Shown piece after piece: positions 1 to 64,000 of a stretch of DNA of 64,000 bases. The stretch's first letter is position 1. Every line of letters starts with the position of its first letter. This stretch comes from Candidatus Nitrotoga sp. 1052 (GTDB lineage Bacteria > Pseudomonadota > Gammaproteobacteria > Burkholderiales > Gallionellaceae), in the NCBI RefSeq assembly GCF_927312905.1, contig NZ_CAKMHQ010000010.1, positions 1 to 64,000 of the forward strand, in the 5' to 3' direction. A model generated the notes under the pieces. That model made no database searches. It was not told the origin of the DNA and worked only from the letters and a program-made list of their open reading frames with translations. The position numbers and the translations under genes are program-made.

Positions 1-73
1 TCAAATCACCAAGTCCGTAACCGCTTCAGGCTCATACCTGAATTGGAAAATACTGCTGAATACCCGGTATGTG

Positions 74-1465
74 CTAAAGATGTCGTGCTATACGCGCCAA
101 TACGACCTCGCGTGAAAACAGCATTAATACTGCATCTACCGAGGGTGTCTGGGTTTGCCCAGTGAGCATTACACGCAACGGCATCGCCAATTTAGGCATT
201 TTCAAGCCATGCTTACTTACTATTTCCTTGATCGTCGCTCCAATCGCCGCAGCTTCCCATGCTACATCTTTTAGTCGCTCCGCCAGTTCCTGCAAAGCAG
301 GTATCGCTTCAGCAGACAGCTGGGCATTCAGCAATTCCTGATTGGGATGCAAGTCGATATAAAATACTTCTGCTGCATCCGCCAACTCGTTGAGGGTTAT
401 GACTCGTTCTTTATAAAGGTTAATGATGGCTTCCAATGCTGGTACGGCGCCCACTAATACACCCCGTGCTTCCAAGCGCGGACGTATTAGCGCAACAAGC
501 CGCGCATTATCGGCCTGCTTTAAGTAATGCTGATTGAGCCAGTTTAATTTCTCTGTATTAAATTGTGCCGCAGATGGCGTGATATGGTCGAGGTCGAACC
601 AGGCGCAAAACTGCTCCACCGAAAAAACTTCATCATTACCGTGCGACCAACCCAGTCTTGCCAGGTAATTAATCACTGCCTCCGGCAGATAACCCTCTTC
701 ATCATATTGCATTACGCTAACCGCGCCATGGCGCTTGGACAGCTTCTGCCCGTCATCACCTAATATCATCGACAGGTGCGCGTACTGTGGCACATTGGCG
801 CCCAATGCCTTGAGTATGTTGATCTGGCGTGGCGTATTATTGACATGGTCATCGCCGCGTATCACGTGCGTAATGCCCATATCCCAATCATCAACGACTA
901 CGCAAAAATTATAGGTAGGCGTGCCATCGGCACGGGCAATGATGAGATCGTCTAACTCTCCATTGTCAAATTCAATAGGCCCTTTCACCAAATCTTTCCA
1001 CGTTACCACTCCCTTGGCAGGATTCTTGAAGCGCACCACTGGCATCGTTTCAGCAGGAGGTTCTGGCAACACCTTGCCGGATTCTGGACGCCAGCGACCG
1101 TCGTAACGAGGTTTTTCACCACTTGCACGTTGGGCCTCACGCATAGCATCCAGTTCACTAGGCGAGGCGTAGCAGTAATAGGCTAACCCCTGCGCCAGCA
1201 TATGCTGGATCACCTCTTTATATCGCTCCATACACTGCATTTGATAGAACGGGCCTTCGTCATAACTCAGATTAAGCCAAGCCATGCCATCTAGAATGGC
1301 TTGCACAGCCTCAGGTGTTGAACGCTCTACATCAGTATCCTCTATGCGCAGGATAAAAGTGCCGCCATGCTTGCGGGCGTAAGCCCAGGAGAATAGTGCA
1401 GTGCGGGCGCCGCCGATATGCAGATAACCCGTGGGGCTAGGCGCGAAACGAGTACGTATGGTCAT
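74..1465 (-). CDS. gltX: Glutamyl-tRNA synthetase
   Basis: Class I aminoacyl-tRNA synthetase that charges tRNA-Glu with glutamate in the cytoplasm. At 463 residues it has the usual bacterial GluRS length. The N-terminus carries the family signature [16 protein letters not shown], which contains the HIGH-type ATP-binding motif. The KMSKS loop appears as KLSKRHG near residue 245. The start ATG at 1465 lies directly before the conserved [10 protein letters not shown] segment, so no upstream extension is needed. The gene stands alone on the minus strand and diverges from the tRNA-Val gene. Family identity is secure. I cannot exclude tRNA-Gln mischarging activity, which is common where gatCAB is present. 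Confidence 0.97.
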
Positions 1466-1720
1466 AATTTTTAATCAGTAATTTTTAGTCAAAAACAGAG
1501 TGCATATTTTACGCCACCTTGCCGCTCGTGCGACTAACAATGTTAGCAACAAATAGATTTGTTCGGTCTTGCAGCAAATAAACTGTTCGCTTTTGATTTG
1601 TATTTTGTTAAGTCGCTGCATCGGACTTGTGCAGCGGCGTGGAGTTGTTGCAAAAGCAAATATCCTGGCGAATATGTCTGTGATGTAAATATCGCTTGCT
1701 GCTCACTTTGGGCGCAACAT

Positions 1721-1749
1721 TTGAACGCGGTTTGAAATTCGGTTATAAT
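1721..1749 (+). promoter_or_regulatory. Sigma-70-type promoter for tRNA-Val
   Basis: A -35 box TTGAAC (1721-1726) and a perfect -10 box TATAAT (1744-1749) are separated by exactly 17 bases. The tRNA begins 14 bases after the -10 box, which fits a transcription start near 1756. No other gene start lies nearby, so the assignment is good. Confidence 0.8.
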
Positions 1750-1763
1750 GCCGTGCCTTGCAT

Positions 1764-1840
1764 AGGCGCGTAGCTCAGCTGGTTAGAGCACCACCTTGAC
1801 ATGGTGGGGGTCGTTGGTTCGAGTCCAATCGCGCCTACCA
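1764..1840 (+). tRNA. tRNA-Val (anticodon GAC)
   Basis: A full cloverleaf can be drawn. The acceptor stem AGGCGCG pairs perfectly with CGCGCCT. The D arm GCTC/GAGC, anticodon stem CCACC/GGTGG with loop TTGACAT, and T arm with TTCGAGT loop are all present. CCA is encoded at 1838-1840. The anticodon GAC reads valine GUC/GUU codons. It is a single isolated tRNA with its own promoter and terminator. Confidence 0.97.
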
Positions 1841-1874
1841 AACAAACAAAAACAATGCATCTATACAACTCCCT

Positions 1875-1899
1875 AAGCCGCCTGTTAGCGGCTTTTTTT
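1875..1899 (+). terminator. Rho-independent terminator of tRNA-Val
   Basis: The stem AAGCCGC/GCGGCTT with a six-base loop is followed by a run of T. It lies 35 bases after the tRNA 3' end. The rest of the 1841-2186 stretch is AT-rich and shows no gene. Confidence 0.85.
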
Positions 1900-2186
1900 A
1901 TTTGCATAAACAATTTAACTTGGTATTCAATATCATTAAATTTTTTAGTTCTGTTGCGAATTTAGCTTTGTTCCATAACAAATCAGGGAGTAGAGCATTA
2001 CATTTGCATATCGCAGATGTTTACAACTTGAGCAAGCCTTGTTCTATTTTGTGATTCGATCGCCACTTAAATTTGTCTATGCCACCTTGTGGCTGGACTT
2101 TTTTTGCTATTTGGACAAAGCGACATAAGCTGCAAAGCCTGTTAAAATCCGCAACTTGATTGTTAATCACCATTGGAGAAAGTAGC

Positions 2187-2606
2187 ATGGCTGTTGAACG
2201 TACCTTGTCAATTATTAAACCTGATGCCGTTGCTAAAAATGTAATTGGTCAGATTTACACCCGTTTTGAAAATGCTGGATTAAAAGTGATTGCAGCGCGC
2301 ATGGTACAGATGTCGCGTACTGAAGCAGAAAATTTTTATGCTGTGCATCGCGAGCGCCCATTCTTTAAGGATCTGGTAGATTTTATGATTTCTGGTCCGG
2401 TGATGGTGCAGGCATTGGAAGGCGAAAATGCGATTGCAAAAAATCGCGATTTAATGGGAGCCACGGATCCGAAAAAAGCTGACAAGGGTAGCATTCGCGC
2501 CGATTTCGCTGACAACATTGACGCAAATGCAGTGCATGGTTCGGATTCAGCGGAAGCTGCCGCAGTGGAAATTGCTTGTTTTTTTCCTGATCTGAAAGTT
2601 TCATAA
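2187..2606 (+). CDS. ndk: Nucleoside diphosphate kinase
   Basis: Transfers the gamma phosphate from ATP to other (d)NDPs through a phospho-histidine intermediate, balancing NTP pools. The ATG at 2187 gives [15 protein letters not shown], the normal family N-terminus, and has GGAGA eight bases upstream. An in-frame extension to 2160 has no ribosome site and is rejected. The product is 139 residues, the standard Ndk length. The catalytic histidine lies in the NAVHGSDS motif near residue 117. Ndk directly before rlmN and the pilW-der run is a common proteobacterial order, although a 271-base gap separates ndk from rlmN here. Confidence 0.97.
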
Positions 2607-2688
2607 ATTAACCCGCTCTTCTGCAAGCCATTTATGTTTGCTATGTAAGGTTTTGTTTAGGCCGCTCCTTCAAATTATCGTCTGCCAA

Positions 2689-2740
2689 ATAATAGCCTGC
2701 GCGAACAATACGCAAATTGATGAAGCGTTCAGGCTATTAT
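2689..2740. repeat. 11-bp perfect inverted repeat between ndk and rlmN
   Basis: ATAATAGCCTG (2689-2699) and CAGGCTATTAT (2730-2740) are perfect inverted copies around a 30-base spacer. No T-run follows, so it is not an ordinary terminator. It could be an operator, a structured leader or an mRNA-stabilising hairpin. The function is unknown. Confidence 0.4.
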
Positions 2741-2877
2741 GGACGTGAATCCGCGCTAATGAGAGCCCCTATAAAAAATTTAGAATTTGTATCCTCGCCA
2801 TTCAGTAGGCTTAACATAAGTTAACCTTCATTTGGTAGAGGATTCAGTTTAATCGAAGAATTTTTAAAGGTCATTTG

Positions 2878-3960
2878 ATGTCCGAAAACCTTCTTGACTT
2901 TGATGTGCAGCGACTTACCGCCTGGTTTGCTTCGATGGGTGAGAAGCCCTTCCGTGCACGCCAGATATTGCGCTGGGTGCACAAAGTGGGAGAGCCAGAT
3001 TTTGCAGCGATGACGGACATCGCTGCTTTGTTGCGCGAGAAGCTGCAGCAGCAAGCTTATGTGGCTGCACCGCAGGTGATGCGCGACGAAATTTCCGCTG
3101 ATGGCACGCGTAAATGGTTGCTGGACGTCGGTACGGGCAATGCAGTGGAAACAGTTTTTATTCCAGAGGCAGGGCGCGGCACACTGTGTGTCTCAACGCA
3201 GGCGGGTTGCGCGCTTAACTGCTCATTCTGTTCGACCGGGAAACAAGGTTTCAACCGTAACTTGAGTGTGGCCGAAATTATTGGTCAATTGTGGTGGGCT
3301 AACCGCCAGATTGGCAAAGATTTTGATGGCAAGTGGCCAGTCACCAATGTGGTGATGATGGGTATGGGTGAGCCGTTGCTAAATTTCGATAATACGGTAA
3401 GCGCCTTGCGTCTGATGCTGGACGATAATGCTTATGGCTTGTCTCGACGTCGTGTGACTTTGTCCACTTCTGGCATCGTACCAGCGATGGACAGGCTGCG
3501 TGAGGAATGCCCAGTAGCGCTGGCGGTGTCGTTGCATGCATCCAACGACAGCTTGCGCGATGTGCTGGTGCCGATCAATCAGAAGTATCCTTTGCGCGTA
3601 TTATTGGCAGCATGCCAGCGTTATCTGGAACGCGCTCCACGTGATTTTGTCACTTTCGAGTATGTGATGCTGGAAGGTGTGAATGACAGCGTACAGCAAG
3701 CGCATGAACTGGTTGCGTTGGTGCGTGATGTGCCGTGCAAATTTAATCTGATACCGTTCAATCCTTTTCCGCAGACGCATTACCGCCGTTCCAAAGCCGA
3801 TGTTATAGCCAGGTTTCGTGATGTGCTGATGCAGGCAGATATTGTCACTACTATACGTAAAACACGGGGTGATGATATTGCCGCGGCATGTGGACAGCTG
3901 GCTGGGCAAGTACAGGATAAAACCAAAAGAACGCACCGATTATTAGAGATCCGTACATGA
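2878..3960 (+). CDS. rlmN: Dual-specificity 23S rRNA/tRNA adenine-C2 methyltransferase
   Basis: Radical SAM enzyme that methylates C2 of A2503 in 23S rRNA and A37 of some tRNAs, improving decoding accuracy. The 4Fe-4S site is CALNCSFC (CxxxCxxC) near residue 115. The downstream MGMGEPLLN is the SAM-binding GEP motif. The conserved C-terminal catalytic Cys is in the AACGQLAG segment. The ATG at 2878 has AAAGG seven bases upstream. A TTG three bases earlier is less likely. The 360-residue length is typical. The stop overlaps the pilW start by four bases, so the two are translationally coupled. Confidence 0.97.
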
Positions 3961-4745
3961 AATTGTTTTCACGCGTGAGAGGCCTGAGCTTTTTTCTGCT
4001 TGCTTTAAGTATGGCAGGATGTGTTGCGCAATCCGATAGTGGATACGGCAGTAAGCCGCAGCAAAATATTTCGCGGGAAGAGTCCAGCGCCAGAATACAT
4101 ACTGAATTGGCTGCACAATATTATGACCGTGGACAACTTGGGGTGGCATTAGAAGAGCTGTCTTTGGCTCTACAGTCTAAACCCGACTACGCACCGGCTT
4201 ACAACGTGCGCGGCCTTGTGCGCATGGCTTTGCATGAAGATCAGCAGGCAGATGAGGATTTTCAGCATAGCTTGCGTTTGGATAGCACCGATTCAGATGC
4301 ACATAATAATTATGGCTGGTTTCTTTGTAAGCGAGGTAAGGAACTGGATTCCATCAAACACTTCATGGCAGCACTAAAGAATCCACTTTACTCTACTCCG
4401 GGGAAAGCTTATTTGAATGCAGGCTTGTGCTCTATGAAGGCTGGCAATGCGAAAGACGCTGAGGAGTTTTTGCAAAAAGCGCTAACTGTCCAACACAATA
4501 TGCCGGAAGCACTGCTGGGCCTGGCCAATCTGTACTTTACTAAAGCGGATTATGCGGGTGCGAAATCCTATTTCATGCTCTTTAAACGGAACAACGTATC
4601 CCCTTTGACAGCTGAAAACCTATGGCTGGCAGTGCGCATTGAACGTAAGTTGGGTGATAGAACCGCGGAAAATAGCTATGCGATGCAATTGCGTAAAAAT
4701 TTTCCTGATGCGCGTGAAACTCAGCTAATGTTGTACAGGCAATAG
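3957..4745 (+). CDS. pilW: Type IV pilus biogenesis/stability lipoprotein PilW (PilF-like)
   Basis: Outer-membrane lipoprotein with tetratricopeptide repeats that helps secretin (PilQ) assembly and pilus stability. The N-terminus is a lipoprotein signal ending in the lipobox SMAGC near residue 21. The body, about residues 45-240, is built of TPR units, for example [20 protein letters not shown] and the following [12 protein letters not shown]. The 262-residue length fits the family. It overlaps rlmN by four bases and rodZ by one base. The position between rlmN and rodZ is the conserved pilW/pilF site in beta- and gammaproteobacteria. No other pilus gene is in the window. Confidence 0.9.
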
Positions 4746-5590
4746 TGGATAATTCGCCGGAAAATACTTTAGGCAATGCCTCCAGCAGCGTCGAGGTGCG
4801 GCCGCTCAGTGTGGGTGCCGCGCTGCGTGAAGCACGCGAGCAACTCGGGCTGAGCGTTGCTGATGTTGAAAGTCGTCTTAAGTTTGCATCACGCCAAATT
4901 GAGGCATTGGAGGCGGACAATTTTTCTCGTCTGCCGGAAATTTCCTTTGTGCGCCGCTTCGTACGCAGTTATGCCAAGCTATTGCAATTGGACCCTGCTC
5001 CCTTGCTCGCATCACTGCCAATAGATCCAGAGCAGCCCTCGCTGCATACTGCAAGCATTGCGATTGAAGTGCCGTTCCCAAATACCTACGCGACGCGCAG
5101 GCTCAAGATTATCTGGTTGGCGACCGGTCTTGTTGTTGTAGTCGCGATCATATTGGTACTTATTGTCTGGTTGAACCGTAGCAAGCCGACTATGCCGCAG
5201 GCTACGGTGGAAAAAATTGAGTTGCCAGCCGTCATGCCTACCCCCGCTTCTGTGGTGATAGCAGTACCGTCGCCTGATGCGCTCGTTGTGCCCCCGGAAG
5301 CCCCCGCTGCTGCTAAAGTTATAAAGTCAGAATCAAACAGCGCATCCAAGCAATCCGCCTCTATCCGACTGACGTTTGATGCAGAGTCTTGGGTGAAAGT
5401 GACGGACAATGACGGCAAGATATTGCTGTCACAACTTAATTCGAGCGGCAGCGAACAACATCTGAAAGGCAGGCCACCGTTTTCCGTGGTTATTGGTAAT
5501 ATCAGCGGAGTGCGTCTATATTATCAAGGGAAGCTTGTTGAACTCGCGCCTTTTTACAATGGCGAAATCGCGCGCCTCACGTTGGAGTAG
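4745..5590 (+). CDS. rodZ: Cytoskeletal/cell-shape protein RodZ (HTH plus DUF4115)
   Basis: Bitopic membrane protein that links MreB to the elongasome and sets rod shape. The order of parts is a cytoplasmic Cro-like HTH (about residues 22-90, with [18 protein letters not shown]), a single membrane segment near residues 120-145, a Pro/Ala/Val-rich periplasmic linker, and a C-terminal DUF4115 beta domain (about 200-281). The start is GTG at 4745, sharing one base with the pilW stop. ispG follows two bases after the stop. The context rlmN-pilW-rodZ-ispG is the classical one, so the HTH gene is not a transcription regulator. Confidence 0.93.
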
Positions 5591-5592
5591 AT

Positions 5593-6867
5593 ATGAGTCA
5601 GCATCCCATTCCGCGTCGTACGACGCAACGTGTCATGGTGGGTAATATCGCTATAGGTGGTGGTGCCCCTATCGTTGTGCAGTCCATGACTAATACTGAT
5701 ACCGTGGATGCCGTAGGTACCGCGCGCCAAGTGTTTGAACTTGCACAAGCTGGTTCCGAGTTAGTGCGAATTACTGTCAATACCGCCGAAGCCGCCGCAC
5801 AGGTGCCCCGCATTCGCGAACTGCTCGACCAAATGGACTGTAATGTGCCCTTGGTGGGCGATTTTCATTACAACGGCCATCGTTTGTTAACAGACTTTCC
5901 GGAATGTGCCCAAACACTGGGAGGATACAGGATTAACCCAGGCAATGTCGGTCGCAACCGCAAGGGTGAAGACCAATTCGCTATGATGATAGATGCTGCC
6001 TGCCGTTATTCTAAGCCTGTGCGTATCGGGGTGAACTGGGGTAGCCTGGATGCTGATTTGATCGTGCGCATGATGGATGAAAACGCTAAATCACCACAGC
6101 CGAAGGAGGCTGCTGCGGTAATGCGAGAAGCGCTCATCGTGTCTGCACTGGATAGCGCTCAGCGCGCCGAGAAACTTGGTTTGCCGCATGATCGAATCGT
6201 GCTGTCATGCAAGGTGAGTGAGGTACAAGGTTTAATCGCGGTATACCGTGAACTAGCACTGCGCTGTGATTATCCGCTGCACTTGGGGTTAACCGAAGCT
6301 GGCATGGGATCCAAAGGTATTGTCGCCTCCACCGCCGCGCTTGCCGTGTTACTGCAGGAAGGGATAGGGGATACCATACGTATTTCTCTGACACCGGAAC
6401 CGGGTGGTGACCGTACGCAGGAGGTAATCGTGGCGCAGGAAATTTTGCAAACGATGGGATTGCGTTCCTTTACGCCTATGGTGATTGCTTGCCCCGGCTG
6501 CGGGCGTACCACCAGCACGGTTTTTCAAGAATTGGCGCAAAGTATTCAGTCTTACTTGCGCGAGCAAATGCCGGTGTGGCGCGAACAATTCAGCGGCGCT
6601 GAGGAAATGACAGTGGCGGTAATGGGTTGCATCGTGAATGGTCCTGGGGAAAGCAAGATGGCCAACATTGGTATCAGTCTGCCGGGCAGTAACGAGCATC
6701 CTGCAGCACCGGTATATGTGGATGGTCAAAAAGTTGTTACTTTACGTGGTGACAATATTGCCAACGAGTTCAAGCAGATCGTAAATGATTACGTGGCGCG
6801 CAACTACGCGCGGCGTGAAGCTGGTCGTCCCCATCCTGAAACCATACCGATCCATGTAATAAATTGA
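5593..6867 (+). CDS. ispG: 4-hydroxy-3-methylbut-2-en-1-yl diphosphate synthase
   Basis: Penultimate enzyme of the non-mevalonate (MEP) isoprenoid pathway. It reductively converts MEcPP to HMBPP with a 4Fe-4S cluster. The cluster cysteines are seen in ACPGCGRTT and in [10 protein letters not shown] toward the C-terminus. The N-terminal TIM-barrel half shows VQSMTNTDT and GDFHYNGH. At 424 residues it is the long-barrel, two-domain proteobacterial form without the extra plant-type insert. It starts two bases after rodZ and is clearly co-transcribed. hisS follows after about 100 bases. Confidence 0.97.
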
Positions 6868-6974
6868 GCATCAAATAATTGAAAGCAGCGCTCAGACATT
6901 GCACATGTACATAGTAGTAGGGCGAAGCTGTTTTAATCATATCTGTCATGAGTGAAGTAAAGGTTAATCGTTTT

Positions 6975-8252
6975 ATGAGCAGCAATTCCCCGTTGCAGGC
7001 CGTGCGCGGCATGAATGACATCTTGCCGGAAGAGGCCGGCCTTTGGCTGTGGTTCGAGGATACTGTGCGTGACTGGCTGGAAGGTTATGGTTACCGCAAC
7101 ATTCGCATGCCGTTGCTGGAACATACTGCGCTATTCAAACGTGCGATAGGCGAAGTGACCGATATTGTAGAAAAAGAAATGTACAGCTTTGAGGATAGTC
7201 TCAATGGCGATCAGCTTACGCTTCGCCCGGAAGGTACGGCTTCCTGCGTACGCGCCGCGCTGCAACACAGCCTGCTGTACAATGCGCCGCAGCGTTTATA
7301 TTACAGTGGTGCGATGTTCCGCCACGAACGTCCGCAGAAGGGGCGTTACCGTCAGTTTCACCAGATCGGTGTGGAAGCATTAGGTTTCGCTGGCCCGGAT
7401 ATTGATGCCGAACATATTCTGATGTGCGCGCGCCTGTGGCGAAAACTTGGCCTGCGCGATATCACGTTGCAACTCAATACTCTGGGTGATATAGCAGCAC
7501 GGCAACGGCATCGCGCCAAGTTGATAGCCTATTTCGGGCAGTACAGTGGCGTGCTGGATGCTGATGCCACGCGCCGTTTGCACAGTAATCCACTACGCAT
7601 CCTTGATAGCAAAAACCCGGCTATGCAAGAATTGATCATGGCTGCGCCCAATCTGATGGAGGAACTGGAAGACGACGCGCTCAAGCATTTCGAGGCGGTA
7701 CAAAAAATTTTACATCGCCATGAAGTGGCGTTTAAGATAAATCCACGCTTAGTGCGCGGGCTGGATTATTATAATCGCACTGTATTCGAATGGGTTGCCA
7801 CTCGCCTCGGCGCGCAGGGCACTGTCTGTGCTGGCGGTCGTTTTGATGGCTTGATTGAGCAAATCGGTGGAAAATCTGCGCCGGCCGCCGGTTTTGCGAT
7901 GGGCATTGAACGCTTGTTGGCACTGTTGCAGGAAGATGGTATGAACACTCCGCCAGCACCACTAGATGTGTATGTGGTGCATCAAGGCGAGATGGCGGAT
8001 GGCATGGCGAGCTTGGTGGCGGAGCGCTTGAGGGATTTCGGGCTGCGCGTTTTGTTGCATTGCAGTGGCGGAAGCTTTAAGTCGCAGATGAAAAAGGCAG
8101 ATGCCAGTAATGCATGTTTTGCAGTTATCCTCGGCGACAACGAGGCGAGTACTAGGCTGGCCACGCTCAAGCCGCTACGCGGTGGCGAACAAATGCATGT
8201 GGCATTTGACGAATTGCCGGCCAAAATTAATGAACTGATTAAACAAGGATAG
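6975..8252 (+). CDS. hisS: Histidyl-tRNA synthetase
   Basis: Class II synthetase charging tRNA-His. Motif 2 region [13 protein letters not shown], the HisRS-specific [13 protein letters not shown]-like segment (here [13 protein letters not shown]) and motif 3 [12 protein letters not shown] are all present, followed by the C-terminal anticodon-binding domain. I chose ATG 6975 ([15 protein letters not shown]) because GTAAAGG lies 11 bases upstream and family members start close to the AVRGMND motif. An in-frame ATG at 6948 would add nine residues but has no ribosome site. The resulting 425 residues fit the family. The yfgM gene starts five bases after the stop. Confidence 0.96.
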
Positions 8253-8257
8253 AGAAA

Positions 8258-8896
8258 ATGGCTGTACTCGATTTGCAGGAACAGGAGCAGGTAGATGCGT
8301 TTAAGGCATGGTGGAAAGACAATGGCAAATGGCTGTTAATAGCATTGGCCGTGGCTGCAAGTGGTTTTGCTGCGACGCAGGGCTGGCAGTTCTATAAAGA
8401 AAAGAAGATGGCTGAAGCCAGTACATTGTATGCAGAACTGGACAAGCAGCTCACCAGCAACGATCCCAAGCGTATCAATGATGCCGAGCAAGCAGTGATC
8501 GACAAATACGGTTCTACCGCTTACGCGCCGCGAGCGGCTCTGCTGGCAGCACAGGTTAATATTCAAAATAATGATGTGCCGCGCGCTAAATCACAATTAG
8601 AGTGGGTGATCAAACATGCTGACGAGACTGGGCTCCAGAGTGTAGCGCGCCTCAAGCTGGCTAGTGTATTACTGGATGAAAAAAATTACGCTGAAGCACT
8701 CAAGCTTCTGGATGCAAAGCATACTGAATCTTTCACGGGTTTGTATGCCGACCTTAAGGGCGATGTGCTGAACGCACAGGGTAAAGCTGACGAAGCACGT
8801 GCCGCTTACCAGCTGGCATTAAATAAAACTGATGCCCAGAGTAAGTATCGCAACTTGATCCAAATGAAACTGGACGCGCTTGGAGGCGCTAAATGA
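8258..8896 (+). CDS. yfgM: YfgM-family ancillary SecYEG translocon subunit (TPR membrane protein)
   Basis: Inner-membrane protein with a short cytoplasmic N-terminus, one membrane helix (about residues 25-45, KWLLIALAVAASGFAA) and a periplasmic TPR-like domain. In E. coli YfgM binds the PpiD/SecYEG complex and helps hand over secreted proteins. The N-terminal pattern DLQEQEQVDAFKAWWKDNG is characteristic of the family. The 212-residue length is normal. It sits between hisS and bamB as in most proteobacteria and overlaps bamB by four bases, suggesting coupled expression of two envelope-biogenesis genes. Confidence 0.92.
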   Translation: MAVLDLQEQEQVDAFKAWWKDNGKWLLIALAVAASGFAATQGWQFYKEKKMAEASTLYAELDKQLTSNDPKRINDAEQAVIDKYGSTAYAPRAALLAAQVNIQNNDVPRAKSQLEWVIKHADETGLQSVARLKLASVLLDEKNYAEALKLLDAKHTESFTGLYADLKGDVLNAQGKADEARAAYQLALNKTDAQSKYRNLIQMKLDALGGAK

Positions 8897-10035
8897 TTAT
8901 TCGCATTGCCGGGCTGCTGCTACTTGTAATGCTGGCAGGCTGCTCCACTGTGTCTGGCTGGTTTAGCAGCGATAAAACCGGCAAGGAGCCGGCAAAGCTG
9001 GTTGAATTCAAGCCGGCTGCTACGTTTAAGGTGCGTTGGCATCACAAAATCGGTGGGAGCGGCAATTCAATTCTGCAGCCTGCCGTAACGAGTGATGCGG
9101 TGTATGCAGCAAATGCCAAAGGGGAGTTATTTCGACTCGATCCTGCAACAGGAAAACAGGTGTGGCGTGTCAACAGCGGCTTCACCATTTCTGCGGGGGT
9201 AGGGGCGGGCGATGGATTAGTGCTGGTCGGTGGTGTGAAGGGTCAATTGGCTGCCTTTTCAGTAGATGGTAAATTACTTTGGAAAACGAAAGTGTCCAGC
9301 GAAGTGTTGAATGTAGCAAAAGTTGTTGATGGCATCGCTGTGGTGCGTACTACCGATGGCCGCCTTTCTGGCATTGACGTTACGGATGGCAAGCGACTAT
9401 GGTTGTATGAACATGCCATACCACCGCTGGTTGTGCGCAGCCATGCGGGGGTGGCTATCGAACGTGGCACAGTATTCGCCGGATTCGCCGCTGGAAAGTT
9501 AGCGGCAATTAGCTTGGGTTCTGGCATCGTCATATGGGAAACAGTAGTGTCTCAACCGCATGGTAATACTGAACTGGAGCGCATCAGCGACATCACGAGT
9601 TTGCCGGTGCTAGATGACGAACAGGTTTGTGCAGTGGCATTCCAAGGGCGTGTGGCATGTTATGGCTTGGCACAAGGTAGTTTGCTTTGGAGCCGGGACC
9701 TATCCAGCGATAAGGGCATGACTCTATTTCATAATTATCTTTATATTACAAATACCAGTGGTACTGTATTGGCGATGGATAAAACTAGTGGAAGTTCAGT
9801 TTGGAAAAATGATCAGTTATACATGCGCCAAACCTCGGCACCCTATGCATTCGGGGATTATTTGGTGGTGGGTGATTTTGAAGGATATCTGCATGCGCTG
9901 AGCCGAGAGGATGGTCGCATGTTGGCAAGACTCAAGACGGATTTTAGCCCCATCTTCAATGCACCGGTAGAGTTGGATGGTGGTGTGTTGGTGCAAACAC
10001 GCGAAGGTAATTTGTATTCGGTTACTCTCCATTAA
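8893..10035 (+). CDS. bamB: Outer-membrane beta-barrel assembly lipoprotein BamB
   Basis: BAM-complex lipoprotein, an eight-bladed PQQ-type beta propeller that docks on BamA POTRA domains and speeds insertion of outer-membrane proteins. A lipoprotein signal ends in the lipobox MLAGC near residue 17. Repeated propeller strands are visible, such as AKGELFRLDPATGKQVWR, GKLLWKTKV and FEGYLHALSREDGRML. The 380 residues match the family. The start overlaps the yfgM stop. der follows after a 116-base gap that holds a repeat element. Confidence 0.95.
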   Translation: MIIRIAGLLLLVMLAGCSTVSGWFSSDKTGKEPAKLVEFKPAATFKVRWHHKIGGSGNSILQPAVTSDAVYAANAKGELFRLDPATGKQVWRVNSGFTISAGVGAGDGLVLVGGVKGQLAAFSVDGKLLWKTKVSSEVLNVAKVVDGIAVVRTTDGRLSGIDVTDGKRLWLYEHAIPPLVVRSHAGVAIERGTVFAGFAAGKLAAISLGSGIVIWETVVSQPHGNTELERISDITSLPVLDDEQVCAVAFQGRVACYGLAQGSLLWSRDLSSDKGMTLFHNYLYITNTSGTVLAMDKTSGSSVWKNDQLYMRQTSAPYAFGDYLVVGDFEGYLHALSREDGRMLARLKTDFSPIFNAPVELDGGVLVQTREGNLYSVTLH

Positions 10036-10050
10036 GTTTGCTCCCATAGA

Positions 10051-10131
10051 GCCGGCCATCAAATAGATTGATTAGAACATCCGGATTCCTGCCTTCGCGG
10101 GTATAACGAATCGTACTATTTAATGGCCGAC
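10051..10131. repeat. REP/MITE-like intergenic repeat, copy A
   Basis: The bamB-der gap holds an element with inverted ends: GCCGGCCATCAAATAG (10051-10066) against CTATTTAATGGCCGAC (10116-10131). Between them lies GGATTCCTGCCTTCGCGGG. The core and right half recur, inverted, at 19650-19710. The pattern resembles the small dispersed palindromic repeats common in proteobacterial intergenic space. Confidence 0.6.
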
Positions 10132-10151
10132 TTTATAATTGAAAGTTTGAA

Positions 10152-11552
10152 ATGTTACCCACACTCGTTTTAGTTGGTCGTCCCAATGTGGGGAAATCCA
10201 CTTTATTTAACCGCCTTACGCGTAGCCGTGATGCTCTGGTAGCTGATCTGCCAGGGCTAACGCGTGACCGTCACTATGGTCGCGGGCGCGTTGGCGAACG
10301 GCCATTTCTAGTGGTGGATACCGGTGGCTTAGAGCCGATTGCCAAGGAAGGTATTCTGTATGAAATGGCTAAGCAAACGCGGCAAGCGGTGGATGAAGCT
10401 GATCTGGTGTTGTTCCTGGTTGATGGGCGTCAAGGATTGACCCCGCAGGACAGGATTATTGCCGAGCAATTGCGTAAAACTGGGCGTCCTCTGTTGCTCT
10501 TGGTCAACAAGGCTGAAGGCATGCAGCGTGCTGCTGTTGTCAATGAATTTTTCGAATTAGGAATAGGCCAGCCGTTGCCGATTTCTTCGGCGCATGGTGA
10601 CAATGTAAGTGAAATGGTGGAGCTTGCGCTGGAAGAGTTACCGCCGCAGGCTGAAAGTGAAGAAAATCATTCTGATCACCCGAAGATGGCTATTGTTGGC
10701 CGTCCCAACGTTGGTAAATCCACCTTGGTCAATGCGATTCTAGGTGAGGAACGGGTAATCGCCTTCGACCAACCCGGCACCACACGCGACAGCATTTATA
10801 TTGATTTTGAACGTGATGGCAAGCAATACACCATCATCGACACGGCTGGGGTTCGTCGCCGCGGCAAAGTCGACGAAGTAGTCGAGAAATTTTCAGTAAT
10901 AAAAACCTTGCAGGCGGTAGAAGACGCCAACGTTGTAGTTCTCGTGGTAGATGCGCAACAGACCATTACCGAGCAGGATGCGCATATCGCAGATTTCGTT
11001 TTGCAAGCGGGACGTGCACTGGTATTAGCGGTAAACAAGTGGGACGGGCTGGACGACTACCAACGTGAGACGACTAAACGCGATATCGATCGCAAGCTGC
11101 ATTTCCTCAGTTTCGCCAAATTGCATTTCATCTCTGCACTTCTTGGCAATGGCGTGCCCGCCATATTGAAATCGGTGGATGAGGCTTATGCCGCCGCCAT
11201 GGCCAAGCTGCCTACACCTCAGCTTACGCGGGTACTTATTGCTGCAGTGGAAAAGCAGCAGCCTCCGCGCTCCCTGTTTCGTCCCAAGTTGCGTTACGCT
11301 CACCAAGGTGGCAGCAATCCGCCGCTGATCGTGATTCATGGCAGCGCGCTGGACAAAATACCGGACAGTTACCGCCGTTATCTGGAGCGTACTTTCTGTG
11401 CAGCCTTCAAACTGCAAGGCACTCCGCTCAGGATCGAATTCAAGGCAGGCAAAAATCCATTCGCCAATAAGACTCCCAAGCCGCTAACCGAAAGCGAAGA
11501 GCGTAGTGCTCACCGCGCTCGCATCCGTGGGCGCAGGCTATACGGGCGTTAA
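10152..11552 (+). CDS. der: Ribosome biogenesis GTPase Der (EngA)
   Basis: Essential double GTPase needed for 50S subunit maturation. Two tandem G domains are visible, each with a [11 protein letters not shown]-loop (residues about 9-18 and 182-191). Switch motifs are DTGGLE and DTAGVRRRG, and NKAE and NKWD are the G4 motifs. The C-terminal KH-like domain follows (about 365-440), ending in a basic tail. Length 466 is typical. It is the last gene of the conserved run from rlmN. The ATG at 10152 lies directly before the first P-loop region. Confidence 0.97.
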
Positions 11553-11559
11553 TCAGAAC

Positions 11560-11747
11560 TTAAGGTCGCCTCTCAAAATTCAAGTTTCTAGGCAAGACAA
11601 GGCACGAGTAAAAAATTTGAGCACTGCATATAGTTGATATGTAGGCGATAATTTTTTTCGAGTAACGCCGTATTGTGACGAAACGGGGTAAGCAGGCAAG
11701 CCGCAAAGCGGCTGCTCGCACAATTGGATTTTTAGAGGTGTCCTTAA
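11560..11747 (+). mobile_element. MITE-like element, copy 1 (full length, 188 bp)
   Basis: Starts TTAAGGTCGCCTCTCAAAAT and ends with the imperfect inverse (TTAGAGGTGTCCTTAA), so it has about 25-base terminal inverted repeats. It codes for nothing convincing. An open frame starting inside it at 11675 is probably chance. Related copies lie at 25058-25205 and 34742-34843, both in the opposite orientation. Shared internal words include ATTGTGACGAAA, AGTAACGCCGTATTG and TAAGCAGGCAAG. It looks like a non-autonomous transposable element inserted eight bases after der. Confidence 0.7.
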
Positions 11748-11935
11748 CAACATATTCATATTATTGTTGTTATCAATTAATTACGTGGTGCGCTCAAAAA
11801 GCAGATGTAACATTTCCTAACCCTTCTTTAATATCCACTAAAAAACATCTTCCCTACATATGGGGTGCGGCAAGCCGTGTGGGCCATTTTTTAACAGGTC
11901 GCGTCCCATTTTCACTCCAGTCAATTCCCGCTTAA

Positions 11936-12174
<239 letters not shown>

Positions 12175-12251
12175 CCCTCCCGCAAATCGCTGGGTCCGCG
12201 TAGTGAATTAGGCAGAAGTGATTTCATAATTATTTTTTTATAAAGGATTCT

Positions 12252-13271
12252 ATGATGGAAATCGGAATGATTGGTCTTGGAAGAATGGGTGCCAACATGG
12301 TACGGCGCCTTATCAGTCAACAGCATCAATGCGTCGTCTTCGACAGGTCGCCGCAAGCGGTGGAGGATCTGGTTGCGGCGAAGGCTGTGGGCGCTGCATC
12401 GCTAGCGGAACTCGCGAAAAAGATGGCGAAGCCCAGAGTGGTTTGGCTGATGGTACCGGCCGCGGTGGTGGACGGTACCATCGCCGACCTGTTGCCTCAT
12501 CTTGAGTCCGGTGACACCATCATCGACGGCGGCAATTCTTACTACATAGACGATATCCGCCGCGCTAAGGAACTCGCGGTAAAGAAGATCAACTACGTGG
12601 ACGTCGGAACCAGTGGCGGCGTCTGGGGTCTGGAGCGCGGCTATTGCATGATGATCGGCGGCGAGAAGGAGATTGTTGATCGCCTTGACCCGATCTTCAA
12701 GACGTTGGCGCCGGGCGCAGGCGACATACCACGCACTCCGGGGCGCGAGAAGCTTAAAGGTACCGCCGAACAGGGCTACCTCCACTGCGGACCGACTGGT
12801 GGCGGCCATTTCGTTAAGATGGTGCACAATGGCATCGAGTACGGCCTCATGGCCGCCTACGCGGAAGGGATGGCAATTCTGCGCAACGCCAACATCGGGA
12901 AGGCCGATCATGAAGTCGATGCGGAGACAACGCCGCTGCGCCATCCTGAGAATTACCAGTATGATTTTAATCTGGCCGATATCGCCGAGGTATGGCGTCG
13001 TGGCAGCGTCGTGGCGTCATGGCTACTCGATTTGACATCGACAGCTCTGGCCGAGGATTCAAGCCTCAGCGGCTTTTCGGGAAGGGTTTCGGATTCTGGG
13101 GAAGGGCGATGGACGATCAGCGCGGCGATCGACGAGGCCGTTCCGGCCCCGGTTCTTACTACGGCGCTCTATGCACGTTTCTCCTCGCGTGGCGAATCGG
13201 ATTACCAGGATAAATTGCTCTCGGCGATGCGTTTTCAGTTCGGCGGACATCACGAGAAACCTGCGAAGTAA
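12252..13271 (+). CDS. gnd: 6-phosphogluconate dehydrogenase (decarboxylating), YqeC/short type
   Basis: Oxidises and decarboxylates 6-phosphogluconate to ribulose-5-phosphate. The N-terminal Rossmann motif is [12 protein letters not shown], then GGNSYY, the substrate loop [15 protein letters not shown], and the catalytic Lys/Asn stretch [16 protein letters not shown]. The 339-residue length is that of the short, often NAD-linked form rather than the ~470-residue E. coli form. AAGGA lies five bases before the ATG at 12252 (a second ATG is at 12255). It is intact although both neighbours, pgi and zwf, are broken. AGGAGG for zwf overlaps its stop, so the three once formed an operon. Confidence 0.93.
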
Positions 13272-13281
13272 GGAGGTCAGC

Positions 13282-13850
13282 ATGAGCACGACCCATTCGG
13301 ATGCCTTGGTCTTCTTCGGAGCTACAAGCGATCTAGCGTATAAAAAAATCTTTCCTTCGCTTCAGCCGATGGTGAAACTCGGCACCCTCAACGTGCCCGT
13401 GATCTGCGTGGCCAGAGCCGGCTGGAACCGCAACTCATCGAGAGTTTCCAGATCACGATGGCTGAGGATTTCAGGATCCAAGGGCGCGGCGGATTCTACG
13501 ATGCCACCGGAACGATACGCGATGTGATACAGAATCATCTCTTCCAGGTTATCGCGAATTTCACGATGGAGCCTTCGGCCCATCGGGACAGCGAATCGAT
13601 CCGCGATGAAAAAATGAAGGTGCTCAAGGCGATCGCGCCGCTTGAAGCAAATAATGTCATCCGTGGGCAATTCCGCGGCTGCACATCAGAGGTGGGAGTC
13701 GCGCCTGCTTCAAAGACGGGAACCTTCGCGGCGCTGCGCCTTGATATCAATTTTCTGCGCTGGCAGGGTGTTCCATTCTTTGTCCGGGCCGGAAAGAGCT
13801 TTCCGGTTACTTGTAAGGAAATACTGGTGCGCTTCCGCCGCGCGTCTGAT
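13282..13850 (+). pseudogene. zwf: Glucose-6-phosphate dehydrogenase remnant (internal deletion, frameshift, lost C-terminus)
   Basis: ATG 13282 with AGGAGG five bases before it opens MSTTHSDALVFFGATSDLAYKK, the NADP-binding N-terminus of Zwf. It continues to VICVARAGWN (about 13430). In the next frame the homology resumes far downstream in the protein with QLIESFQITMAEDF and TIRDVIQNHLFQVIANF. It runs to VIRGQFRG, then RWQGVPFFVRAGKSFPVT, and fades after about 13845. Roughly 140 central residues, including the catalytic His region, and the C-terminal ~100 residues are missing. The open frame runs on to 14036 with no recognisable homology. Confidence 0.85.
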
Positions 13851-14283
13851 GCCTATTCCGATCTGGCGACGACCCCCAATCATCTAGAAAAATTGAATAA
13901 CTTATTAGATGTCAATAGCCCACCTCTGCTGAAAAGTTACCTGTGTCAAGGAGCTTATATTTGCGGCGCACCGGCATGGAACTCTCATTTCAATACCGCC
14001 GACTTATTTGCCATGCTACCCATATCGCACACTTGAATCCCTTGAATCCGCCTTTTCCTGGTTTTTCCATCCCAACACCTTAATCTCTCTAAGATGTTGC
14101 GGTTGCTTATTGAGCGTGCCCAACCCCTTATTGCATTGTTATGTACGGCATCACACAGACGGAGTCATAAAAGCATAATAGACTTTACCCTGCATTAATC
14201 CAATTACGATTTCCTCAACGACCAGGTTTCCCTTACGAGGTAAGGGATCAGATGAGGTTATAAAACATGAGAGGGATTGCGAC
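13851..14283. other. Gap between zwf remnant and cytochrome gene
   Basis: No gene is recognised. A short palindromic stretch, CCTTACGAGGTAAGG, lies at about 14231-14245, some 40 bases before the cytochrome start. GAGAGGG (14269-14275) is the ribosome site of the next gene. Confidence 0.5.
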
Positions 14284-15783
14284 ATGAATATGAGAAGAGG
14301 AATGGTTGTTGGAAGCGCGCTCATCGCCTTGGTGGGATTGATGTCGTCCCCCGGGATATCGTTTGCGAGCGATCAAGCGCGCGCAAACGATATCCTCCAG
14401 CAGAACTGCGTTCAATGTCACCGGCTGGAAGGCAAGCCCGACTCACGTTTTAATCTCAAGGCTCCCGATCTCATCTGGGCCGGGAGCAAGTACCGCCGCC
14501 CCTGGTTGATTGGTTGGTTGACCGGGAAGGAAACGCCACTCTATGCCAAGGGCTATCGTTGGGATCTGACCGAGGCCTCGCCCAAGCATCCGGTTGTCAC
14601 AGTATCCGAGGCCAACGCTATCGCTGATTATTTTGCCGAGCACAACAAGGACCCACGAGTCAAAGTCGGCGCGTTTGATCTTTCGAAAGTGTCGAAGTTT
14701 GAAGCCGATTTTGGTGCAATGGCCTTCAAAGCTCACGCCTGCATCGGCTGTCATACGATTAATGAGGATGGAAAAATCATCGGAGGGCCGCAGAGCACAG
14801 CGCTTCAGGCATCCGGACAACGATATGACCAAGATTGGCTCTTCCGTTTCGGGCTGAATCCACAAGATTTTGTGCCGCACAGTGGCGAGTTTTTAGCCGA
14901 TGCGACGGAGCCGCAACTCCGCGCGGTGATCGGATACTTAATGACCCAGGGTGTGAATGACTTCAAGTATTACGAGCCTTGGACGAGTCCGGAATTCGGC
15001 ATGGCCAGCGTAGGTCGCGGCAAAGTCATCTACAAAGAATATTGTTCGCAATGTCACGGAGCGACAGGCAAAGGTGATGGGCCGGCGGCGTCTGGTTTGG
15101 AGCCGAAGCCGGCAATTCATGCCAACATTCCATTTGAGAAGCTGCCAATAGAATATCTGTACAACGTGATCAACCATGGCGGCCCGGCAATAGGCAAGTC
15201 GCCAAATATGCCCTATTGGAACCTGACCATTGGCCAGCAAGGCGTAGCTGATGTGATCGCCTACCTCAAAGCGATATTCAAGGGCTCACCTGCCGGAGTG
15301 GCTGCTGCCAGTGCCGCACCAGCCGCGGCTGCCAGCGCAATGGCTGCCAAGGCTGCTGCCATTGCCGTTCCGGCTGGTGCTGCTGCCACTGCAACTTCCT
15401 CAAGTGGAGGCCAGTCGGATGCTTGCGTGCAGCCGCGTAAGACGGCCAAGGCACCGGATAGTTTCCTGGCCATGACGAATCCACTCGCTGCCTCTGCCGA
15501 AGTGCTTCAGGCCGGGAAAACGCTGTTCCTGAAATCCGCCAAGCCTGCCGCCTGTGCCATGTGTCATGGAGAGAAGGGCGATGGAAAGGGCATGATGGGA
15601 GCAGCACTGGTGCCACCACCGAGAAACTTTACCTGCAATGCCATGATGAAGGATATTCCGGATGGCCAGCTTTTCTGGATTATCAAGAAAGGTTCGTCTG
15701 GGACCGGCATGATGTCCTTCTCCGGCTTGTCCGATGACAAGGTGTGGCAGCTGGTTCATTACATCCGGTCACTGGCACGTTGA
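14284..15783 (+). CDS. Secreted tetraheme c-type cytochrome
   Basis: Periplasmic electron-transfer protein with four CxxCH heme sites: CVQCH (residues 42-46), CIGCH, CSQCH and CAMCH. The last two sit in cytochrome c domains of the class I type (ATGKGDG and EKGDGKG after the heme). A signal peptide ends near FAS (about residue 29). An Ala-rich low-complexity linker (about residues 338-372) separates the third and fourth heme domains. I recognise no named family. The partner is unknown, though a peroxidase and SOD follow. GAGAGGG lies eight bases before the ATG at 14284. A second ATG is six bases on. Confidence 0.85.
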   Translation: MNMRRGMVVGSALIALVGLMSSPGISFASDQARANDILQQNCVQCHRLEGKPDSRFNLKAPDLIWAGSKYRRPWLIGWLTGKETPLYAKGYRWDLTEASPKHPVVTVSEANAIADYFAEHNKDPRVKVGAFDLSKVSKFEADFGAMAFKAHACIGCHTINEDGKIIGGPQSTALQASGQRYDQDWLFRFGLNPQDFVPHSGEFLADATEPQLRAVIGYLMTQGVNDFKYYEPWTSPEFGMASVGRGKVIYKEYCSQCHGATGKGDGPAASGLEPKPAIHANIPFEKLPIEYLYNVINHGGPAIGKSPNMPYWNLTIGQQGVADVIAYLKAIFKGSPAGVAAASAAPAAAASAMAAKAAAIAVPAGAAATATSSSGGQSDACVQPRKTAKAPDSFLAMTNPLAASAEVLQAGKTLFLKSAKPAACAMCHGEKGDGKGMMGAALVPPPRNFTCNAMMKDIPDGQLFWIIKKGSSGTGMMSFSGLSDDKVWQLVHYIRSLAR

Positions 15784-15879
15784 TCAGAAGACGCCGAACA
15801 ACGGCGGCAAAGCAAAGCAACAGATGCAGATAGGCGACAACATAAAACCATTTTCTCAACTAATCAATAGGAGCTACAC

Positions 15880-16503
15880 ATGAAATTTGTTACTAAATTA
15901 CCGCTGGCATTGGCATTGATCGTGGGCAGCATCACTAGTCCAGTTTTTGCAGAAGCTGAGCATCACGCAGGAAAAGAAGATGGGCATCACGCGGGGAAGG
16001 TGGAGAAAAAGCTTCGTGCAGAAGCGATCATCGCCGGTCCGGGCATTACCGGAGAAGCTCATCTGTATGAGGAACACGATGGGCTCGTCAGAATCAAGAT
16101 GATGGTACAAGGTACGCCTGACAGCAAGTTAACGCCCGGGCGACACGCGGTTCACATCCACGAAACAGGGGCATGCGATCCGTTCACGGCGGCAAAAGGC
16201 CATTACGATGGCAATATCGATCCGCAGGTCAACCCGGAGGCGAATGTCAGTCCAGGCCTTGGAAATCACCCCTATCATTTAGGTGATCTGTCGAATCTTG
16301 TGGTTGATGAGAACCGCAAAGGAACGTTGTATGCCATCACGAGCCGGGTCACCCTTACTCCCGGATTGACAACCCTTTTCGATGCGGATGGAAGTGCGTT
16401 TATTATTCATGGACTTGAAGACAAATTCCTTCCTGATCCTCCGACAAAAGATGCCCCAGGTGGCCCCAGGATTGCATGTGGGGTGATTGTTCTGAAAAAG
16501 TAA
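15880..16503 (+). CDS. sodC: Superoxide dismutase [Cu-Zn], periplasmic
   Basis: Dismutates superoxide in the periplasm with a Cu/Zn centre. A signal peptide ends at VFAEA (about residue 25), followed by a His-rich stretch (HHAGKEDGHHAGK) that may bind metal. Cu/Zn ligands are seen in AVHIHETGAC, in NHPYHLGDLSNL and in AFIIHGLEDKF. The second Cys for the structural disulfide is in GGPRIACGVI. The 207 residues fit a bacterial SodC with an N-terminal extension. AGGAG lies before ATG 15880. It lies between cytochrome, DsrE, peroxidase and catalase genes, an oxidative-stress neighbourhood. Confidence 0.9.
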   Translation: MKFVTKLPLALALIVGSITSPVFAEAEHHAGKEDGHHAGKVEKKLRAEAIIAGPGITGEAHLYEEHDGLVRIKMMVQGTPDSKLTPGRHAVHIHETGACDPFTAAKGHYDGNIDPQVNPEANVSPGLGNHPYHLGDLSNLVVDENRKGTLYAITSRVTLTPGLTTLFDADGSAFIIHGLEDKFLPDPPTKDAPGGPRIACGVIVLKK

Positions 16504-16601
16504 TGCAAGGAAAATGAAAGGAAAATGAAAGGGTAGAATCATGAATGACACATGATGATGGATCTGTATTTTTTACGAATGAATGAGAGAGGAGATAAAC
16601 G

Positions 16602-16961
16602 ATGGCAACCTTCATAATATCCGGCAGTCGAGGTACAGACGATCCGACGATGGCCACGTTGCCCTTCATGGCCGCGAAGACGGCAAAGGAGCAAGGGCAT
16701 GATGTGGTGCTCTGGCTCTGGAACGAAGCCGTGATGCTCGGTCGCAAAGGAACGGCTGATCATGTTCACGGCGTGAATCTGACTCCATTGAAAGAATTGC
16801 TGGCTGCGGTGCAGACGGCGGGCGTGCAGATTTGGGTCTGCGGCGCCTGTGCCGTGGCTCGGCAGATCATGGCAGAGGATCTGGTGACCGGTGCATCAAT
16901 AAAAGGGATGCCGGATTACATCAAGGCAGTGGCCGAACGCGACCGCAATGTGACGTTTTGA
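16602..16961 (+). CDS. DsrE-family small sulfur/redox protein
   Basis: 119-residue single-domain protein of the DsrE/DsrF-like fold, whose members relay sulfur on a cysteine or act in redox sensing. The conserved Cys region is WVCGACAVARQIM (about residues 82-95). The start MATFIISGSRGTDDPTMAT fits the family nucleotide-like loop. A strong ribosome site AGGAGAT precedes ATG 16602. There is no signal peptide, so it is cytoplasmic. No dsrAB or other sulfur-oxidation genes are nearby, so a sulfur-oxidation role is not supported. The strong hairpin after it probably ends the sodC-dsrE transcript. Confidence 0.85.
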   Translation: MATFIISGSRGTDDPTMATLPFMAAKTAKEQGHDVVLWLWNEAVMLGRKGTADHVHGVNLTPLKELLAAVQTAGVQIWVCGACAVARQIMAEDLVTGASIKGMPDYIKAVAERDRNVTF

Positions 16962-17004
16962 CCGTTGTATTCATTACCTGGTCGGCCAGTGCAATGGGTG
17001 GTCG

Positions 17005-17043
17005 ATACGTGCACCATGCTGACGCATGGTGCACGTATTTTAC
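17005..17043 (+). terminator. Rho-independent terminator after the DsrE gene
   Basis: A 14-bp perfect stem, ATACGTGCACCATG (17005-17018) with CATGGTGCACGTAT (17025-17038), has a six-base loop and is followed by a short T run. It is unusually long and perfect. Confidence 0.7.
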
Positions 17044-17103
17044 GGGTAGCTTATGGCCGTAATCAGTTGCGCCACGATCAGTCGATTTTTTAGGAGATTA
17101 CCG

Positions 17104-18105
17104 ATGCTAATTCGAGCATTAGTCATATCACTGCTATCTATTGGATCCAGTTACGCCGTCCCTGCAATCGCGCATGCTGCTAATGAACCTATCCAACCAA
17201 TCGAGGACGCCAAGCCAAAGAATTCAGACATGGTTGAACTAGGCAAGATGCTTTTTTTCGATCCGCGTTTATCGAAGTCTGGATTCATTTCTTGTAATTC
17301 CTGTCACAACTTGAGCATGGGCGGCACGGATAATCTGCAAACATCCATTGGCCATAATTGGCAGCAGGGGCCGATCAATTCGCCAACAGTATTGAACTCC
17401 AGCATGAACTTGGCTCAGTTCTGGGATGGTCGCGCCAAGGATCTGAAGGAGCAGGCGGGTGGCCCCATCGCCAACCCCAAAGAGATGGCATTTACCCATG
17501 AACTGGCAGTGGATGTATTACGCTCCATTCCCCAGTACCGAGCCCGCTTCCAGCAATTGTTTGGCGCAGATAAAATCGATATCGGTATGGTAACCGCCGC
17601 GATTGCGGCGTTCGAAGAAACCTTGGTTACGCCTGACTCTCGTTTCGATAAATGGCTCAAGGGCGACAAGCTAGCTTTGAGCCAAACTGAACTGGAGGGT
17701 TACAAGCTATTCAAGGAAAGTGGATGCACGGGTTGCCACAATGGCGCTACTGTAGGCGGTGGGTCATTCCAGAAATTTGGAATCTATGAGGCCTACAAGA
17801 CTACGAACAAGGCTGCAGGCAGGTCCGCTGTAACGGGCAGGGATGCCGACCGCTTCAAGTTCAAAGTACCCAACCTCCGAAACGTGGAGCTAACTTATCC
17901 TTATTTTCATGATGGTGCCGCTGAGACCTTGGAAGACGCGGTGGACACCATGGGTAGGCTGCAGCTGGGACGCAAGTTCACCAAGGAAGAAAATGCCAAG
18001 ATCGTGGCGTTCTTAAAGTCGCTGACCGGTAAGCAGCCCGAGTTCACGTTACCAATCCTTCCCCCTTCAACTAAAGAGACGCCGAAACCTAAACCCTTTG
18101 GATAA
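17104..18105 (+). CDS. Di-heme cytochrome-c peroxidase (CcpA/MauG family)
   Basis: Periplasmic enzyme that reduces H2O2 using electrons from small c-type cytochromes. Two heme sites are seen, CNSCH and CTGCH, with the family segments LGKMLFFDPRLSKSG, SPTVLNSS and WDGRAKDLKEQ. The C-terminal PNLRNVELTYPYFHDG also matches. I chose ATG 17104 because AGGAG lies seven bases upstream and it gives a clean signal peptide (MLIRALVISLLSIGSSYA). The longer frame from 17053 lacks a ribosome site. The 333-residue length is typical. The catalase gene follows after 70 bases, so the two may form a peroxide-defence pair. Confidence 0.93.
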   Translation: MLIRALVISLLSIGSSYAVPAIAHAANEPIQPIEDAKPKNSDMVELGKMLFFDPRLSKSGFISCNSCHNLSMGGTDNLQTSIGHNWQQGPINSPTVLNSSMNLAQFWDGRAKDLKEQAGGPIANPKEMAFTHELAVDVLRSIPQYRARFQQLFGADKIDIGMVTAAIAAFEETLVTPDSRFDKWLKGDKLALSQTELEGYKLFKESGCTGCHNGATVGGGSFQKFGIYEAYKTTNKAAGRSAVTGRDADRFKFKVPNLRNVELTYPYFHDGAAETLEDAVDTMGRLQLGRKFTKEENAKIVAFLKSLTGKQPEFTLPILPPSTKETPKPKPFG

Positions 18106-18175
18106 ATACAGATAAGTGGAGCGCTACAATTTATTTTGTATCGCTCCAATTCGCAATAATAATAAGGAGTGTGCA

Positions 18176-19633
18176 ATGAGTGACAAAAAGAAACTGACCA
18201 CCAACGCAGGATGTCCTGTAGTCGATAACCAGAACGTGATGACCGCAGGTCCGCGGGGACCACAGCTTATGCAGGATGTCTGGTTCTTGGAGAAACTTGC
18301 TCACTTTGATCGCGAAGTCATCCCCGAACGGCGCATGCATGCAAAAGGTTCCGGCGCCTATGGCACCTTCACCGTCACCAGTGATATCACTAAATTCACC
18401 CGGGCGAAAATCTTCTCACAAGTGGGCAAGAAGACCGATTTGTTCGTCCGTTTTTCCACCGTAGCCGGTGAGCGGGGCGCCGCTGACGCCGAGCGCGATA
18501 TTCGCGGCTTTGCCATCAAGTTCTACACCGAGGAAGGGAACTGGGACCTGGTTGGTAACAACACACCTGTATTCTTTCTGCGGGACCCGCTGAAATTTCC
18601 TGATCTGAACCATGCTGTAAAACGCGACCCGCGCACCAATATGCGCAGCGCAAAGAACAACTGGGATTTCTGGACACTGCTGCCGGAGGCGCTGCACCAA
18701 ATCACCGTGGTAATGAGCGATCGCGGCATTCCCGCCACCTATCGTCATATGCACGGCTTTGGCAGCCACACTTTCAGTTTTATTAATGCGGATAACGAGC
18801 GTTACTGGGTCAAATTCCACCTCAAATCGCAGCAGGGTATCAAGAATCTCACCGATGCCGAGGCCGAGGCCCTGATTGGCAAGGATCGCGAAAGCCACCA
18901 GCGCGACCTGTATGAAGCCATTGAGCGTGGTGATTTCCCGAAATGGAATATGTGCGTGCAGGTCATGCCAGAAGCTGACGCCGCGAAGGTGCCCTATCAC
19001 CCTTTCGACCTAACCAAAATCTGGCCGCACAAGGATTATCCGCTTATTGACGTTGGCGTACTGGAACTGAACCGCAACCCCGAGAACTACTTCGCCGAAG
19101 TGGAGCAGGTTGCCTTCAACCCTGCCAATGTGCCGCCCGGCATCAGTTTTTCGCCGGACAAGATGCTGCAAGGGCGAATTTTCTCCTACGGTGATGCACA
19201 GCGTTATCGCCTGGGCGTTAACCACCAACTGATTCCGGTCAACGCCGCCCGCTGCCCGGTTCACAGTTCGCATCGTGATGGTGCCATGCGCGTCGATGGT
19301 AACCACGGCAGCACGCTGGGCTATGAACCAAACAGTTACGGCGAATGGCAGGAGCAGCCGGATTTTGCCGAGCCGCCGCTAAGCTTGGAGGGCGCGGCTG
19401 ACCACTGGGATCATCGCGAAGATACAAATTACTACTCTCAGCCCGGCGCACTATTTCGCCTAATGACGTCGGCTCAGCAACAGATATTGTTCGAGAACAC
19501 CGCGCGTTCCATTGGTGCTGCGCCACGCGAGATTCATATTCGCCATATTGGAAACTGCTTGAAAGCTGATCCGGCATATGGCGAAGGGGTTGCTATTGCA
19601 CTAGGCATCCCACTGAGTGGAGTTTTGAAATAA
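18176..19633 (+). CDS. katA: Monofunctional heme catalase (small-subunit, clade 3)
   Basis: Disproportionates H2O2 in the cytoplasm. Start ATG 18176 has AAGGAG seven bases upstream, and a longer frame from 18116 is rejected. Family blocks are [20 protein letters not shown] with the catalytic His, [20 protein letters not shown], and the distal Asn in [11 protein letters not shown]. The heme-ligand block is [14 protein letters not shown] with the proximal Tyr. The 485 residues match clade 3 catalases such as KatA. Codon use and GC resemble the core genes. It follows the di-heme peroxidase gene. Confidence 0.95.
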
Positions 19634-19649
19634 AAATTGTCAACTAATG

Positions 19650-19710
19650 GCCGTTATAAAGCCAGCCATAAAATGGTGCGATTCGTCATTCCCGCGAAGG
19701 TCGGAATCCA
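19650..19710 (-). repeat. REP/MITE-like intergenic repeat, copy B (partial)
   Basis: Read on the minus strand it gives GGATTCCGACCTTCGCGGGA, then GACGAATCG and TATGGCTGGCTTTATAA. This matches the core and right half of the element at 10081-10140 with a few changes. The second inverted end seen in copy A is not present. Confidence 0.6.
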
Positions 19711-19755
19711 AGGGTTTTCTATAGCCCCGCTAGGCTTTGCAGGCTGAAAAAAGAT

Positions 19756-20268
19756 ATGAACAAATTATTTATGGCATTGTTTTTGTTATTAACGGGGTGC
19801 GTTGGAATTCCTGAAAATGTGAAACCCGTTGAAAATTTCAAGTTAGAGAACTATCTCGGCAAGTGGTATGAAATTGCGAGGCTGGATCACTCATTTGAAC
19901 GAGGTTTATCTCGAGTTACAGCAGATTATAGTTTACGAGATGATGGCGGTTTGAAAGTAATAAATCGTGGTTATTCTGTAAAAGAAAATAAGTGGAAAGA
20001 AGCCGAAGGAAAGGCCTATTTCGTAAGGGGGTCGGATCAGGGTTACTTGAAAGTTTCATTCTTTGGTCCATTCTATGGTTCTTATATCGTGTTTGAACTT
20101 GACCATGAAAATTATCAATATTCACTCGTATCCGGTCCTGACAAATCTTATTTTTGGATTCTGGCAAGAACGCCACAAATAAATGAAAATATTAAAAATG
20201 TTCTTATAGCAAAAGCTGCAGCATTGGGGTTTGACACGAGCAAATTGATACATGTCAATAACGATTAA
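19756..20268 (+). CDS. blc: Outer-membrane lipocalin (Blc-like lipoprotein)
   Basis: Small beta-barrel lipoprotein that binds lipids at the outer membrane and is usually stress-induced. The lipobox LLTGC is at about residue 15. The lipocalin GxW motif occurs as LGKWYEIARLDHSFERGL, and the C-terminal block YSLVSGPDKSYFWILARTP is the Blc signature. The 170 residues are typical. The gene is clearly more AT-rich than the catalase before it, which suggests separate, possibly horizontal, origin. No operon partner is evident. Confidence 0.9.
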   Translation: MNKLFMALFLLLTGCVGIPENVKPVENFKLENYLGKWYEIARLDHSFERGLSRVTADYSLRDDGGLKVINRGYSVKENKWKEAEGKAYFVRGSDQGYLKVSFFGPFYGSYIVFELDHENYQYSLVSGPDKSYFWILARTPQINENIKNVLIAKAAALGFDTSKLIHVNND

Positions 20269-20459
20269 TCAACTATTACGGGAAAAAGCTATGTCGTAAT
20301 TGCCTGTTGAATTTGGTATTCAACGGGCATAAAGTGTTGTCACGGAGGTGTGTATCGTGAAAGCGACTCAATTGAGGGGTAGCCACAGGCATTTTTTATG
20401 AATTTGCTTTTAGATAACTAGAATCATAAAAAAATAGTTTTTTTGTTGTTCGCCCTTTT

Positions 20460-20699
20460 TATGCGAAATCCAAGCTATGTACCGATGGTGCAGCAGCGTC
20501 CAAGTTGATCGCCCTGTACGTGGGGATTGCTCATCGTCCCGTCAATGTTGCCGCAGGGAAGCAGGTGGTCGGCGGCATCTATCATATTCAGAACGTCAAT
20601 ACCTATGACAGCCGACTTAAACAATGGATGGCGCGATTTAATGGTGTAACCACGCATTATCTCGAAAGTTATCCTGAACAGAGGAGGGGCACACAATGA
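20460..20699 (+). pseudogene. IS1595-family transposase remnant (C-terminal end)
   Basis: Frame from about 20463 reads AKSKLCTDGAAASKLIALYV, then AHRPVNVAAGKQVVGGIYHI, QNVNTYDSRLKQWMARFNGV and THYLESY. This is the C-terminal end of ISXO2-like (IS1595) DDE transposases, including the LCTDG Asp block and the VYHIQNVN-Y-SRLK-WM-RF-GV end. The N-terminal two thirds are absent. The last codons and stop overlap the start of the next gene by four bases, so the insertion relic now supplies that gene's 5' leader. Confidence 0.75.
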
Positions 20700-21565
20700 T
20701 TAGACTGACTTATGCCAGCACTGCAAACCAAGAATGGAGCCCAGAGGATCTGTTAGAGCTGTTAAGACAATCTCGGACAAATAATGGTGCCAAAAATATA
20801 ACCGGAATTCTCCTCTATTCAAATGGAACTTTTTTTCAAGTTTTGGAGGGCGAAGAGGCAACCGTTGAAAACTTGTATAGGACAATAGAAAAAGATCCGC
20901 GTCACAAAAATTGCACGCTCATTGAAAAGCTAAATATAACTGAACGCGCATTCCCATATTGGAGTATGGGCTTTGAAAAAATAGATCCCAAAGAATTAAG
21001 AAAAATGGAAGGGCTTAATAACTTCTTTGAACATGATTTTACTCCTGCCGGTTTTGCTTCGCATAAAAACATTATTGGTCCTTTATTGACCCACTTACGA
21101 AGCAAACTTGTAAAACAAGTGAGCACCGAAAGTCATGAAGAGCTTCCGATGGAGCATGATGATCCATTTATAAAATACTTACACCGTACTATACGAATAG
21201 GCGTTAAGTTTTTGTCCATATTAATGGTTGTTGTCATCCTGTTGAGTATTGCTGATGTGCTTTATATTATCTGGTTAAAAATTAGTAACTCGCCGCATTT
21301 TCTGATGACCACAAATGACCTGCTGGAAACATTTGGGTCCTTTTTGGCTGTATTGATAGCTATCGAAATTTTCATAAATATAACTATATACATCAGGAGT
21401 GATGTAATTCCAGTCAAACTGGTTGTAGCCACTGCGTTGATGGCCATTTCGAGAAAAGTTATCGTTTTTGATTATAAAAACTTGGATCCCGAATATGTAA
21501 GTGCTTCAGCCTTGGTGCTGGTCGCTCTGGGTATCACCTATATGCTGGTTAAAAAAAATGACTAG
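20696..21565 (+). CDS. BLUF blue-light receptor fused to a PsiE-like membrane domain
   Basis: N-terminal BLUF domain (residues 1-95) that should bind flavin and sense blue light. The key residues fall at the spacing of known BLUF proteins: Tyr6, Asn30, Gln48 (in FFQVLEGE), Trp89 and Met91 (in YWSMGF). After a linker (about 100-160) comes a membrane region with four predicted helices (about 168-192, 210-232, 241-262, 268-284). It resembles PsiE, the phosphate-starvation-inducible protein of unknown function: FGSFLAVLIAIEI, then VVATALMAISRKVIVFD and LVLVALGITYMLV. There is no EAL, GGDEF or other usual output. A GAGGAGGGG site precedes ATG 20696. The gene is AT-rich and sits alone. Confidence 0.85.
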   Translation: MIRLTYASTANQEWSPEDLLELLRQSRTNNGAKNITGILLYSNGTFFQVLEGEEATVENLYRTIEKDPRHKNCTLIEKLNITERAFPYWSMGFEKIDPKELRKMEGLNNFFEHDFTPAGFASHKNIIGPLLTHLRSKLVKQVSTESHEELPMEHDDPFIKYLHRTIRIGVKFLSILMVVVILLSIADVLYIIWLKISNSPHFLMTTNDLLETFGSFLAVLIAIEIFINITIYIRSDVIPVKLVVATALMAISRKVIVFDYKNLDPEYVSASALVLVALGITYMLVKKND

Positions 21566-21810
21566 TGTAGTGCTTCAGAAATAATGGAACTTATGTGAAG
21601 GCTTGACCTTTAAATACTTATTGCTTAGGAGGTCAGTGCCATGCGTGTTGCCAAGCCAATCTAGTTGAGTTTTGACGATGATCGTCCCCTGCTGAATTCT
21701 TTTCAAGCGCAAACGTGTGGTAAGAGGCCATCAGGAGAATAAGTTGCTTCAATCTATCCTCCCACGACAAGGAGTGTCGACCGGAGGTTGAACAGCGACA
21801 CGTTTTCGAA

Positions 21811-23163
21811 CTATCTCAAGCTGACTTTGTCGTCCAGCCGATAAAGGTTGTAACGCGCCTTGTAGAGGCTCGGATCGAGTTGCAGTGCAGTAGTGAATTC
21901 GCGCCGTGCTTCATCATTGCGTCTGGCTAGCATGTAAGCATAACCAAGATTGTTGTGTACGCGTGCCTTGCCAGGCGACTTAATTACGGTATCTTCCCAC
22001 AAGCGGATCTCGTTGGCGTAATCCTGATTTCGCAGAACGGTAAGGGTAGCAAAACCTAACAGCAGTAGCGCAGCGATAGTCTGGGTTCTTGTTCCGTCCG
22101 TCCACAGCCTCAACTCAATACACAAAGCGAGAGAGAGTGGCCATCCGGCCAGATACATTTGTCGGTCGTTGGCGATATCGATACGCGGTAGAAACAGATG
22201 CAACGGGATCAGTTGTAACATCGCCCATGCCAAGGCGAAGCTGATCCACGGGCGTACACGCCAGCAGGCTACCATGAGCACAAATAGCGCAAGGAAGAAG
22301 ACCAGTGGCAGCAACATGGCGGAAAAATTGTTTTGCAACGGCAGGTCCGGATCAATGTTCAGCCATAACGGTAAAGCCCATTGCCGCATCAGGTAGGAAA
22401 AAACAGCAACTTGATTTGTTATGTTGCCTTGCATGGAATTGAGCTGGGCACTGCGTTCCATATGTGCCAGGTAGCTGTCGCTGAACAGAAAAATCAGTGC
22501 GCCCAGAATCAGCACCAGCCAGCTTGGCCATTGCGGCGTCAGGGCGCGTTTCCATGTGCCGCCACAAGAATATTCCCACAACAACAGCGCCAGCGGAAAC
22601 GTCACGGCGGTTTCTTTGACGCCCAGGGCAATGACGAAGAGCAGCGGAGCCAGCCCATACACTTTGACGTTGTTTTGCTGTGTGCGTCCGCTGATGTAAG
22701 CGAGCAGCCCTGCCAGATAGAACAGCGTCATCAATGAGGTGGAACGACCGCAGATATAAGTGACGGCCTCGGTATAGATGGGGTGAGCGGCGAACAGCAA
22801 CGCGACGAGAATCGGAACTTGCCGAAGTTTGTCCTGCTGCCATTGTTGCTGCACAAAGGCCTGCGCTAATCTGTAGACCAGGTAAGCATTTGTCAGATGG
22901 ATCAGCAGGTTGGTGAGATGAAATCCGATTACACCCGTGCCCATTATCCAGTTGAGTGTGTAGCTGAACTTGAGCAGGGGTCGGATGCCGAAGGACAAGC
23001 CTTCTGCCCAGCCTGCCCAGGAGTGCACGCTCGGATTGTTGACGATGACGTTGTAGTCATCGAACTGGAATGTGCCGTTAAGTGCATTCGCGTAGCAGAT
23101 TGATACTGCCAGCATGAGCCACAGCAGTACGCCGAAGTGCGTTTCAGGGAGCCGCGCGGGCAT
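21811..23163 (-). CDS. Multi-pass membrane protein with C-terminal TPR (TMTC-like)
   Basis: 450-residue integral membrane protein with about ten hydrophobic segments. A periplasmic loop after the first helix reads FQFDDYNVIVNNPSVHSWAG, and the following segment is GFHLTNLLIHLTNAYLVYRL. These are typical of the TMTC/PMT-like glycosyltransferase superfamily, in which the DD-type loop is near the active site. The C-terminus (about 395-440) is a TPR pair, HNNLGYAYMLARRNDEARRE. Protein glycosylation is plausible but unproven. The gene overlaps the end of the carboxypeptidase gene upstream of it by 20 bases, so the two are co-transcribed. Confidence 0.7.
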   Translation of the reverse strand: MPARLPETHFGVLLWLMLAVSICYANALNGTFQFDDYNVIVNNPSVHSWAGWAEGLSFGIRPLLKFSYTLNWIMGTGVIGFHLTNLLIHLTNAYLVYRLAQAFVQQQWQQDKLRQVPILVALLFAAHPIYTEAVTYICGRSTSLMTLFYLAGLLAYISGRTQQNNVKVYGLAPLLFVIALGVKETAVTFPLALLLWEYSCGGTWKRALTPQWPSWLVLILGALIFLFSDSYLAHMERSAQLNSMQGNITNQVAVFSYLMRQWALPLWLNIDPDLPLQNNFSAMLLPLVFFLALFVLMVACWRVRPWISFALAWAMLQLIPLHLFLPRIDIANDRQMYLAGWPLSLALCIELRLWTDGTRTQTIAALLLLGFATLTVLRNQDYANEIRLWEDTVIKSPGKARVHNNLGYAYMLARRNDEARREFTTALQLDPSLYKARYNLYRLDDKVSLR

Positions 23164-23941
23164 GATCGAAAGCGAGATCGAGGATGTCTACAGCATCCCA
23201 CCAGCGGTCTTTGCCATGCAACATCACGAGCAGCACCTCGTGACCACTCCGTTTGGCAAAGGCTACGAGACACTTGCCGGCATTGGGTGTGTAACCTGTC
23301 TTAAGGCCGAGTGCCCCGTCGTAGCGACCGATCAGCGCGTTCTTGTTTTCTAGCGTGTAAAGTTTCTTGCCGTCTAGCGTGGCGATCTGCAAGTTTTTTT
23401 GCGAGGTAATCTCGAACAATGATGGGTGTTTGAGTAACTCATGCGCCAACCGCGCAAGATCATGTGCGCTGGAATAGTGTTTGGCGGCATCGTGCCCGCA
23501 GGCGTTGGTGAAATGTGTATCGCGCATACCAAGCTCTTTTGCACGGCGATTCATCCGAGTTACAAAGCCTGCTTCACTTCCGCCCAAGTGATCGGCCAGC
23601 GCATGGCAGGCATCATTGGACGACGCTATCATCGTAGCGGCGAGCAGGTCTTGCACACGGAAGCGTTCGCCAGCCTTGAGCTTGATACGCGAACCCGTCT
23701 CAAGTGTAGATGCTAGGCTGATCGATGCTGCTTCTTGTAACTGTCCTTGTTCAAGAATCAGCAACGCGGTCATCAGTTTGGTCAGGCTGGCAGGCGGCAA
23801 GCGGTCATTGGGGCGATGTTCCCAAATGGACGCGTTATCCACTTTGACGAGATAGGCGTTAGCGGCCTGTGGAAAAGGATCGGGCTGCCCCTGTGCAGCC
23901 AAGATGTGGCACCACAGGAGCAGCCCGACCAGATACTTCAT
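23144..23941 (-). CDS. D-alanyl-D-alanine carboxypeptidase (S11, low-molecular-weight PBP)
   Basis: Removes the terminal D-Ala of peptidoglycan pentapeptides in the periplasm. All three active-site motifs are present: SxxK as PASLTKLM (about residue 52), SxN as SSN (about 108) and KTG as LKTGYT (about 217). A signal peptide ends near AAQGQ. At 265 residues it is shorter than DacA/DacC (about 390). It lacks their C-terminal beta domain and amphipathic membrane anchor, so it may be soluble. It lies between the DUF3617 gene (three bases) and the TMTC-like gene (20-base overlap) in one minus-strand operon. Confidence 0.92.
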   Translation of the reverse strand: MKYLVGLLLWCHILAAQGQPDPFPQAANAYLVKVDNASIWEHRPNDRLPPASLTKLMTALLILEQGQLQEAASISLASTLETGSRIKLKAGERFRVQDLLAATMIASSNDACHALADHLGGSEAGFVTRMNRRAKELGMRDTHFTNACGHDAAKHYSSAHDLARLAHELLKHPSLFEITSQKNLQIATLDGKKLYTLENKNALIGRYDGALGLKTGYTPNAGKCLVAFAKRSGHEVLLVMLHGKDRWWDAVDILDLAFDHARAAP

Positions 23942-23944
23942 GCT

Positions 23945-24940
23945 TTAAAAACCGAACATACCCTTCAGTTTCTTGATTCCTTCCAACATATCGTTCGCTG
24001 GGTTGTTTGCAGAGGGCTTGTCGTTGGTTGGGTTGTTCGCAGAGGGCTTGCTCGAGTCACGCGGTGCATCCGCTTCGCTTGAATTGTTGTCATCCGCAAC
24101 GTCTTTCATGCCGCTCATGCATAATCGAATGCTCTCGGCGCTAGTTTTGCCGGTGTAGCTGCGTCCCTCGCATTCTTTGCGGCGTTTTTCCTCGCGATAA
24201 ACCTTGGCTTCTGCCGGACAGTATGCAGATAGCTGCTGATAATTATTGCTGTTGAACCCCTTGCAAATCGTCTTGGTGGTGGCAGCCATATCCAGCTTGC
24301 ACTCTTTGGCGATGGAAGCGCTTTTTGATTGTTGATCATGCTGAAGTAGCAGGGTATAGGTTTGCGCATCTTTGGAGGCATCCTTGCGCACGTTATCGCA
24401 CAATTTTTTGCGCTGGTCGGCGCAGTTGACAAAGATGTGATCAGCACTGCCTATCCAGACAGCCGTGCTGTCGTAACCTGAGGTGTCACACATTTGCGCT
24501 TTTGCTTTAACAAGCATCTCTTCTGAATCGCAAGCTCCTCCAATGCGCTTGCCGCTGTAAGCCATGTCCATACTTACGTCTTGACCTTCTGATTTGCCTG
24601 ATAGCTGCATTTTGCCGGCATAGCTGTTGGCGGTAGCAGTTTGCTCGCCGACGCCTGTCATTATTTCACCGTTATGGTCGCAACGTGCTTTCCACGAGAC
24701 TTTGTTGCCGACGGTTTTGATGTCAGACATCTTGCAATTCTTGTCGCCAGAAGTCTTTCTGGGATCGCTTTCCCCGCCTTTGGCGATGCAAATCTTCGTC
24801 GGAGTAGCGGGCATCGAGAAAGGCATGCCAGGTATTTCCATTTTGGTAGTGACTTCCCAGTACTCACCAGGTGCGGCATATGCTGCAGCACTCAACATGC
24901 TGGTTATCATGGCTAGAATGGCGGTAAGGTGTTTGTTCAT
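23945..24940 (-). CDS. Secreted DUF3617-family protein
   Basis: 331-residue exported protein with a signal peptide (to AAAYAAPGEYW). DUF3617 runs over about residues 25-150, shown by EYWEVTTKMEIPGMP and the Cys pairs typical of the family. The function of the family is unknown. The C-terminal half is Cys-rich, and near residues 298-315 there is a ten-residue tandem repeat (KPSANNPTND, KPSANNPAND) before a short hydrophobic end. It is the first gene of the minus-strand operon with the carboxypeptidase and TMTC-like genes, suggesting an envelope role. Confidence 0.75.
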   Translation of the reverse strand: MNKHLTAILAMITSMLSAAAYAAPGEYWEVTTKMEIPGMPFSMPATPTKICIAKGGESDPRKTSGDKNCKMSDIKTVGNKVSWKARCDHNGEIMTGVGEQTATANSYAGKMQLSGKSEGQDVSMDMAYSGKRIGGACDSEEMLVKAKAQMCDTSGYDSTAVWIGSADHIFVNCADQRKKLCDNVRKDASKDAQTYTLLLQHDQQSKSASIAKECKLDMAATTKTICKGFNSNNYQQLSAYCPAEAKVYREEKRRKECEGRSYTGKTSAESIRLCMSGMKDVADDNNSSEADAPRDSSKPSANNPTNDKPSANNPANDMLEGIKKLKGMFGF

Positions 24941-25057
24941 GATCGTTCCATAAAGTTGATTGGTTACTGAAATGGCTATAAATCTGAGCCTGGTTGCGCA
25001 TTGAATTTTGACCCGTTATCAGCTTACCTCACGGGTTTAAGTTCGAAGTGCAACAAC

Positions 25058-25205
25058 TAAAGGGCACTTCTACAAATTCAGATTTCGTCACAATACGTCG
25101 TTGCTCTCAAAAAATGTTTCCTTACATATCAATTATATGCTGCGTCAACATTTTTTATTCGCGCCTAGTCTTGTTTAGAACTCTGAATTTTTAGGGGTGC
25201 CCTAA
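25058..25205 (-). mobile_element. MITE-like element, copy 2 (internally deleted, about 148 bp)
   Basis: The terminal inverted repeats are best preserved here: AGGGCACTTCTACAAATTCA (25061) against TGAATTTTTAGGGGTGCCCT (25184-25203). On the minus strand the interior follows copy 1 but lacks about 38 bases around TAAGCAGGCAAG. It lies between the DUF3617 gene and a recombinase remnant. Confidence 0.7.
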
Positions 25206-25604
25206 AGGTGGCCTACTATAGCGCATAGTTTTTCCGAAGAATACTCTTTCAATTTCGCGTCGATTGTGGATGATCTGAGGCCCTGCGTTGCACTTGAAAT
25301 CGATGTGAGCCAAAAATGTGGCGTTAGACACGAGCCCGGAAGGTTTCAAATACGAGACGTTACAACTCTTACCCGTGCATCTAGGCTTGCCTGCAGCCTC
25401 CTCAATGCGCCGCCGCTGCTCCTTCCACAACGCTGACGGACCGACTGCCACATCAAACAGCATGAGGTAATTTGGTAAGGCATCGTCAAGGATCGCAACA
25501 ATGATGCGCGGTGCAGGGGTAGTCAGGTTCACTATCCGGTTGATGTAGCTGCGGTCTAATCCCAAGCGCTCGGCGATCTCCTTCTGCGACTTAATCTGCC
25601 TGAC
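25191..25604 (-). pseudogene. Serine-recombinase C-terminal fragment (HTH part)
   Basis: The open frame contains QKEIAERLGLDRSYINRIVN followed by LTTPAPRIIVAILDDALPNY and WKEQRRRIEE. This matches the helix-turn-helix end found after the catalytic part of large serine recombinases (pattern RYV-RLLRLAFLAPDIVEAILDG). No catalytic domain is present. The frame lacks a normal start and follows, in the same frame, directly after the stop codon of the multiheme cytochrome gene. It runs into the MITE at its 3' end. Most likely it is debris of a mobile element. Confidence 0.5.
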
Positions 25605-25610
25605 TTCAGC

Positions 25611-27599
25611 TTACCTCATAGGACTATTGTGGCAGCTAAAACAGCTAACCTGGTAACCTGCCGCCCAATTTTTGGTCCCAAAGGGCCCGGCATTGATGGT
25701 TTTCGCCACTTTGATTGCACTCAACGGCGTACCGGCACTGGTTGTACCGTGGCAATACGTGCAGCTTGGTGTTGTTGCGGTGCTGATTTTACTGGCTTTT
25801 TTATGCGCTTTAACCCAGGCATCGCCAGTTGTGTGCATACCATGCGGGCCACCATTGATAGTCGTCGGCACAGTGGTATGGCAAGCCTTACACTCGGCTA
25901 TGGTCCCGGTATGCCCCTGGACAGCCAGACTCTGGGTATTGTCATCAACATGGCTGGATGGATATTCGGCATGAGTCGATCCGTGGCAAGCCTCACACTG
26001 TAAACCACCATGCCCTGTGCTAAAACGGTACAAATTCAAACCTGGCAATGGTGTATCGGCATTGGTGGCAAAAGTATGGTCGTTAGGCACGATTGCCACA
26101 CCACTGGCATTAACGGCGGAGATTGCCCGTCTGTTAGGCGCGGCACTATTATGGCAAGACTCGCAAACCGGCTCATTATACCAACCTTGACGTGCTGGAC
26201 TGCCCACTGCCGCCATATGGCCATGACAGCTTTGGCAACTCATTAATTTACCGCTGGTATCCACTGCTTTACTCATTGCGCCACGCAAACATTGGGTCTC
26301 TGAACCAGGATGGCACAAATAACAGGCCGTACGATCACCCTTGCTATCCAAGGTCAGCTGGGAGGACGGATCTTTTACTGTCGCATGTTTGGTATGCAAG
26401 ACTTGAGTTAACGGTCTAATTCCCATCATGCCGCTCATCACTGATATCTTATTTTGCTTGTCGAAATAAGCGTTGCTGGTATGACAGCCCGCACATAATA
26501 TTGGCTTGCCGGAATCTACTGTCGCCAACAAACCACTGGAGTTGTAGTTGCTTTTAATCAAGGCTGATTTGTAAATCGGATTGGACAATTGCTTTTCATC
26601 ATGCAGGCGAAAAATGTTTCTCTTCCAGTCCTTATCAAGATTGGCATCGTTCACCCAACCCACAGCAGGCTTAGCCGCAATTTCAGCAGGATTAGTTGAA
26701 ACAGTTGACGTATGACAGGCTTTACAAGTCATTTCATCGCTCACTGGCAGCACCGTGATGCTGGTCGCTAATTGTTTGCCAGTCAAATCTTTAGCCACAA
26801 CTTTGACAGTCGGGTAGAAATTCTTTTTACCCTTATCATCAAAAGGCGTAATAGGGATGCCTTCCGCTTCAAACCAGCGATATTCCGCGTTATAAGTCAT
26901 TGGGGCAGGAACCAAAGAAGGTGTTGCATTCCCGGGTGCGGGATTACCAGTGGCAAGACCATCCAAGTTGAGCCCAATATTATTGGCAGGATTTAGGCCA
27001 ACTAATCTGCCAACCCAATCCCAGAAATTAGTCTTGGTGTGGCTATAGGTATTGATTGAGCCGGTACTATCTGCCACGGCTTCATAAGTCAGCGTGACCC
27101 CGCTGCTGACCAACTTGCCTGATTTATCCTTCAGCTGGGCATGGAGCGTGTTATACGGCGGTAAAATAGCGAACACAGAAAAATCCAGGCCATCCATACA
27201 GTGCATACCCAGGTCATTCCACGCCAACAACGTGTAATTACCATTACCGGCTACTGGGGAAACAGAGTTTGCGAGGATAGAAACCGGCAAGGTCAGGGTT
27301 GTCTTGCTGTCTTTAATGATAATGGTCGTAGATCCAACCGAAATACCCTTCACAATGGCTGTGCCGCTGGAGTAGCTTAAAGTCGCCACGGATTTATTGG
27401 CAGTACTTGCGGTTATTGTGCCGGAAGCATTAGTGACAGTGATACCCGTCGTAGCGCCCACTTTCATCGTGATCGAGGCAGGGCTAACAGTCAATGACGA
27501 AGACGGGCTATGCTGATCGTTCTGGGCAAACACATGAGTAAACGTAAATAATGCGTAAAGAAACACAAAAAAACGAAATACTGGGATATGGAAATTCAT
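25611..27599 (-). CDS. Secreted nine-heme c-type cytochrome with N-terminal Ig-like (BIG2) domain
   Basis: 662-residue exported protein, probably an electron conduit at or outside the cell surface. ATG 27599 gives a clear signal peptide (MNFHIPVFRFFVFLYALF... to FAQ) and has GAGAGG upstream. A longer frame from 27641 is rejected. Residues about 35-110 form a BIG2-like domain (ASITMKVGATTGITVTNASG). After it comes LGMHCMDGLDFSVF, then nine CxxCH motifs: CKACH, CAGCH, CYLCH, CQSCH, CESCH, CEACH, CKACH, CTYCH and CFSCH. The last heme lies only seven residues from the stop, so the C-terminus could be cut. No porin-cytochrome partner is adjacent. Confidence 0.85.
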   Translation of the reverse strand: MNFHIPVFRFFVFLYALFTFTHVFAQNDQHSPSSSLTVSPASITMKVGATTGITVTNASGTITASTANKSVATLSYSSGTAIVKGISVGSTTIIIKDSKTTLTLPVSILANSVSPVAGNGNYTLLAWNDLGMHCMDGLDFSVFAILPPYNTLHAQLKDKSGKLVSSGVTLTYEAVADSTGSINTYSHTKTNFWDWVGRLVGLNPANNIGLNLDGLATGNPAPGNATPSLVPAPMTYNAEYRWFEAEGIPITPFDDKGKKNFYPTVKVVAKDLTGKQLATSITVLPVSDEMTCKACHTSTVSTNPAEIAAKPAVGWVNDANLDKDWKRNIFRLHDEKQLSNPIYKSALIKSNYNSSGLLATVDSGKPILCAGCHTSNAYFDKQNKISVMSGMMGIRPLTQVLHTKHATVKDPSSQLTLDSKGDRTACYLCHPGSETQCLRGAMSKAVDTSGKLMSCQSCHGHMAAVGSPARQGWYNEPVCESCHNSAAPNRRAISAVNASGVAIVPNDHTFATNADTPLPGLNLYRFSTGHGGLQCEACHGSTHAEYPSSHVDDNTQSLAVQGHTGTIAECKACHTTVPTTINGGPHGMHTTGDAWVKAHKKASKISTATTPSCTYCHGTTSAGTPLSAIKVAKTINAGPFGTKNWAAGYQVSCFSCHNSPMR

Positions 27600-28070
27600 A
27601 ATAACCTCTCTCATGTATTGGGGATCAGAAGCATCCAGCAATATTGTTCAGATCATTCTATAACAATATGATTGGTAATTGGAAATTGTGGACCCATTTC
27701 AAGATGTCAGAAGGATTGTGGTATTTCCGCCAAGGAATATGTCTGAAATTAAATTTGTGAATCGGTCATTAAAAAATTCAAATCAATATCCAACGCCAGT
27801 CAGCATCTCAAAGCTGACGTGACCTTCGAACAACTGGATGCACAAGCAGCATAGTTGAGCGGAAATGAGGCCACCTTTCTCGTGATAACTTCATTTCCAG
27901 CTCAGCCAGCGGCTTCTGATTCTTGCCTACTTCTCCCAACTTGCAGGCGAGTAGCATCAATCCACTTATTCAGCGTTAAGTACGGTACCGCACCGACCAG
28001 GTTTAGTATTTTGCGCATTATTCACATTGGAGTTCCAGCCATATCGGCAATCATTTTTCAGGAGATTATT
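27600..28070. other. 470-base stretch without recognised gene
   Basis: Upstream region shared by the divergent cytochrome (minus) and csbD (plus) genes. An open frame through 27855-28070 is in phase with csbD but has no family resemblance, and csbD has its own start and ribosome site. No clear promoter was found by eye. Confidence 0.4.
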
Positions 28071-28259
28071 ATGAACAAAGATCAAGTTAAAGGTCGTATT
28101 GAAGAAATCAAAGGTAAAGTTAAAGAAGTCACAGGTAAAATCACAGATGACAAGGATCTGGAAGTAGAAGGGAAGATTCAAAAAAACATTGGTAAAGTCC
28201 AATCTGGCTTTGGTGATCTTAAGAATGATCTTAAGAATGATTTTGAGAAAGGCAGCTGA
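28071..28259 (+). CDS. CsbD-family stress-response protein
   Basis: 62-residue, highly charged soluble protein of the CsbD family, general-stress proteins of unknown biochemical role. The whole sequence is family-typical: MNKDQVKGRIEEIKGKVKEV, then KITDDKDLEVEGKIQKNIGK. It is rich in Lys/Glu and has no Cys or Trp. ATG 28071 has AGGAG seven bases upstream. An in-frame extension upstream is unsupported. The PRC-barrel gene follows after about 90 bases. These two small genes often occur together in stress-inducible clusters. Confidence 0.92.
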   Translation: MNKDQVKGRIEEIKGKVKEVTGKITDDKDLEVEGKIQKNIGKVQSGFGDLKNDLKNDFEKGS

Positions 28260-28352
28260 AGCGAATATGGCGCAGATGCATGAACAAGATTAATGACCGA
28301 GTGCATGGCAACAGACATTATCTTAAATAAAATTGGTTACTGGAGATGAATT

Positions 28353-28724
28353 ATGAGTGACGAAGATAGTAGTGCCTATGGGATAAACAAAAACAACGAT
28401 TCTGGACCTGGCCCTCAATTGATGGGGGCAGATACGCTCATTGGAAACGACGTCTATAATCAAGCAGATGAAGATTTGGGTGACATCAAGGAAATCATGC
28501 TGGACATGGAGAGCGGCAAAATTGCTTATGCAGTATTGTCCTATGGAGGTGTTCTTGGTATAGGAGAAAAGCTTTTCGCGGTGCCATGGGGTGCATTGAC
28601 ACTAGACACGAAAAACAAGCGTTTCATACTTAATGTCGAGAAAGATAGACTCGAAAATGCGCCGGGATTTGATAAGGACAAGTGGCCCGATAAAGCACAC
28701 CCGTCTTGGACGTATGAAGCATAG
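28353..28724 (+). CDS. PRC-barrel domain protein
   Basis: 123-residue cytoplasmic protein with one PRC-barrel domain (about residues 24-95), a small beta barrel found in photosynthetic reaction-centre H subunits and in RimM. Core segments are LIGNDVYNQADEDLGDIKEI, MLDMESGKIAYAVLSYGGVL and LFAVPWGALTLD. A GGAGATGA site precedes ATG 28353. It follows csbD and is probably stress-linked. The precise function of such stand-alone proteins is not known. Confidence 0.88.
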   Translation: MSDEDSSAYGINKNNDSGPGPQLMGADTLIGNDVYNQADEDLGDIKEIMLDMESGKIAYAVLSYGGVLGIGEKLFAVPWGALTLDTKNKRFILNVEKDRLENAPGFDKDKWPDKAHPSWTYEA

Positions 28725-29408
28725 CAATCGTGATTTGATCTAATACCGCACTTGCAAAAGCAGAAGTTACGATTCTGATAATCGTACGTCCAACAACAAA
28801 ACTGTTGGCGAACACTGCAAGCCGAATGGATTGCAGTTGTATTGTTCATTCGATGACTGGCCATTTTAAAGTGGAATGAGAACGAGCAGAGGGAAGGTTT
28901 CTTTATCATCATCGCCCGTTCAATTTTCATTGAAGATGGCTGGTCAATTTTCAGTGCTCGCCAACACTCTCCTCTTCATTTAACGTGAAATAACGTGAAA
29001 GAAATCCCATTTTAGGCGAGCAAAAAGCTGGCTATCGAAAGCTATAAGATATTGAAAATATTCGGATGAAACTGGTTTCGTAAGACCCTCTGTCGATGCC
29101 GATTTCCATCGGCAGTATGGCTGCTCCGATCAGATCTACGCCAAGCACGGTTTGCAGCAAGACAGTTTGTTGTGCTCGTCCATCAATTCCTCAAGCAATC
29201 GAGCATCAAGGTTAGCATTGCATCTTCCATGTCGATCACGCATACCTTGCGTCATGATCGATTCAGAACTTCAGCCGCTCAGAATCATTTCTCGTTGGAA
29301 ATTCGATCCGCTTTAAAACTTATTTCATATTGGATAATGCTAAGTCTTGCATCTCATTAAACATGAGAATACAATTACGAACTATTATCACTTGCAGTAT
29401 TAGATAGA
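28725..29408. other. About 680 bases without recognised gene
   Basis: Stops occur in all frames at short intervals and no protein family, RNA or clear repeat was recognised. It may be decayed coding sequence. Confidence 0.35.
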
Positions 29409-29640
29409 TTAAAGCATGAGCAAGCTGGGTATTGCTTCGCTGATGGTATCGATAAGTGCAAAATTATGCTTGATCGAATTAAGCATTCGCAGTGATGCCG
29501 TGTTTTGCATGGGGACGAGCTGCTCATTCAGCATCTGGATAAGCGTACCGTTTGGATGTACCAGTTTTAAGTATGTGGCACCGAATTTTCCCGCCGCCAG
29601 TAATGCATTACGTACCAGACATTTTTTATTTGATATTAAT
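29409..29640 (-). pseudogene. Possible C-terminal gene fragment, unknown family
   Basis: On the minus strand a frame without a start codon reads CLVRNALLAAGKFGATYLKL, then VHPNGTLIQMLNEQLVPMQN, ending in ALIDTISEAIPSLLML and a stop at 29411-29409. The composition looks like real protein, but no start exists because stops lie just upstream at about 29640. It may be the tail of a lost gene. The family is not recognised. Confidence 0.25.
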
Positions 29641-29650
29641 TATTATTTTG
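29632..29650 (+). promoter_or_regulatory. Possible Fur-type box before the TonB-dependent receptor
   Basis: TGATATTAATTATTATTTT agrees at about two thirds of positions with the GATAATGATAATCATTATC consensus and lies 12 bases before the receptor start. Iron repression is expected for such receptors. The match is imperfect in an AT-rich stretch. Confidence 0.3.
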
Positions 29651-29661
29651 GAAAGGCAATA

Positions 29662-32130
29662 ATGTATACACATAACCGCAAATGTATTACTACCTTGGCG
29701 CGAAAACATGCTGGCATCCAAACTCGATGCAACCATCGCCAAACTAAGCTCGCCATCGCAATGAATAGCGCGTTAATCTGCTTTGGAGTAGCCACTATTA
29801 GTTTATCGGGTGCTGCAGTTGCGCAGTCAAACATTGTTGCCAGCACTGCCGTGCAGACATACAACGTTTCCGCGGGTTCGTTGAAAACTGCACTTATTCT
29901 TTTTGTAAAACAGGCAGGCGTTAAAGTCTTCGCTGATCCTGCCGTACTCAGCGAAAAAACGACACAAGGACTCCAGGGAAATTACACTGCTCAGGATGGA
30001 CTGAACCACTTGCTTGTCGGTAGTGGCCTGCAAGCAGTGCCTCAGGATAAGGGGTATCTTGTCCAGAAATTACAGATAGCTCAATCAGACATTGGTCAAA
30101 CGGAAAAAGAATCAACGCTGCCAACGATTACGGTGTCGGCAAAAAGTAGCTCTGGATACACCGTACCAAAAATCTCCACTGCAACCAAGACCAATACTCC
30201 TTTAATTGACGTTCCGCAGTCTGTTTCGGTTGTTACGCAGGAAGCGATCAAGGATCAGAACGTTCAGAGCATGTCCGACGCGGTGCGCTATGTTCCGGGT
30301 ATGGGTATTTCTCAAGGGGAAGGTAACCGCGATGCCCTGGTTTTTCGCGGTAATCGCTCCACAGGAGACTTTTTCGTTGACGGCATACGCGACGACGTCC
30401 AGTATTATCGCGACATTTACAACATAGAAAGGGTCGAAGTTTTGAAAGGCCCCAATGGAATGATTTTTGGTCGGGGCGGTTCCGGTGGGGTAATTAACCG
30501 GGTTCAGAAAGAGGCGGACTGGATTCCGGTCCGGGAAATCAATGCCCAGATTGGTTCATGGAATGCAAAACGTGTTGCTCTCGACGTTGGCCAGGGCATG
30601 AACGAAGTTTCCGCAGTCCGGCTGAATGCCATGTATGAAGATTCGGGGAGCTTCCGTGACGGCGTAAATTTGAAGAGATATGGAATTAACCCGACCGTTA
30701 CGATCCTGCCTTCGGACAAGACCAAGGTGGTGTTGAATGTGGAGTATTTCAAGGATGAGCGTACAGCTGACCGCGGTATCCCTTCCTATCAGGGGAAGCC
30801 ATTTATCACCAACCGGTCAACCTTTTTTGGTGATCCTGAACGCAGCAATTCGGACACCGAGCTAAAGGCAGCCAATGCGCTGATCGAGCACAAGTTTGAT
30901 AACCAGGTACTGCTCCGCAACCGTACACGTTATGCTACGCAAGACAAATTTTACATGAACGTGTTCCCATCAGGTGCGGTCAATGCTGCGGGAACCCAAG
31001 TGGCGGTTGGCGCATATACTGATACGACCAATCGAGACAATTTCTTCAACCAGACGGACCTGTTGTATACCTTGAATGCAGGAAATATGAAACACGATCT
31101 GGTGGCTGGCCTTGAATTGGGCCACCAGTCAACGGATAATGTTCGCGCTACTGGACTTTTTAATGGAACTGCCACTTCAGTTAATGTTCCCGTTACCAAT
31201 CCCATTACCCATGCTCCGATCACATTCACGAATCGGCCAGCAGATGCGAATAACAATAGTACCTTAAAACAAATATCGGTTTATGTACAAGACCAGATTA
31301 CCCTCATGCCTAAATTACAGGCGATTCTAGGCTTGCGCCACGATTCGTACGATGTGGATTTTCGCAAGAATAATGCAACTCCTCCTCAAGATTTAAACAG
31401 TAAGGATAATTTCTGGTCCCCAAGAGCCGGCCTGGTTTACAAGCCAGTCGATAACGTATCCATTTATGGCAGCTATAGTCTGGCGTATGTGCCCAGATCC
31501 GGGGAACAGCTTACTTCGCTTACGGTGACCACTGCGACACTGGAACCGGAGAAATTTAAGAATATTGAAGTCGGGGCTAAGTGGGATATACATCCAAACC
31601 TGGCTTTGACCAGTGCCCTGTTTCAGCTGGATCGTACCAACGTGATTGTCCCCGATCCGAATAATGCAGCCGCCTCTATTTTAGCCGATGGCCAGCGGAA
31701 CAAGGGTTTTGAATTGGGTCTGGCCGGCCGGATTACCCCGGCCTGGAGCGTGATGGGGGGATACACCTACCAGGATGGGACCATCACCAGCACGCAATCT
31801 TCTACCATTAAGGCAGGTTCCGTTTTAGCAGAACTTCCAAAAAATACTTTTTCGCTGTGGAATCGGTATGACTTCAATGCAATGTGGGGTGCCGGGCTGG
31901 GTGTGATCAGCCGTGACAAGATGTACACGTCTACAGACAATACTGTTTACTTGCCGGGCTTCATTCGGGTGGATGCGGCAGTGTATGCCAAGATTGATAA
32001 AAATCTGCGGGCCCAGTTGAATATCGAAAACCTGTTTGATACTAATTATTACTCTTCCGCCCACAATAACAACAATATCTCACCAGGTTCACCATTAGCT
32101 GCAAGGGTGTCACTGATAGCTAATTTCTAG
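29662..32130 (+). CDS. TonB-dependent siderophore receptor with STN signalling domain
   Basis: Outer-membrane receptor that imports ferric siderophore with TonB energy. ATG 29662 has GGAAAGG upstream. The frame is open to 29416, but that part is not family-like. The signal region ends at GAAVAQS (about residue 54 of 822). The STN (secretin/TonB N-terminal) domain follows, from VQTYNVSAGSLKTALILFVK to AVPQDKGYLVQ. Then come a plug domain (IDVPQSVSVVTQEAIKDQNV, GRGGSGGVINRVQK) and a 22-strand barrel ending in IENLFDTNYYSS and a terminal Phe. STN receptors usually pair with FecI/FecR-type sigma and anti-sigma genes. None is adjacent. Confidence 0.93.
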   Translation: MYTHNRKCITTLARKHAGIQTRCNHRQTKLAIAMNSALICFGVATISLSGAAVAQSNIVASTAVQTYNVSAGSLKTALILFVKQAGVKVFADPAVLSEKTTQGLQGNYTAQDGLNHLLVGSGLQAVPQDKGYLVQKLQIAQSDIGQTEKESTLPTITVSAKSSSGYTVPKISTATKTNTPLIDVPQSVSVVTQEAIKDQNVQSMSDAVRYVPGMGISQGEGNRDALVFRGNRSTGDFFVDGIRDDVQYYRDIYNIERVEVLKGPNGMIFGRGGSGGVINRVQKEADWIPVREINAQIGSWNAKRVALDVGQGMNEVSAVRLNAMYEDSGSFRDGVNLKRYGINPTVTILPSDKTKVVLNVEYFKDERTADRGIPSYQGKPFITNRSTFFGDPERSNSDTELKAANALIEHKFDNQVLLRNRTRYATQDKFYMNVFPSGAVNAAGTQVAVGAYTDTTNRDNFFNQTDLLYTLNAGNMKHDLVAGLELGHQSTDNVRATGLFNGTATSVNVPVTNPITHAPITFTNRPADANNNSTLKQISVYVQDQITLMPKLQAILGLRHDSYDVDFRKNNATPPQDLNSKDNFWSPRAGLVYKPVDNVSIYGSYSLAYVPRSGEQLTSLTVTTATLEPEKFKNIEVGAKWDIHPNLALTSALFQLDRTNVIVPDPNNAAASILADGQRNKGFELGLAGRITPAWSVMGGYTYQDGTITSTQSSTIKAGSVLAELPKNTFSLWNRYDFNAMWGAGLGVISRDKMYTSTDNTVYLPGFIRVDAAVYAKIDKNLRAQLNIENLFDTNYYSSAHNNNNISPGSPLAARVSLIANF

Positions 32131-32160
32131 ATTTGCCAGGTAAATAAAACATGTGTCAGT

Positions 32161-32186
32161 CCCCGCCGAACAGGCGGGGCGCTTTT
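32161..32186 (+). terminator. Terminator of the TonB-dependent receptor gene
   Basis: CCCCGCC and GGCGGGG form a perfect seven-pair stem around GAACA, followed by CGCTTTTAT. It lies 31 bases after the receptor stop. The T run is short. Confidence 0.65.
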
Positions 32187-32329
32187 ATAATTGAGAGGAT
32201 TTTTTCCTCATTCTGACTTTCTTCAGAGACTCACTATTGCCGAACGACATCAATATCGACCACTTCTGCATGCGAAGAGATGGTTATAAGCGCGATCGTC
32301 AACAGGTTTCATGATTTCTTCTCGTCAGG

Positions 32330-34708
32330 TTACTTGATAATTGACCTGCTCGTGCGCAATCGTAGCGCATTCCCAATCACCGATACCGAGCTGAAGCTCA
32401 TCGCCAGCGCAGCAATCATGGGAGACAACAGCCACCCTGTCAGCGGGTACAAAATACCGGCGGCAATGGGTATGCCCATCGCGTTATAGAAAAAGGCAAA
32501 CATCAGGTTCTGCTTCATATTGCTCACCGTGGCATCTGACAGAGCACGCGCCACCGCGATGCCGCGCAAGTCTCCCTTGATCAAGGTGACCTGGGCGCTG
32601 TTCATCGCCACATCGGTGCCCGTGCCCATCGCGATACCGATATCCGCCTTTGCAAGTGCCGGGGCATCATTGATGCCGTCGCCCGCCATGGCCACCACAC
32701 GTCCTTCTTTTTGAAGTTGCTCCACCAGCATCAGCTTGTCGGCTGGCTTGACCCCGCCATGCACTTCGGTAATCCCTAACCGGGTGCCGATTGCCTTGGC
32801 GGTGGTCAGCCCGTCGCCTGTGGCCATGATGATGCGCAGTCCGGAGGCTTTGAGTGCCGTTAGCGCCTCCAGGGTACTGTTCTTGATCGGATCAGATACT
32901 GCGAGCAGTCCCGCAAGCTGACCATCAATTGCAAGGTGCATCACGCTGGCGCCTTCTGTACGCAGGGCTTCGGCCTGCGGAACCATGCCGTCTACCAGCA
33001 CACCGATCTGCTGCATCATGGCGGTATTGCCGAGGGCGAGTTGGTGCCCCGCAACCTGTCCCCGCACGCCGATACCCGAAATTGATTCAAAGGTATCGGG
33101 CTTGTCCAGCGTCATTCCACTCTCACGGGCTGCGCGCACAATGGCATCAGCCAGCGGGTGCTCACTGCCTTGGTCCAGACTCGCGGCCAGACGCAGCACC
33201 TCGTCAGCGCCAAAGCCCTGTGCCGGGATCGCCCGGTCGAATGCAGGTCGGCCTTCGGTCAGCGTGCCGGTTTTGTCGACGATCAGAGTGTCGATCTTGC
33301 GCAGGTTCTCGATTGCAGCCGCGTCCCGGAACAGCACGCCCTGCGTCGCGCCTCGCCCAGTGGCCACCATGATCGACATCGGCGTGGCCAAGCCCAAGGC
33401 GCAAGGACAGGCAATGATCAGAACCGACACGGCATTGATCAAGCCGTATACCCAGCGCGGCTCGGGCCCGAACAGCCCCCAGCCGAAGAAAGTAAGCAGT
33501 GCAACCGTCACCACCGAGACCACGAAATAGCCTGCCACCACGTCGGCCATACGCTGCATCGGGGCCCGGGAGCGCTGGGCTTGAGCGACCATCTGGACGA
33601 TTTGCGCCAGCATGGTGCCCGATCCGACGCGCTCGGACCGCATCACCAGCGCTCCATTGGTGTTGAGTGTTGCGCCGGTTACCTTGTCGCCCACACGCTT
33701 GGTCACGGGTAGCGGTTCGCCGGTGAGCATGGACTCGTCGACCGCGCTACTGCCTTCGATCACTACGCCATCAACGGGTACTTTCTCACCAGGACGAATG
33801 CGCAAAATATCCCCCACATGCACATGCGTCAGCTGTATGTCTTCCTCGGTCCCATCGGCGCGGATACGGCGAGCGGTCTTGGGTGCCAGGCCGAGCAGGG
33901 ATTTGATCGCGGCAGACGTCTGCGAGCGGGCTTTCAGTTCCAGAACCTGGCCCAGCAGAGTCAGAGAGATGATCACGGCTGCCGCTTCGAAGTAAACCGC
34001 CACGCGGCCCATTGAGACGAACGAGGCCGGAAATGCCTGGGGCGCAATTGTGGCCACCACGCTGTAGACGAAGGCTGCACCAGTCCCCAAGCCTATCAGC
34101 GTCCACATGTTCGGGCTGCGATTGACCACTGACTGCCATCCGCGCAAGAAAAACGGCCAGCCCGCCCACAGCGCAATGGGCATCGTCAGCACCATTTCGA
34201 CCCAGCTTTGGGTAGCCATATCCATCCACTGTAGCCGATGGCCGAACATGGCCAGCACAAAGACGATGCCTGTCAGCGGCAGCGTCCACCAGAACCGTCG
34301 CTGGAAGTCGCGCAGCTCAGGGTTGTCATCCTCGTCGAGACTGGGCAACTCAGGTTCCAACGCCATGCCGCATTTGGGGCAACTGCCCGGATGATCCTGA
34401 CGCACCTCAGGATGCATCGGGCAGGTGTAAATCATGCCCGCTGCGGCCGGCAGGTCTTGTTGCGGGGGCGACTTGGGTTCGAGGAAGTGGCCAGGGTTCG
34501 CACTGAACTTGATTTTGCAATGCGGGCTGCAGAAGTAGTAGAGTTGGCCTTCGTGCTGATATCGATGTTCAGATTGCTCTGTGACGGACATGCCACAAAC
34601 CGGGTCTTTCAGGGGTTGATGTTCAGCTGGCATGGCAGTGTTCCCGTTGTTTGCAAGTTCGTGATGAGTGTGTTCGGGCGGATGCGCCGGGTGCGTGTGA
34701 GGGTTCAT
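32330..34708 (-). CDS. copA: Copper-type heavy-metal P1B ATPase with YHS domain
   Basis: Inner-membrane ATPase exporting Cu(I)/Ag(I) or supplying copper to periplasmic enzymes. A His-rich N-terminus ([16 protein letters not shown]) is followed by a YHS domain ([20 protein letters not shown]) and a heavy-metal-binding domain ([18 protein letters not shown]). Eight membrane helices carry TGEPLPV, the metal site ACPCALGLA, the phosphorylation site [15 protein letters not shown] and [11 protein letters not shown]. There is no classical GMTCxxC domain. I chose ATG 34708 (AGGAG ten bases upstream) over TTG 34717. No CueR-like regulator is adjacent. The metal assignment is by the CPC motif. Confidence 0.92.
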
Positions 34709-34741
34709 ATCGGTCAAGCTCCTAAATTTGGCTTTTATTAT

Positions 34742-34843
34742 AGGGCACTTCTAAAAATCAAATTTTGCGAGCAGCCGCTTTGCGTCTTGCCTGCTTACCC
34801 CGTTTCGTCACAATACGGCGTTACTCGAAAAAATATCGCTTAC
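34742..34843 (-). mobile_element. MITE-like element, copy 3 (truncated)
   Basis: Begins AGGGCACTTCTAAAAATCAA and matches copy 1 in reverse through GAGCAGCCGCTTTGCG, TTGCCTGCTTACCCCGTTTC and TACTCGAAAAAATATCGC. It then stops abruptly near 34843, with the other end missing. It lies 33 bases upstream of the copA start, so it could affect copA expression. Confidence 0.7.
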
Positions 34844-34916
34844 ACAACCTCATGCTGGCGGCCAGACGCCCGAAGTTCGTCCGCAGTGAGCGCAAAGTAA
34901 CATAATGGGCAGTAGC

Positions 34917-35054
34917 ATGACACCTCAACTAGCTTTCTGGATGCCCGCGCACAATACTGTTCAAAGGGTATCGCAGGCCGGGATGGCGGAACGGCTGGGG
35001 CGAATGAATTGGCAGCTTGCTAACCTGCGGGATGATCTGACTGGCGAGGTGTAA
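34917..35054 (+). CDS. Small ORF or gene fragment, 45 residues
   Basis: ATG 34917 opens MTPQLAFWMPAHNTVQRVSQ and continues AGMAERLGRMNWQLANLRDD to a stop at 35052. There is no ribosome site. The basic/Leu-rich end looks like a helical DNA-binding or coiled tail and may be a remnant. No other gene is seen between copA and hsdM. Confidence 0.25.
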   Translation: MTPQLAFWMPAHNTVQRVSQAGMAERLGRMNWQLANLRDDLTGEV

Positions 35055-35248
35055 ATTTGTTTCGCAAAATTAGGGTTTCTGGCCGTTCGTTATGACGATT
35101 CGATCCCTCGTCTTTGTCCAATATTGTCCATGTGGTAAAGTAACTGCCATCCGTGCTTGGCACGGCAAACCCAAGAAACAAGCCCATAAATCTTTCCGGC
35201 CGCAATCATCCGCTGTGAACTGATGAACGAAGCGGAGCGAAAGCGATA

Positions 35249-37552
35249 ATGGACCAAGCAACTCATAACAAGATCGTCTCTTTCATCTGGGGCATCGCCG
35301 ACGATGTGCTTCGCGACCTTTTCCGGCGGGGTAAGTACCCCGATGTAATCCTGCCCATGTTCGTCATTCGGCGCATGGATGCGGTGCTTGAACCGACCAA
35401 ACAGGCGGTGCTCGACACCAAGAAAATGCTCGACGAGGCGCGCATCACAGAGCAGCGCGCTGCGCTTGCCGCTGCTGCGGGGCAATCCTTCTACAACACC
35501 TCGCGCTTTACCTTGCGCGATCTGAAGTCGCGTGGAAGCCAGCAGCAGTTGCTCGCAGATTTCGAAGACTATCTCAACGGCTTCTCGCCCAACGTCCAGG
35601 ACATACTGGAGAACTTCAAATTCCGCAACCAGCTCACTACACTCTCCAAGGCAGACGCGCTTGGCACGCTGATCAACAAATTTCTTGATCCCGAAATCGA
35701 CCTTTCGCCTGCGGGCATCGACAACCATTCAATGGGCACTGTCTTCGAAGAACTGGTCCGCAAATTCAACGAGGACAACAATGAGGAGGCGGGCGAGCAC
35801 TGGACGCCGCGCGACGCAGTTCGGCTGATGGCAAACCTCGTGTTCCAGCCGATCGAGGCAGAGCTTAAATCCGGCACCTATCTGCTCTATGACTGTGCTT
35901 GCGGCACCGGCGGCATGCTCACCGTGGCAGAGGAAACGCTCATGGCAATCGCCGCGAAGCGCGACCAGCAGATCTCCACACTCCTCTACGGTCAGGAAAT
36001 AAACCCCGAGACCTACGCCGTCTGCAAGGCGGACATGCTAATCAAAGGCGAGGGCGAGAGCGCCGACCACATCGTCGGCGGCGCGGAATGGTCCACGCTT
36101 GCGCATGACGCTTTCCCGGCGCAAGAGTTCGATTTCATGCTCGCCAACCCGCCCTACGGCAAGGGCTGGAAGAAAGACCTCGAAGCAATGGGCGGCAAAG
36201 ACGGTATGCGCGATCCGCGTTTCAAGGTGGTGCATCAGGGCGAGGAACTCTCACTCGTCACCCGCTCCAGCGATGGCCAGATGCTCTTCCTCGCCAACAT
36301 GGCGTCGAAGATGAACCACCGCTCTGCGCTGGGCAGCCGTATTGCCGAGGTACATAACGGCAGCTCACTGTTCACCGGCGACGCAGGGCAGGGCGAGAGC
36401 AACATCCGCCGCTGGCTCATCGAGAACGACTGGCTTGAAGCCATCGTCGCGCTGCCGCTCAACCTTTTCTACAACACCGGCATCGCTACTTACGTCTGGG
36501 TACTGTCGAATAGAAAGCCCGCACATCGCAAGGGCCGGGTGCAGCTCATCGACGCAAGCCAGTGGTTCAAACCGCTGCGCAAGAACCTTGGCAAGAAAAA
36601 CTGTGAGCTATCACCCGACGATATCGAACGTATTAGCCGCACCTTCCTCGATTTCAAGGAAATGCCCGAGTCGAAGATATTCCCCAACGCCGCCTTCGGT
36701 TACTGGAAGGTCACGGTCGAGCGACCGCTACGCCTGCATAGCCAACTCTCGCTCAAAACTATCGAGACGCTGCGTTTTGCCTCCGGCGACGAAGACTTGC
36801 GCGCTGCACTCTTTGATGAGTTCGGCGACGACATCTTCACCCATTTCGCCAAGGTTTCCGCCGCGCTAGAAACGCGCCTTGCCGACTGGGGTAGCGATGA
36901 GGACGAGGGCGACGAAGAAGAAGGCGGCAGCGCCAAGAAGGGCCTGCCCGAGAAGAAGAAAAAGAAACTGCTCGATGCCAAGACCTGGGAGCGCGACGCC
37001 CGGCTCGTCGAAATGGCGATGGCATTGCGTGAAGCGCTGGGCAACAAGCTCTTTGAGGACCACAACATCTTCCGAGATCGCATAGACGCCGCGCTCAAGA
37101 AGGCGGGCATCAAGCTCCCCGCAGCCGACCTTAAGCAGATACTGAAGGCTGTGAGCTGGCGTGTCGAGACAGCGCCGCCGGTCATCGCCAAGGTACATAA
37201 ACCCGGCAAGACCAAGGCCGACCCGCTGAATGGCCTGTACGAGGCGACTGTGGATGGCAAGGCCATGATTGTCGAATACGAGCCCGACTCCGACTTGCGC
37301 GACACCGAGCAGGTGCCATTGCTGGAAGAAGGCGGCATCGAAGCCTTCATCCGCCGTGAAGTGCTGCCCTACACGCCTGATGCGTGGATCAAGCAGGACG
37401 CCACCAAAATCGGCTACGAGGTGAGCTTCACCCGCCACTTCTATAAGCCGCAGCCGCTACGCACGCTGGAAGAAATTCGCGCCGATATTCTGGCCGTGGA
37501 GAAAGAGGCGGAAGGTCTGCTGAGTGAAATTGTTGGAGGAGACTCACAGTGA
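35249..37552 (+). CDS. hsdM: Type I restriction-modification system DNA methyltransferase subunit
   Basis: N6-adenine methyltransferase subunit of a type I R-M complex. The N-terminal HsdM helical domain (about residues 5-150, DDVLRDLFRRGKYPDVILP) precedes the N6_Mtase domain. That has GEHWTPRDAVRLM, SAM motif I DCACGTGGML (about 213-222) and catalytic motif IV NPPYGKGW. A charged low-complexity stretch (DEDEGDEEEGGSAKK, then EKKKKK) near residue 550 precedes a C-terminal extension. At 767 residues it is longer than classical HsdM (about 520). It opens an operon and overlaps the next gene by four bases. Confidence 0.95.
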   Translation: MDQATHNKIVSFIWGIADDVLRDLFRRGKYPDVILPMFVIRRMDAVLEPTKQAVLDTKKMLDEARITEQRAALAAAAGQSFYNTSRFTLRDLKSRGSQQQLLADFEDYLNGFSPNVQDILENFKFRNQLTTLSKADALGTLINKFLDPEIDLSPAGIDNHSMGTVFEELVRKFNEDNNEEAGEHWTPRDAVRLMANLVFQPIEAELKSGTYLLYDCACGTGGMLTVAEETLMAIAAKRDQQISTLLYGQEINPETYAVCKADMLIKGEGESADHIVGGAEWSTLAHDAFPAQEFDFMLANPPYGKGWKKDLEAMGGKDGMRDPRFKVVHQGEELSLVTRSSDGQMLFLANMASKMNHRSALGSRIAEVHNGSSLFTGDAGQGESNIRRWLIENDWLEAIVALPLNLFYNTGIATYVWVLSNRKPAHRKGRVQLIDASQWFKPLRKNLGKKNCELSPDDIERISRTFLDFKEMPESKIFPNAAFGYWKVTVERPLRLHSQLSLKTIETLRFASGDEDLRAALFDEFGDDIFTHFAKVSAALETRLADWGSDEDEGDEEEGGSAKKGLPEKKKKKLLDAKTWERDARLVEMAMALREALGNKLFEDHNIFRDRIDAALKKAGIKLPAADLKQILKAVSWRVETAPPVIAKVHKPGKTKADPLNGLYEATVDGKAMIVEYEPDSDLRDTEQVPLLEEGGIEAFIRREVLPYTPDAWIKQDATKIGYEVSFTRHFYKPQPLRTLEEIRADILAVEKEAEGLLSEIVGGDSQ

Positions 37553-38352
37553 ATGCTGTAACCACTTTCCCAGAAGGTCAGATTGAGGCTCTTGCGCGAT
37601 TGCTCGGCGAATGCGGATCGGGTACAGACATCTCTCGCGTTCTGAGTGATCGTGGTCTAGTAGATGCATCGGGTGAGTCCACGAAGTGGCGCCGTCTGTA
37701 TAGGGTGTTTCTTGAATCCCAGAGGCAATATCACTGTGCGAATCGCGTACTCGACTTCATACAATCTTTTTTGATCCCCGCTCGCTTCGTTGGGCGGAGC
37801 GCGGAGTTCGAAGCGCATCGACAGGAGCTCAATATGATCCTGTCCTTTTCCGGTCTTGAATATGGCAGTGATGGGAAGTTCCGGCAACATGAAGCAGTAC
37901 AAACACTTGATGAAGCCGAGAGGCGTGTTCGAACCATCCGTGCCAAGTTCCAAGGCAGGAGTATGCACCACGAGGTGTTGAAATACTGTCGATCCGAGCT
38001 ACTCCAGGACAACTACTTTCACGCAGTTTTTGAAGCCAGCAAGGGGCTCGCTCAGCGAATTCGCGACCTATCTGGGATTCAGAGTGACGGTGCTGCACTG
38101 GTTGACCGGGTCTTTTCGATTGAGCGACCCGTCCTCGCCATCAATACGTTGCAAACTGAAACAGAAAAGACGGAGCACAAAGGCTTCGCGGCACTGCTAA
38201 AAGGATGCTTCGGAGCCGTTCGAAATCCCCTCGCGCACGAACCGAAGATTCTATGGGATGGTGAAGACGATGCTGCGGATTATCTTTCGCTGATCTCTCT
38301 TCTGCACCGGAAGCTGGATTGCTGTACGCCAACAAAGTTGGAGCCCAGATGA
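37549..38352 (+). CDS. TIGR02391 (Ymh-like) family protein in the R-M operon
   Basis: 267-residue cytoplasmic protein, uncharacterised family often met beside type I R-M genes. The C-terminal half (about 135-255) is the recognisable part: YFHAVFEASKGLAQRIRDLS, then KGFAALLKGCFGAVRNPLAH. The RNPLAHE segment is an R-x4-H pattern like that of HEPN-fold proteins, so an RNase or accessory toxin role is possible but unproven. It overlaps hsdM and hsdS by four bases each (ATGA), so it is fully embedded in the operon and probably translated with the R-M subunits. Confidence 0.75.
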   Translation: MNAVTTFPEGQIEALARLLGECGSGTDISRVLSDRGLVDASGESTKWRRLYRVFLESQRQYHCANRVLDFIQSFLIPARFVGRSAEFEAHRQELNMILSFSGLEYGSDGKFRQHEAVQTLDEAERRVRTIRAKFQGRSMHHEVLKYCRSELLQDNYFHAVFEASKGLAQRIRDLSGIQSDGAALVDRVFSIERPVLAINTLQTETEKTEHKGFAALLKGCFGAVRNPLAHEPKILWDGEDDAADYLSLISLLHRKLDCCTPTKLEPR

Positions 38353-39767
38353 TCTCCGACCTTAAACCGTATTTGGAATACAAGGATTCGGGTTTGCCTT
38401 GGTTGGGGCGGGTGCCGGGGCATTGGGATGTACTCCCACATCGTGCTTTGTTTGAAGAAGTAAAAGAGCGCGAGCAACCGAACGAACAAATGCTTTCCGT
38501 GACAATTACACGCGGAATAATCAAGCAGCGGGATTTGCTGGCGGGTAGTTCGAAGAAAGACAGTTCAAAATTGGACAAGTCGGCATACAAGCTGGTTTGT
38601 CCGGGCGATATTGCCTACAACAAAATGCGGGCTTGGCAGGGCGCTATTGGCGTGTCGGCTCTACGCGGCATCATCAGCCCTGCTTATGTCGTGCAGCGTT
38701 TGCGAGATGCGCATAACCCGCGCTATTTCCACCACCTGTTCCGCACACCGGGTTTTGCCAAGGAGGCTGAGAGCTGGTCTTACGGCATCACTTCGGACAT
38801 GTGGAGCCTGCGCCCCGAGCATTTCAAAGCCATCTATTCGCCACTTCCTCCTGACGAAGAACAAGCCGTCATCGTACGTTTCCTCGACCACGCCACACAT
38901 CGGCTGGACAAGGCGATATGGGCCAAGCGCAAGACCATCGCGCTGTTAAATGAACAGAAGCAGGCCATCATCCACCGCGCCGCCACGCGCGGTCTTGATT
39001 CCGATGTGCCGCTCAAGGATTCCGGTATTCCCTGGCTGGGGCAGATTCCGGCGCATTGGAAGGTGATGCCGCTAAAACGAACATGCAGCCTAGTTCGTGA
39101 CGGCACGCATCTACCGCCAGCTCGGACGATGACAGGTTACCCTCTGCTGAGCGTGAGAAACATGATGGGTGGTCGCCTTGTTCGAAGGGCGGATGACAGC
39201 TTCATCTCGAAGGCAGATTTCGAGCAGCTGAACTCTTCGTTCGTCGTGCGACCAAATGATGTGTTGATGGCGATCGTAGGTGCGACGCTCGGGAAAGTTG
39301 CGGTCGTAGATGACATCGGTCCTTTTCAGATCCAGCGCAGCGTGTCGATTCTCCGGCCGCGCTCTGAACTCATGTCGCACGCATTCTTGGTGACGTTCCT
39401 TCGAAGCCCAAGATTGCAGCAGCACCTGTGGCAATCAGTGGCGTTCTCCGCTCAACCTGGGATTTACCTTGGTTTTGTGGCCAACATTCCCGTGCCAGTG
39501 CCGCCGACCATCGCCGAGCAAGTTTCCATTTGCGATAGTCTGCAACGAGAACTCTCGCCGATTGACACTGCAATTTCTCGCATCGAACGCGAGATCGAAC
39601 TCTTGCGCGAATACCGAACCCGCCTGATCGCCGATGTGGTCACCGGCAAGCTCGACGTGCGCAAGGCCGCTGCGCGTCTGCCGGAGTTAGAGTGCGCACC
39701 AGCCGATGAGCCTGTTCTTGCGGAGATGGAAGAAGCAGGCGATGAATTGGCGGAGGACAATGCGTAA
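38349..39767 (+). CDS. hsdS: Type I restriction-modification specificity subunit
   Basis: DNA-recognition subunit with two target recognition domains (TRDs). Each half starts with the repeated family block: LEYKDSGLPWLGRVPGHWDV near residue 10 and LKDSGIPWLGQIPAHWKVMP near 220. Each ends in a conserved helix (LNEQKQAIIHRAATRG and LREYRTRLIADVVTGKLDVR). I chose ATG 38349 because GGAG is five bases upstream and it overlaps the preceding stop as ATGA. A start at 38319 would give a 34-base overlap. The 472-residue length is normal. The stop TAA shares its last A with the darT ATG. Confidence 0.94.
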   Translation: MISDLKPYLEYKDSGLPWLGRVPGHWDVLPHRALFEEVKEREQPNEQMLSVTITRGIIKQRDLLAGSSKKDSSKLDKSAYKLVCPGDIAYNKMRAWQGAIGVSALRGIISPAYVVQRLRDAHNPRYFHHLFRTPGFAKEAESWSYGITSDMWSLRPEHFKAIYSPLPPDEEQAVIVRFLDHATHRLDKAIWAKRKTIALLNEQKQAIIHRAATRGLDSDVPLKDSGIPWLGQIPAHWKVMPLKRTCSLVRDGTHLPPARTMTGYPLLSVRNMMGGRLVRRADDSFISKADFEQLNSSFVVRPNDVLMAIVGATLGKVAVVDDIGPFQIQRSVSILRPRSELMSHAFLVTFLRSPRLQQHLWQSVAFSAQPGIYLGFVANIPVPVPPTIAEQVSICDSLQRELSPIDTAISRIEREIELLREYRTRLIADVVTGKLDVRKAAARLPELECAPADEPVLAEMEEAGDELAEDNA

Positions 39768-40411
39768 TGACTGCACCAGCCCAACCCAAGCTCTATCACA
39801 TCACCCATGTGGACAACCTGCCAGCCATTCTGGTGGCGGGTGGTCTCTGCTCGGATGCGGCGATGATTGCGCGGGGCGGGCCGACTGCCAGCATAGGCAT
39901 GAGCACCATCAAACAACGGCGGCTGGGGTTGCCGGTAAAATGCCATCCCGGCGATCACGTGGGCGACTATGTGCCCTTTTACTTTTGCCCGCGCTCGATC
40001 ATGCTGTACTTGATCTACTGCGCGAATCATCCAGACATGACCTATAAAGGCGGGCAGGCGCCTATCCTGCATCTTGAGGCAAACCTGCATGAAGTGGTTC
40101 AATGGGGCATACAGCAGGGTCGGCGCTGGGCTTTTACCCTCTCTAATGCCGGGGCGTTTTACACCGAGTTCCGCAACGATTTGGGACAACTTAACGAGGT
40201 GGATTGGGCAGCGGTGGCTGCGCCCGATTTTCGCGATGCGCAAGTGAAAGAAGGCAAGCAGGCTGAATTCCTGCTGCAGGAGTTTTTCCCTTGGCATCTG
40301 GTGCGGCGCATCGGGGTGTTTGATGCTACGGTCTATGGTAAGGTTACCAACGCAACACAAAATGCTGCGCACCGCCCTGCGGTGGAAGTGCGGCGCGAAT
40401 GGTATTTTTGA
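39767..40411 (+). CDS. darT: DarT-like DNA ADP-ribosyltransferase toxin (DUF4433)
   Basis: Predicted to transfer ADP-ribose from NAD to thymidine in single-stranded DNA, blocking replication, for example of infecting phage. Family features are LYHITHVDNLPAILVAGGL at the N-terminus, Arg51/Arg52 in IKQRRLGLP, and DYVPFYFCPRSIMLY. The catalytic Glu is predicted at residue 167 in KQAEFLLQEFFPW. The 214-residue length fits. The start overlaps the hsdS stop by one base. darG follows after 14 bases. All expected catalytic residues are present, so it should be active and need DarG. Confidence 0.92.
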   Translation: MTAPAQPKLYHITHVDNLPAILVAGGLCSDAAMIARGGPTASIGMSTIKQRRLGLPVKCHPGDHVGDYVPFYFCPRSIMLYLIYCANHPDMTYKGGQAPILHLEANLHEVVQWGIQQGRRWAFTLSNAGAFYTEFRNDLGQLNEVDWAAVAAPDFRDAQVKEGKQAEFLLQEFFPWHLVRRIGVFDATVYGKVTNATQNAAHRPAVEVRREWYF

Positions 40412-40425
40412 ATGGGGAGAATGCG

Positions 40426-41472
40426 ATGATTCGCTATACAACAGGCGACATTTTGAAGGCTGAAGCCGAGGCGCTGGTCAACACGGTCAACTGTGTGGGG
40501 ATCATGGGGCGCGGCATTGCGCTTCAGTTCAAGGAAATATTCCCGGCTAATTTCAAGGCTTATGCCGCTGCCTGCAAGCGCGAGGAAGTGCAACCGGGAC
40601 GGATGTTTGTGTTTGATACCGGAGAACTGACTTTCCCCCGTTACGTGGTTAACTTCCCCACTAAACGGCACTGGCGCGGCAAAAGTCGGGTCGAGGATAT
40701 CGAAGCCGGACTGGTGGCTTTGGTGAATGAAGTGCGGGCGCGTGGTATTCGCTCCATTGCCATTCCGCCGCTGGGCAGCGGCTTGGGTGGGTTGGATTGG
40801 AGCCAGGTCAGGCCACTGATCGAGCGTGCCTTCGCGGCATTGCCAGAAGTGGAGGTGCAGATATTCGAACCAGATGGCGCACCTGCCGATAGCCGCGCCA
40901 ACCGCTCGACCGAGGTGCCGAAGATCACCGCCGGGCGGGCGGCGCTGGTAGCGCTGATGCGCCGCTATCTGGGGGCGTTGCTGGACCCGAGCATCAGCCT
41001 GCTCGAGGTGCACAAGTTGATGTATTTTCTGCAAGCGGCGGGTGAGCCGCTGCGCCTGCGTTATGTGAAAGCGCCCTATGGCCCCTATGCCGAGAACCTA
41101 CGCCATGTGCTGCGGGAAGTCGAAGGCCATCTGGTCAGCGGATATGACGATGGCGGTGATGCCCCGGATAAGCCGTTATCTCTGGTACCCGGCGCCGTGG
41201 AGGAAGCAGAGCAGTTCTTGAATGCTCATGCTGCCACACACACACGGCTCGACCGCACAGCAGCACTGGTGGAAGGCTTTGAGACTCCCTACGGACTTGA
41301 ATTGTTGTCCACAGTGCATTGGGTGGCAACCCGGGAAGGTGCTGCAAGCATCCCCGAAATTACCGGGGCTGTTCACCGCTGGAGCACACGCAAGCATCAG
41401 TTTACAGCAAGCCAGATCAGCCTGGCAGCGGAACGGTTACGTGAGCAGGGATGGTTGGCTGAAGCTGCTTGA
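40426..41472 (+). CDS. darG: DarG-like macrodomain antitoxin
   Basis: Neutralises DarT by removing ADP-ribose from DNA (macrodomain) and by binding the toxin (C-terminal part). The macrodomain covers about residues 1-150: YTTGDILKAEAEALVNTVNC, GIMGRGIALQFK and PPLGSGLGGLDW. The C-terminal part (about 165-348) contains LLEVHKLMYFLQAAGEPLRL and KAPYGPYAENLRHVL, the known DarG partner region. ATG 40426 has GGGGAG six bases upstream. An in-frame GTG at 40399 is rejected. 348 residues. It is followed by 113 bases and then hsdR. Confidence 0.92.
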   Translation: MIRYTTGDILKAEAEALVNTVNCVGIMGRGIALQFKEIFPANFKAYAAACKREEVQPGRMFVFDTGELTFPRYVVNFPTKRHWRGKSRVEDIEAGLVALVNEVRARGIRSIAIPPLGSGLGGLDWSQVRPLIERAFAALPEVEVQIFEPDGAPADSRANRSTEVPKITAGRAALVALMRRYLGALLDPSISLLEVHKLMYFLQAAGEPLRLRYVKAPYGPYAENLRHVLREVEGHLVSGYDDGGDAPDKPLSLVPGAVEEAEQFLNAHAATHTRLDRTAALVEGFETPYGLELLSTVHWVATREGAASIPEITGAVHRWSTRKHQFTASQISLAAERLREQGWLAEAA

Positions 41473-41585
41473 CTTTTACTTGATGGGTACTTGATGAATC
41501 GGCAATCTTAATCAGGAAAAAACAAATTCATGGTTGCAAAACAAACAGTTGCCTAATTGACGGGTAATTGACAGGGAGCACTTGG

Positions 41586-44500
41586 ATGACCACGGACACC
41601 AGCGAAAAAGGGCTCGAAACGCTCATCATGCGCCACATGACCGGCACGGATGGCCTCGTCGTCATGCCGAATAGGGCCACCGAGGCGCCAGCACCCTACG
41701 GCGGCACCGGCTACTTTGCAGGCAGCGCAAAGGACTATGACTGCGCTCACGCGCTCGACGTGTCGCAACTCTTCGCTTTCCTGCGTGTCACCCAGCCCGA
41801 TGCCTTCAAGAAGCTGGAGATGGTCGACGCTAATGACACCAAAGACATCAACCGCATCAAGTTTCTAACACGGCTCTCGTCCGAGATCGGCAAGCGCGGC
41901 GTCATTGATGTACTGCGCAAGGGCATCGAGCACCACCCTGCCGGACATTTTGATCTTTTCTACGGCACCCCCTCGGAGGGCAACGCCAAAGCAGAGGCAT
42001 TGCACGCGCAGAACCGATTTTCGATTACGCGCCAGTTCGCCTACAGCAACGATGAGACACGCCGCTCCCTCGATCTGGGCCTGTTCATCAACGGCCTTCC
42101 CCTCGTCACCTTCGAGTTGAAGAACAGCCTCACCAAGCAAACCGTCGAGGACGCGGTGGAGCAGTACCGCCGCGACCGCGACCCGCGCGAGAAGCTCTTT
42201 GAGTTTGGCCGTTGCGTGGTGCACTTCGCGGTGGACGACAGCGAAGTAAAAATGTGTACCGAGCTTAAGGGCAAAGGTTCGTGGTTTTTGCCTTTCAACA
42301 AGGGCTACAACGATGGCGCGGGCAATCCGCTCAACCCGTATGGACTTAAGACCGATTACCTGTGGAAAGAGGTGCTCACACCGGCGGGATTGACCGACAT
42401 TCTCGAGAATTACGCCCAGATCGTCGAGACGAAGAATGCGAAGACCGGCAAGAAGAAACGCAGCCAGGTGTTTCCCCGCTACCATCAGCTCGGCGTGGTG
42501 CGGCAGGCGTTGGATGATGTGTGCACCAATGGTGCTGGCAAGCGTTATCTGGTTCAGCACTCGGCGGGTAGCGGTAAGTCGAACTCCATCGCGTGGCTTG
42601 CACACCAGCTCATTGGCGTGAAGCGCTGCGGCAAGGAGGTATTCGACTCGGTGATCGTCGTCACCGACCGGCGCATCCTCGACGACCAAATTCAGAAGAC
42701 CATTAAGCAGTTCATGCAGGTGGGCGCGACGGTGGGTCACGCCGAGCACTCGGGTGATCTGCGCAAGTTTATTCAGGAGGGCAAGAAGATCATCGTTACG
42801 ACGGTGCAGAAGTTCCCCTTTATCCTCGACGAGATTGCCACCGAGGGCGGCAAGACCTTCGCTATTGTCATCGACGAGGCGCATTCGAGCCAGGGCGGCA
42901 AGACTTCGGCGGCGATGAGCAAGGCGCTGGGCGATACGGCGGAGGGCGAGGATGAGGAGAGTGACCCAGAAGATACGGTGAATGAAGCACTCGAGAAACG
43001 TATGGCGGCGCGCAAGATGCTGACTAACGCCAGCTACTTTGCCTTCACCGCCACGCCAAAGAATAAGACATTGGAGATGTTCGGCGAGCCGCTGCCGCCC
43101 GATGCCAAGGGCAAGATCAAGCACAAACCCTTCCACAGCTACACCATGAAGCAGGCGGTCGAGGAGCGTTTCATCCTCGACGTGCTCAAGACCTACACGC
43201 CGGTGGACAGTTACTACAAGCTAGTCAAAAAGATCGAGAGCGACCCAGAGTTCGACACCAAGAAGGCGAAGCAAAAGCTGCGCCGCTATGTGGAGAGTCA
43301 CGACCACGCGATCCGGCTCAAGGCCGAGATCATGGTGGATCACTTTCACGAGCAGGTGCTCGCGGCGGGCAAGATTGGCGGACAGGCACGGGCGATGGTG
43401 GTGTCCAGTGGTATCGAGCGCGCGATCCAGTATTACCAAGCTTTCAAGGATTATCTCGTTGAGCGCAAGAGTCCGTATCAGGCCATCGTCGCCTTCTCTG
43501 GCGAGTACGAGTACGGCGGGGTCAAGGTGAGCGAGAAATCGATCAACGGGTTCTCGAGCGGCGACATCGCCGACAAGATTCAGGAGGACCCATATCGCTT
43601 CCTGATCTGCGCCGATAAATTCCAGACCGGCTACGACGAGCCGCTGTTGCATACGATGTACGTGGACAAGCCACTCTCCGGCATCAAGGCGGTGCAAACA
43701 TTGTCGCGGATCAACAGGGCGCACCCGCAGAAGCATGACTGCTTCGTGCTCGACTTCCAGAACAACAGCGAGGCGATCACCTTCGCCTTCCAGGACTACT
43801 ACCGCACGACGCTGCTCGCGGAAGAGACTGACCCCAACAAGTTGCATGACCTGAAGGCCGCACTCGATAGTGCGCAAGTGTACTCACCGGCGCAGGTGCA
43901 GCAGTTGGTTAGGTTGTTTCTCGATGGTGCCGACCGCGACAAGCTCGACCCGATTCTTGATGCGTGCGTGTCGGTTTACACAGATACGCTAGACGAGGAT
44001 CAGCAGGTAGAATTCAAGGGCAAGGCGAAGGTGTTCTGCCGAACCTACGATTTCCTCGCTTCGGTAATGCCTTACACCAACCCCGAGTGGGAGAAACTCT
44101 CGATCCTGCTCAACCTGCTCACGCCCAAGCTGCCCGCGCCGAATGAAGAAGACCTCGCCAAGGGCATTTTGGAAGCCATTGACATGGACAGCTACCGCGT
44201 CGAGAAAAAGACGGTCATGAAGATTGCGCTGGCGGATGCAAATGCCGAGATTGAACCCGTCCCGACGGATAACGGAGGCGGCAAAGGCCAGCCCGAGCTC
44301 GACCGTCTGAGCAACATCCTCAAAACTTTCAACGAACACTTCGGCACGCTGTTCACCGACGCCGACCATGTTGCGAAGCGCATCCGCGACGACATCGCGC
44401 CCAAGGTCGCAGCCGACAAAGCCTACCAGAACGCCAAGGAGAATACGCCGCACACCGCGCGCATGGCCCACGACCAGGCGCTGGGCAAGGTGATGCAACT

Positions 44501-44597
44501 ACTTCTCAAGGATGACACGCAGGTATACAAACAATTTGTCGAGAACGAGTCATTCAGACGCTTCGTCGGGGATATGGTGTATGAGCTCACGACTTAG
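41586..44597 (+). CDS. hsdR: Type I restriction enzyme endonuclease/translocase subunit
   Basis: Motor and nuclease subunit of the first type I system. The N-terminal nuclease domain has the PD-(D/E)xK core as LFINGLPLVTFELKNSL. The helicase part has Walker A HSAGSGKSNSIAW, DEAH box VIDEAHSSQGG, FAFTATPKNKT (motif III) and LSRINRAHP (motif VI). I chose ATG 41586, with AGGGAG seven bases upstream. An in-frame start at 41568 lacks one. 1003 residues, a usual length. It is separated from darG by 113 bases that contain no gene, so it may have its own promoter, which could delay restriction until after methylation. Confidence 0.95.
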   Translation: MTTDTSEKGLETLIMRHMTGTDGLVVMPNRATEAPAPYGGTGYFAGSAKDYDCAHALDVSQLFAFLRVTQPDAFKKLEMVDANDTKDINRIKFLTRLSSEIGKRGVIDVLRKGIEHHPAGHFDLFYGTPSEGNAKAEALHAQNRFSITRQFAYSNDETRRSLDLGLFINGLPLVTFELKNSLTKQTVEDAVEQYRRDRDPREKLFEFGRCVVHFAVDDSEVKMCTELKGKGSWFLPFNKGYNDGAGNPLNPYGLKTDYLWKEVLTPAGLTDILENYAQIVETKNAKTGKKKRSQVFPRYHQLGVVRQALDDVCTNGAGKRYLVQHSAGSGKSNSIAWLAHQLIGVKRCGKEVFDSVIVVTDRRILDDQIQKTIKQFMQVGATVGHAEHSGDLRKFIQEGKKIIVTTVQKFPFILDEIATEGGKTFAIVIDEAHSSQGGKTSAAMSKALGDTAEGEDEESDPEDTVNEALEKRMAARKMLTNASYFAFTATPKNKTLEMFGEPLPPDAKGKIKHKPFHSYTMKQAVEERFILDVLKTYTPVDSYYKLVKKIESDPEFDTKKAKQKLRRYVESHDHAIRLKAEIMVDHFHEQVLAAGKIGGQARAMVVSSGIERAIQYYQAFKDYLVERKSPYQAIVAFSGEYEYGGVKVSEKSINGFSSGDIADKIQEDPYRFLICADKFQTGYDEPLLHTMYVDKPLSGIKAVQTLSRINRAHPQKHDCFVLDFQNNSEAITFAFQDYYRTTLLAEETDPNKLHDLKAALDSAQVYSPAQVQQLVRLFLDGADRDKLDPILDACVSVYTDTLDEDQQVEFKGKAKVFCRTYDFLASVMPYTNPEWEKLSILLNLLTPKLPAPNEEDLAKGILEAIDMDSYRVEKKTVMKIALADANAEIEPVPTDNGGGKGQPELDRLSNILKTFNEHFGTLFTDADHVAKRIRDDIAPKVAADKAYQNAKENTPHTARMAHDQALGKVMQLLLKDDTQVYKQFVENESFRRFVGDMVYELTT

Positions 44598-44898
44598 TGA
44601 CGATGAGAGAGTGGCTCGGGGTTGCAGCAGCTCGGCGCTACGCTCTGCTATTGAGCGTAATCGTTAGCTTTCGCGCCGACATAGCTCAAGGCAAGGGCCG
44701 ATCATTTGGGCTTTGGTGGGTTTACGGTGTAGCGTGGTGCGGAGGGCGAGGATTTATACCTGTGTCAATTCAGGCGATAATATCAATTTAATTTTTATCG
44801 GTTCTAATCCTTTAGCGTGCAGTTTACACAATAAAAAACGGATATCAAAGCGCATTGACGGGCTTCAAGCCCATACAGAACAAAAGGATAGTAGCAAT
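44598..44898. other. Gap between hsdR and surE
   Basis: A 64-codon open frame starts at 44597 but resembles no protein, and frames open into surE from 44713 have no family resemblance before 44899. This is the junction between the defence island and core genes. No repeat marking the island end was recognised by eye. Confidence 0.4.
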
Positions 44899-45651
44899 AT
44901 GATGCTTATGCTTAGCAATGATGATGGTTATTTTTCACCTGGCTTGGCTTGCCTTGCGGAAACGCTGTCTACTATTGCCGAAATAATAGTGGTGGCGCCA
45001 GAGCGCGACCGCAGCGGGGCAAGCAATTCTCTGACGCTGGATCGCCCGCTCAATTTACGCCGTGCAGCCAATGGTTTTTATTATGTAAACGGAACGCCAA
45101 CCGACTGCGTGCATTTGGCGGTTACCGGGATGCTGGATAGTCAACCGGATATGGTTATTTCCGGCATTAATGCGGGTGCCAACATGGGTGACGATACAAT
45201 TTATTCAGGCACAGTGGCAGCTGCCACGGAAGGCTTTTTGCTGGGCATTCCGGCCATTGCCGTATCGCTGGTGGGCAGAAAGTTGGCGCATTACGATACT
45301 GCGGCACGTGTGGTGGCTGATCTGGTGCAGCAATTTAAAAAGCGTACCCATCCTCTTCCATGGTTGCTCAACGTGAATGTGCCAGACATTCCCTACGAGC
45401 AATTGCAGGGCCGCCAGGTGACCCGCCTGGGCAAGCGCCATAAGGCCGAGCCGGTGGTAAAGAGTACCAATCCGCACGGTGAGACTGTGTACTGGGTCGG
45501 CGCGGCCGGCAAGGCGCAGGATGCGGGTGCGGGCACGGATTTTTATGCCATTGCTCAGCACCGTGTATCAATTACGCCGTTACAGATGGATTTGACGCAA
45601 TATAGCCAGCTTGATGCGGTAGGAACCTGGCTGGCAGGTGACGCCGCATGA
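44899..45651 (+). CDS. surE: 5'/3'-nucleotidase SurE
   Basis: Metal-dependent nucleotidase/exopolyphosphatase linked to stationary-phase survival. The family N-terminus is [13 protein letters not shown] with the metal-binding [23 protein letters not shown] is the second signature. ATG 44899 with AAAGGA ten bases upstream gives [10 protein letters not shown], close to the usual M-I-LLSNDDG start. Longer frames are rejected. 250 residues, normal. It overlaps pcm by four bases, starting the conserved surE-pcm-nlpD operon. Confidence 0.96.
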
Positions 45652-46304
45652 GCGGACGCCATAGTGGCATTGGCATGACCTCGCAGCGCACACGCGGGCG
45701 GTTGATAGAGCGGTTGCGTGCGCAGGGGATTGAAGATGAGGTTGTGCTGGCTGCAATGAATGCAGTGCCGCGCCACGTATTTATCGACGAAGCGCTGGCC
45801 AGCCGTGCCTATGACGATGTATCGTTGCCGCTGGGTTTTGGTCAGACCATTTCGCAACCTTACATTGTGGCGCGCATGATCGAAATTCTGCGAAATGGCA
45901 GGGCACTGAACCGCGTGCTGGAAGTGGGTACCGGTTGCGGTTATCAGGCTGCGGTGCTAGCGCAGGTGGCGCATGAGGTATATTCGGTGGAACGCGTGCA
46001 GCCTTTGTATGAGCGCGCGGCAGGCTACATGAAAGAATTGCAGGTAAAAAATGTTACTTTGCGTTATGCGGACGGCAACATTGGTTTGCCAGCAGTCGCA
46101 CCGTTTGATGGCATCATTATGGCGGCAGCAGCTACGCATGTATCACAGGCATTGCTGGAACAGCTAGCCGTGGGTGGTAGAATGGTGTTGCCATTGGGCG
46201 CACAGGAACAGTTTTTATGCCTGATTGAGCGTGGGGCACAGGGCTACCGTGAAACTCGCCTGGAGGCGGTGAAATTCGTGCCACTATTGATGGGGAAAGT
46301 ATGA
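45648..46304 (+). CDS. pcm: Protein-L-isoaspartate O-methyltransferase
   Basis: Repairs isoaspartyl residues in aged proteins using SAM. SAM-binding motif I is [17 protein letters not shown] (about residue 85), preceded by [16 protein letters not shown], the family substrate loop. [14 protein letters not shown] is the post-motif region. The 218-residue length is typical. It overlaps surE upstream and nlpD downstream by four bases each, the classical stationary-phase operon order. Confidence 0.96.
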
Positions 46305-47269
46305 TACTTAAAAAATTCACTTTTCGATTACAGTCCATAGCTATTGCAGTTATTGCCGCAGCGCTGGTGGCAGGCTGCTCTTCCAGCGGGTCTCATGCGC
46401 CTGTAGTGGAACGTGGAGCAGAACACGAAATAGAACGCGGAGCAAAATTGAAAAAACCGGCTGCACCGGTAGCTGTGCCAGCCATGAAAGCTGTGTCACG
46501 CGATAAAGACGGGCGTCCGCAAGTTTACACAGTACAAAAAGGCGATACTTTGTATAGCATAGCCTTCAACTATGGTCTGGATTATCGCGAAATTGCTGAA
46601 CTGAACAGCATTCATAATCATGGCATTATCCAAGTTGGCAAGGAATTACGCTTGCCCTCTGCCAGCGCTTCGACCGTGGGTAAAACTATGGTTGAAAGTA
46701 AGCCTCTGGAGATTCCCGTCAAGAGTCAACCTAAGGTGGCCAAGCTGCCGTATACCGAGCAGGCTGTGGCACAGATTGAAAAAATGCAGGAAGACCAGCA
46801 AAAATCTGAACCCGTGATGGTGGCCAAAGTTCAGGCTAAACCCGAAATCAGACCCGAGGCCAAGATTGATGGTATTACCGATGACGATGGCAGTTCGTTG
46901 GAGTGGAGTATGCCAACATCTGGAACGTTAATAAGCGAATTTTCTGAAAGCGCCAGCCGCAAGGGAATCGATATTGCCGGCAAACTGGGCCAGGCGATAG
47001 TTGCCAGTTCGGCGGGAAAGGTCGTATATAGTGGCAGTGGCCTGCGCGGATATGGCAAGCTGGTCATCATCAAGCATAACAAGACTTATCTCAGCGCTTA
47101 CGCCCATAACGACCAGTTGCTGGTAAAGGAAGGGCAGAACGTAAACAGAGGGCAGAAGATCGCAGAGATGGGCAACACTGACACCGATCAGGTCAGCCTG
47201 CACTTCGAGATACGCCGCTTTGGCAAGCCAGTTGATCCTGCCAAATATCTGCCACTCGTAAAGTCTTGA
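46301..47269 (+). CDS. nlpD: NlpD-like lipoprotein (LysM plus degenerate LytM/M23)
   Basis: Envelope lipoprotein that activates cell-wall amidases during division. The lipobox [10 protein letters not shown] is near residue 25. One LysM domain (about 73-120, [17 protein letters not shown]) is followed by a low-complexity linker and a C-terminal M23 domain (about 200-320). The first zinc-ligand motif reads RKGIDIAGK instead of HxGxD, so it is a non-catalytic LytM as in NlpD/EnvC. In most proteobacteria rpoS follows nlpD. Here a radical SAM gene overlaps its end instead. Confidence 0.93.
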
Positions 47270-48120
47270 GCAACACTGGTCTTGATGTAACCGACCACAG
47301 CCGCGACAGCGCGGGGTTGCGCTATGTCTATCCCGTGGTGTCGCGGCGGGCGGGCGGGGTGTCAGTTGGCATCAATCTCAATACCAATAATGCCTGCAAT
47401 TGGCGCTGCATATATTGCCAGGTGCCGGAACTCAAGCGCGGCGCAGCTCCGCGGGTTGATCTGGCGCTGCTGGAGCAGGAGCTGCGTGGTTTCCTTCATG
47501 AGTTACTGCACGGTGATTTCATGCAGCGCCGAGTGCCGGAGGGCGCGCGGCGCATTAACGATATCGCCTTGTCCGGCAATGGTGAACCGACCAGTGCCAA
47601 AGAATTTGAGCAAGTTATATCACTCATCGGCAAGCTGCGACAAGAACTGGCGCTGCCCTCCCATATCAAACTGGTTCTCATCACCAATGGCAGCCTTATG
47701 CACCGCAAAAATGTGCAACAAGGTCTGCGCATGATGGCGCAACTTAATGGTGAAGTGTGGTTCAAGGTTGACCGTGCCAGCAAGGCTGGCATGCAGCGAA
47801 TCAACAACACCCGCACGAGTCTGGTTAAGGTACGCGAGAACCTCGCCACCTCCATCGCGCTGTGCCCGACTTGGCTACAAACCTGCTGGTTCATGCTGGA
47901 TGGCGAGCCGCCGGGCAAGCAGGACGAGGACGATTACCTGAATTTTCTGGCCACATTGCTGCATGACAATATCAAACCTGAAGGTGTGTTGCTTTACAGT
48001 TTGGCACGCCCCACGTTACAACCGGAAGCACCGCAACTGGCCGCGCTGTCAGAGCAGCAATTGGAAGCGTTCGCTACACGCATTCGAGCGTTAGGAGTAG
48101 AAACGAAGGTGGCAGCATGA
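47266..48120 (+). CDS. Radical SAM protein of unknown substrate
   Basis: 284-residue radical SAM enzyme with CNWRCIYCQVPE (CxxxCxxC, about residue 45) preceded by VSVGINLNTNNA. Later blocks SGNGEPTSAKEFEQVI and LVLITNGSLMHR are typical of the single-domain YfkB/wyosine-like subgroup. There is no SPASM or B12 domain. The substrate is unknown. The start is TTG at 47266, overlapping the nlpD stop by four bases, so it is the fourth gene of the surE operon here. Its own stop overlaps the ATG of a truncated hydrolase frame. Confidence 0.82.
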   Translation: MSNTGLDVTDHSRDSAGLRYVYPVVSRRAGGVSVGINLNTNNACNWRCIYCQVPELKRGAAPRVDLALLEQELRGFLHELLHGDFMQRRVPEGARRINDIALSGNGEPTSAKEFEQVISLIGKLRQELALPSHIKLVLITNGSLMHRKNVQQGLRMMAQLNGEVWFKVDRASKAGMQRINNTRTSLVKVRENLATSIALCPTWLQTCWFMLDGEPPGKQDEDDYLNFLATLLHDNIKPEGVLLYSLARPTLQPEAPQLAALSEQQLEAFATRIRALGVETKVAA

Positions 48121-48245
48121 GTAGGGGAAAAAAGTCTCCGACCGTGCAAGCTTTTTTCGATCCTGAAACCTGTACCGTTATATATGTCGCATATGAAGTG
48201 CAGTTATCGAGATCATTCAGCTTTTCAGATTTTTGGAAAAAATAA
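48117..48245 (+). pseudogene. Truncated MBL-fold hydrolase (first ~25 residues plus junk)
   Basis: ATG 48117 overlaps the radical SAM stop (ATGA) and opens MSRGKKSPTVQAFFDPETCT, then VIYVAYE. This is the N-terminus of metallo-beta-lactamase-fold hydrolases of the ETHE1/BLH type (pattern PTVQAFFDP-T-TVSYVV). The frame then turns non-homologous and stops at 48243. The rest of the ~280-residue enzyme, including the HxHxDH motif, is gone. Confidence 0.55.
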
Positions 48246-48330
48246 ATCCGCTGCAATTAACTACACACTTAGAGAATGGCTTGCCTGCCTTTAGGTATAA
48301 TCCGCGCCTCATTTATTTCTTGAACTCACC

Positions 48331-49110
48331 ATGAGCATTTTGGTCTGGATTATTACCACCTGCATTGTAGGCGGCACGTTGAGCGTAGCATGTGCAGCAT
48401 TGTTCGCGTTCAACAGCCGTACACAGAATTATCTTGGTGGGATGGTGAGCTATGCAATAGGTGCGTTGCTTGGAGCAGTATTTCTCAATATTTTGCCCGA
48501 GGCAATCAACCTAACCCCCAATGTAGCTATTTTGAGTGGTACGGTGTTGTTTGGCATTCTGTTGTTTTTCATCCTGGAAAAACTGGTGCTGTGGAGGCAC
48601 TGCCACCATGAGCATTGCGAAGCGCATTTAACAATCAATACAGAGCATGGGTCTGACCATGGACGCAGTGGCATGATGATTATTATAGGTGACACTTTCC
48701 ATAACTTTGTGGATGGCATCATCATAGCAGCGGCTTTTCTTACTGACGTGCATCTGGGCCTCGTCACGGCGCTGGCCATCATCGCACACGAGATTCCGCA
48801 GGAAGTGGGTGATTTCGCTATCCTGCTGCATTCTGGTTATAGCAAACTGCGTGCCTTTCAATTGAATTTGATATCCAGCTTCGCCTCTGTAGCAGGCGGC
48901 ATACTTGGATACTTCACCTTGCAGACCATGCAGTCATGGATACCATCGTTGCTGGCGCTGGCAGCTGCGAGCATGATTTATGTTGCTGTGGCGGATCTGA
49001 TACCCGGATTGCACAAGCGCGTGCAGTTACGCGATACCGTGCAGCAAGTGGTGCTGATTGTATCGGGCGTAGGGACAGTGTGGTTGATGAGCGTGTTATT
49101 GGTAGAGTAA
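48331..49110 (+). CDS. ZIP-family metal transporter
   Basis: 259-residue inner-membrane transporter with about seven or eight helices, importing zinc or other divalent metals. A His-rich cytoplasmic loop lies between helices 3 and 4 (WRHCHHEHCEAHL and HGSDHG). The metal-site helices show DTFHNFVDGIIIAAAF and AHEIPQEVGDFAILLHSG, the canonical HNxxD and HEIPQExGD motifs of ZIP helices IV and V. TATAAT lies at 48296-48301 before ATG 48331. It stands as a single gene. Confidence 0.93.
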   Translation: MSILVWIITTCIVGGTLSVACAALFAFNSRTQNYLGGMVSYAIGALLGAVFLNILPEAINLTPNVAILSGTVLFGILLFFILEKLVLWRHCHHEHCEAHLTINTEHGSDHGRSGMMIIIGDTFHNFVDGIIIAAAFLTDVHLGLVTALAIIAHEIPQEVGDFAILLHSGYSKLRAFQLNLISSFASVAGGILGYFTLQTMQSWIPSLLALAAASMIYVAVADLIPGLHKRVQLRDTVQQVVLIVSGVGTVWLMSVLLVE

Positions 49111-49228
49111 AAAAACGTTCCCTCCGGCATTACCAAATACCACTCTTTGCGCAATTATTGAGAGCGCAGCGAAGATAAAGCTGGCTGCAAGAATAAATAT
49201 GTTCAATCCAATATATAAAAGTTAAAAC

Positions 49229-50551
49229 ATGAGCAAACAGAACACAGCGCCACGCGTCGGCTTCGTATCTCTCGGTTGTCCCAAGGCGACGGTGGATTCC
49301 GAGCATATCCTTACTCGCTTGCGCACTGAGGGTTACATCATTTCTCCCAACTATGCGGATTCCGATCTGGTGGTCGTTAACACTTGCGGTTTCATCGACA
49401 GTGCGGTGGCAGAATCACTTGAAGCAATCGGCGAGGCGCTGGCCGAGAATGGAAAAGTTATTGTTACTGGCTGCTTGGGTGCCAAGGGCAATGTGGTGAA
49501 AGAAACGCATCCAAAAGTATTGGCAGTCACGGGTCCTCATGCGACAGATGAGGTGATGGAAGCCATCCATGCCCATTTGCCCAAGCTGCATGATCCATAC
49601 AGCGATCTGGTCCCGCCGCAAGGCATACGGCTGACACCCAAGCATTATGCTTATGTGAAAATTTCCGAGGGCTGTAACCATCGTTGCACCTTTTGCATCA
49701 TCCCCAGCATGCGCGGCGATCTGGTGAGCCGTCCGGTGGGTGACGTTATGCAGGAAGCGCAGAATCTGGTGAACGCAGGCGTGAAAGAATTGCTGGTAAT
49801 CTCGCAAGACACCAGTGCTTATGGCGTGGATGTAAAATACCGCACGGGTTTCTGGGGCGGTCGGCCGATCAAGACGCGTATGACCGAGCTAGTGCAGGCG
49901 ATGGGAGAGTTGGGCGTATGGGTGCGATTACATTACGTTTATCCTTACCCACATGTAGATGAAGTCATCCCGCTGATGGCGCAGGGAAAAATTCTGCCTT
50001 ATCTGGATATCCCTTTTCAGCACGCCAATGCGCGCATTCTTAAATTAATGAAACGTCCCGCCAGCAGTGAAAACGTGCTCACTCGCATTCAGCAATGGCG
50101 CAAAATCTGTCCGGACATTACCTTGCGCAGCACTTTTATCGTCGGATTCCCCGGCGAAACAGAAGCAGAATTTGAAGAGCTGCTCGATTTTCTCGAAATG
50201 GCTCAGCTGGATCGCGTTGGCGCATTTATGTATTCGCCTGTGGAAGGTGCTGTGGCCAATAGTTTACCGGATCACATCCCACTTGAAGTCCAGCAAAAAC
50301 GCTTGGGCCGTTTGATGCAATTGCAGGAAGAGATCAGTGGCGAACGCCTAGCATGTAAATTAGGCAAGACCATGCAGGTATTGGTGGATGAAGTGGACGA
50401 GGAGGGTGCAATTGCACGTAGTTCAGCTGATGCACCAGAAATCGATGGTCTGGTTTATATCAGTAACGGCCAGACATTAAAGGTTGGTGATTTTGTGAAT
50501 GTCCGAATTACTGATTCTGATGTACACGATCTGTGGGCGGAAACGATTTAA
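49229..50551 (+). CDS. rimO: Ribosomal protein S12 methylthiotransferase
   Basis: Radical SAM methylthiotransferase modifying Asp89 of ribosomal protein S12. The N-terminal UPF0004 domain has three cysteines, in [23 protein letters not shown] and VTGCLGAKG. The radical SAM cluster site is [17 protein letters not shown]-terminal TRAM domain ends the protein ([20 protein letters not shown]). 440 residues. RimO rather than MiaB is indicated by CPKATVDSE and [29 protein letters not shown] inverted repeat overlaps its stop (50547-50580). Confidence 0.97.
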
Positions 50552-50678
50552 CCTGTCCGCTACTGATTTGTCAGGTTAAATTCAGCCCTCAGGTGCGAAA
50601 GAGATGAGCTGGGTGAAATTGCTTCAGGAAATAAGGAAATCCGGTTTTGTATCTTTAAGTAAGATTTTGTTGCCAGAG

Positions 50679-50945
50679 TTATCGACCGATCAGTGTGCCT
50701 TCCTTGGCTTTAGTTTGTTCGTCATTTATTAGACTTAGATCGAGGATCTCTTTAGCCGCCTTTGGCGGGAAGCCTTTCCGTGGCACGGCACGCGTGTGTA
50801 ACATCAGATCGACGAAATATTGATTAATTGCCGGCAAACCCCATAGCTCCAATATTTTGTTAAAAACATGCGGAAACTGCTGTTCCAGTGTATGCGGATA
50901 TTTATCTTCTGCGCCATCCAATAACTGCAAAAGTTCTTTATTCAT
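50679..50945 (-). CDS. Conserved-looking small protein, unknown function
   Basis: 88-residue soluble protein starting MNKELLQLLDGAEDKYPHTL, with a later segment PRKGFPPKAAKEILDLSLIN. An AGGAG site seven bases before the ATG supports translation. There is no signal peptide, membrane segment or recognised motif. It lies alone between rimO and the dinG-like gene, convergent with rimO. Confidence 0.7.
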   Translation of the reverse strand: MNKELLQLLDGAEDKYPHTLEQQFPHVFNKILELWGLPAINQYFVDLMLHTRAVPRKGFPPKAAKEILDLSLINDEQTKAKEGTLIGR

Positions 50946-51139
50946 AAGTGACTCCTAAAATAACAACCAGCAGCTTATTTTGATCTAATTAACTAGAAAA
51001 TACAATTCACGCAACCAGTGCTGTGATTGCTCAATGTTGCTGGAAAATTTTTTGTTTGCAGATATTTTTTTGGGGCTCAACGACAATAATGTTTGATGGC
51101 CTGATATCAAATCATATGTACCGGTACGTAAAAATTATT

Positions 51140-53071
51140 TCATGCACTACGAAAAAAATCTATCGCTTCACTTAAATCCCGCGTGCGCTTGAATGGCGGT
51201 AAGCTCTGCCATATGCGCTTGCCGTAGGATTTTGCTATTAAACGCGGGTCACAAATCATCAGCACGCCGCGGTCGGTCTCATCTCGGATCAAGCGTCCCG
51301 CACCTTGCTTAAGATTAATGACCGTGCGGGGTAACTGATATTCCATGAAGGCGTTACGTCCCTGGCTGGTGATCTGTGCAAGGCGCGCCGCCAGCACCGG
51401 GTCATCCGGCGGAGCGAACGGCAGTTTGTCTATTACCACTAGCGAAAGAGCTTCGCCGCGCACATCCACTCCTTCCCAAAACGACTGACTGCCCAACAGT
51501 ATGGCGTTGCCGTGTTCGCGGAAGCGGCTCAACAGCTCATTACGCGAACCTTCGCCTTGCAACATCAACGGATAGTCAAGTTTCTTGCGTTCGAATTCAG
51601 CCGTTAAAATCTCATGTGCGCGTTGCATGGCGCGCAGGCTGGTGAACAGCAAAAATGCACGTCCCTTGCTGGCCTCGATCAATGGAAGAGCCGCCAGCAC
51701 CACCGCTTCGGTATAGCCAGGGTTATTCGGATCGAGCATATTTTGGGGCACATATAGCAGCGCCTGCTCAGGGTAATTGAAAGGGCTGTCCCAGCAGGCG
51801 GTTTGAGCCTCAAACAACCCCATTTCGGATTGATAGTGCGAGAAATCCTGCTTCACTGTAATCGTGGCTGACGTGAAAATCCATGCACGCGGGTGGCCAT
51901 TAATTTGTTTGGCGAATATTTCTGCGATAGACAACGGCGTGGTGTTGAGCTGCACGGATTGGTGAAATATTTCCAGCCAGCGCACCATATCCACTTGCTC
52001 TTTGTCCTGCCACTGTAAAATTTTTTGCGCCATTACCTGCCCCCGTTGCCAGCAACTCTCCAGTCCCTCGCTGCGCTCTGCTTGCTTCTCCAGCAGACTG
52101 TTAACCTGCTTGAGCTTTTCGTTCAGCACGACCATGGCATCCGTCCAGCCGGATAAATCTTCAATGGCAATAGCAGTCATGCGCCCCTCGCTCTGTTTGA
52201 ACACCAGGCGCAAGTCACGCGCGGCTTTGTCCAGCGAGTCGGTGGCGGTGGGAAGCGCGGCAAAGTCTTTAGCCGAAATCGCCGCCTCCAACCGCGTATC
52301 TCGTGCCAATTCGATGATTTGTGAAGTCGAAATACTTTCGCCAAAAAACAAGCTGGCGGTCTCGGGCAATTGGTGTGCCTCGTCGAAAATAACCGTGTTG
52401 CAGGCTGGTAGCAGTTCCGCCAGACCTTCGTCGCGCAGCATCAAATCGGCAAAAAACAAATGGTGGTTCACCACCACCACATCGGCCCGCATCGCCTCTT
52501 TGCGCGCCTTAAGTACAAAGCAATCTTTATGATGGGGGCACTCCTGCCCCAGGCAGTTATCGCGCGTTGAAGTCACCTGCATCCAGATAAGTGCATTCTC
52601 AGGCACATCGCTCACACCACTCTTGTCGCCGGATTGGGTAATTTTCGCGTACTTCACAATCTTGGCTAGATGGCGCGCATCCTCGCGTGTGGTAAAGCGG
52701 CCATCAGACTGCGTGCGTTCGAGGTGATAATGGCACAGGTAATTGGAACGGCCCTTGAGCAATGCTATCGAAACCGGTACTTTGAGCGCATCACGCACCG
52801 TAGGTAAATCGCGTTGGAACAGTTGGTCTTGCAAATTTTTCGTGCCGGTGGAGATAATCACCTTGCCGCCAGCGAGCAGGGCAGGGACAAGATAGGCAAA
52901 AGTCTTGCCTGTTCCTGTACCTGCCTCTGCGATAAGCTGCCCATTCGCGGTGATTGCCTGTGCGATGGCTTGCGCCATTTCCACCTGTTGTGGACGCGCG
53001 CGGAAATTGGGGATGTGCTCGGCTAGCGCACCATTAGGCGAAAATAGGAATGCGATTTTTTTATCTATCAT
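51140..53071 (-). CDS. DinG/YoaA-family ATP-dependent DNA helicase
   Basis: XPD-like superfamily 2 helicase with an iron-sulfur cluster, acting in DNA repair. Walker A is AEAGTGTGKTFAYLVPAL (about residue 45) and the DEAH box is VIFDEAHQLPE. The cluster cysteines are in NYLCHYH, NCLGQEC and KDC between them. C-terminal helicase motifs include LLGSQSFWEGVDVRGEALS and QGAGRLIRDETDRG. I chose ATG 53071 (MIDKKIAFLF). An in-frame upstream extension to 53125 is not family-like. 643 residues, close to E. coli YoaA. DinG versus YoaA cannot be decided here. Confidence 0.92.
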   Translation of the reverse strand: MIDKKIAFLFSPNGALAEHIPNFRARPQQVEMAQAIAQAITANGQLIAEAGTGTGKTFAYLVPALLAGGKVIISTGTKNLQDQLFQRDLPTVRDALKVPVSIALLKGRSNYLCHYHLERTQSDGRFTTREDARHLAKIVKYAKITQSGDKSGVSDVPENALIWMQVTSTRDNCLGQECPHHKDCFVLKARKEAMRADVVVVNHHLFFADLMLRDEGLAELLPACNTVIFDEAHQLPETASLFFGESISTSQIIELARDTRLEAAISAKDFAALPTATDSLDKAARDLRLVFKQSEGRMTAIAIEDLSGWTDAMVVLNEKLKQVNSLLEKQAERSEGLESCWQRGQVMAQKILQWQDKEQVDMVRWLEIFHQSVQLNTTPLSIAEIFAKQINGHPRAWIFTSATITVKQDFSHYQSEMGLFEAQTACWDSPFNYPEQALLYVPQNMLDPNNPGYTEAVVLAALPLIEASKGRAFLLFTSLRAMQRAHEILTAEFERKKLDYPLMLQGEGSRNELLSRFREHGNAILLGSQSFWEGVDVRGEALSLVVIDKLPFAPPDDPVLAARLAQITSQGRNAFMEYQLPRTVINLKQGAGRLIRDETDRGVLMICDPRLIAKSYGKRIWQSLPPFKRTRDLSEAIDFFRSA

Positions 53072-53377
53072 TGTTAAAACAGTAGTCCAACGAGTCAAGC
53101 TGCAAATTGATTTGCATGGTATCACTGCATGAAAGCAACGGGTGACGGATAACCGGGGCAGGTCTATTTCCGTTGCCCGGTTATGGATGAGTCATATGTC
53201 CCCGGTGATTCCCTGTAGCCTGATTCCGGGAACGATAGCGCCGATGTGGTTTGTACCAGAACCCATTACCTTCTAAACGGCTATTACCATTAATTGAGAA
53301 GGTACGGAACTTCTTCCGCTTTTGCTACTCATAACTGCTACAATCTGCTAAGTTTTGTAGCAGATCATATCGAAACC

Positions 53378-53746
53378 GGGGGCGACTTGGCTTCGACGTG
53401 GGTTGCAAAGCAGTGTAGGGCATACCGAGGACCCGCAACCTCGTAAATCAGCTGGAAAACCAATAGTCGCAAACGACGAAAAGTACGCTTTAGCCGCGTA
53501 AGTGGTTAGACCTCACACCCTGCTGTCCGTGGAGGGGCTCAAGGCCGCAAGGCCGCGATGAGTGAGGTCATATACACGGAATCGTGTCATGCAGGGTTAC
53601 TTTGTATGGCATTAAATTTAGGTAACTCGTTCGGTAGCAGCCTGTCGGTTGGCATCTACCGGATAAAATTAAAGAACTTGACTAAGTATGTAGAACTGCC
53701 TGTAGAGTGCTTGCGGACGCGGGTTCAATTCCCGCCGCCTCCACCA
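53378..53746 (+). ncRNA. ssrA: Transfer-messenger RNA (tmRNA)
   Basis: 369 bases that rescue stalled ribosomes. The 5' end GGGGGCGACTTGG and 3' end GCCGCCTCCACCA form the tRNA-like acceptor. The T arm is GGGTTCAATTCCC. The resume codon and tag frame at 53469-53501 read A-N-D-E-K-Y-A-L-A-A-stop, a standard betaproteobacterial tag (ANDEKYALAA). The 3' end is the insertion target of the element that follows. Short open frames inside it are not genes. Confidence 0.97.
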
Positions 53747-53748
53747 AT
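53724..53748 (+). repeat. attL: ssrA 3'-end core site
   Basis: The 25 bases from TTCAATTCCC to CCACCAAT recur perfectly at 57850-57874. They are the T-arm and acceptor end of tmRNA, a classical tyrosine-integrase attachment site. Confidence 0.85.
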
Positions 53749-53819
53749 CTAAAGGTCTCCAGAAACCATCGGAGACCAATGCAGCCAAGCCATTACAGTG
53801 GTTTGGCTGTTTCTTTTTT
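53733..53819 (+). repeat. ssrA end plus terminator, proximal copy of a long direct repeat
   Basis: From CGCCGCC through the hairpin GGTCTCC/GGAGACC (53754-53777) and the terminator to the T run, this 87-base block recurs with about ten changes at 59297-59381. Confidence 0.8.
53782..53819 (+). terminator. Terminator downstream of ssrA
   Basis: CAGCCAAGCCA (53782-53792) pairs with TGGTTTGGCTG (53799-53809), 11 pairs with one G-T, around TTACAG. A T-rich run follows. Confidence 0.85.
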
Positions 53820-53934
53820 AAGTGGCGAATTAGTCTTGGAAGGGCTGATTTTGTCCTCGTTTGGTCACAGAACGGTCACAGCCTTTATTGGCTGATCGAT
53901 TTGTTCGGCCTCGTTGGCATCAAGGATGTGCTTT

Positions 53935-54759
53935 ATGCGCGTCTTTGATACCTTTATTGATAATCAGGAAGAGGCGCTCCGTAAAAATGGGCATCAAGAC
54001 TGGTATCGTTTAGTACTGCATGATTTCAACGATGGGAAACAGTTCGAAGGTTTAATCCACAAGTGCGAGACATGGTCTGAACCATCAGAAATTCCAGAAC
54101 CACCATTTCGCGGTGTCCGAGGTGAGGGTGACATTGAAAAAAATAGAGCGCGTGCGGCACGCCGGGCAAAGAAAAAAATCCGTCACGCCTGTAAGTCAGC
54201 GAAATTCGACCGGATGCTCACGTTAACGACGAGCGAAGCTATCTTTGATCGTGATGAGTTTCAAAAAATGATTGAAAAATTCATTCGACTTACGCGTAAA
54301 GCTACGGGTGATGCCATGCCCTACGTTTTAACAGTTGAAAAACATGATAGCGTAAAAACCAATGAGGCGAAGCGCGGCTCGCTACATGCGCATGTGGCAG
54401 TAAAAGGGCGTCAAGATTACAAGCTGCTCCAAACTATCTGGAATTTTCGTGTGTGTGGAGGACGGGGCTACGTGAGGGTGAGCAATGGAACGAGGAAAAT
54501 GAATCCTGGCAGCATCGCAGGCTATATTTCGAAATACATCAGCAAATCTATTTCGGATGTTGCTGCCAATAAGAAAAGCTATTGGATATCTCACAATATA
54601 GCAGCGCCTAGTCGTACCGTTAAGCTCTTCAGAACTTTCGAGGAGGCATTGTCATGGCTAACCACCTTTTACAACTCAAAAGGGGCTTCTTGGGGCTTTA
54701 ATCGGTGGCGCTACTGGGAAGATAAGTCCTTGGGTGTGCTCTGGCTTCCTGCCGGATAA
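53935..54759 (+). CDS. HUH-type rolling-circle replication initiator (Rep)
   Basis: Predicted single-strand endonuclease that starts rolling-circle replication of a small plasmid or filamentous-phage-like element. Motif 1 is MLTLTTSEA. Motif 2 is GSLHAHVAVKG with the His-x-His metal pair. Motif 3 is IAGYISKYISKS with the nicking Tyr and a following Lys/Tyr. 274 residues from ATG 53935. AAGG is nine bases upstream, and 53926 is an alternative. It is the first gene after the ssrA attachment site. No phage coat or assembly gene is seen, so the element type is undecided. Confidence 0.75.
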   Translation: MRVFDTFIDNQEEALRKNGHQDWYRLVLHDFNDGKQFEGLIHKCETWSEPSEIPEPPFRGVRGEGDIEKNRARAARRAKKKIRHACKSAKFDRMLTLTTSEAIFDRDEFQKMIEKFIRLTRKATGDAMPYVLTVEKHDSVKTNEAKRGSLHAHVAVKGRQDYKLLQTIWNFRVCGGRGYVRVSNGTRKMNPGSIAGYISKYISKSISDVAANKKSYWISHNIAAPSRTVKLFRTFEEALSWLTTFYNSKGASWGFNRWRYWEDKSLGVLWLPAG

Positions 54760-54790
54760 AGAAACGTACTTAAATTAAGAAAGGAAAAGC

Positions 54791-55333
54791 ATGCAACAGA
54801 AAAATACCAGCCAACGTTATAAACCTATGACGTCCATCTTGTTTGGTAGTCGCTGGCTACAATTGCCTCTGTACCTCGGTTTAATCATTGCTCAGTGCGT
54901 TTACGTGTTTCACTTTATGGTTGAACTAGCGCACTTGGTTGAGAAAGTACCGCACCTTGGCGAATCCGACATCATGTTAATTGTGCTCGGCTTGATCGAC
55001 GTAGTAATGATTTCCAATCTTCTAATCATGGTGATAGTAGGTGGCTACGAAACTTTTGTTTCCCGCCTAGATTTAGCGGGTCACCCAGATGAGCCGGATT
55101 GGCTATCACACGTCAATGCAAACCTGCTTAAAATAAAACTGGCCACCGCCATTATTGGCATCTCGTCCATTCACCTGCTTAAGACTTTTATCAATGCCCC
55201 TAATCTGGCCGAAAAAACCATGTTATGGCAAACCCTGATTCACATGGCATTCGTGGCTTCAGCGGTTGCAATGGCTTACATTGATCGCCTCATGTCACCT
55301 CACATTGCAACGAGTAACGTCCATGAGCACTAA
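54791..55333 (+). CDS. YqhA/UPF0114-family inner-membrane protein
   Basis: 180-residue membrane protein with three or four helices. MTSILFGSRWLQLPLYLGLI near the start and GLIDVVMISNLLIMVIVGGY are signature blocks of the UPF0114 (YqhA) family, whose function is unknown. SRLDLAGHPDEPDWLSHVNA is the conserved loop. GAAAGGA lies a few bases before ATG 54791. It sits inside the ssrA-inserted element, 31 bases after rep. It is probably cargo, as the family is usually chromosomal. Confidence 0.88.
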   Translation: MQQKNTSQRYKPMTSILFGSRWLQLPLYLGLIIAQCVYVFHFMVELAHLVEKVPHLGESDIMLIVLGLIDVVMISNLLIMVIVGGYETFVSRLDLAGHPDEPDWLSHVNANLLKIKLATAIIGISSIHLLKTFINAPNLAEKTMLWQTLIHMAFVASAVAMAYIDRLMSPHIATSNVHEH

Positions 55334-55956
55334 CTCATAGTCATAGGACTACGTATCGTTTCAACTTCATATGGGCGTGTTAACTACTAAACTTGGTATT
55401 TACACGCCGTCTAAAGGTTCATCAACCTTAAGCTTACCGCTTAAATAATAAAATCTTTTTCAGAACGAGATTGCGTAGCAACCCCACAGGGGGCGTCAGC
55501 GTCCCATTTCCTGCAAGCAGCTTAGGTTTATCTCCTGGATGATTGCTGCTGGGACACGCATCTTGGCGGCCGCGCTTGCGCGGACGCTAGAGGCGGGCGC
55601 AGCCCGCTATACTTGTATAAGGGACACATTACCTTCCTAATTGCTATAAAGGTTAAGTAACTAATGTCTGTCTTGCATGATAGGGAATTTAACTTGCCCA
55701 CTCGTGGCGACTCGCTTGTAGATGGGTGGGTGGCATGTGCAGATTTAGGCAGAACTTGCGTAAGCTGCAGAGAAGGTTATCTTAGGTAGTGGTGCACCCC
55801 AAGAGTACTAAGCGCCTTATTTTACTTCCGCCGATTTGATCATAAACACATAGGCTAAGCATAAAGTGAATATCCGCTTGGGTATTTGATGTAGTTGATG
55901 TAAGTTTAGACAAATTATTAAATAAGTCAGTTTACAAATATAAGTAAAGGTCATCC
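55334..55956 (+). other. Non-coding hairpin-rich stretch, candidate replication origin
   Basis: No gene is recognised in these 623 bases. In the middle, three hairpins follow each other: CCGCGC-TT-GCGCGG (55570-55583), GCGGGC-GCA-GCCCGC (55593-55607) and TATAC-TT-GTATA (55608-55619). They are flanked by two GGGACAC words (55551 and 55621). Clustered hairpins near an HUH Rep gene are what a rolling-circle origin looks like. This is inference only. Confidence 0.4.
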
Positions 55957-56871
55957 ATGGATTCCGTAATAAAGCCCAGTGATTTACAAGGACTAAATGC
56001 TACCGAGCAGAAGGAACTAATGGAGCGATGGTTTCATGAGAATTACGAGGATCCAGCGGAGAGGACTCCATACGAATCTGCGGAAGGCGGTTACATTTGG
56101 ATCTGGGGTGGACCGTACTATGCCCGTGATGAGCTAGAAAATTATTTCCATGAATACGCAGATCAATCCGTTATTAATGAACTTACAGAAGAACTAGAGC
56201 GATATGGCTGGGAATGGGCACCAACTGAACGGCCCGGTGACTACGATGATTATGACTATGACAATTTCATCATCGGCAATATTTCAAGCATCTCAGAAGC
56301 CCATCAAAATTTTATTGGCGCAATTGGGATTATAGAAACGCTCCTTGAAACGGAAATAGCCTCAAAAGTTCAAGACCAATTTTACAGGCTTCTCTTTGTC
56401 AACGTAGTAACCGCACTCGAAACCTTCTTGTCGGATGCATTCATTTCAAAGGTGTTAGGAAATAAAGTATTAGGAGGTCAGGATTATTTTAAGACGTTCG
56501 TCAAATCTAACCTAGACTTTCAAAATCAGAAGTTTTCTCTTTCTGATGTTTTAGAGGTTGTAGGCGGCCTCGAATCAACCGTAAAGACGCATCTACAAGA
56601 GGTCGTATGGCACAACCTACCTAAAGTATCGAAGATGTACAAGACCACCCTTGGACTCAAATTTCCCGGCAAACTTGGCGAAATAATTAAAGTCATACAC
56701 ATCCGCCACGACATTGTTCATCGAAATGGAAGGAACAAGGACGGGATAGATATTTTTGTACAAAAAGCTGAGGTTTTAGCATTGATTGAGAAGATTAAGC
56801 AATTTGCTCAACCTATCGATGAACAGTTGGCTATAATTGACTTCCCAATTATTACTACAACTAACGAATAA
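55957..56871 (+). CDS. HEPN-like domain protein, possible defence or toxin
   Basis: 304-residue soluble protein. The N-terminal part (about 1-95) is acidic and Tyr/Trp-rich (GGYIWIWGGPYYARDELENY, DYDDYDYDN). The C-terminal part (about 115-285) is helical and ends with IKVIHIRHDIVHRNGRNKDG. Its RHDIVH segment is the R-x4-H RNase motif of HEPN proteins of the RiboL-PSP/MAE_28990 type. No antitoxin is adjacent. The gene is AT-rich like the rest of the element. Function is inferred from the motif only. Confidence 0.6.
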   Translation: MDSVIKPSDLQGLNATEQKELMERWFHENYEDPAERTPYESAEGGYIWIWGGPYYARDELENYFHEYADQSVINELTEELERYGWEWAPTERPGDYDDYDYDNFIIGNISSISEAHQNFIGAIGIIETLLETEIASKVQDQFYRLLFVNVVTALETFLSDAFISKVLGNKVLGGQDYFKTFVKSNLDFQNQKFSLSDVLEVVGGLESTVKTHLQEVVWHNLPKVSKMYKTTLGLKFPGKLGEIIKVIHIRHDIVHRNGRNKDGIDIFVQKAEVLALIEKIKQFAQPIDEQLAIIDFPIITTTNE

Positions 56872-57075
56872 AAGCGCGATGGTCTTTATCAAAGAAACGA
56901 TAGAGAAATAAGGAATTTAAAAATCATTGCTATTACGCATTTTGTACTTTGACCATCGAAACAACAAATCGGCTTGGAAGTAAAGGCATACATTGCAATT
57001 CACGTAGCAATCTCGTTTGGGTTGGAGATTTTCGCTTCTGTTCTTTGTGTAACATTTATCGAAATAGAGGAAATT

Positions 57076-57201
57076 ATGGACAATTCAATCGCTGTTTTAT
57101 TTAGTACTGTGGCATGTGTTTGGTGTGGGGTAGCATTACTGCGGAGACTGGTTAGAAGCATTCCCAACCCAAGCGAGAGATTAGCGTGTTATGTGTGTTG
57201 A
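57076..57201 (+). CDS. Possible 41-residue membrane peptide
   Basis: ATG 57076 with AGAGGA seven bases upstream reads MDNSIAVLFSTVACVWCGVA, then LLRRLVRSIPNP. It would be one hydrophobic helix with a basic tail. It overlaps the tRNA-like fragment, so it may be chance. Confidence 0.25.
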   Translation: MDNSIAVLFSTVACVWCGVALLRRLVRSIPNPSERLACYVC

Positions 57202-57243
57202 CCAAGAGTAATGCAGGGGGGTTCGATTCCCCCTCTCCGCACC
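57141..57243 (+). other. tRNA-like fragment (T arm and acceptor stem)
   Basis: GGGGG-TTCGATT-CCCCC followed by TCTCCGC and ACC (57217-57243) is a perfect T arm and 3' acceptor, resembling tRNA-Ser ends. GCGGAGA at 57141-57147 could pair fully with TCTCCGC, but no D or anticodon arm can be drawn between them. It may be a fossil attachment site or tRNA relic. Confidence 0.4.
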
Positions 57244-57296
57244 CTCACAAATCAAGAAACGAAGGTAAAAAAAGCGAGCTAACAATATAGAAGAGC

Positions 57297-57830
57297 TGCT
57301 TCGCTGCATTCAAAACCATACGAACGTCTGAGTTGATCACGCTTGAGTGGGGCGATGTAGATTTTCAGCGTGGTGTCGTTCGTGTTCGGCGCGCCAGTGT
57401 TCGCAAGGTTGTTAAGACTACCAAAACCATGTCCGGTGAACGTGATGTTAAGTTGCTTACTCCGGCTTTAGAGGCATTGAACGCGCAAGTGAGTTTTACC
57501 TTTTCTGCCAACGGAAGAATTTTTCACAATCCAAAAACGAACAGCCCTTGGGAAACTGACGGGCAGATACGCAAGACCGCTTGGATTCCAATTCTAAAGG
57601 CTGCGAACGTTCCCTATCGCAACCCATATCAAACACGGCATACCTACGCCAGCATGCTTCTATCGGCTGGCGAAGATCCTATGTGGGTCGCTCATCAAAT
57701 GGGACATGCTGACTGGGGAATGATCCGCAAAACCTATGGCCGCTGGATACCCGATATGAACCCGGTCGCAGGAAGAAAAATAGAGCACCTTTGGTCACAA
57801 CATGGTCAAAACGAGAACAAAGGCTTGTAA
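57297..57830 (+). pseudogene. Tyrosine recombinase (integrase), N-terminally truncated
   Basis: The C-terminal catalytic domain of a phage/island integrase. From about 57297 the frame reads FAAFKTIRTSELITLEWGDV with the first catalytic Arg. It continues to RNPYQTRHTYASMLLSAGED (HxxR box), MWVAHQMGHADWGMIRKTYG (second His and nucleophile Tyr) and ends at 57830. About 200 N-terminal residues (SAM-like and arm-binding parts) are missing and no start codon is placed well. So the element can probably no longer move by itself. It ends 20 bases before the distal attachment site, as expected for its own integrase. Confidence 0.85.
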
Positions 57831-57849
57831 ACAAATGAGATCTCGTACC

Positions 57850-57874
57850 TTCAATTCCCGCCGCCTCCACCAAT
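57850..57874 (+). repeat. attR: perfect copy of the ssrA 3' end
   Basis: Identical in 25 of 25 bases to 53724-53748, and unlike it on both sides. It closes the 4.1-kb element carrying rep, yqhA-like, HEPN-like and the integrase relic. Confidence 0.85.
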
Positions 57875-57905
57875 TCAGTGTTTTAAGAAGTCCAGTAACA
57901 TCCTT

Positions 57906-57931
57906 AAACCCGCCTAAGTGCGGTTTTTTTT
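57906..57931 (+). terminator. Terminator after attR (perhaps an original ssrA terminator)
   Basis: CCGC-CTAAGT-GCGG with flanking AAAC/GTTT pairing and eight T. Its position 32 bases after the ssrA-like core is what an ssrA terminator would have before insertion. Confidence 0.65.
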
Positions 57932-58148
57932 CTTGCCTTTCGGGAGTGGGAATTTCGGTCGAATGATTGGATGCAAACTAAATAGAAAGGATTGAAATCC
58001 GTCTCCCCAAACGCATGGATGATCGGCGTTACTGAGAAGCAAGTGTAGTGAGCAGTAGAACGACTCAACCCCGGGCCAAGCAAAGTGCTGGGTCAGGTCA
58101 CCGCATGAAGTACTATTTAAGGTGGGGTGTGCTACACGGCTGGGGAAA

Positions 58149-58877
58149 TTACTGGTGAGGTGTTATGTCTTTTTTTGGGGTGACGTCAATAACTTTTACA
58201 CCCAGCTCCTTGAATCTGTCATCAACCTCCTTGCCTTCTTTTTTCAGAATGGTTTCTGGGGTATCGGCCCTCGGTTCTCCCACTGGGTTATAGGTAACGG
58301 TTCCGTCAGAGTTTAATTTCTTAGTCATAACAGACTGCTCTTTTATTTCAATGATTTTTACACCTGTGTCCTCTGCTTGTTTTTCGATATCTTTGCTTTG
58401 TTTATGTGGAACAGTTTCGGGGAAATCGGCCTTTGAATCACCTACTAAGTTATAGGTAACGCTTCCGTCAGAATTAGCCTTCTTGGTCATGACGGGTTGT
58501 TCCTTTATATCAATAATCTTGACACCTATTTCCTTAGCTTGTTTATCAATTTCTTTACTTTCCTGTAGTGAAATTGTTTCTGATAAATCCGCTTTCGGGT
58601 TCCCCGATGTTTTATACGTAATGGTCCCGTCAGAGTTGTCCCTTTTTGTGAGTACGGGTTGTCGAGTTATGTCAGATTTCTTGCCCCCTTTTTTCTTAGT
58701 ATGTTTAACAAATGCTTCGCTTTTCTTTTGCTGAACTGTTTTTGTTGAACCTACCTTTGGCTTCCCAACTGAGTTTAAGGTAACGGTACCGTCGGAATTG
58801 ACTTTGTTGGTCATTACGGGAGAGGCAATTGCAATGCTTGAAAAGACAATAATAAGGAGTGGTAAGAGTATGTTCAT
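58149..58877 (-). CDS. Secreted four-repeat protein, unknown family
   Basis: 242 residues with a signal peptide (MNILLPLLIIVFSSIAIAS). The mature part is four imperfect tandem repeats of about 54-58 residues. Each begins P-V-M-T-K-K-x-N-S-D-G-T-V-T-Y-N, followed by G-x-P-K-A-D-x-x-E-T, a charged helix and G-V-K-I-I-D-I-K-E-Q. Examples are PVMTKKANSDGSVTYNLVGD and SVMTKKLNSDGTVTYNPVGE. There is no Cys in the mature part and no membrane anchor. I recognise no family. An adhesive or matrix role is a guess. It lies between the two distal ssrA-end copies. Confidence 0.7.
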   Translation of the reverse strand: MNILLPLLIIVFSSIAIASPVMTNKVNSDGTVTLNSVGKPKVGSTKTVQQKKSEAFVKHTKKKGGKKSDITRQPVLTKRDNSDGTITYKTSGNPKADLSETISLQESKEIDKQAKEIGVKIIDIKEQPVMTKKANSDGSVTYNLVGDSKADFPETVPHKQSKDIEKQAEDTGVKIIEIKEQSVMTKKLNSDGTVTYNPVGEPRADTPETILKKEGKEVDDRFKELGVKVIDVTPKKDITPHQ

Positions 58878-59296
58878 TTTAATGACCGGTAAAAAGAAAA
58901 TATCATGCGCTCGACATAGTCGCGCAAAAATGGTTATCTCTGGATTGTAAGCAGCCTGGGATTACGTCGACATTTCTCATGAAAAAGATGGCGCGCTAAT
59001 AGTAGAGTTATCAACAATACCACATGTGTACGATAATAATCTCAGTGAGAAATTACATGGAGCTTTTAAAGAAGAACGTCAAATCGGGTGAATTTTGGAC
59101 GCCACCTTATGGTACCAATAACCCCGGAGGAGCAGAAAGAGATAGATTCGATTGAATTGTAAAACAAGATACTTAAAAATTGATTGTCGCAAGTTGGGCA
59201 GCAGATATTTTTTAGGGGTAACTATCGGGGTAACCGCATCTTATAAAAACTGTCAATGCCTGTATTTATAAGACTTCTGGCCTATTATTCGGTAGA
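58878..59296. other. Gap before the distal ssrA-end repeat
   Basis: No gene or clear signal. Short frames only. It forms the presumed end of the second inserted segment. Confidence 0.35.
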
Positions 59297-59381
59297 CGCC
59301 GCCCCACTAATCTAAAGGTCTCCAGAAACTACCGGAGACCATTGCAGCCAAGTCATTTCAGTGGTTTTGCTGTTTCTTTTT
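59297..59381 (+). repeat. ssrA end plus terminator, distal degenerate copy
   Basis: CGCCGCCCCACTAATCTAAA, then GGTCTCCAGAAAC, GGAGACC, GCAGCCAAG and the T run follow 53733-53819 with about ten substitutions and small indels. The acceptor part is mutated (CCACTAAT for CCACCAAT), so it is a relic or comes from a related strain. hsdR starts 60 bases later. Confidence 0.75.
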
Positions 59382-59441
59382 GTGCGCCGGCAGGGCACAC
59401 TTACTTTGAGGTGAAAGTCTTTTACAGGGAAGTTTTGTCTG

Positions 59442-62400
59442 ATGATATTTAGTGAAGATTCAAGAGTCAAAATCCCCTGCATTCTGCATCTGGTGCGGCT
59501 TGGCTACCGCTACCTCTCGCTCAAGAATGCCGTATGGGACGAAGAGACCAATATCTTTTCGGACTTGTTTCGTGCCGCCATCGCCCGGATCAATCCCGGC
59601 ATTGAGTGTGACGACATCGACCGACTGTTGACCGACGTCAAACTCCTGCTGGATAACGAAGACCTCGGCAAAGCCTTCTACGAAAAGCTCACGGAACGCT
59701 CAGGTATCCGGCTGATCGACTTCGAGAACTTCAGCAACAACAGCTTCCATGTAGTCACCGAGTTGTCCTGCAAGAATGGCGACGACGAGTTTCGGCCCGA
59801 CATCACCCTGCTCATCAACGGCATGCCGCTGGTCTTCATCGAGGTCAAGAAACCTATCAACCGCGAAGGCGTCCTGGCCGAGCGCAACCGCATCATCACG
59901 CGCTGCCGCAATCCCCGTTTCCGTCGCTTCATCAACATTACCCAGCTGATGGTTTTCTCCAACAACATGGAGTACGAAGACGGCTCGCCGCACCCTATCG
60001 AGGGGGCGTTCTATGCCAGCCCCTCGTATGACGCGTCGATCTTCAACTACTTCCGCGAAGAGGAGGAGCTGAATCTGGCAGACCTGCTGGCCGTCGAGGA
60101 TGACGCGCTTGAAAACGAGGTGCTGCGTGACAACAACCTCAACGTCATCAAGCACAGCCCTGAATTCATCAGCAATAAATCGCCGGACACGCCAACCAAC
60201 CGGATTTGCACCTCCCTGTTCAGCCGTGACCGTCTGGCCTTCCTGTTGCGCTTTGCGCTTGTCTATGTGAACGAGGCCGACGGCCTGCATAAGCACGTCA
60301 TGCGTTACCCGCAGATCTTCGCTACCAAGGCGATTGAACGGAAACTGGATGCCGGTGTACGCATGGGGATCATCTGGCACACTCAGGGCAGCGGCAAAAC
60401 CGCGTTGGCCTATTACAACACCCGTTTTCTCACCGACTACTTCCAGCGCAGGGGCATCATCCCCAAGTTCTACTTCATCGTCGACCGGATCGACCTACTC
60501 ACCCAGGCGCAGCGTGAATTTTCCGGGCGCGGGTTGATCGTGCATACCATTGATAGCCGCGATGCCTTTGCCCGCGACATCAAGTCCACACAAGTGCTGC
60601 ACAACAATACCGGCAAACCTGAAATCACCGTGGTTAATATCCAAAAATTTCAGGACGACCCGGATGTGGTGCACGCCGAAGACTACGACGTCAGCATCCA
60701 GCGCGTCTATTTTCTCGACGAGGTGCATCGCAGCTACAACCCGCAGGGCAGCTTTCTCGCCAATCTCAGCCAGTCAGACCGCAATGCCATCAAGATCGGC
60801 CTCACCGGCACGCCGCTGCTGGGCGACGACTACAATTCCCGCGCCCTGTTTGGCGACTACATCCACAAGTACTACTACAACGCCTCCATCGCTGACGGCT
60901 ACACCCTGCGCCTGATCCGCGAAGAGATCGCCACCAACTACAAGCTCTCGCTGCAAGAAGCGCTTGCGGCCGTGGAGCTTCAGCAAGGAGACATCGACCG
61001 CAAGCTCATCTACGCGCACCCGAAGTTTGTCGAGCCCATTCTCGACTACATCGTGCGCGATTTCGAGAAGAGCCGTAGCGCACTGGGCGATGCCAGCATC
61101 GGCGGCATGGTCATCTGCGACAGCGCCGATCAAGCCCGCCAAATGTTCGAGATTTTCAATGCCGTCTATGCAGCCCAGCCCACACCGGCTTACGCCGCGC
61201 AGGATTCCGCGCAAGAACTGATCGCCGCCACGCAACCGGAAAGCTATGCCGCCCGCACTCTGCTTGCAAATCGCGCCCGAAGCGCCGCGCTGATCCTGCA
61301 TGACGTGGGCAACAAGGAAGAGCGCAAGCATTGGGTGGAAGACTTCAAGGCAGGCAAAATCGACCTGCTGTTTGTCTACAACATGCTGCTCACCGGCTTT
61401 GATGCCAAGCGCTTGAAGAAGCTCTACCTCGGCCGGGTGATCCGCTCGCACAATCTGCTGCAGGCGCTCACCCGTGTGAACCGCCCCTACAAGGATTTTC
61501 GTTACGGCTACGTCGTCGATTTTGCTGATATCAGTAAAGTGTTTGAAGAAACGAACCAGCGTTACTTGAAAGAGTTAAATGAGGAACTGGGCGACGAGCA
61601 GGAGCATTACTCCAACCTGTTTAAATCCGCCGAAGAGATTGCGCAGGAAATCGAAACAATCAAGGACATCCTGTTCAGCTTCAATATCGAAAACGCCGAG
61701 GAGTTTTCACGGCAGATTAGCCAGATTCAGGACCGTGCCACTATGCTGGCGCTCAAGAAAGCGCTGACCGATGCCCGCAGCCTCTATAACCTGATCCGCC
61801 TGCAGGGCGACTACGGCTTGTTGCAACAGCTCGACTTCCACAAGCTCAACCAGCTCTACCGCGAAACCTGCAACCACCTTGACCTGCTCAACCTCAAGGA
61901 AAGCATCGAATCGGCCACCGACACCAGCAATCTGCTCAACGTTGCGCTGGAAGATGTGCTCTTCATGTTCACCAAGATCAAGGAAGAAGAGCTGGTACTG
62001 GCCGACAAGCTCAAGAACACATTGCGCCAGACCCGCGAAGCGCTCGCTGACAACTTCGATCAGCAAGACCCCAAGTTCATCACCCTCAGGGAAGAGCTGG
62101 AGCGGCTGTTCAAGAAAAAGAAACTCAACGAAGTCACGCAGGAAGAAATGACTGCCAACATCGGCGCGCTGGGCGCCATTCATGACCAGGTGAAAGAACT
62201 GAACCGCCAAAACAACCAGCTCCGCGCCAAATACTGGGGCGATGCCAAATACACCCGCATCCACAAGCGCCTGCAAGAGCGCGGCGCGCTTACGCAAACC
62301 GAGCGAAATCTGTTTGACGCTCTCTTGGGCGTCAAACAGCAGGCTGATGAACAGGTGCTGCAAAACACCCAACTGCTGGATAACGAAAGCTATTTCGAAC

Positions 62401-62573
62401 GAATGATGCAACCCATCGTGATCGGCGAGTTTCAGACTCAACAAAAAATCAAACTTACACCCGATGCCTCCCGCACCATCAACCACTTGGTTGTGGCCGA
62501 ATACATGAATGAATTTACCGCCGGTTCCCGAACAGGCAGCCTTACCGGCAACCGCACAGGAGCACCCCTTTGA
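59442..62573 (+). CDS. hsdR: Type I restriction endonuclease subunit R (second system)
   Basis: Motor/nuclease subunit of a second, distinct type I system. The N-terminal nuclease core is FRPDITLLINGMPLVFIEVK. Walker A is HTQGSGKTALAYYN, the DExH box is YFLDEVHRSYNPQ, then GLTGTPLLGDD and LLQALTRVNRPYKD. The C-terminal helical part (about 800-1000) is coiled-coil-like. 1043 residues. It shares little direct similarity with the HsdR at 41586, for example DEVH against DEAH. A GGGAAG-like site lies upstream of ATG 59442. It overlaps hsdM by four bases, so the order is R-M here. Confidence 0.95.
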   Translation: MIFSEDSRVKIPCILHLVRLGYRYLSLKNAVWDEETNIFSDLFRAAIARINPGIECDDIDRLLTDVKLLLDNEDLGKAFYEKLTERSGIRLIDFENFSNNSFHVVTELSCKNGDDEFRPDITLLINGMPLVFIEVKKPINREGVLAERNRIITRCRNPRFRRFINITQLMVFSNNMEYEDGSPHPIEGAFYASPSYDASIFNYFREEEELNLADLLAVEDDALENEVLRDNNLNVIKHSPEFISNKSPDTPTNRICTSLFSRDRLAFLLRFALVYVNEADGLHKHVMRYPQIFATKAIERKLDAGVRMGIIWHTQGSGKTALAYYNTRFLTDYFQRRGIIPKFYFIVDRIDLLTQAQREFSGRGLIVHTIDSRDAFARDIKSTQVLHNNTGKPEITVVNIQKFQDDPDVVHAEDYDVSIQRVYFLDEVHRSYNPQGSFLANLSQSDRNAIKIGLTGTPLLGDDYNSRALFGDYIHKYYYNASIADGYTLRLIREEIATNYKLSLQEALAAVELQQGDIDRKLIYAHPKFVEPILDYIVRDFEKSRSALGDASIGGMVICDSADQARQMFEIFNAVYAAQPTPAYAAQDSAQELIAATQPESYAARTLLANRARSAALILHDVGNKEERKHWVEDFKAGKIDLLFVYNMLLTGFDAKRLKKLYLGRVIRSHNLLQALTRVNRPYKDFRYGYVVDFADISKVFEETNQRYLKELNEELGDEQEHYSNLFKSAEEIAQEIETIKDILFSFNIENAEEFSRQISQIQDRATMLALKKALTDARSLYNLIRLQGDYGLLQQLDFHKLNQLYRETCNHLDLLNLKESIESATDTSNLLNVALEDVLFMFTKIKEEELVLADKLKNTLRQTREALADNFDQQDPKFITLREELERLFKKKKLNEVTQEEMTANIGALGAIHDQVKELNRQNNQLRAKYWGDAKYTRIHKRLQERGALTQTERNLFDALLGVKQQADEQVLQNTQLLDNESYFERMMQPIVIGEFQTQQKIKLTPDASRTINHLVVAEYMNEFTAGSRTGSLTGNRTGAPL

Positions 62574-64000
62574 TAACGCAGGAATTTGAACAACGCACGC
62601 GTGAGCTGATCGACAGCATAAAAGCCATCTGCGCCGCCTATGGCTTGGGCAACGACGGCAACGAATTCAAGATCATCACCCAAGTCTTTCTCTATAAATT
62701 CCTCAATGACAAATTCGCCTTCGAGGCCAAGAAAATCCGGCCCGACCTCGCGCAGGCCGACAAGTGGGAACAGGCCATCGCCAGCCTGAGTGCCGACGAG
62801 CTGGACATGCTGCAAATGCAGATGGGACCGGACACCGCCCGCCTGAAACCAGAGCACTTCATCGCCCACCTGTGGAACCGCCAGACCGCGCCGGAATTCG
62901 CCAAACTGTTTGACGATACCCTGCGCGACATCGCTATCAGCAACAATGAAATCTTCGCGGTGAAAACCGATGGCGGCGCCAAGATCACCCTGTTCGACCG
63001 GGTCAGCGAATTCATCTCCGACCCCTCCAAGCGCGACGCCTTCTGCCGCGCCCTCATCAACAAACTGGGCGACTTCAGCTTCGAGCGCATCTTCACCCAG
63101 AAATATGACTTCTACGCTGCCCTGTTCGAATACCTGATCAAGGATTACAACAAGGACAGCGGCGGCAAATACGCCGAGTACTACACCCCGCACGCCGTGG
63201 CCAAGATCATGGCCGCCATCCTGGTGCCGGAGGCGGTGCGCGGCAAGGTGAGCAACGTGGGCTGCTATGACCCCTCCGCCGGCTCCGGTTCACTCTTGAT
63301 GAACCTGGCTCACGCCATCGGCGAGCAGCGCTGCGCCATCTACTCGCAGGACATTTCTCAGAAGTCATCGAGCCTGCTGCGTCTAAACCTGATTCTGAAT
63401 AATCTGGTTCACTCCATCCCCAACATCATCCAGGGCAACACCATGCTCCACCCCTATCACCGGGAGGGCAAGTCGCTAAAGAAGTTCGACTATATCGTTT
63501 CCAATCCGCCCTTCAAGATGGATTTCAGCGATTTCAGGAATGAGCTGGACGCCAAGGAGCATCAGGAACGCTTCTTCGCCGGGGTGCCGAACATCCCCAA
63601 GCAGGCCGTGGATAAGATGGCCATCTACCAGCTCTTTCTCCAGCACATCATCTATTCGCTGAAATCCGGCGGCAAGGCGGCGGTCGTGGTACCCACCGGC
63701 TTCATCACCGCTCAGTCGGGCATCGACCGGAAGATCCGTGAACATCTGGTGAACAAGAAAATGCTGGCCGGCGTGGTCTCCATGCCGAGCAACATCTTTG
63801 CCACCACCGGCACCAATGTTTCCATCCTGATCATCGACGACGCCAACAAGGAAGGCGTGGTGCTGGTCGATGCCTCCAACCTCGGCACCAAGGTCAAGGA
63901 CGGCAAGAACCAGAAGACCCTGCTCTCCGACACCGAGGAAGACCACATCATCACCACCTTCAACCATAAGCAGGCGGTGGAGGATTTCTCGGTGGTTGTC
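62570..64000 (+). CDS. hsdM: Type I restriction-modification methyltransferase subunit (second system), partial
   Basis: N6-adenine methyltransferase running off the right edge (477 codons seen). The start is TTG 62570, with AGGAG seven bases upstream and a four-base overlap with the hsdR stop. The frame opens LITQEFEQRTRELIDSIKAI. The N-terminal helical domain is followed by YAEYYTPHAVAKIMA, SAM motif I DPSAGSGSLLMN (about residue 238), catalytic motif IV SNPPFKMDF (about 310) and VVVPTGFITAQSG. It has NPPF rather than the NPPY of the first system, supporting a different lineage. hsdS is expected beyond the window. Confidence 0.93.
   Translation, partial: MITQEFEQRTRELIDSIKAICAAYGLGNDGNEFKIITQVFLYKFLNDKFAFEAKKIRPDLAQADKWEQAIASLSADELDMLQMQMGPDTARLKPEHFIAHLWNRQTAPEFAKLFDDTLRDIAISNNEIFAVKTDGGAKITLFDRVSEFISDPSKRDAFCRALINKLGDFSFERIFTQKYDFYAALFEYLIKDYNKDSGGKYAEYYTPHAVAKIMAAILVPEAVRGKVSNVGCYDPSAGSGSLLMNLAHAIGEQRCAIYSQDISQKSSSLLRLNLILNNLVHSIPNIIQGNTMLHPYHREGKSLKKFDYIVSNPPFKMDFSDFRNELDAKEHQERFFAGVPNIPKQAVDKMAIYQLFLQHIIYSLKSGGKAAVVVPTGFITAQSGIDRKIREHLVNKKMLAGVVSMPSNIFATTGTNVSILIIDDANKEGVVLVDASNLGTKVKDGKNQKTLLSDTEEDHIITTFNHKQAVEDFSVVV

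Follow-up and report, generated by a model that had tools for sequence, protein, structure and literature searches.

Comparison with described systems

The outputs of BLUF photoreceptors named in two reviews, as excerpted, are soluble (PMC4844311; PMC8846402). BLUF-EAL proteins (BlrP1) and BLUF photoactivated adenylyl cyclases carry BLUF and output on one chain (PMC8846402, in excerpt), and so does the BLUF-PsiE fusion protein of Candidatus Nitrotoga sp. 1052 described here. However, the former have a soluble enzyme as output, whereas the fusion has a predicted four-helix membrane domain without known catalysis. The short BLUF photoreceptors (PixD/Tll0078, Slr1694, BlrB) have the same BLUF domain and the same flavin-site residues as the fusion, which differs from them by a PsiE match of 119 residues that follows BLUF. 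We take PixD and BlrB to be names of short BLUF photoreceptors, a group in which we know of no membrane output domain.

On the PsiE side, the E. coli protein (psiE, b4030) resembles the fusion by its PF06146 match and its core of Glu, Pro, Arg and Asp, but it is unfused and has 136 aa, whereas the subfamily of the fusion has a HEELP-type lead-in. Since we know of no activity of PsiE, the output of the fusion is undefined. The oxidative stress module of a transmissible stress island (tLST/LHR) includes a PsiE-like protein, Orf14; this PsiE relative occurs there with KefB, Trx, the HtpX-like Orf15 and, depending on the variant, FtsH (PMC8290217, in excerpt). We liken it to the fusion by description: Orf14 is less than 30% alike to PsiE, and the excerpt of PMC8290217 holds no link to BLUF or light. 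Proteomics of E. coli has detected the PsiE of this island (PMC7010813, in excerpt).

Light responses of other bacteria offer further points of comparison. In Pseudomonas mendocina, a short LOV protein acts via a class II LitR, and the Pseudomonas LitR/photolyase clusters comprise LitR, PhrB, a short-chain dehydrogenase, an FAD oxidoreductase, a fatty-acid gene and short LOV (PMC9758184, in excerpt). RudS is often found in light-responsive operons (PMC11417400, in excerpt). The term PsiE is absent from the main texts of PMC9758184 and PMC11417400, and BLUF from that of the latter, on RudS. As for nitrifiers, Nitrotoga CP45 is reported to be photosensitive, as cited in PMC11220445, and photoinhibition is discussed in PMC9239080 (both in excerpt). 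Among the matches listed from the open-licence literature, we found no paper on a BLUF-PsiE architecture; this literature gave none on BLUF together with Nitrotoga, and one paper that mentions both BLUF and PsiE, as excerpted, does so in E. coli gene lists.

A single gene encodes BLUF and PsiE

The fusion gene lies in the window, a stretch of 64,000 nucleotides of one Candidatus Nitrotoga sp. 1052 contig. Its parts are the following.

20682..20687, + strand: ribosome site AGGAGG, 8 bases 5' of the ATG, read from the sequence
20696..21565, + strand: BLUF-PsiE fusion gene, 289 aa (open frame, Pfam and recurrence)
20696..20971, + strand: BLUF domain, residues 1-92 (Pfam PF04940, E 3.8e-32; PDB matches; conserved flavin-site residues)
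20972..21202, + strand: linker, residues 93-169 (predicted helix 124-143; invariant HEELP 147-151)
21203..21559, + strand: PsiE domain, residues 170-288 (PF06146, E 1.2e-33; four predicted membrane helices; core Glu224, Pro239, Arg253 and Asp259)

The frame runs uninterrupted from the ATG at 20696 to the stop at 21565 (289 codons), with AGGAGG ahead of it, in agreement with the preliminary description of one continuous frame behind one ribosome site. Both Pfam matches are far above the curated cut-offs (110.7 bits against 25 for BLUF at residues 1-92, and 116.3 bits against 23.9 for PsiE). The second half, where residues 160-287 had been likened to PsiE, does match the profile, at residues 170-288. 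With this layout conserved in relatives, the proposed joining of BLUF to PsiE in one protein holds. Profile searches of the whole genome (G000, 3.23 Mb) gave matches at the same two places of the fusion gene; the genome has one BLUF match and two PsiE matches, namely the fusion and one standalone PsiE in a 154-codon open frame. An NCBIfam search of the fusion protein returned no match, and Pfam revealed neither an EAL nor a cyclase domain in it. The protein is 96% identical to that of a MAG labelled CP45 (L066) and 93% identical to those of L035 and L036.

Distribution and history of the fusion

The fusion is real and conserved. We collected 65 distinct fusion sequences, the window's included (three are partial: L040, L061 and L113), from several bacterial groups. 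A match spanning both domains was found in 9 of the 19 genomes of the window's genus, its own counted and one (G014) with the gene split over two contigs; the named relatives in this genus are Candidatus Nitrotoga. The other 130 genomes of that survey gave no open-frame match spanning both domains; in G050, a match over residues 3-199 runs through seven stops. Among Methylococcales, a sample of a larger group, 49 of 301 genomes had a match spanning both domains (one stops at residue 264, and another has an in-frame TGA), and the fusion is carried by Methylobacter tundripaludum SV96 (L048). Across Pseudomonadota, the fusion was found in 6 of 398 genomes, namely that of the window and five from a single family in another class; a further genome of that family (G631) has a frame-split copy. 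No match spanning both domains was found in the phyla of L071 and L070 (respectively, 247 and 246 genomes). Where hosts are named, most are nitrite oxidisers or methanotrophs.

Among the 71 plasmid records with any match, one carries the fusion: pTs485 of Ca. Thiodictyon syntrophicum, a purple sulfur bacterium. This complete record lies beyond the 65 sequences; its protein is 46% identical over residues 1-288 and is named in the plasmid table as PsiE family protein only. Pfam found both domains in it and in the six other divergent members tested. An error of sequencing or assembly that joined two genes, raised in the preliminary description as a way in which the fusion could be spurious, was rejected because so many distinct fusions are known, from isolates and from MAGs, in addition to the complete plasmid record; its probability is practically nil.

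A genome may hold two copies: in L045, two BLUF-PsiE genes (1019-1885 and 4733-5596) lie 2.8 kb apart, the second encoding a protein 64% identical to that of the window. A phage origin was also considered and rejected: phage records gave two matches, both to the BLUF half only, and the scan of viral_contigs gave no relative of the fusion.

Both quick trees place Nitrotoga among the Methylococcales fusions, in a group with Crenothrix (L064) and a Methylococcaceae MAG (L039); the SH-aLRT values are 91 (PsiE tree) and 84 (BLUF tree), both under the starred level. This suggests that the fusion passed from methanotrophs to Nitrotoga by transfer. The label of fusion changes 3 times on the PsiE tree and 6 times on the BLUF tree, one of the latter being the frame-split L129, wrongly labelled unfused. 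A single clade of fusions was not rejected on PsiE (p 0.73) and was borderline rejected on BLUF (p 0.0445), in a test made without rows L129, L027, L028, L033 and the second BLUF of L057, the Thiodictyon protein having been added beforehand. The fusion may therefore have arisen repeatedly, or domains may have been swapped.

The BLUF half

The five key flavin-site residues of the preliminary description (Tyr6, Asn30, Gln48, Trp89 and Met91) are all present in the window protein at the positions given, and they are nearly invariant in the 65 fusions. Gaps aside, Tyr6 is found in 62 of 64 (2 Phe), Asn30 in 64 of 64, Gln48 in 65 of 65, Trp89 in 62 of 65 (3 Phe), and Met91 in 65 of 65. We presume that the Tyr, Asn, Gln and Trp/Met of BLUF have their usual roles in the photoactive flavin site. 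A search of PDB sequences matched 22 distinct sequences, every one via the BLUF half. The best was Tll0078 (1x0p, E 7.4e-16), with which the flavin-site residues align. The AlphaFold2 model, computed from 38 sequences (mean pLDDT 74, pTM 0.46), has a strand and helix order that is plausible for BLUF, and the mean pLDDT is 76-91 in blocks of residues 1-90.

The range of BLUF outputs considered beforehand (EAL, cyclase or none) was too narrow, even for near relatives. Three proteins from the family of the window's genus (L018, L025 and L026) show, by eye, BLUF followed by one C-terminal hydrophobic helix, and are possibly tail-anchored BLUF proteins; in L018, Pfam found BLUF only. Three others (L013, L014 and L015), from two families of the same order, have BLUF and then a long tail, similar among the three.

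The PsiE half and its topology

Hydropathy places four membrane segments after a soluble first half, the same as in the AlphaFold2 model, whose last four helices span residues 157-198, 206-234, 240-258 and 265-288. Both predictions thus agree with the four-helix membrane output half that had been proposed. The charge pattern is compatible with a cytoplasmic N terminus, which is also called for because of the BLUF domain, and we infer an N-in/C-in topology for the fusion.

The core residues align with those of E. coli PsiE and of the genome's own standalone PsiE. Within the fusions, Glu224 is found in 59 of 64 (5 Asp), Pro239 in 59 of 64 (5 Ala), Arg253 in 64 of 64, and Asp259 in 61 of 64 (3 Glu). 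The core Pro is also replaced in three unfused proteins (L070, L071 and L146). PsiE itself is widespread: of 14 control genomes, which range from E. coli to Methanosarcina, 6 have it.

The linker and the coupling of the two halves

The gap between the two profile matches is mostly of 46, 48 or 49 residues in the 65 fusions, with a range of 41-56 and outliers at 41-42, 50 and 56, and the HEELP segment of the linker is invariant in a 36-row alignment. Among 12 chosen pairs, dN/dS was 0.02-0.18 in BLUF, linker and PsiE alike, wherever computable. More precisely, the linker had 0.04-0.18 in 11 of the 12 pairs, one being not computable, and the pair with Ca. N. fabula yielded a value for one of the three parts. 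Hence, purifying selection acts on BLUF, linker and PsiE. In the AlphaFold2 model, residues 142-154, at the junction, are below pLDDT 50; given this and the pTM of the model, the structure shows no coupling between the domains.

One could argue from the poorly modelled junction and from the spread of the domain gap that the fusion merely couples the expression and location of two independent domains, with no signal passed. We hold this to be very improbable: such a reading sits badly with the low dN/dS of the linker, where computable, with the invariance of HEELP in the 36 rows, and with a layout kept in 65 distinct sequences.

The neighbourhood of the fusion in Nitrotoga

Four genes upstream of the fusion in the window are relevant here.

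15880..16503, + strand: Cu/Zn superoxide dismutase (Pfam; kept in L034, L037, L038 and L066)
17053..18105, + strand: di-haem cytochrome c peroxidase (Pfam; kept in L034, L037, L038 and L066)
18116..19633, + strand: catalase (Pfam; also in L037, L066 and partly L034)
19756..20268, + strand: lipocalin gene (Pfam; clusters)

Superoxide dismutase (SOD), peroxidase and lipocalin recur together in four Nitrotoga-type loci (L034, L037, L038 and L066), while L035 and L036 keep the lipocalin, without SOD or peroxidase. In the locus of Ca. N. fabula (L042), the lipocalin was not found. A lipocalin next to the fusion is also seen in other Nitrotoga, as well as in Crenothrix (L064) and, in another class, in L128. 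It alone, among the light markers defined below, adjoins the fusion in the window. A search of the window's genome for a LitR with a B12 domain gave only a weak MerR match (E 1.3e-4). An association of photolyase with the fusion within the genus was rejected, as matches over the cut-off were found in 5 of 9 genomes with the fusion and in 4 of 10 without it.

Some features of this genome deserve mention in their own right. Its photolyase (L165 6811-8292, contig C99) is in two open frames (130 and 363 codons), as against a single frame of 494 codons in a close relative (L166). Between lipocalin and fusion, at 20390-20695, the window has about 230-300 extra bases, partly common to L066 and absent from the four other Nitrotoga loci aligned. 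A 64-aa frame at 20505-20699, just before the fusion, resembles the end of an IS1595/ISXO2-type transposase, but Pfam gave no match for it. Further away, a 192-aa frame at 13458-14036 matches a 134-residue piece of the C-terminal domain of glucose-6-phosphate dehydrogenase, and is possibly a gene remnant.

Neighbours of the fusion in other bacteria

The neighbours of the fusions comprise genes for LitR, photolyase, RudS, lipocalin, LOV, SOD, MsrPQ-like proteins and FtsH/HflKC; here and below, the names MsrP, MsrQ, PepN, short LOV and HflK/HflC come from Pfam on one or two members or were given by eye. We counted as light markers LitR/MerR (which may take in MerR paralogues), photolyase, RudS, lipocalin and short LOV. 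A light marker was found in the flank of 36 of 65 fusions vs 3 of 36 unfused PsiE, and, with flanks of at least 8 kb only, of 30 of 54 vs 3 of 33; we give no p-value, because the sequences are related, not independent, and flank lengths vary from about 3 to 15 kb. The 36 unfused loci are a chosen part of those known from the Methylococcales survey, namely 39 minus three: the frame-split L129, which is a fusion, and L073 and L074, which duplicate L070 and L071. The 29 fusions without a light marker in their flank include 7 of the 8 Methylobacter Fe-SOD loci and the clade L104-L107 with L118. Since 33 of the 36 unfused PsiE are likewise without a light marker, a role in light would not cover the whole PsiE subfamily.

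Several loci illustrate these associations. In L055, L059 and L069, the fusion and a LitR-type regulator are divergent genes, and for L069 Pfam found MerR and B12-binding domains in this regulator (LitR). L128, from another class, has MerR, photolyase, RudS, an unknown gene, lipocalin, fusion and ferrochelatase, in this order. L149 has photolyase directly upstream of the fusion and RudS downstream. LitR, FtsH, fusion and photolyase lie inside 14 kb in L101, L102 and L116. The 14 kb of L102 and L116 look like a compact light-stress island: LitR, a sigma-70-like gene, HflK/HflC-like genes, FtsH, a small membrane protein and BLUF-PsiE, together with SRPBCC-like, short LOV-like, fatty-acid hydroxylase-like and MsrP/MsrQ-like genes, an SDR and photolyase. 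The small membrane protein directly 5' of BLUF-PsiE (L101 5978-6427, L102 6201-6632; cluster 42, 5 loci) had no Pfam match in its L102 copy.

A box, TNTACANAACTTNNACA, lies between LitR and the fusion in L055, L059 and L069, and elsewhere at the starts of LitR/MerR genes. It was tuned by eye on L055, L059, L069, L101 and L128. A scan of 1.39 Mb that allowed one mismatch, made without loci L001-L033, L072-L080 and L119-L123, gave 3 exact matches and 5 with one mismatch, all 8 of them at a LitR/MerR start; outside the tuning set these are L102, L116 and L127 only, near relatives of it. Five shuffles gave means of 0.2 exact matches and 3.6 with one mismatch. The box may serve LitR alone.

The fusion had been proposed as a clue to what PsiE, then presented as a phosphate-starvation protein, does. 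A clue is present, but the neighbours point to light and oxidative stress. No phosphate genes were seen by eye beside fusions among the maps listed. Regarding unfused PsiE, 17 of the 22 loci of one compared set are beside a gene taken by eye as PepN. A frame by the unfused PsiE of L071 (4704-5228) looks by eye like a Na/phosphate cotransporter. On a plasmid of Azonexus hydrophilus (L169 5965-7341), unfused PsiE lies between nhaR and a mechanosensitive channel gene, neighbours that give a hint of an ion-related role of PsiE.

The oxidative stress genes also bear on what the BLUF flavin senses. AppA senses both light and redox. With this precedent, the flavin of the fusion could sense the redox state of the respiratory chain or quinones, not (or not only) light, and report it to PsiE. 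The named hosts, mostly nitrite oxidisers and methanotrophs, are in line with such a role, as are the catalase, peroxidase and SodC near the fusion in the window and the Fe-SOD that adjoins it in eight Methylobacter loci (identified by Pfam on one and by cluster for the rest). We nevertheless regard redox sensing as improbable, in view of the near invariance of the photoactive residues Tyr6, Gln48, Asn30 and Met91 and of the recurrence of light-linked neighbours (photolyase, LOV, LitR and RudS).

The main rival to a membrane photoreceptor is that PsiE is a membrane anchor only, with BLUF binding a partner (LitR-type, FtsH/HflKC or other) at the membrane in a light-dependent way, much as short BLUF and short LOV proteins act on soluble partners. 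There are precedents in short LOV acting on LitR (PMC9758184, in excerpt) and PapB on PapA (PMC8846402, in excerpt). Potential partners are at hand, as an FtsH relative is found in 9 and LitR in 11 of 57 fusion loci, a set that includes some duplicate loci. The BLUF proteins of the same family that end, by eye, in a single hydrophobic helix fit this reading as well. However, the PsiE half is at least as well conserved as the BLUF half, with more invariant columns in the 36-row alignment, and its Glu, Arg, Asp and mostly Pro are common to fusion and E. coli PsiE. Moreover, unfused PsiE takes the same slot in light clusters without BLUF: in L084, L097 and L098 it lies in a cluster with lipocalin, photolyase, MerR and RudS, the lipocalin being adjacent or one gene off. 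Such conservation and such placement are more than a bare anchor would need, and we consider this rival unlikely.

Proposed function

We think it probable that the fusion is an inner-membrane blue-light receptor, in which BLUF controls PsiE within a photo-oxidative stress response. The cytoplasmic BLUF domain would bind FAD, and blue light would rearrange the hydrogen bonds between Tyr6, Gln48 and the flavin. The change would then reach the four-helix PsiE domain by way of the conserved linker and, before it, the C-terminal cap helices, and would alter the activity of PsiE or its membrane partners. The cell may use this receptor against photo-oxidative damage of its membrane and cytochromes. 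More tentatively, PsiE proteins of this subfamily could be membrane effectors of the photolyase/LitR light-stress response, protecting or re-tuning the respiratory membrane, to which the BLUF fusion would add direct blue-light control at the protein level; this wider proposal is conceivable, if somewhat doubtful.

If the membrane-receptor reading is true, flavin photoreceptors would gain an integral-membrane output. The fusion would be a natural light switch on PsiE, such that a lamp would turn PsiE on or off and make its effects visible. It would also give a hint at how nitrite oxidisers and methanotrophs that are sensitive to light withstand it.
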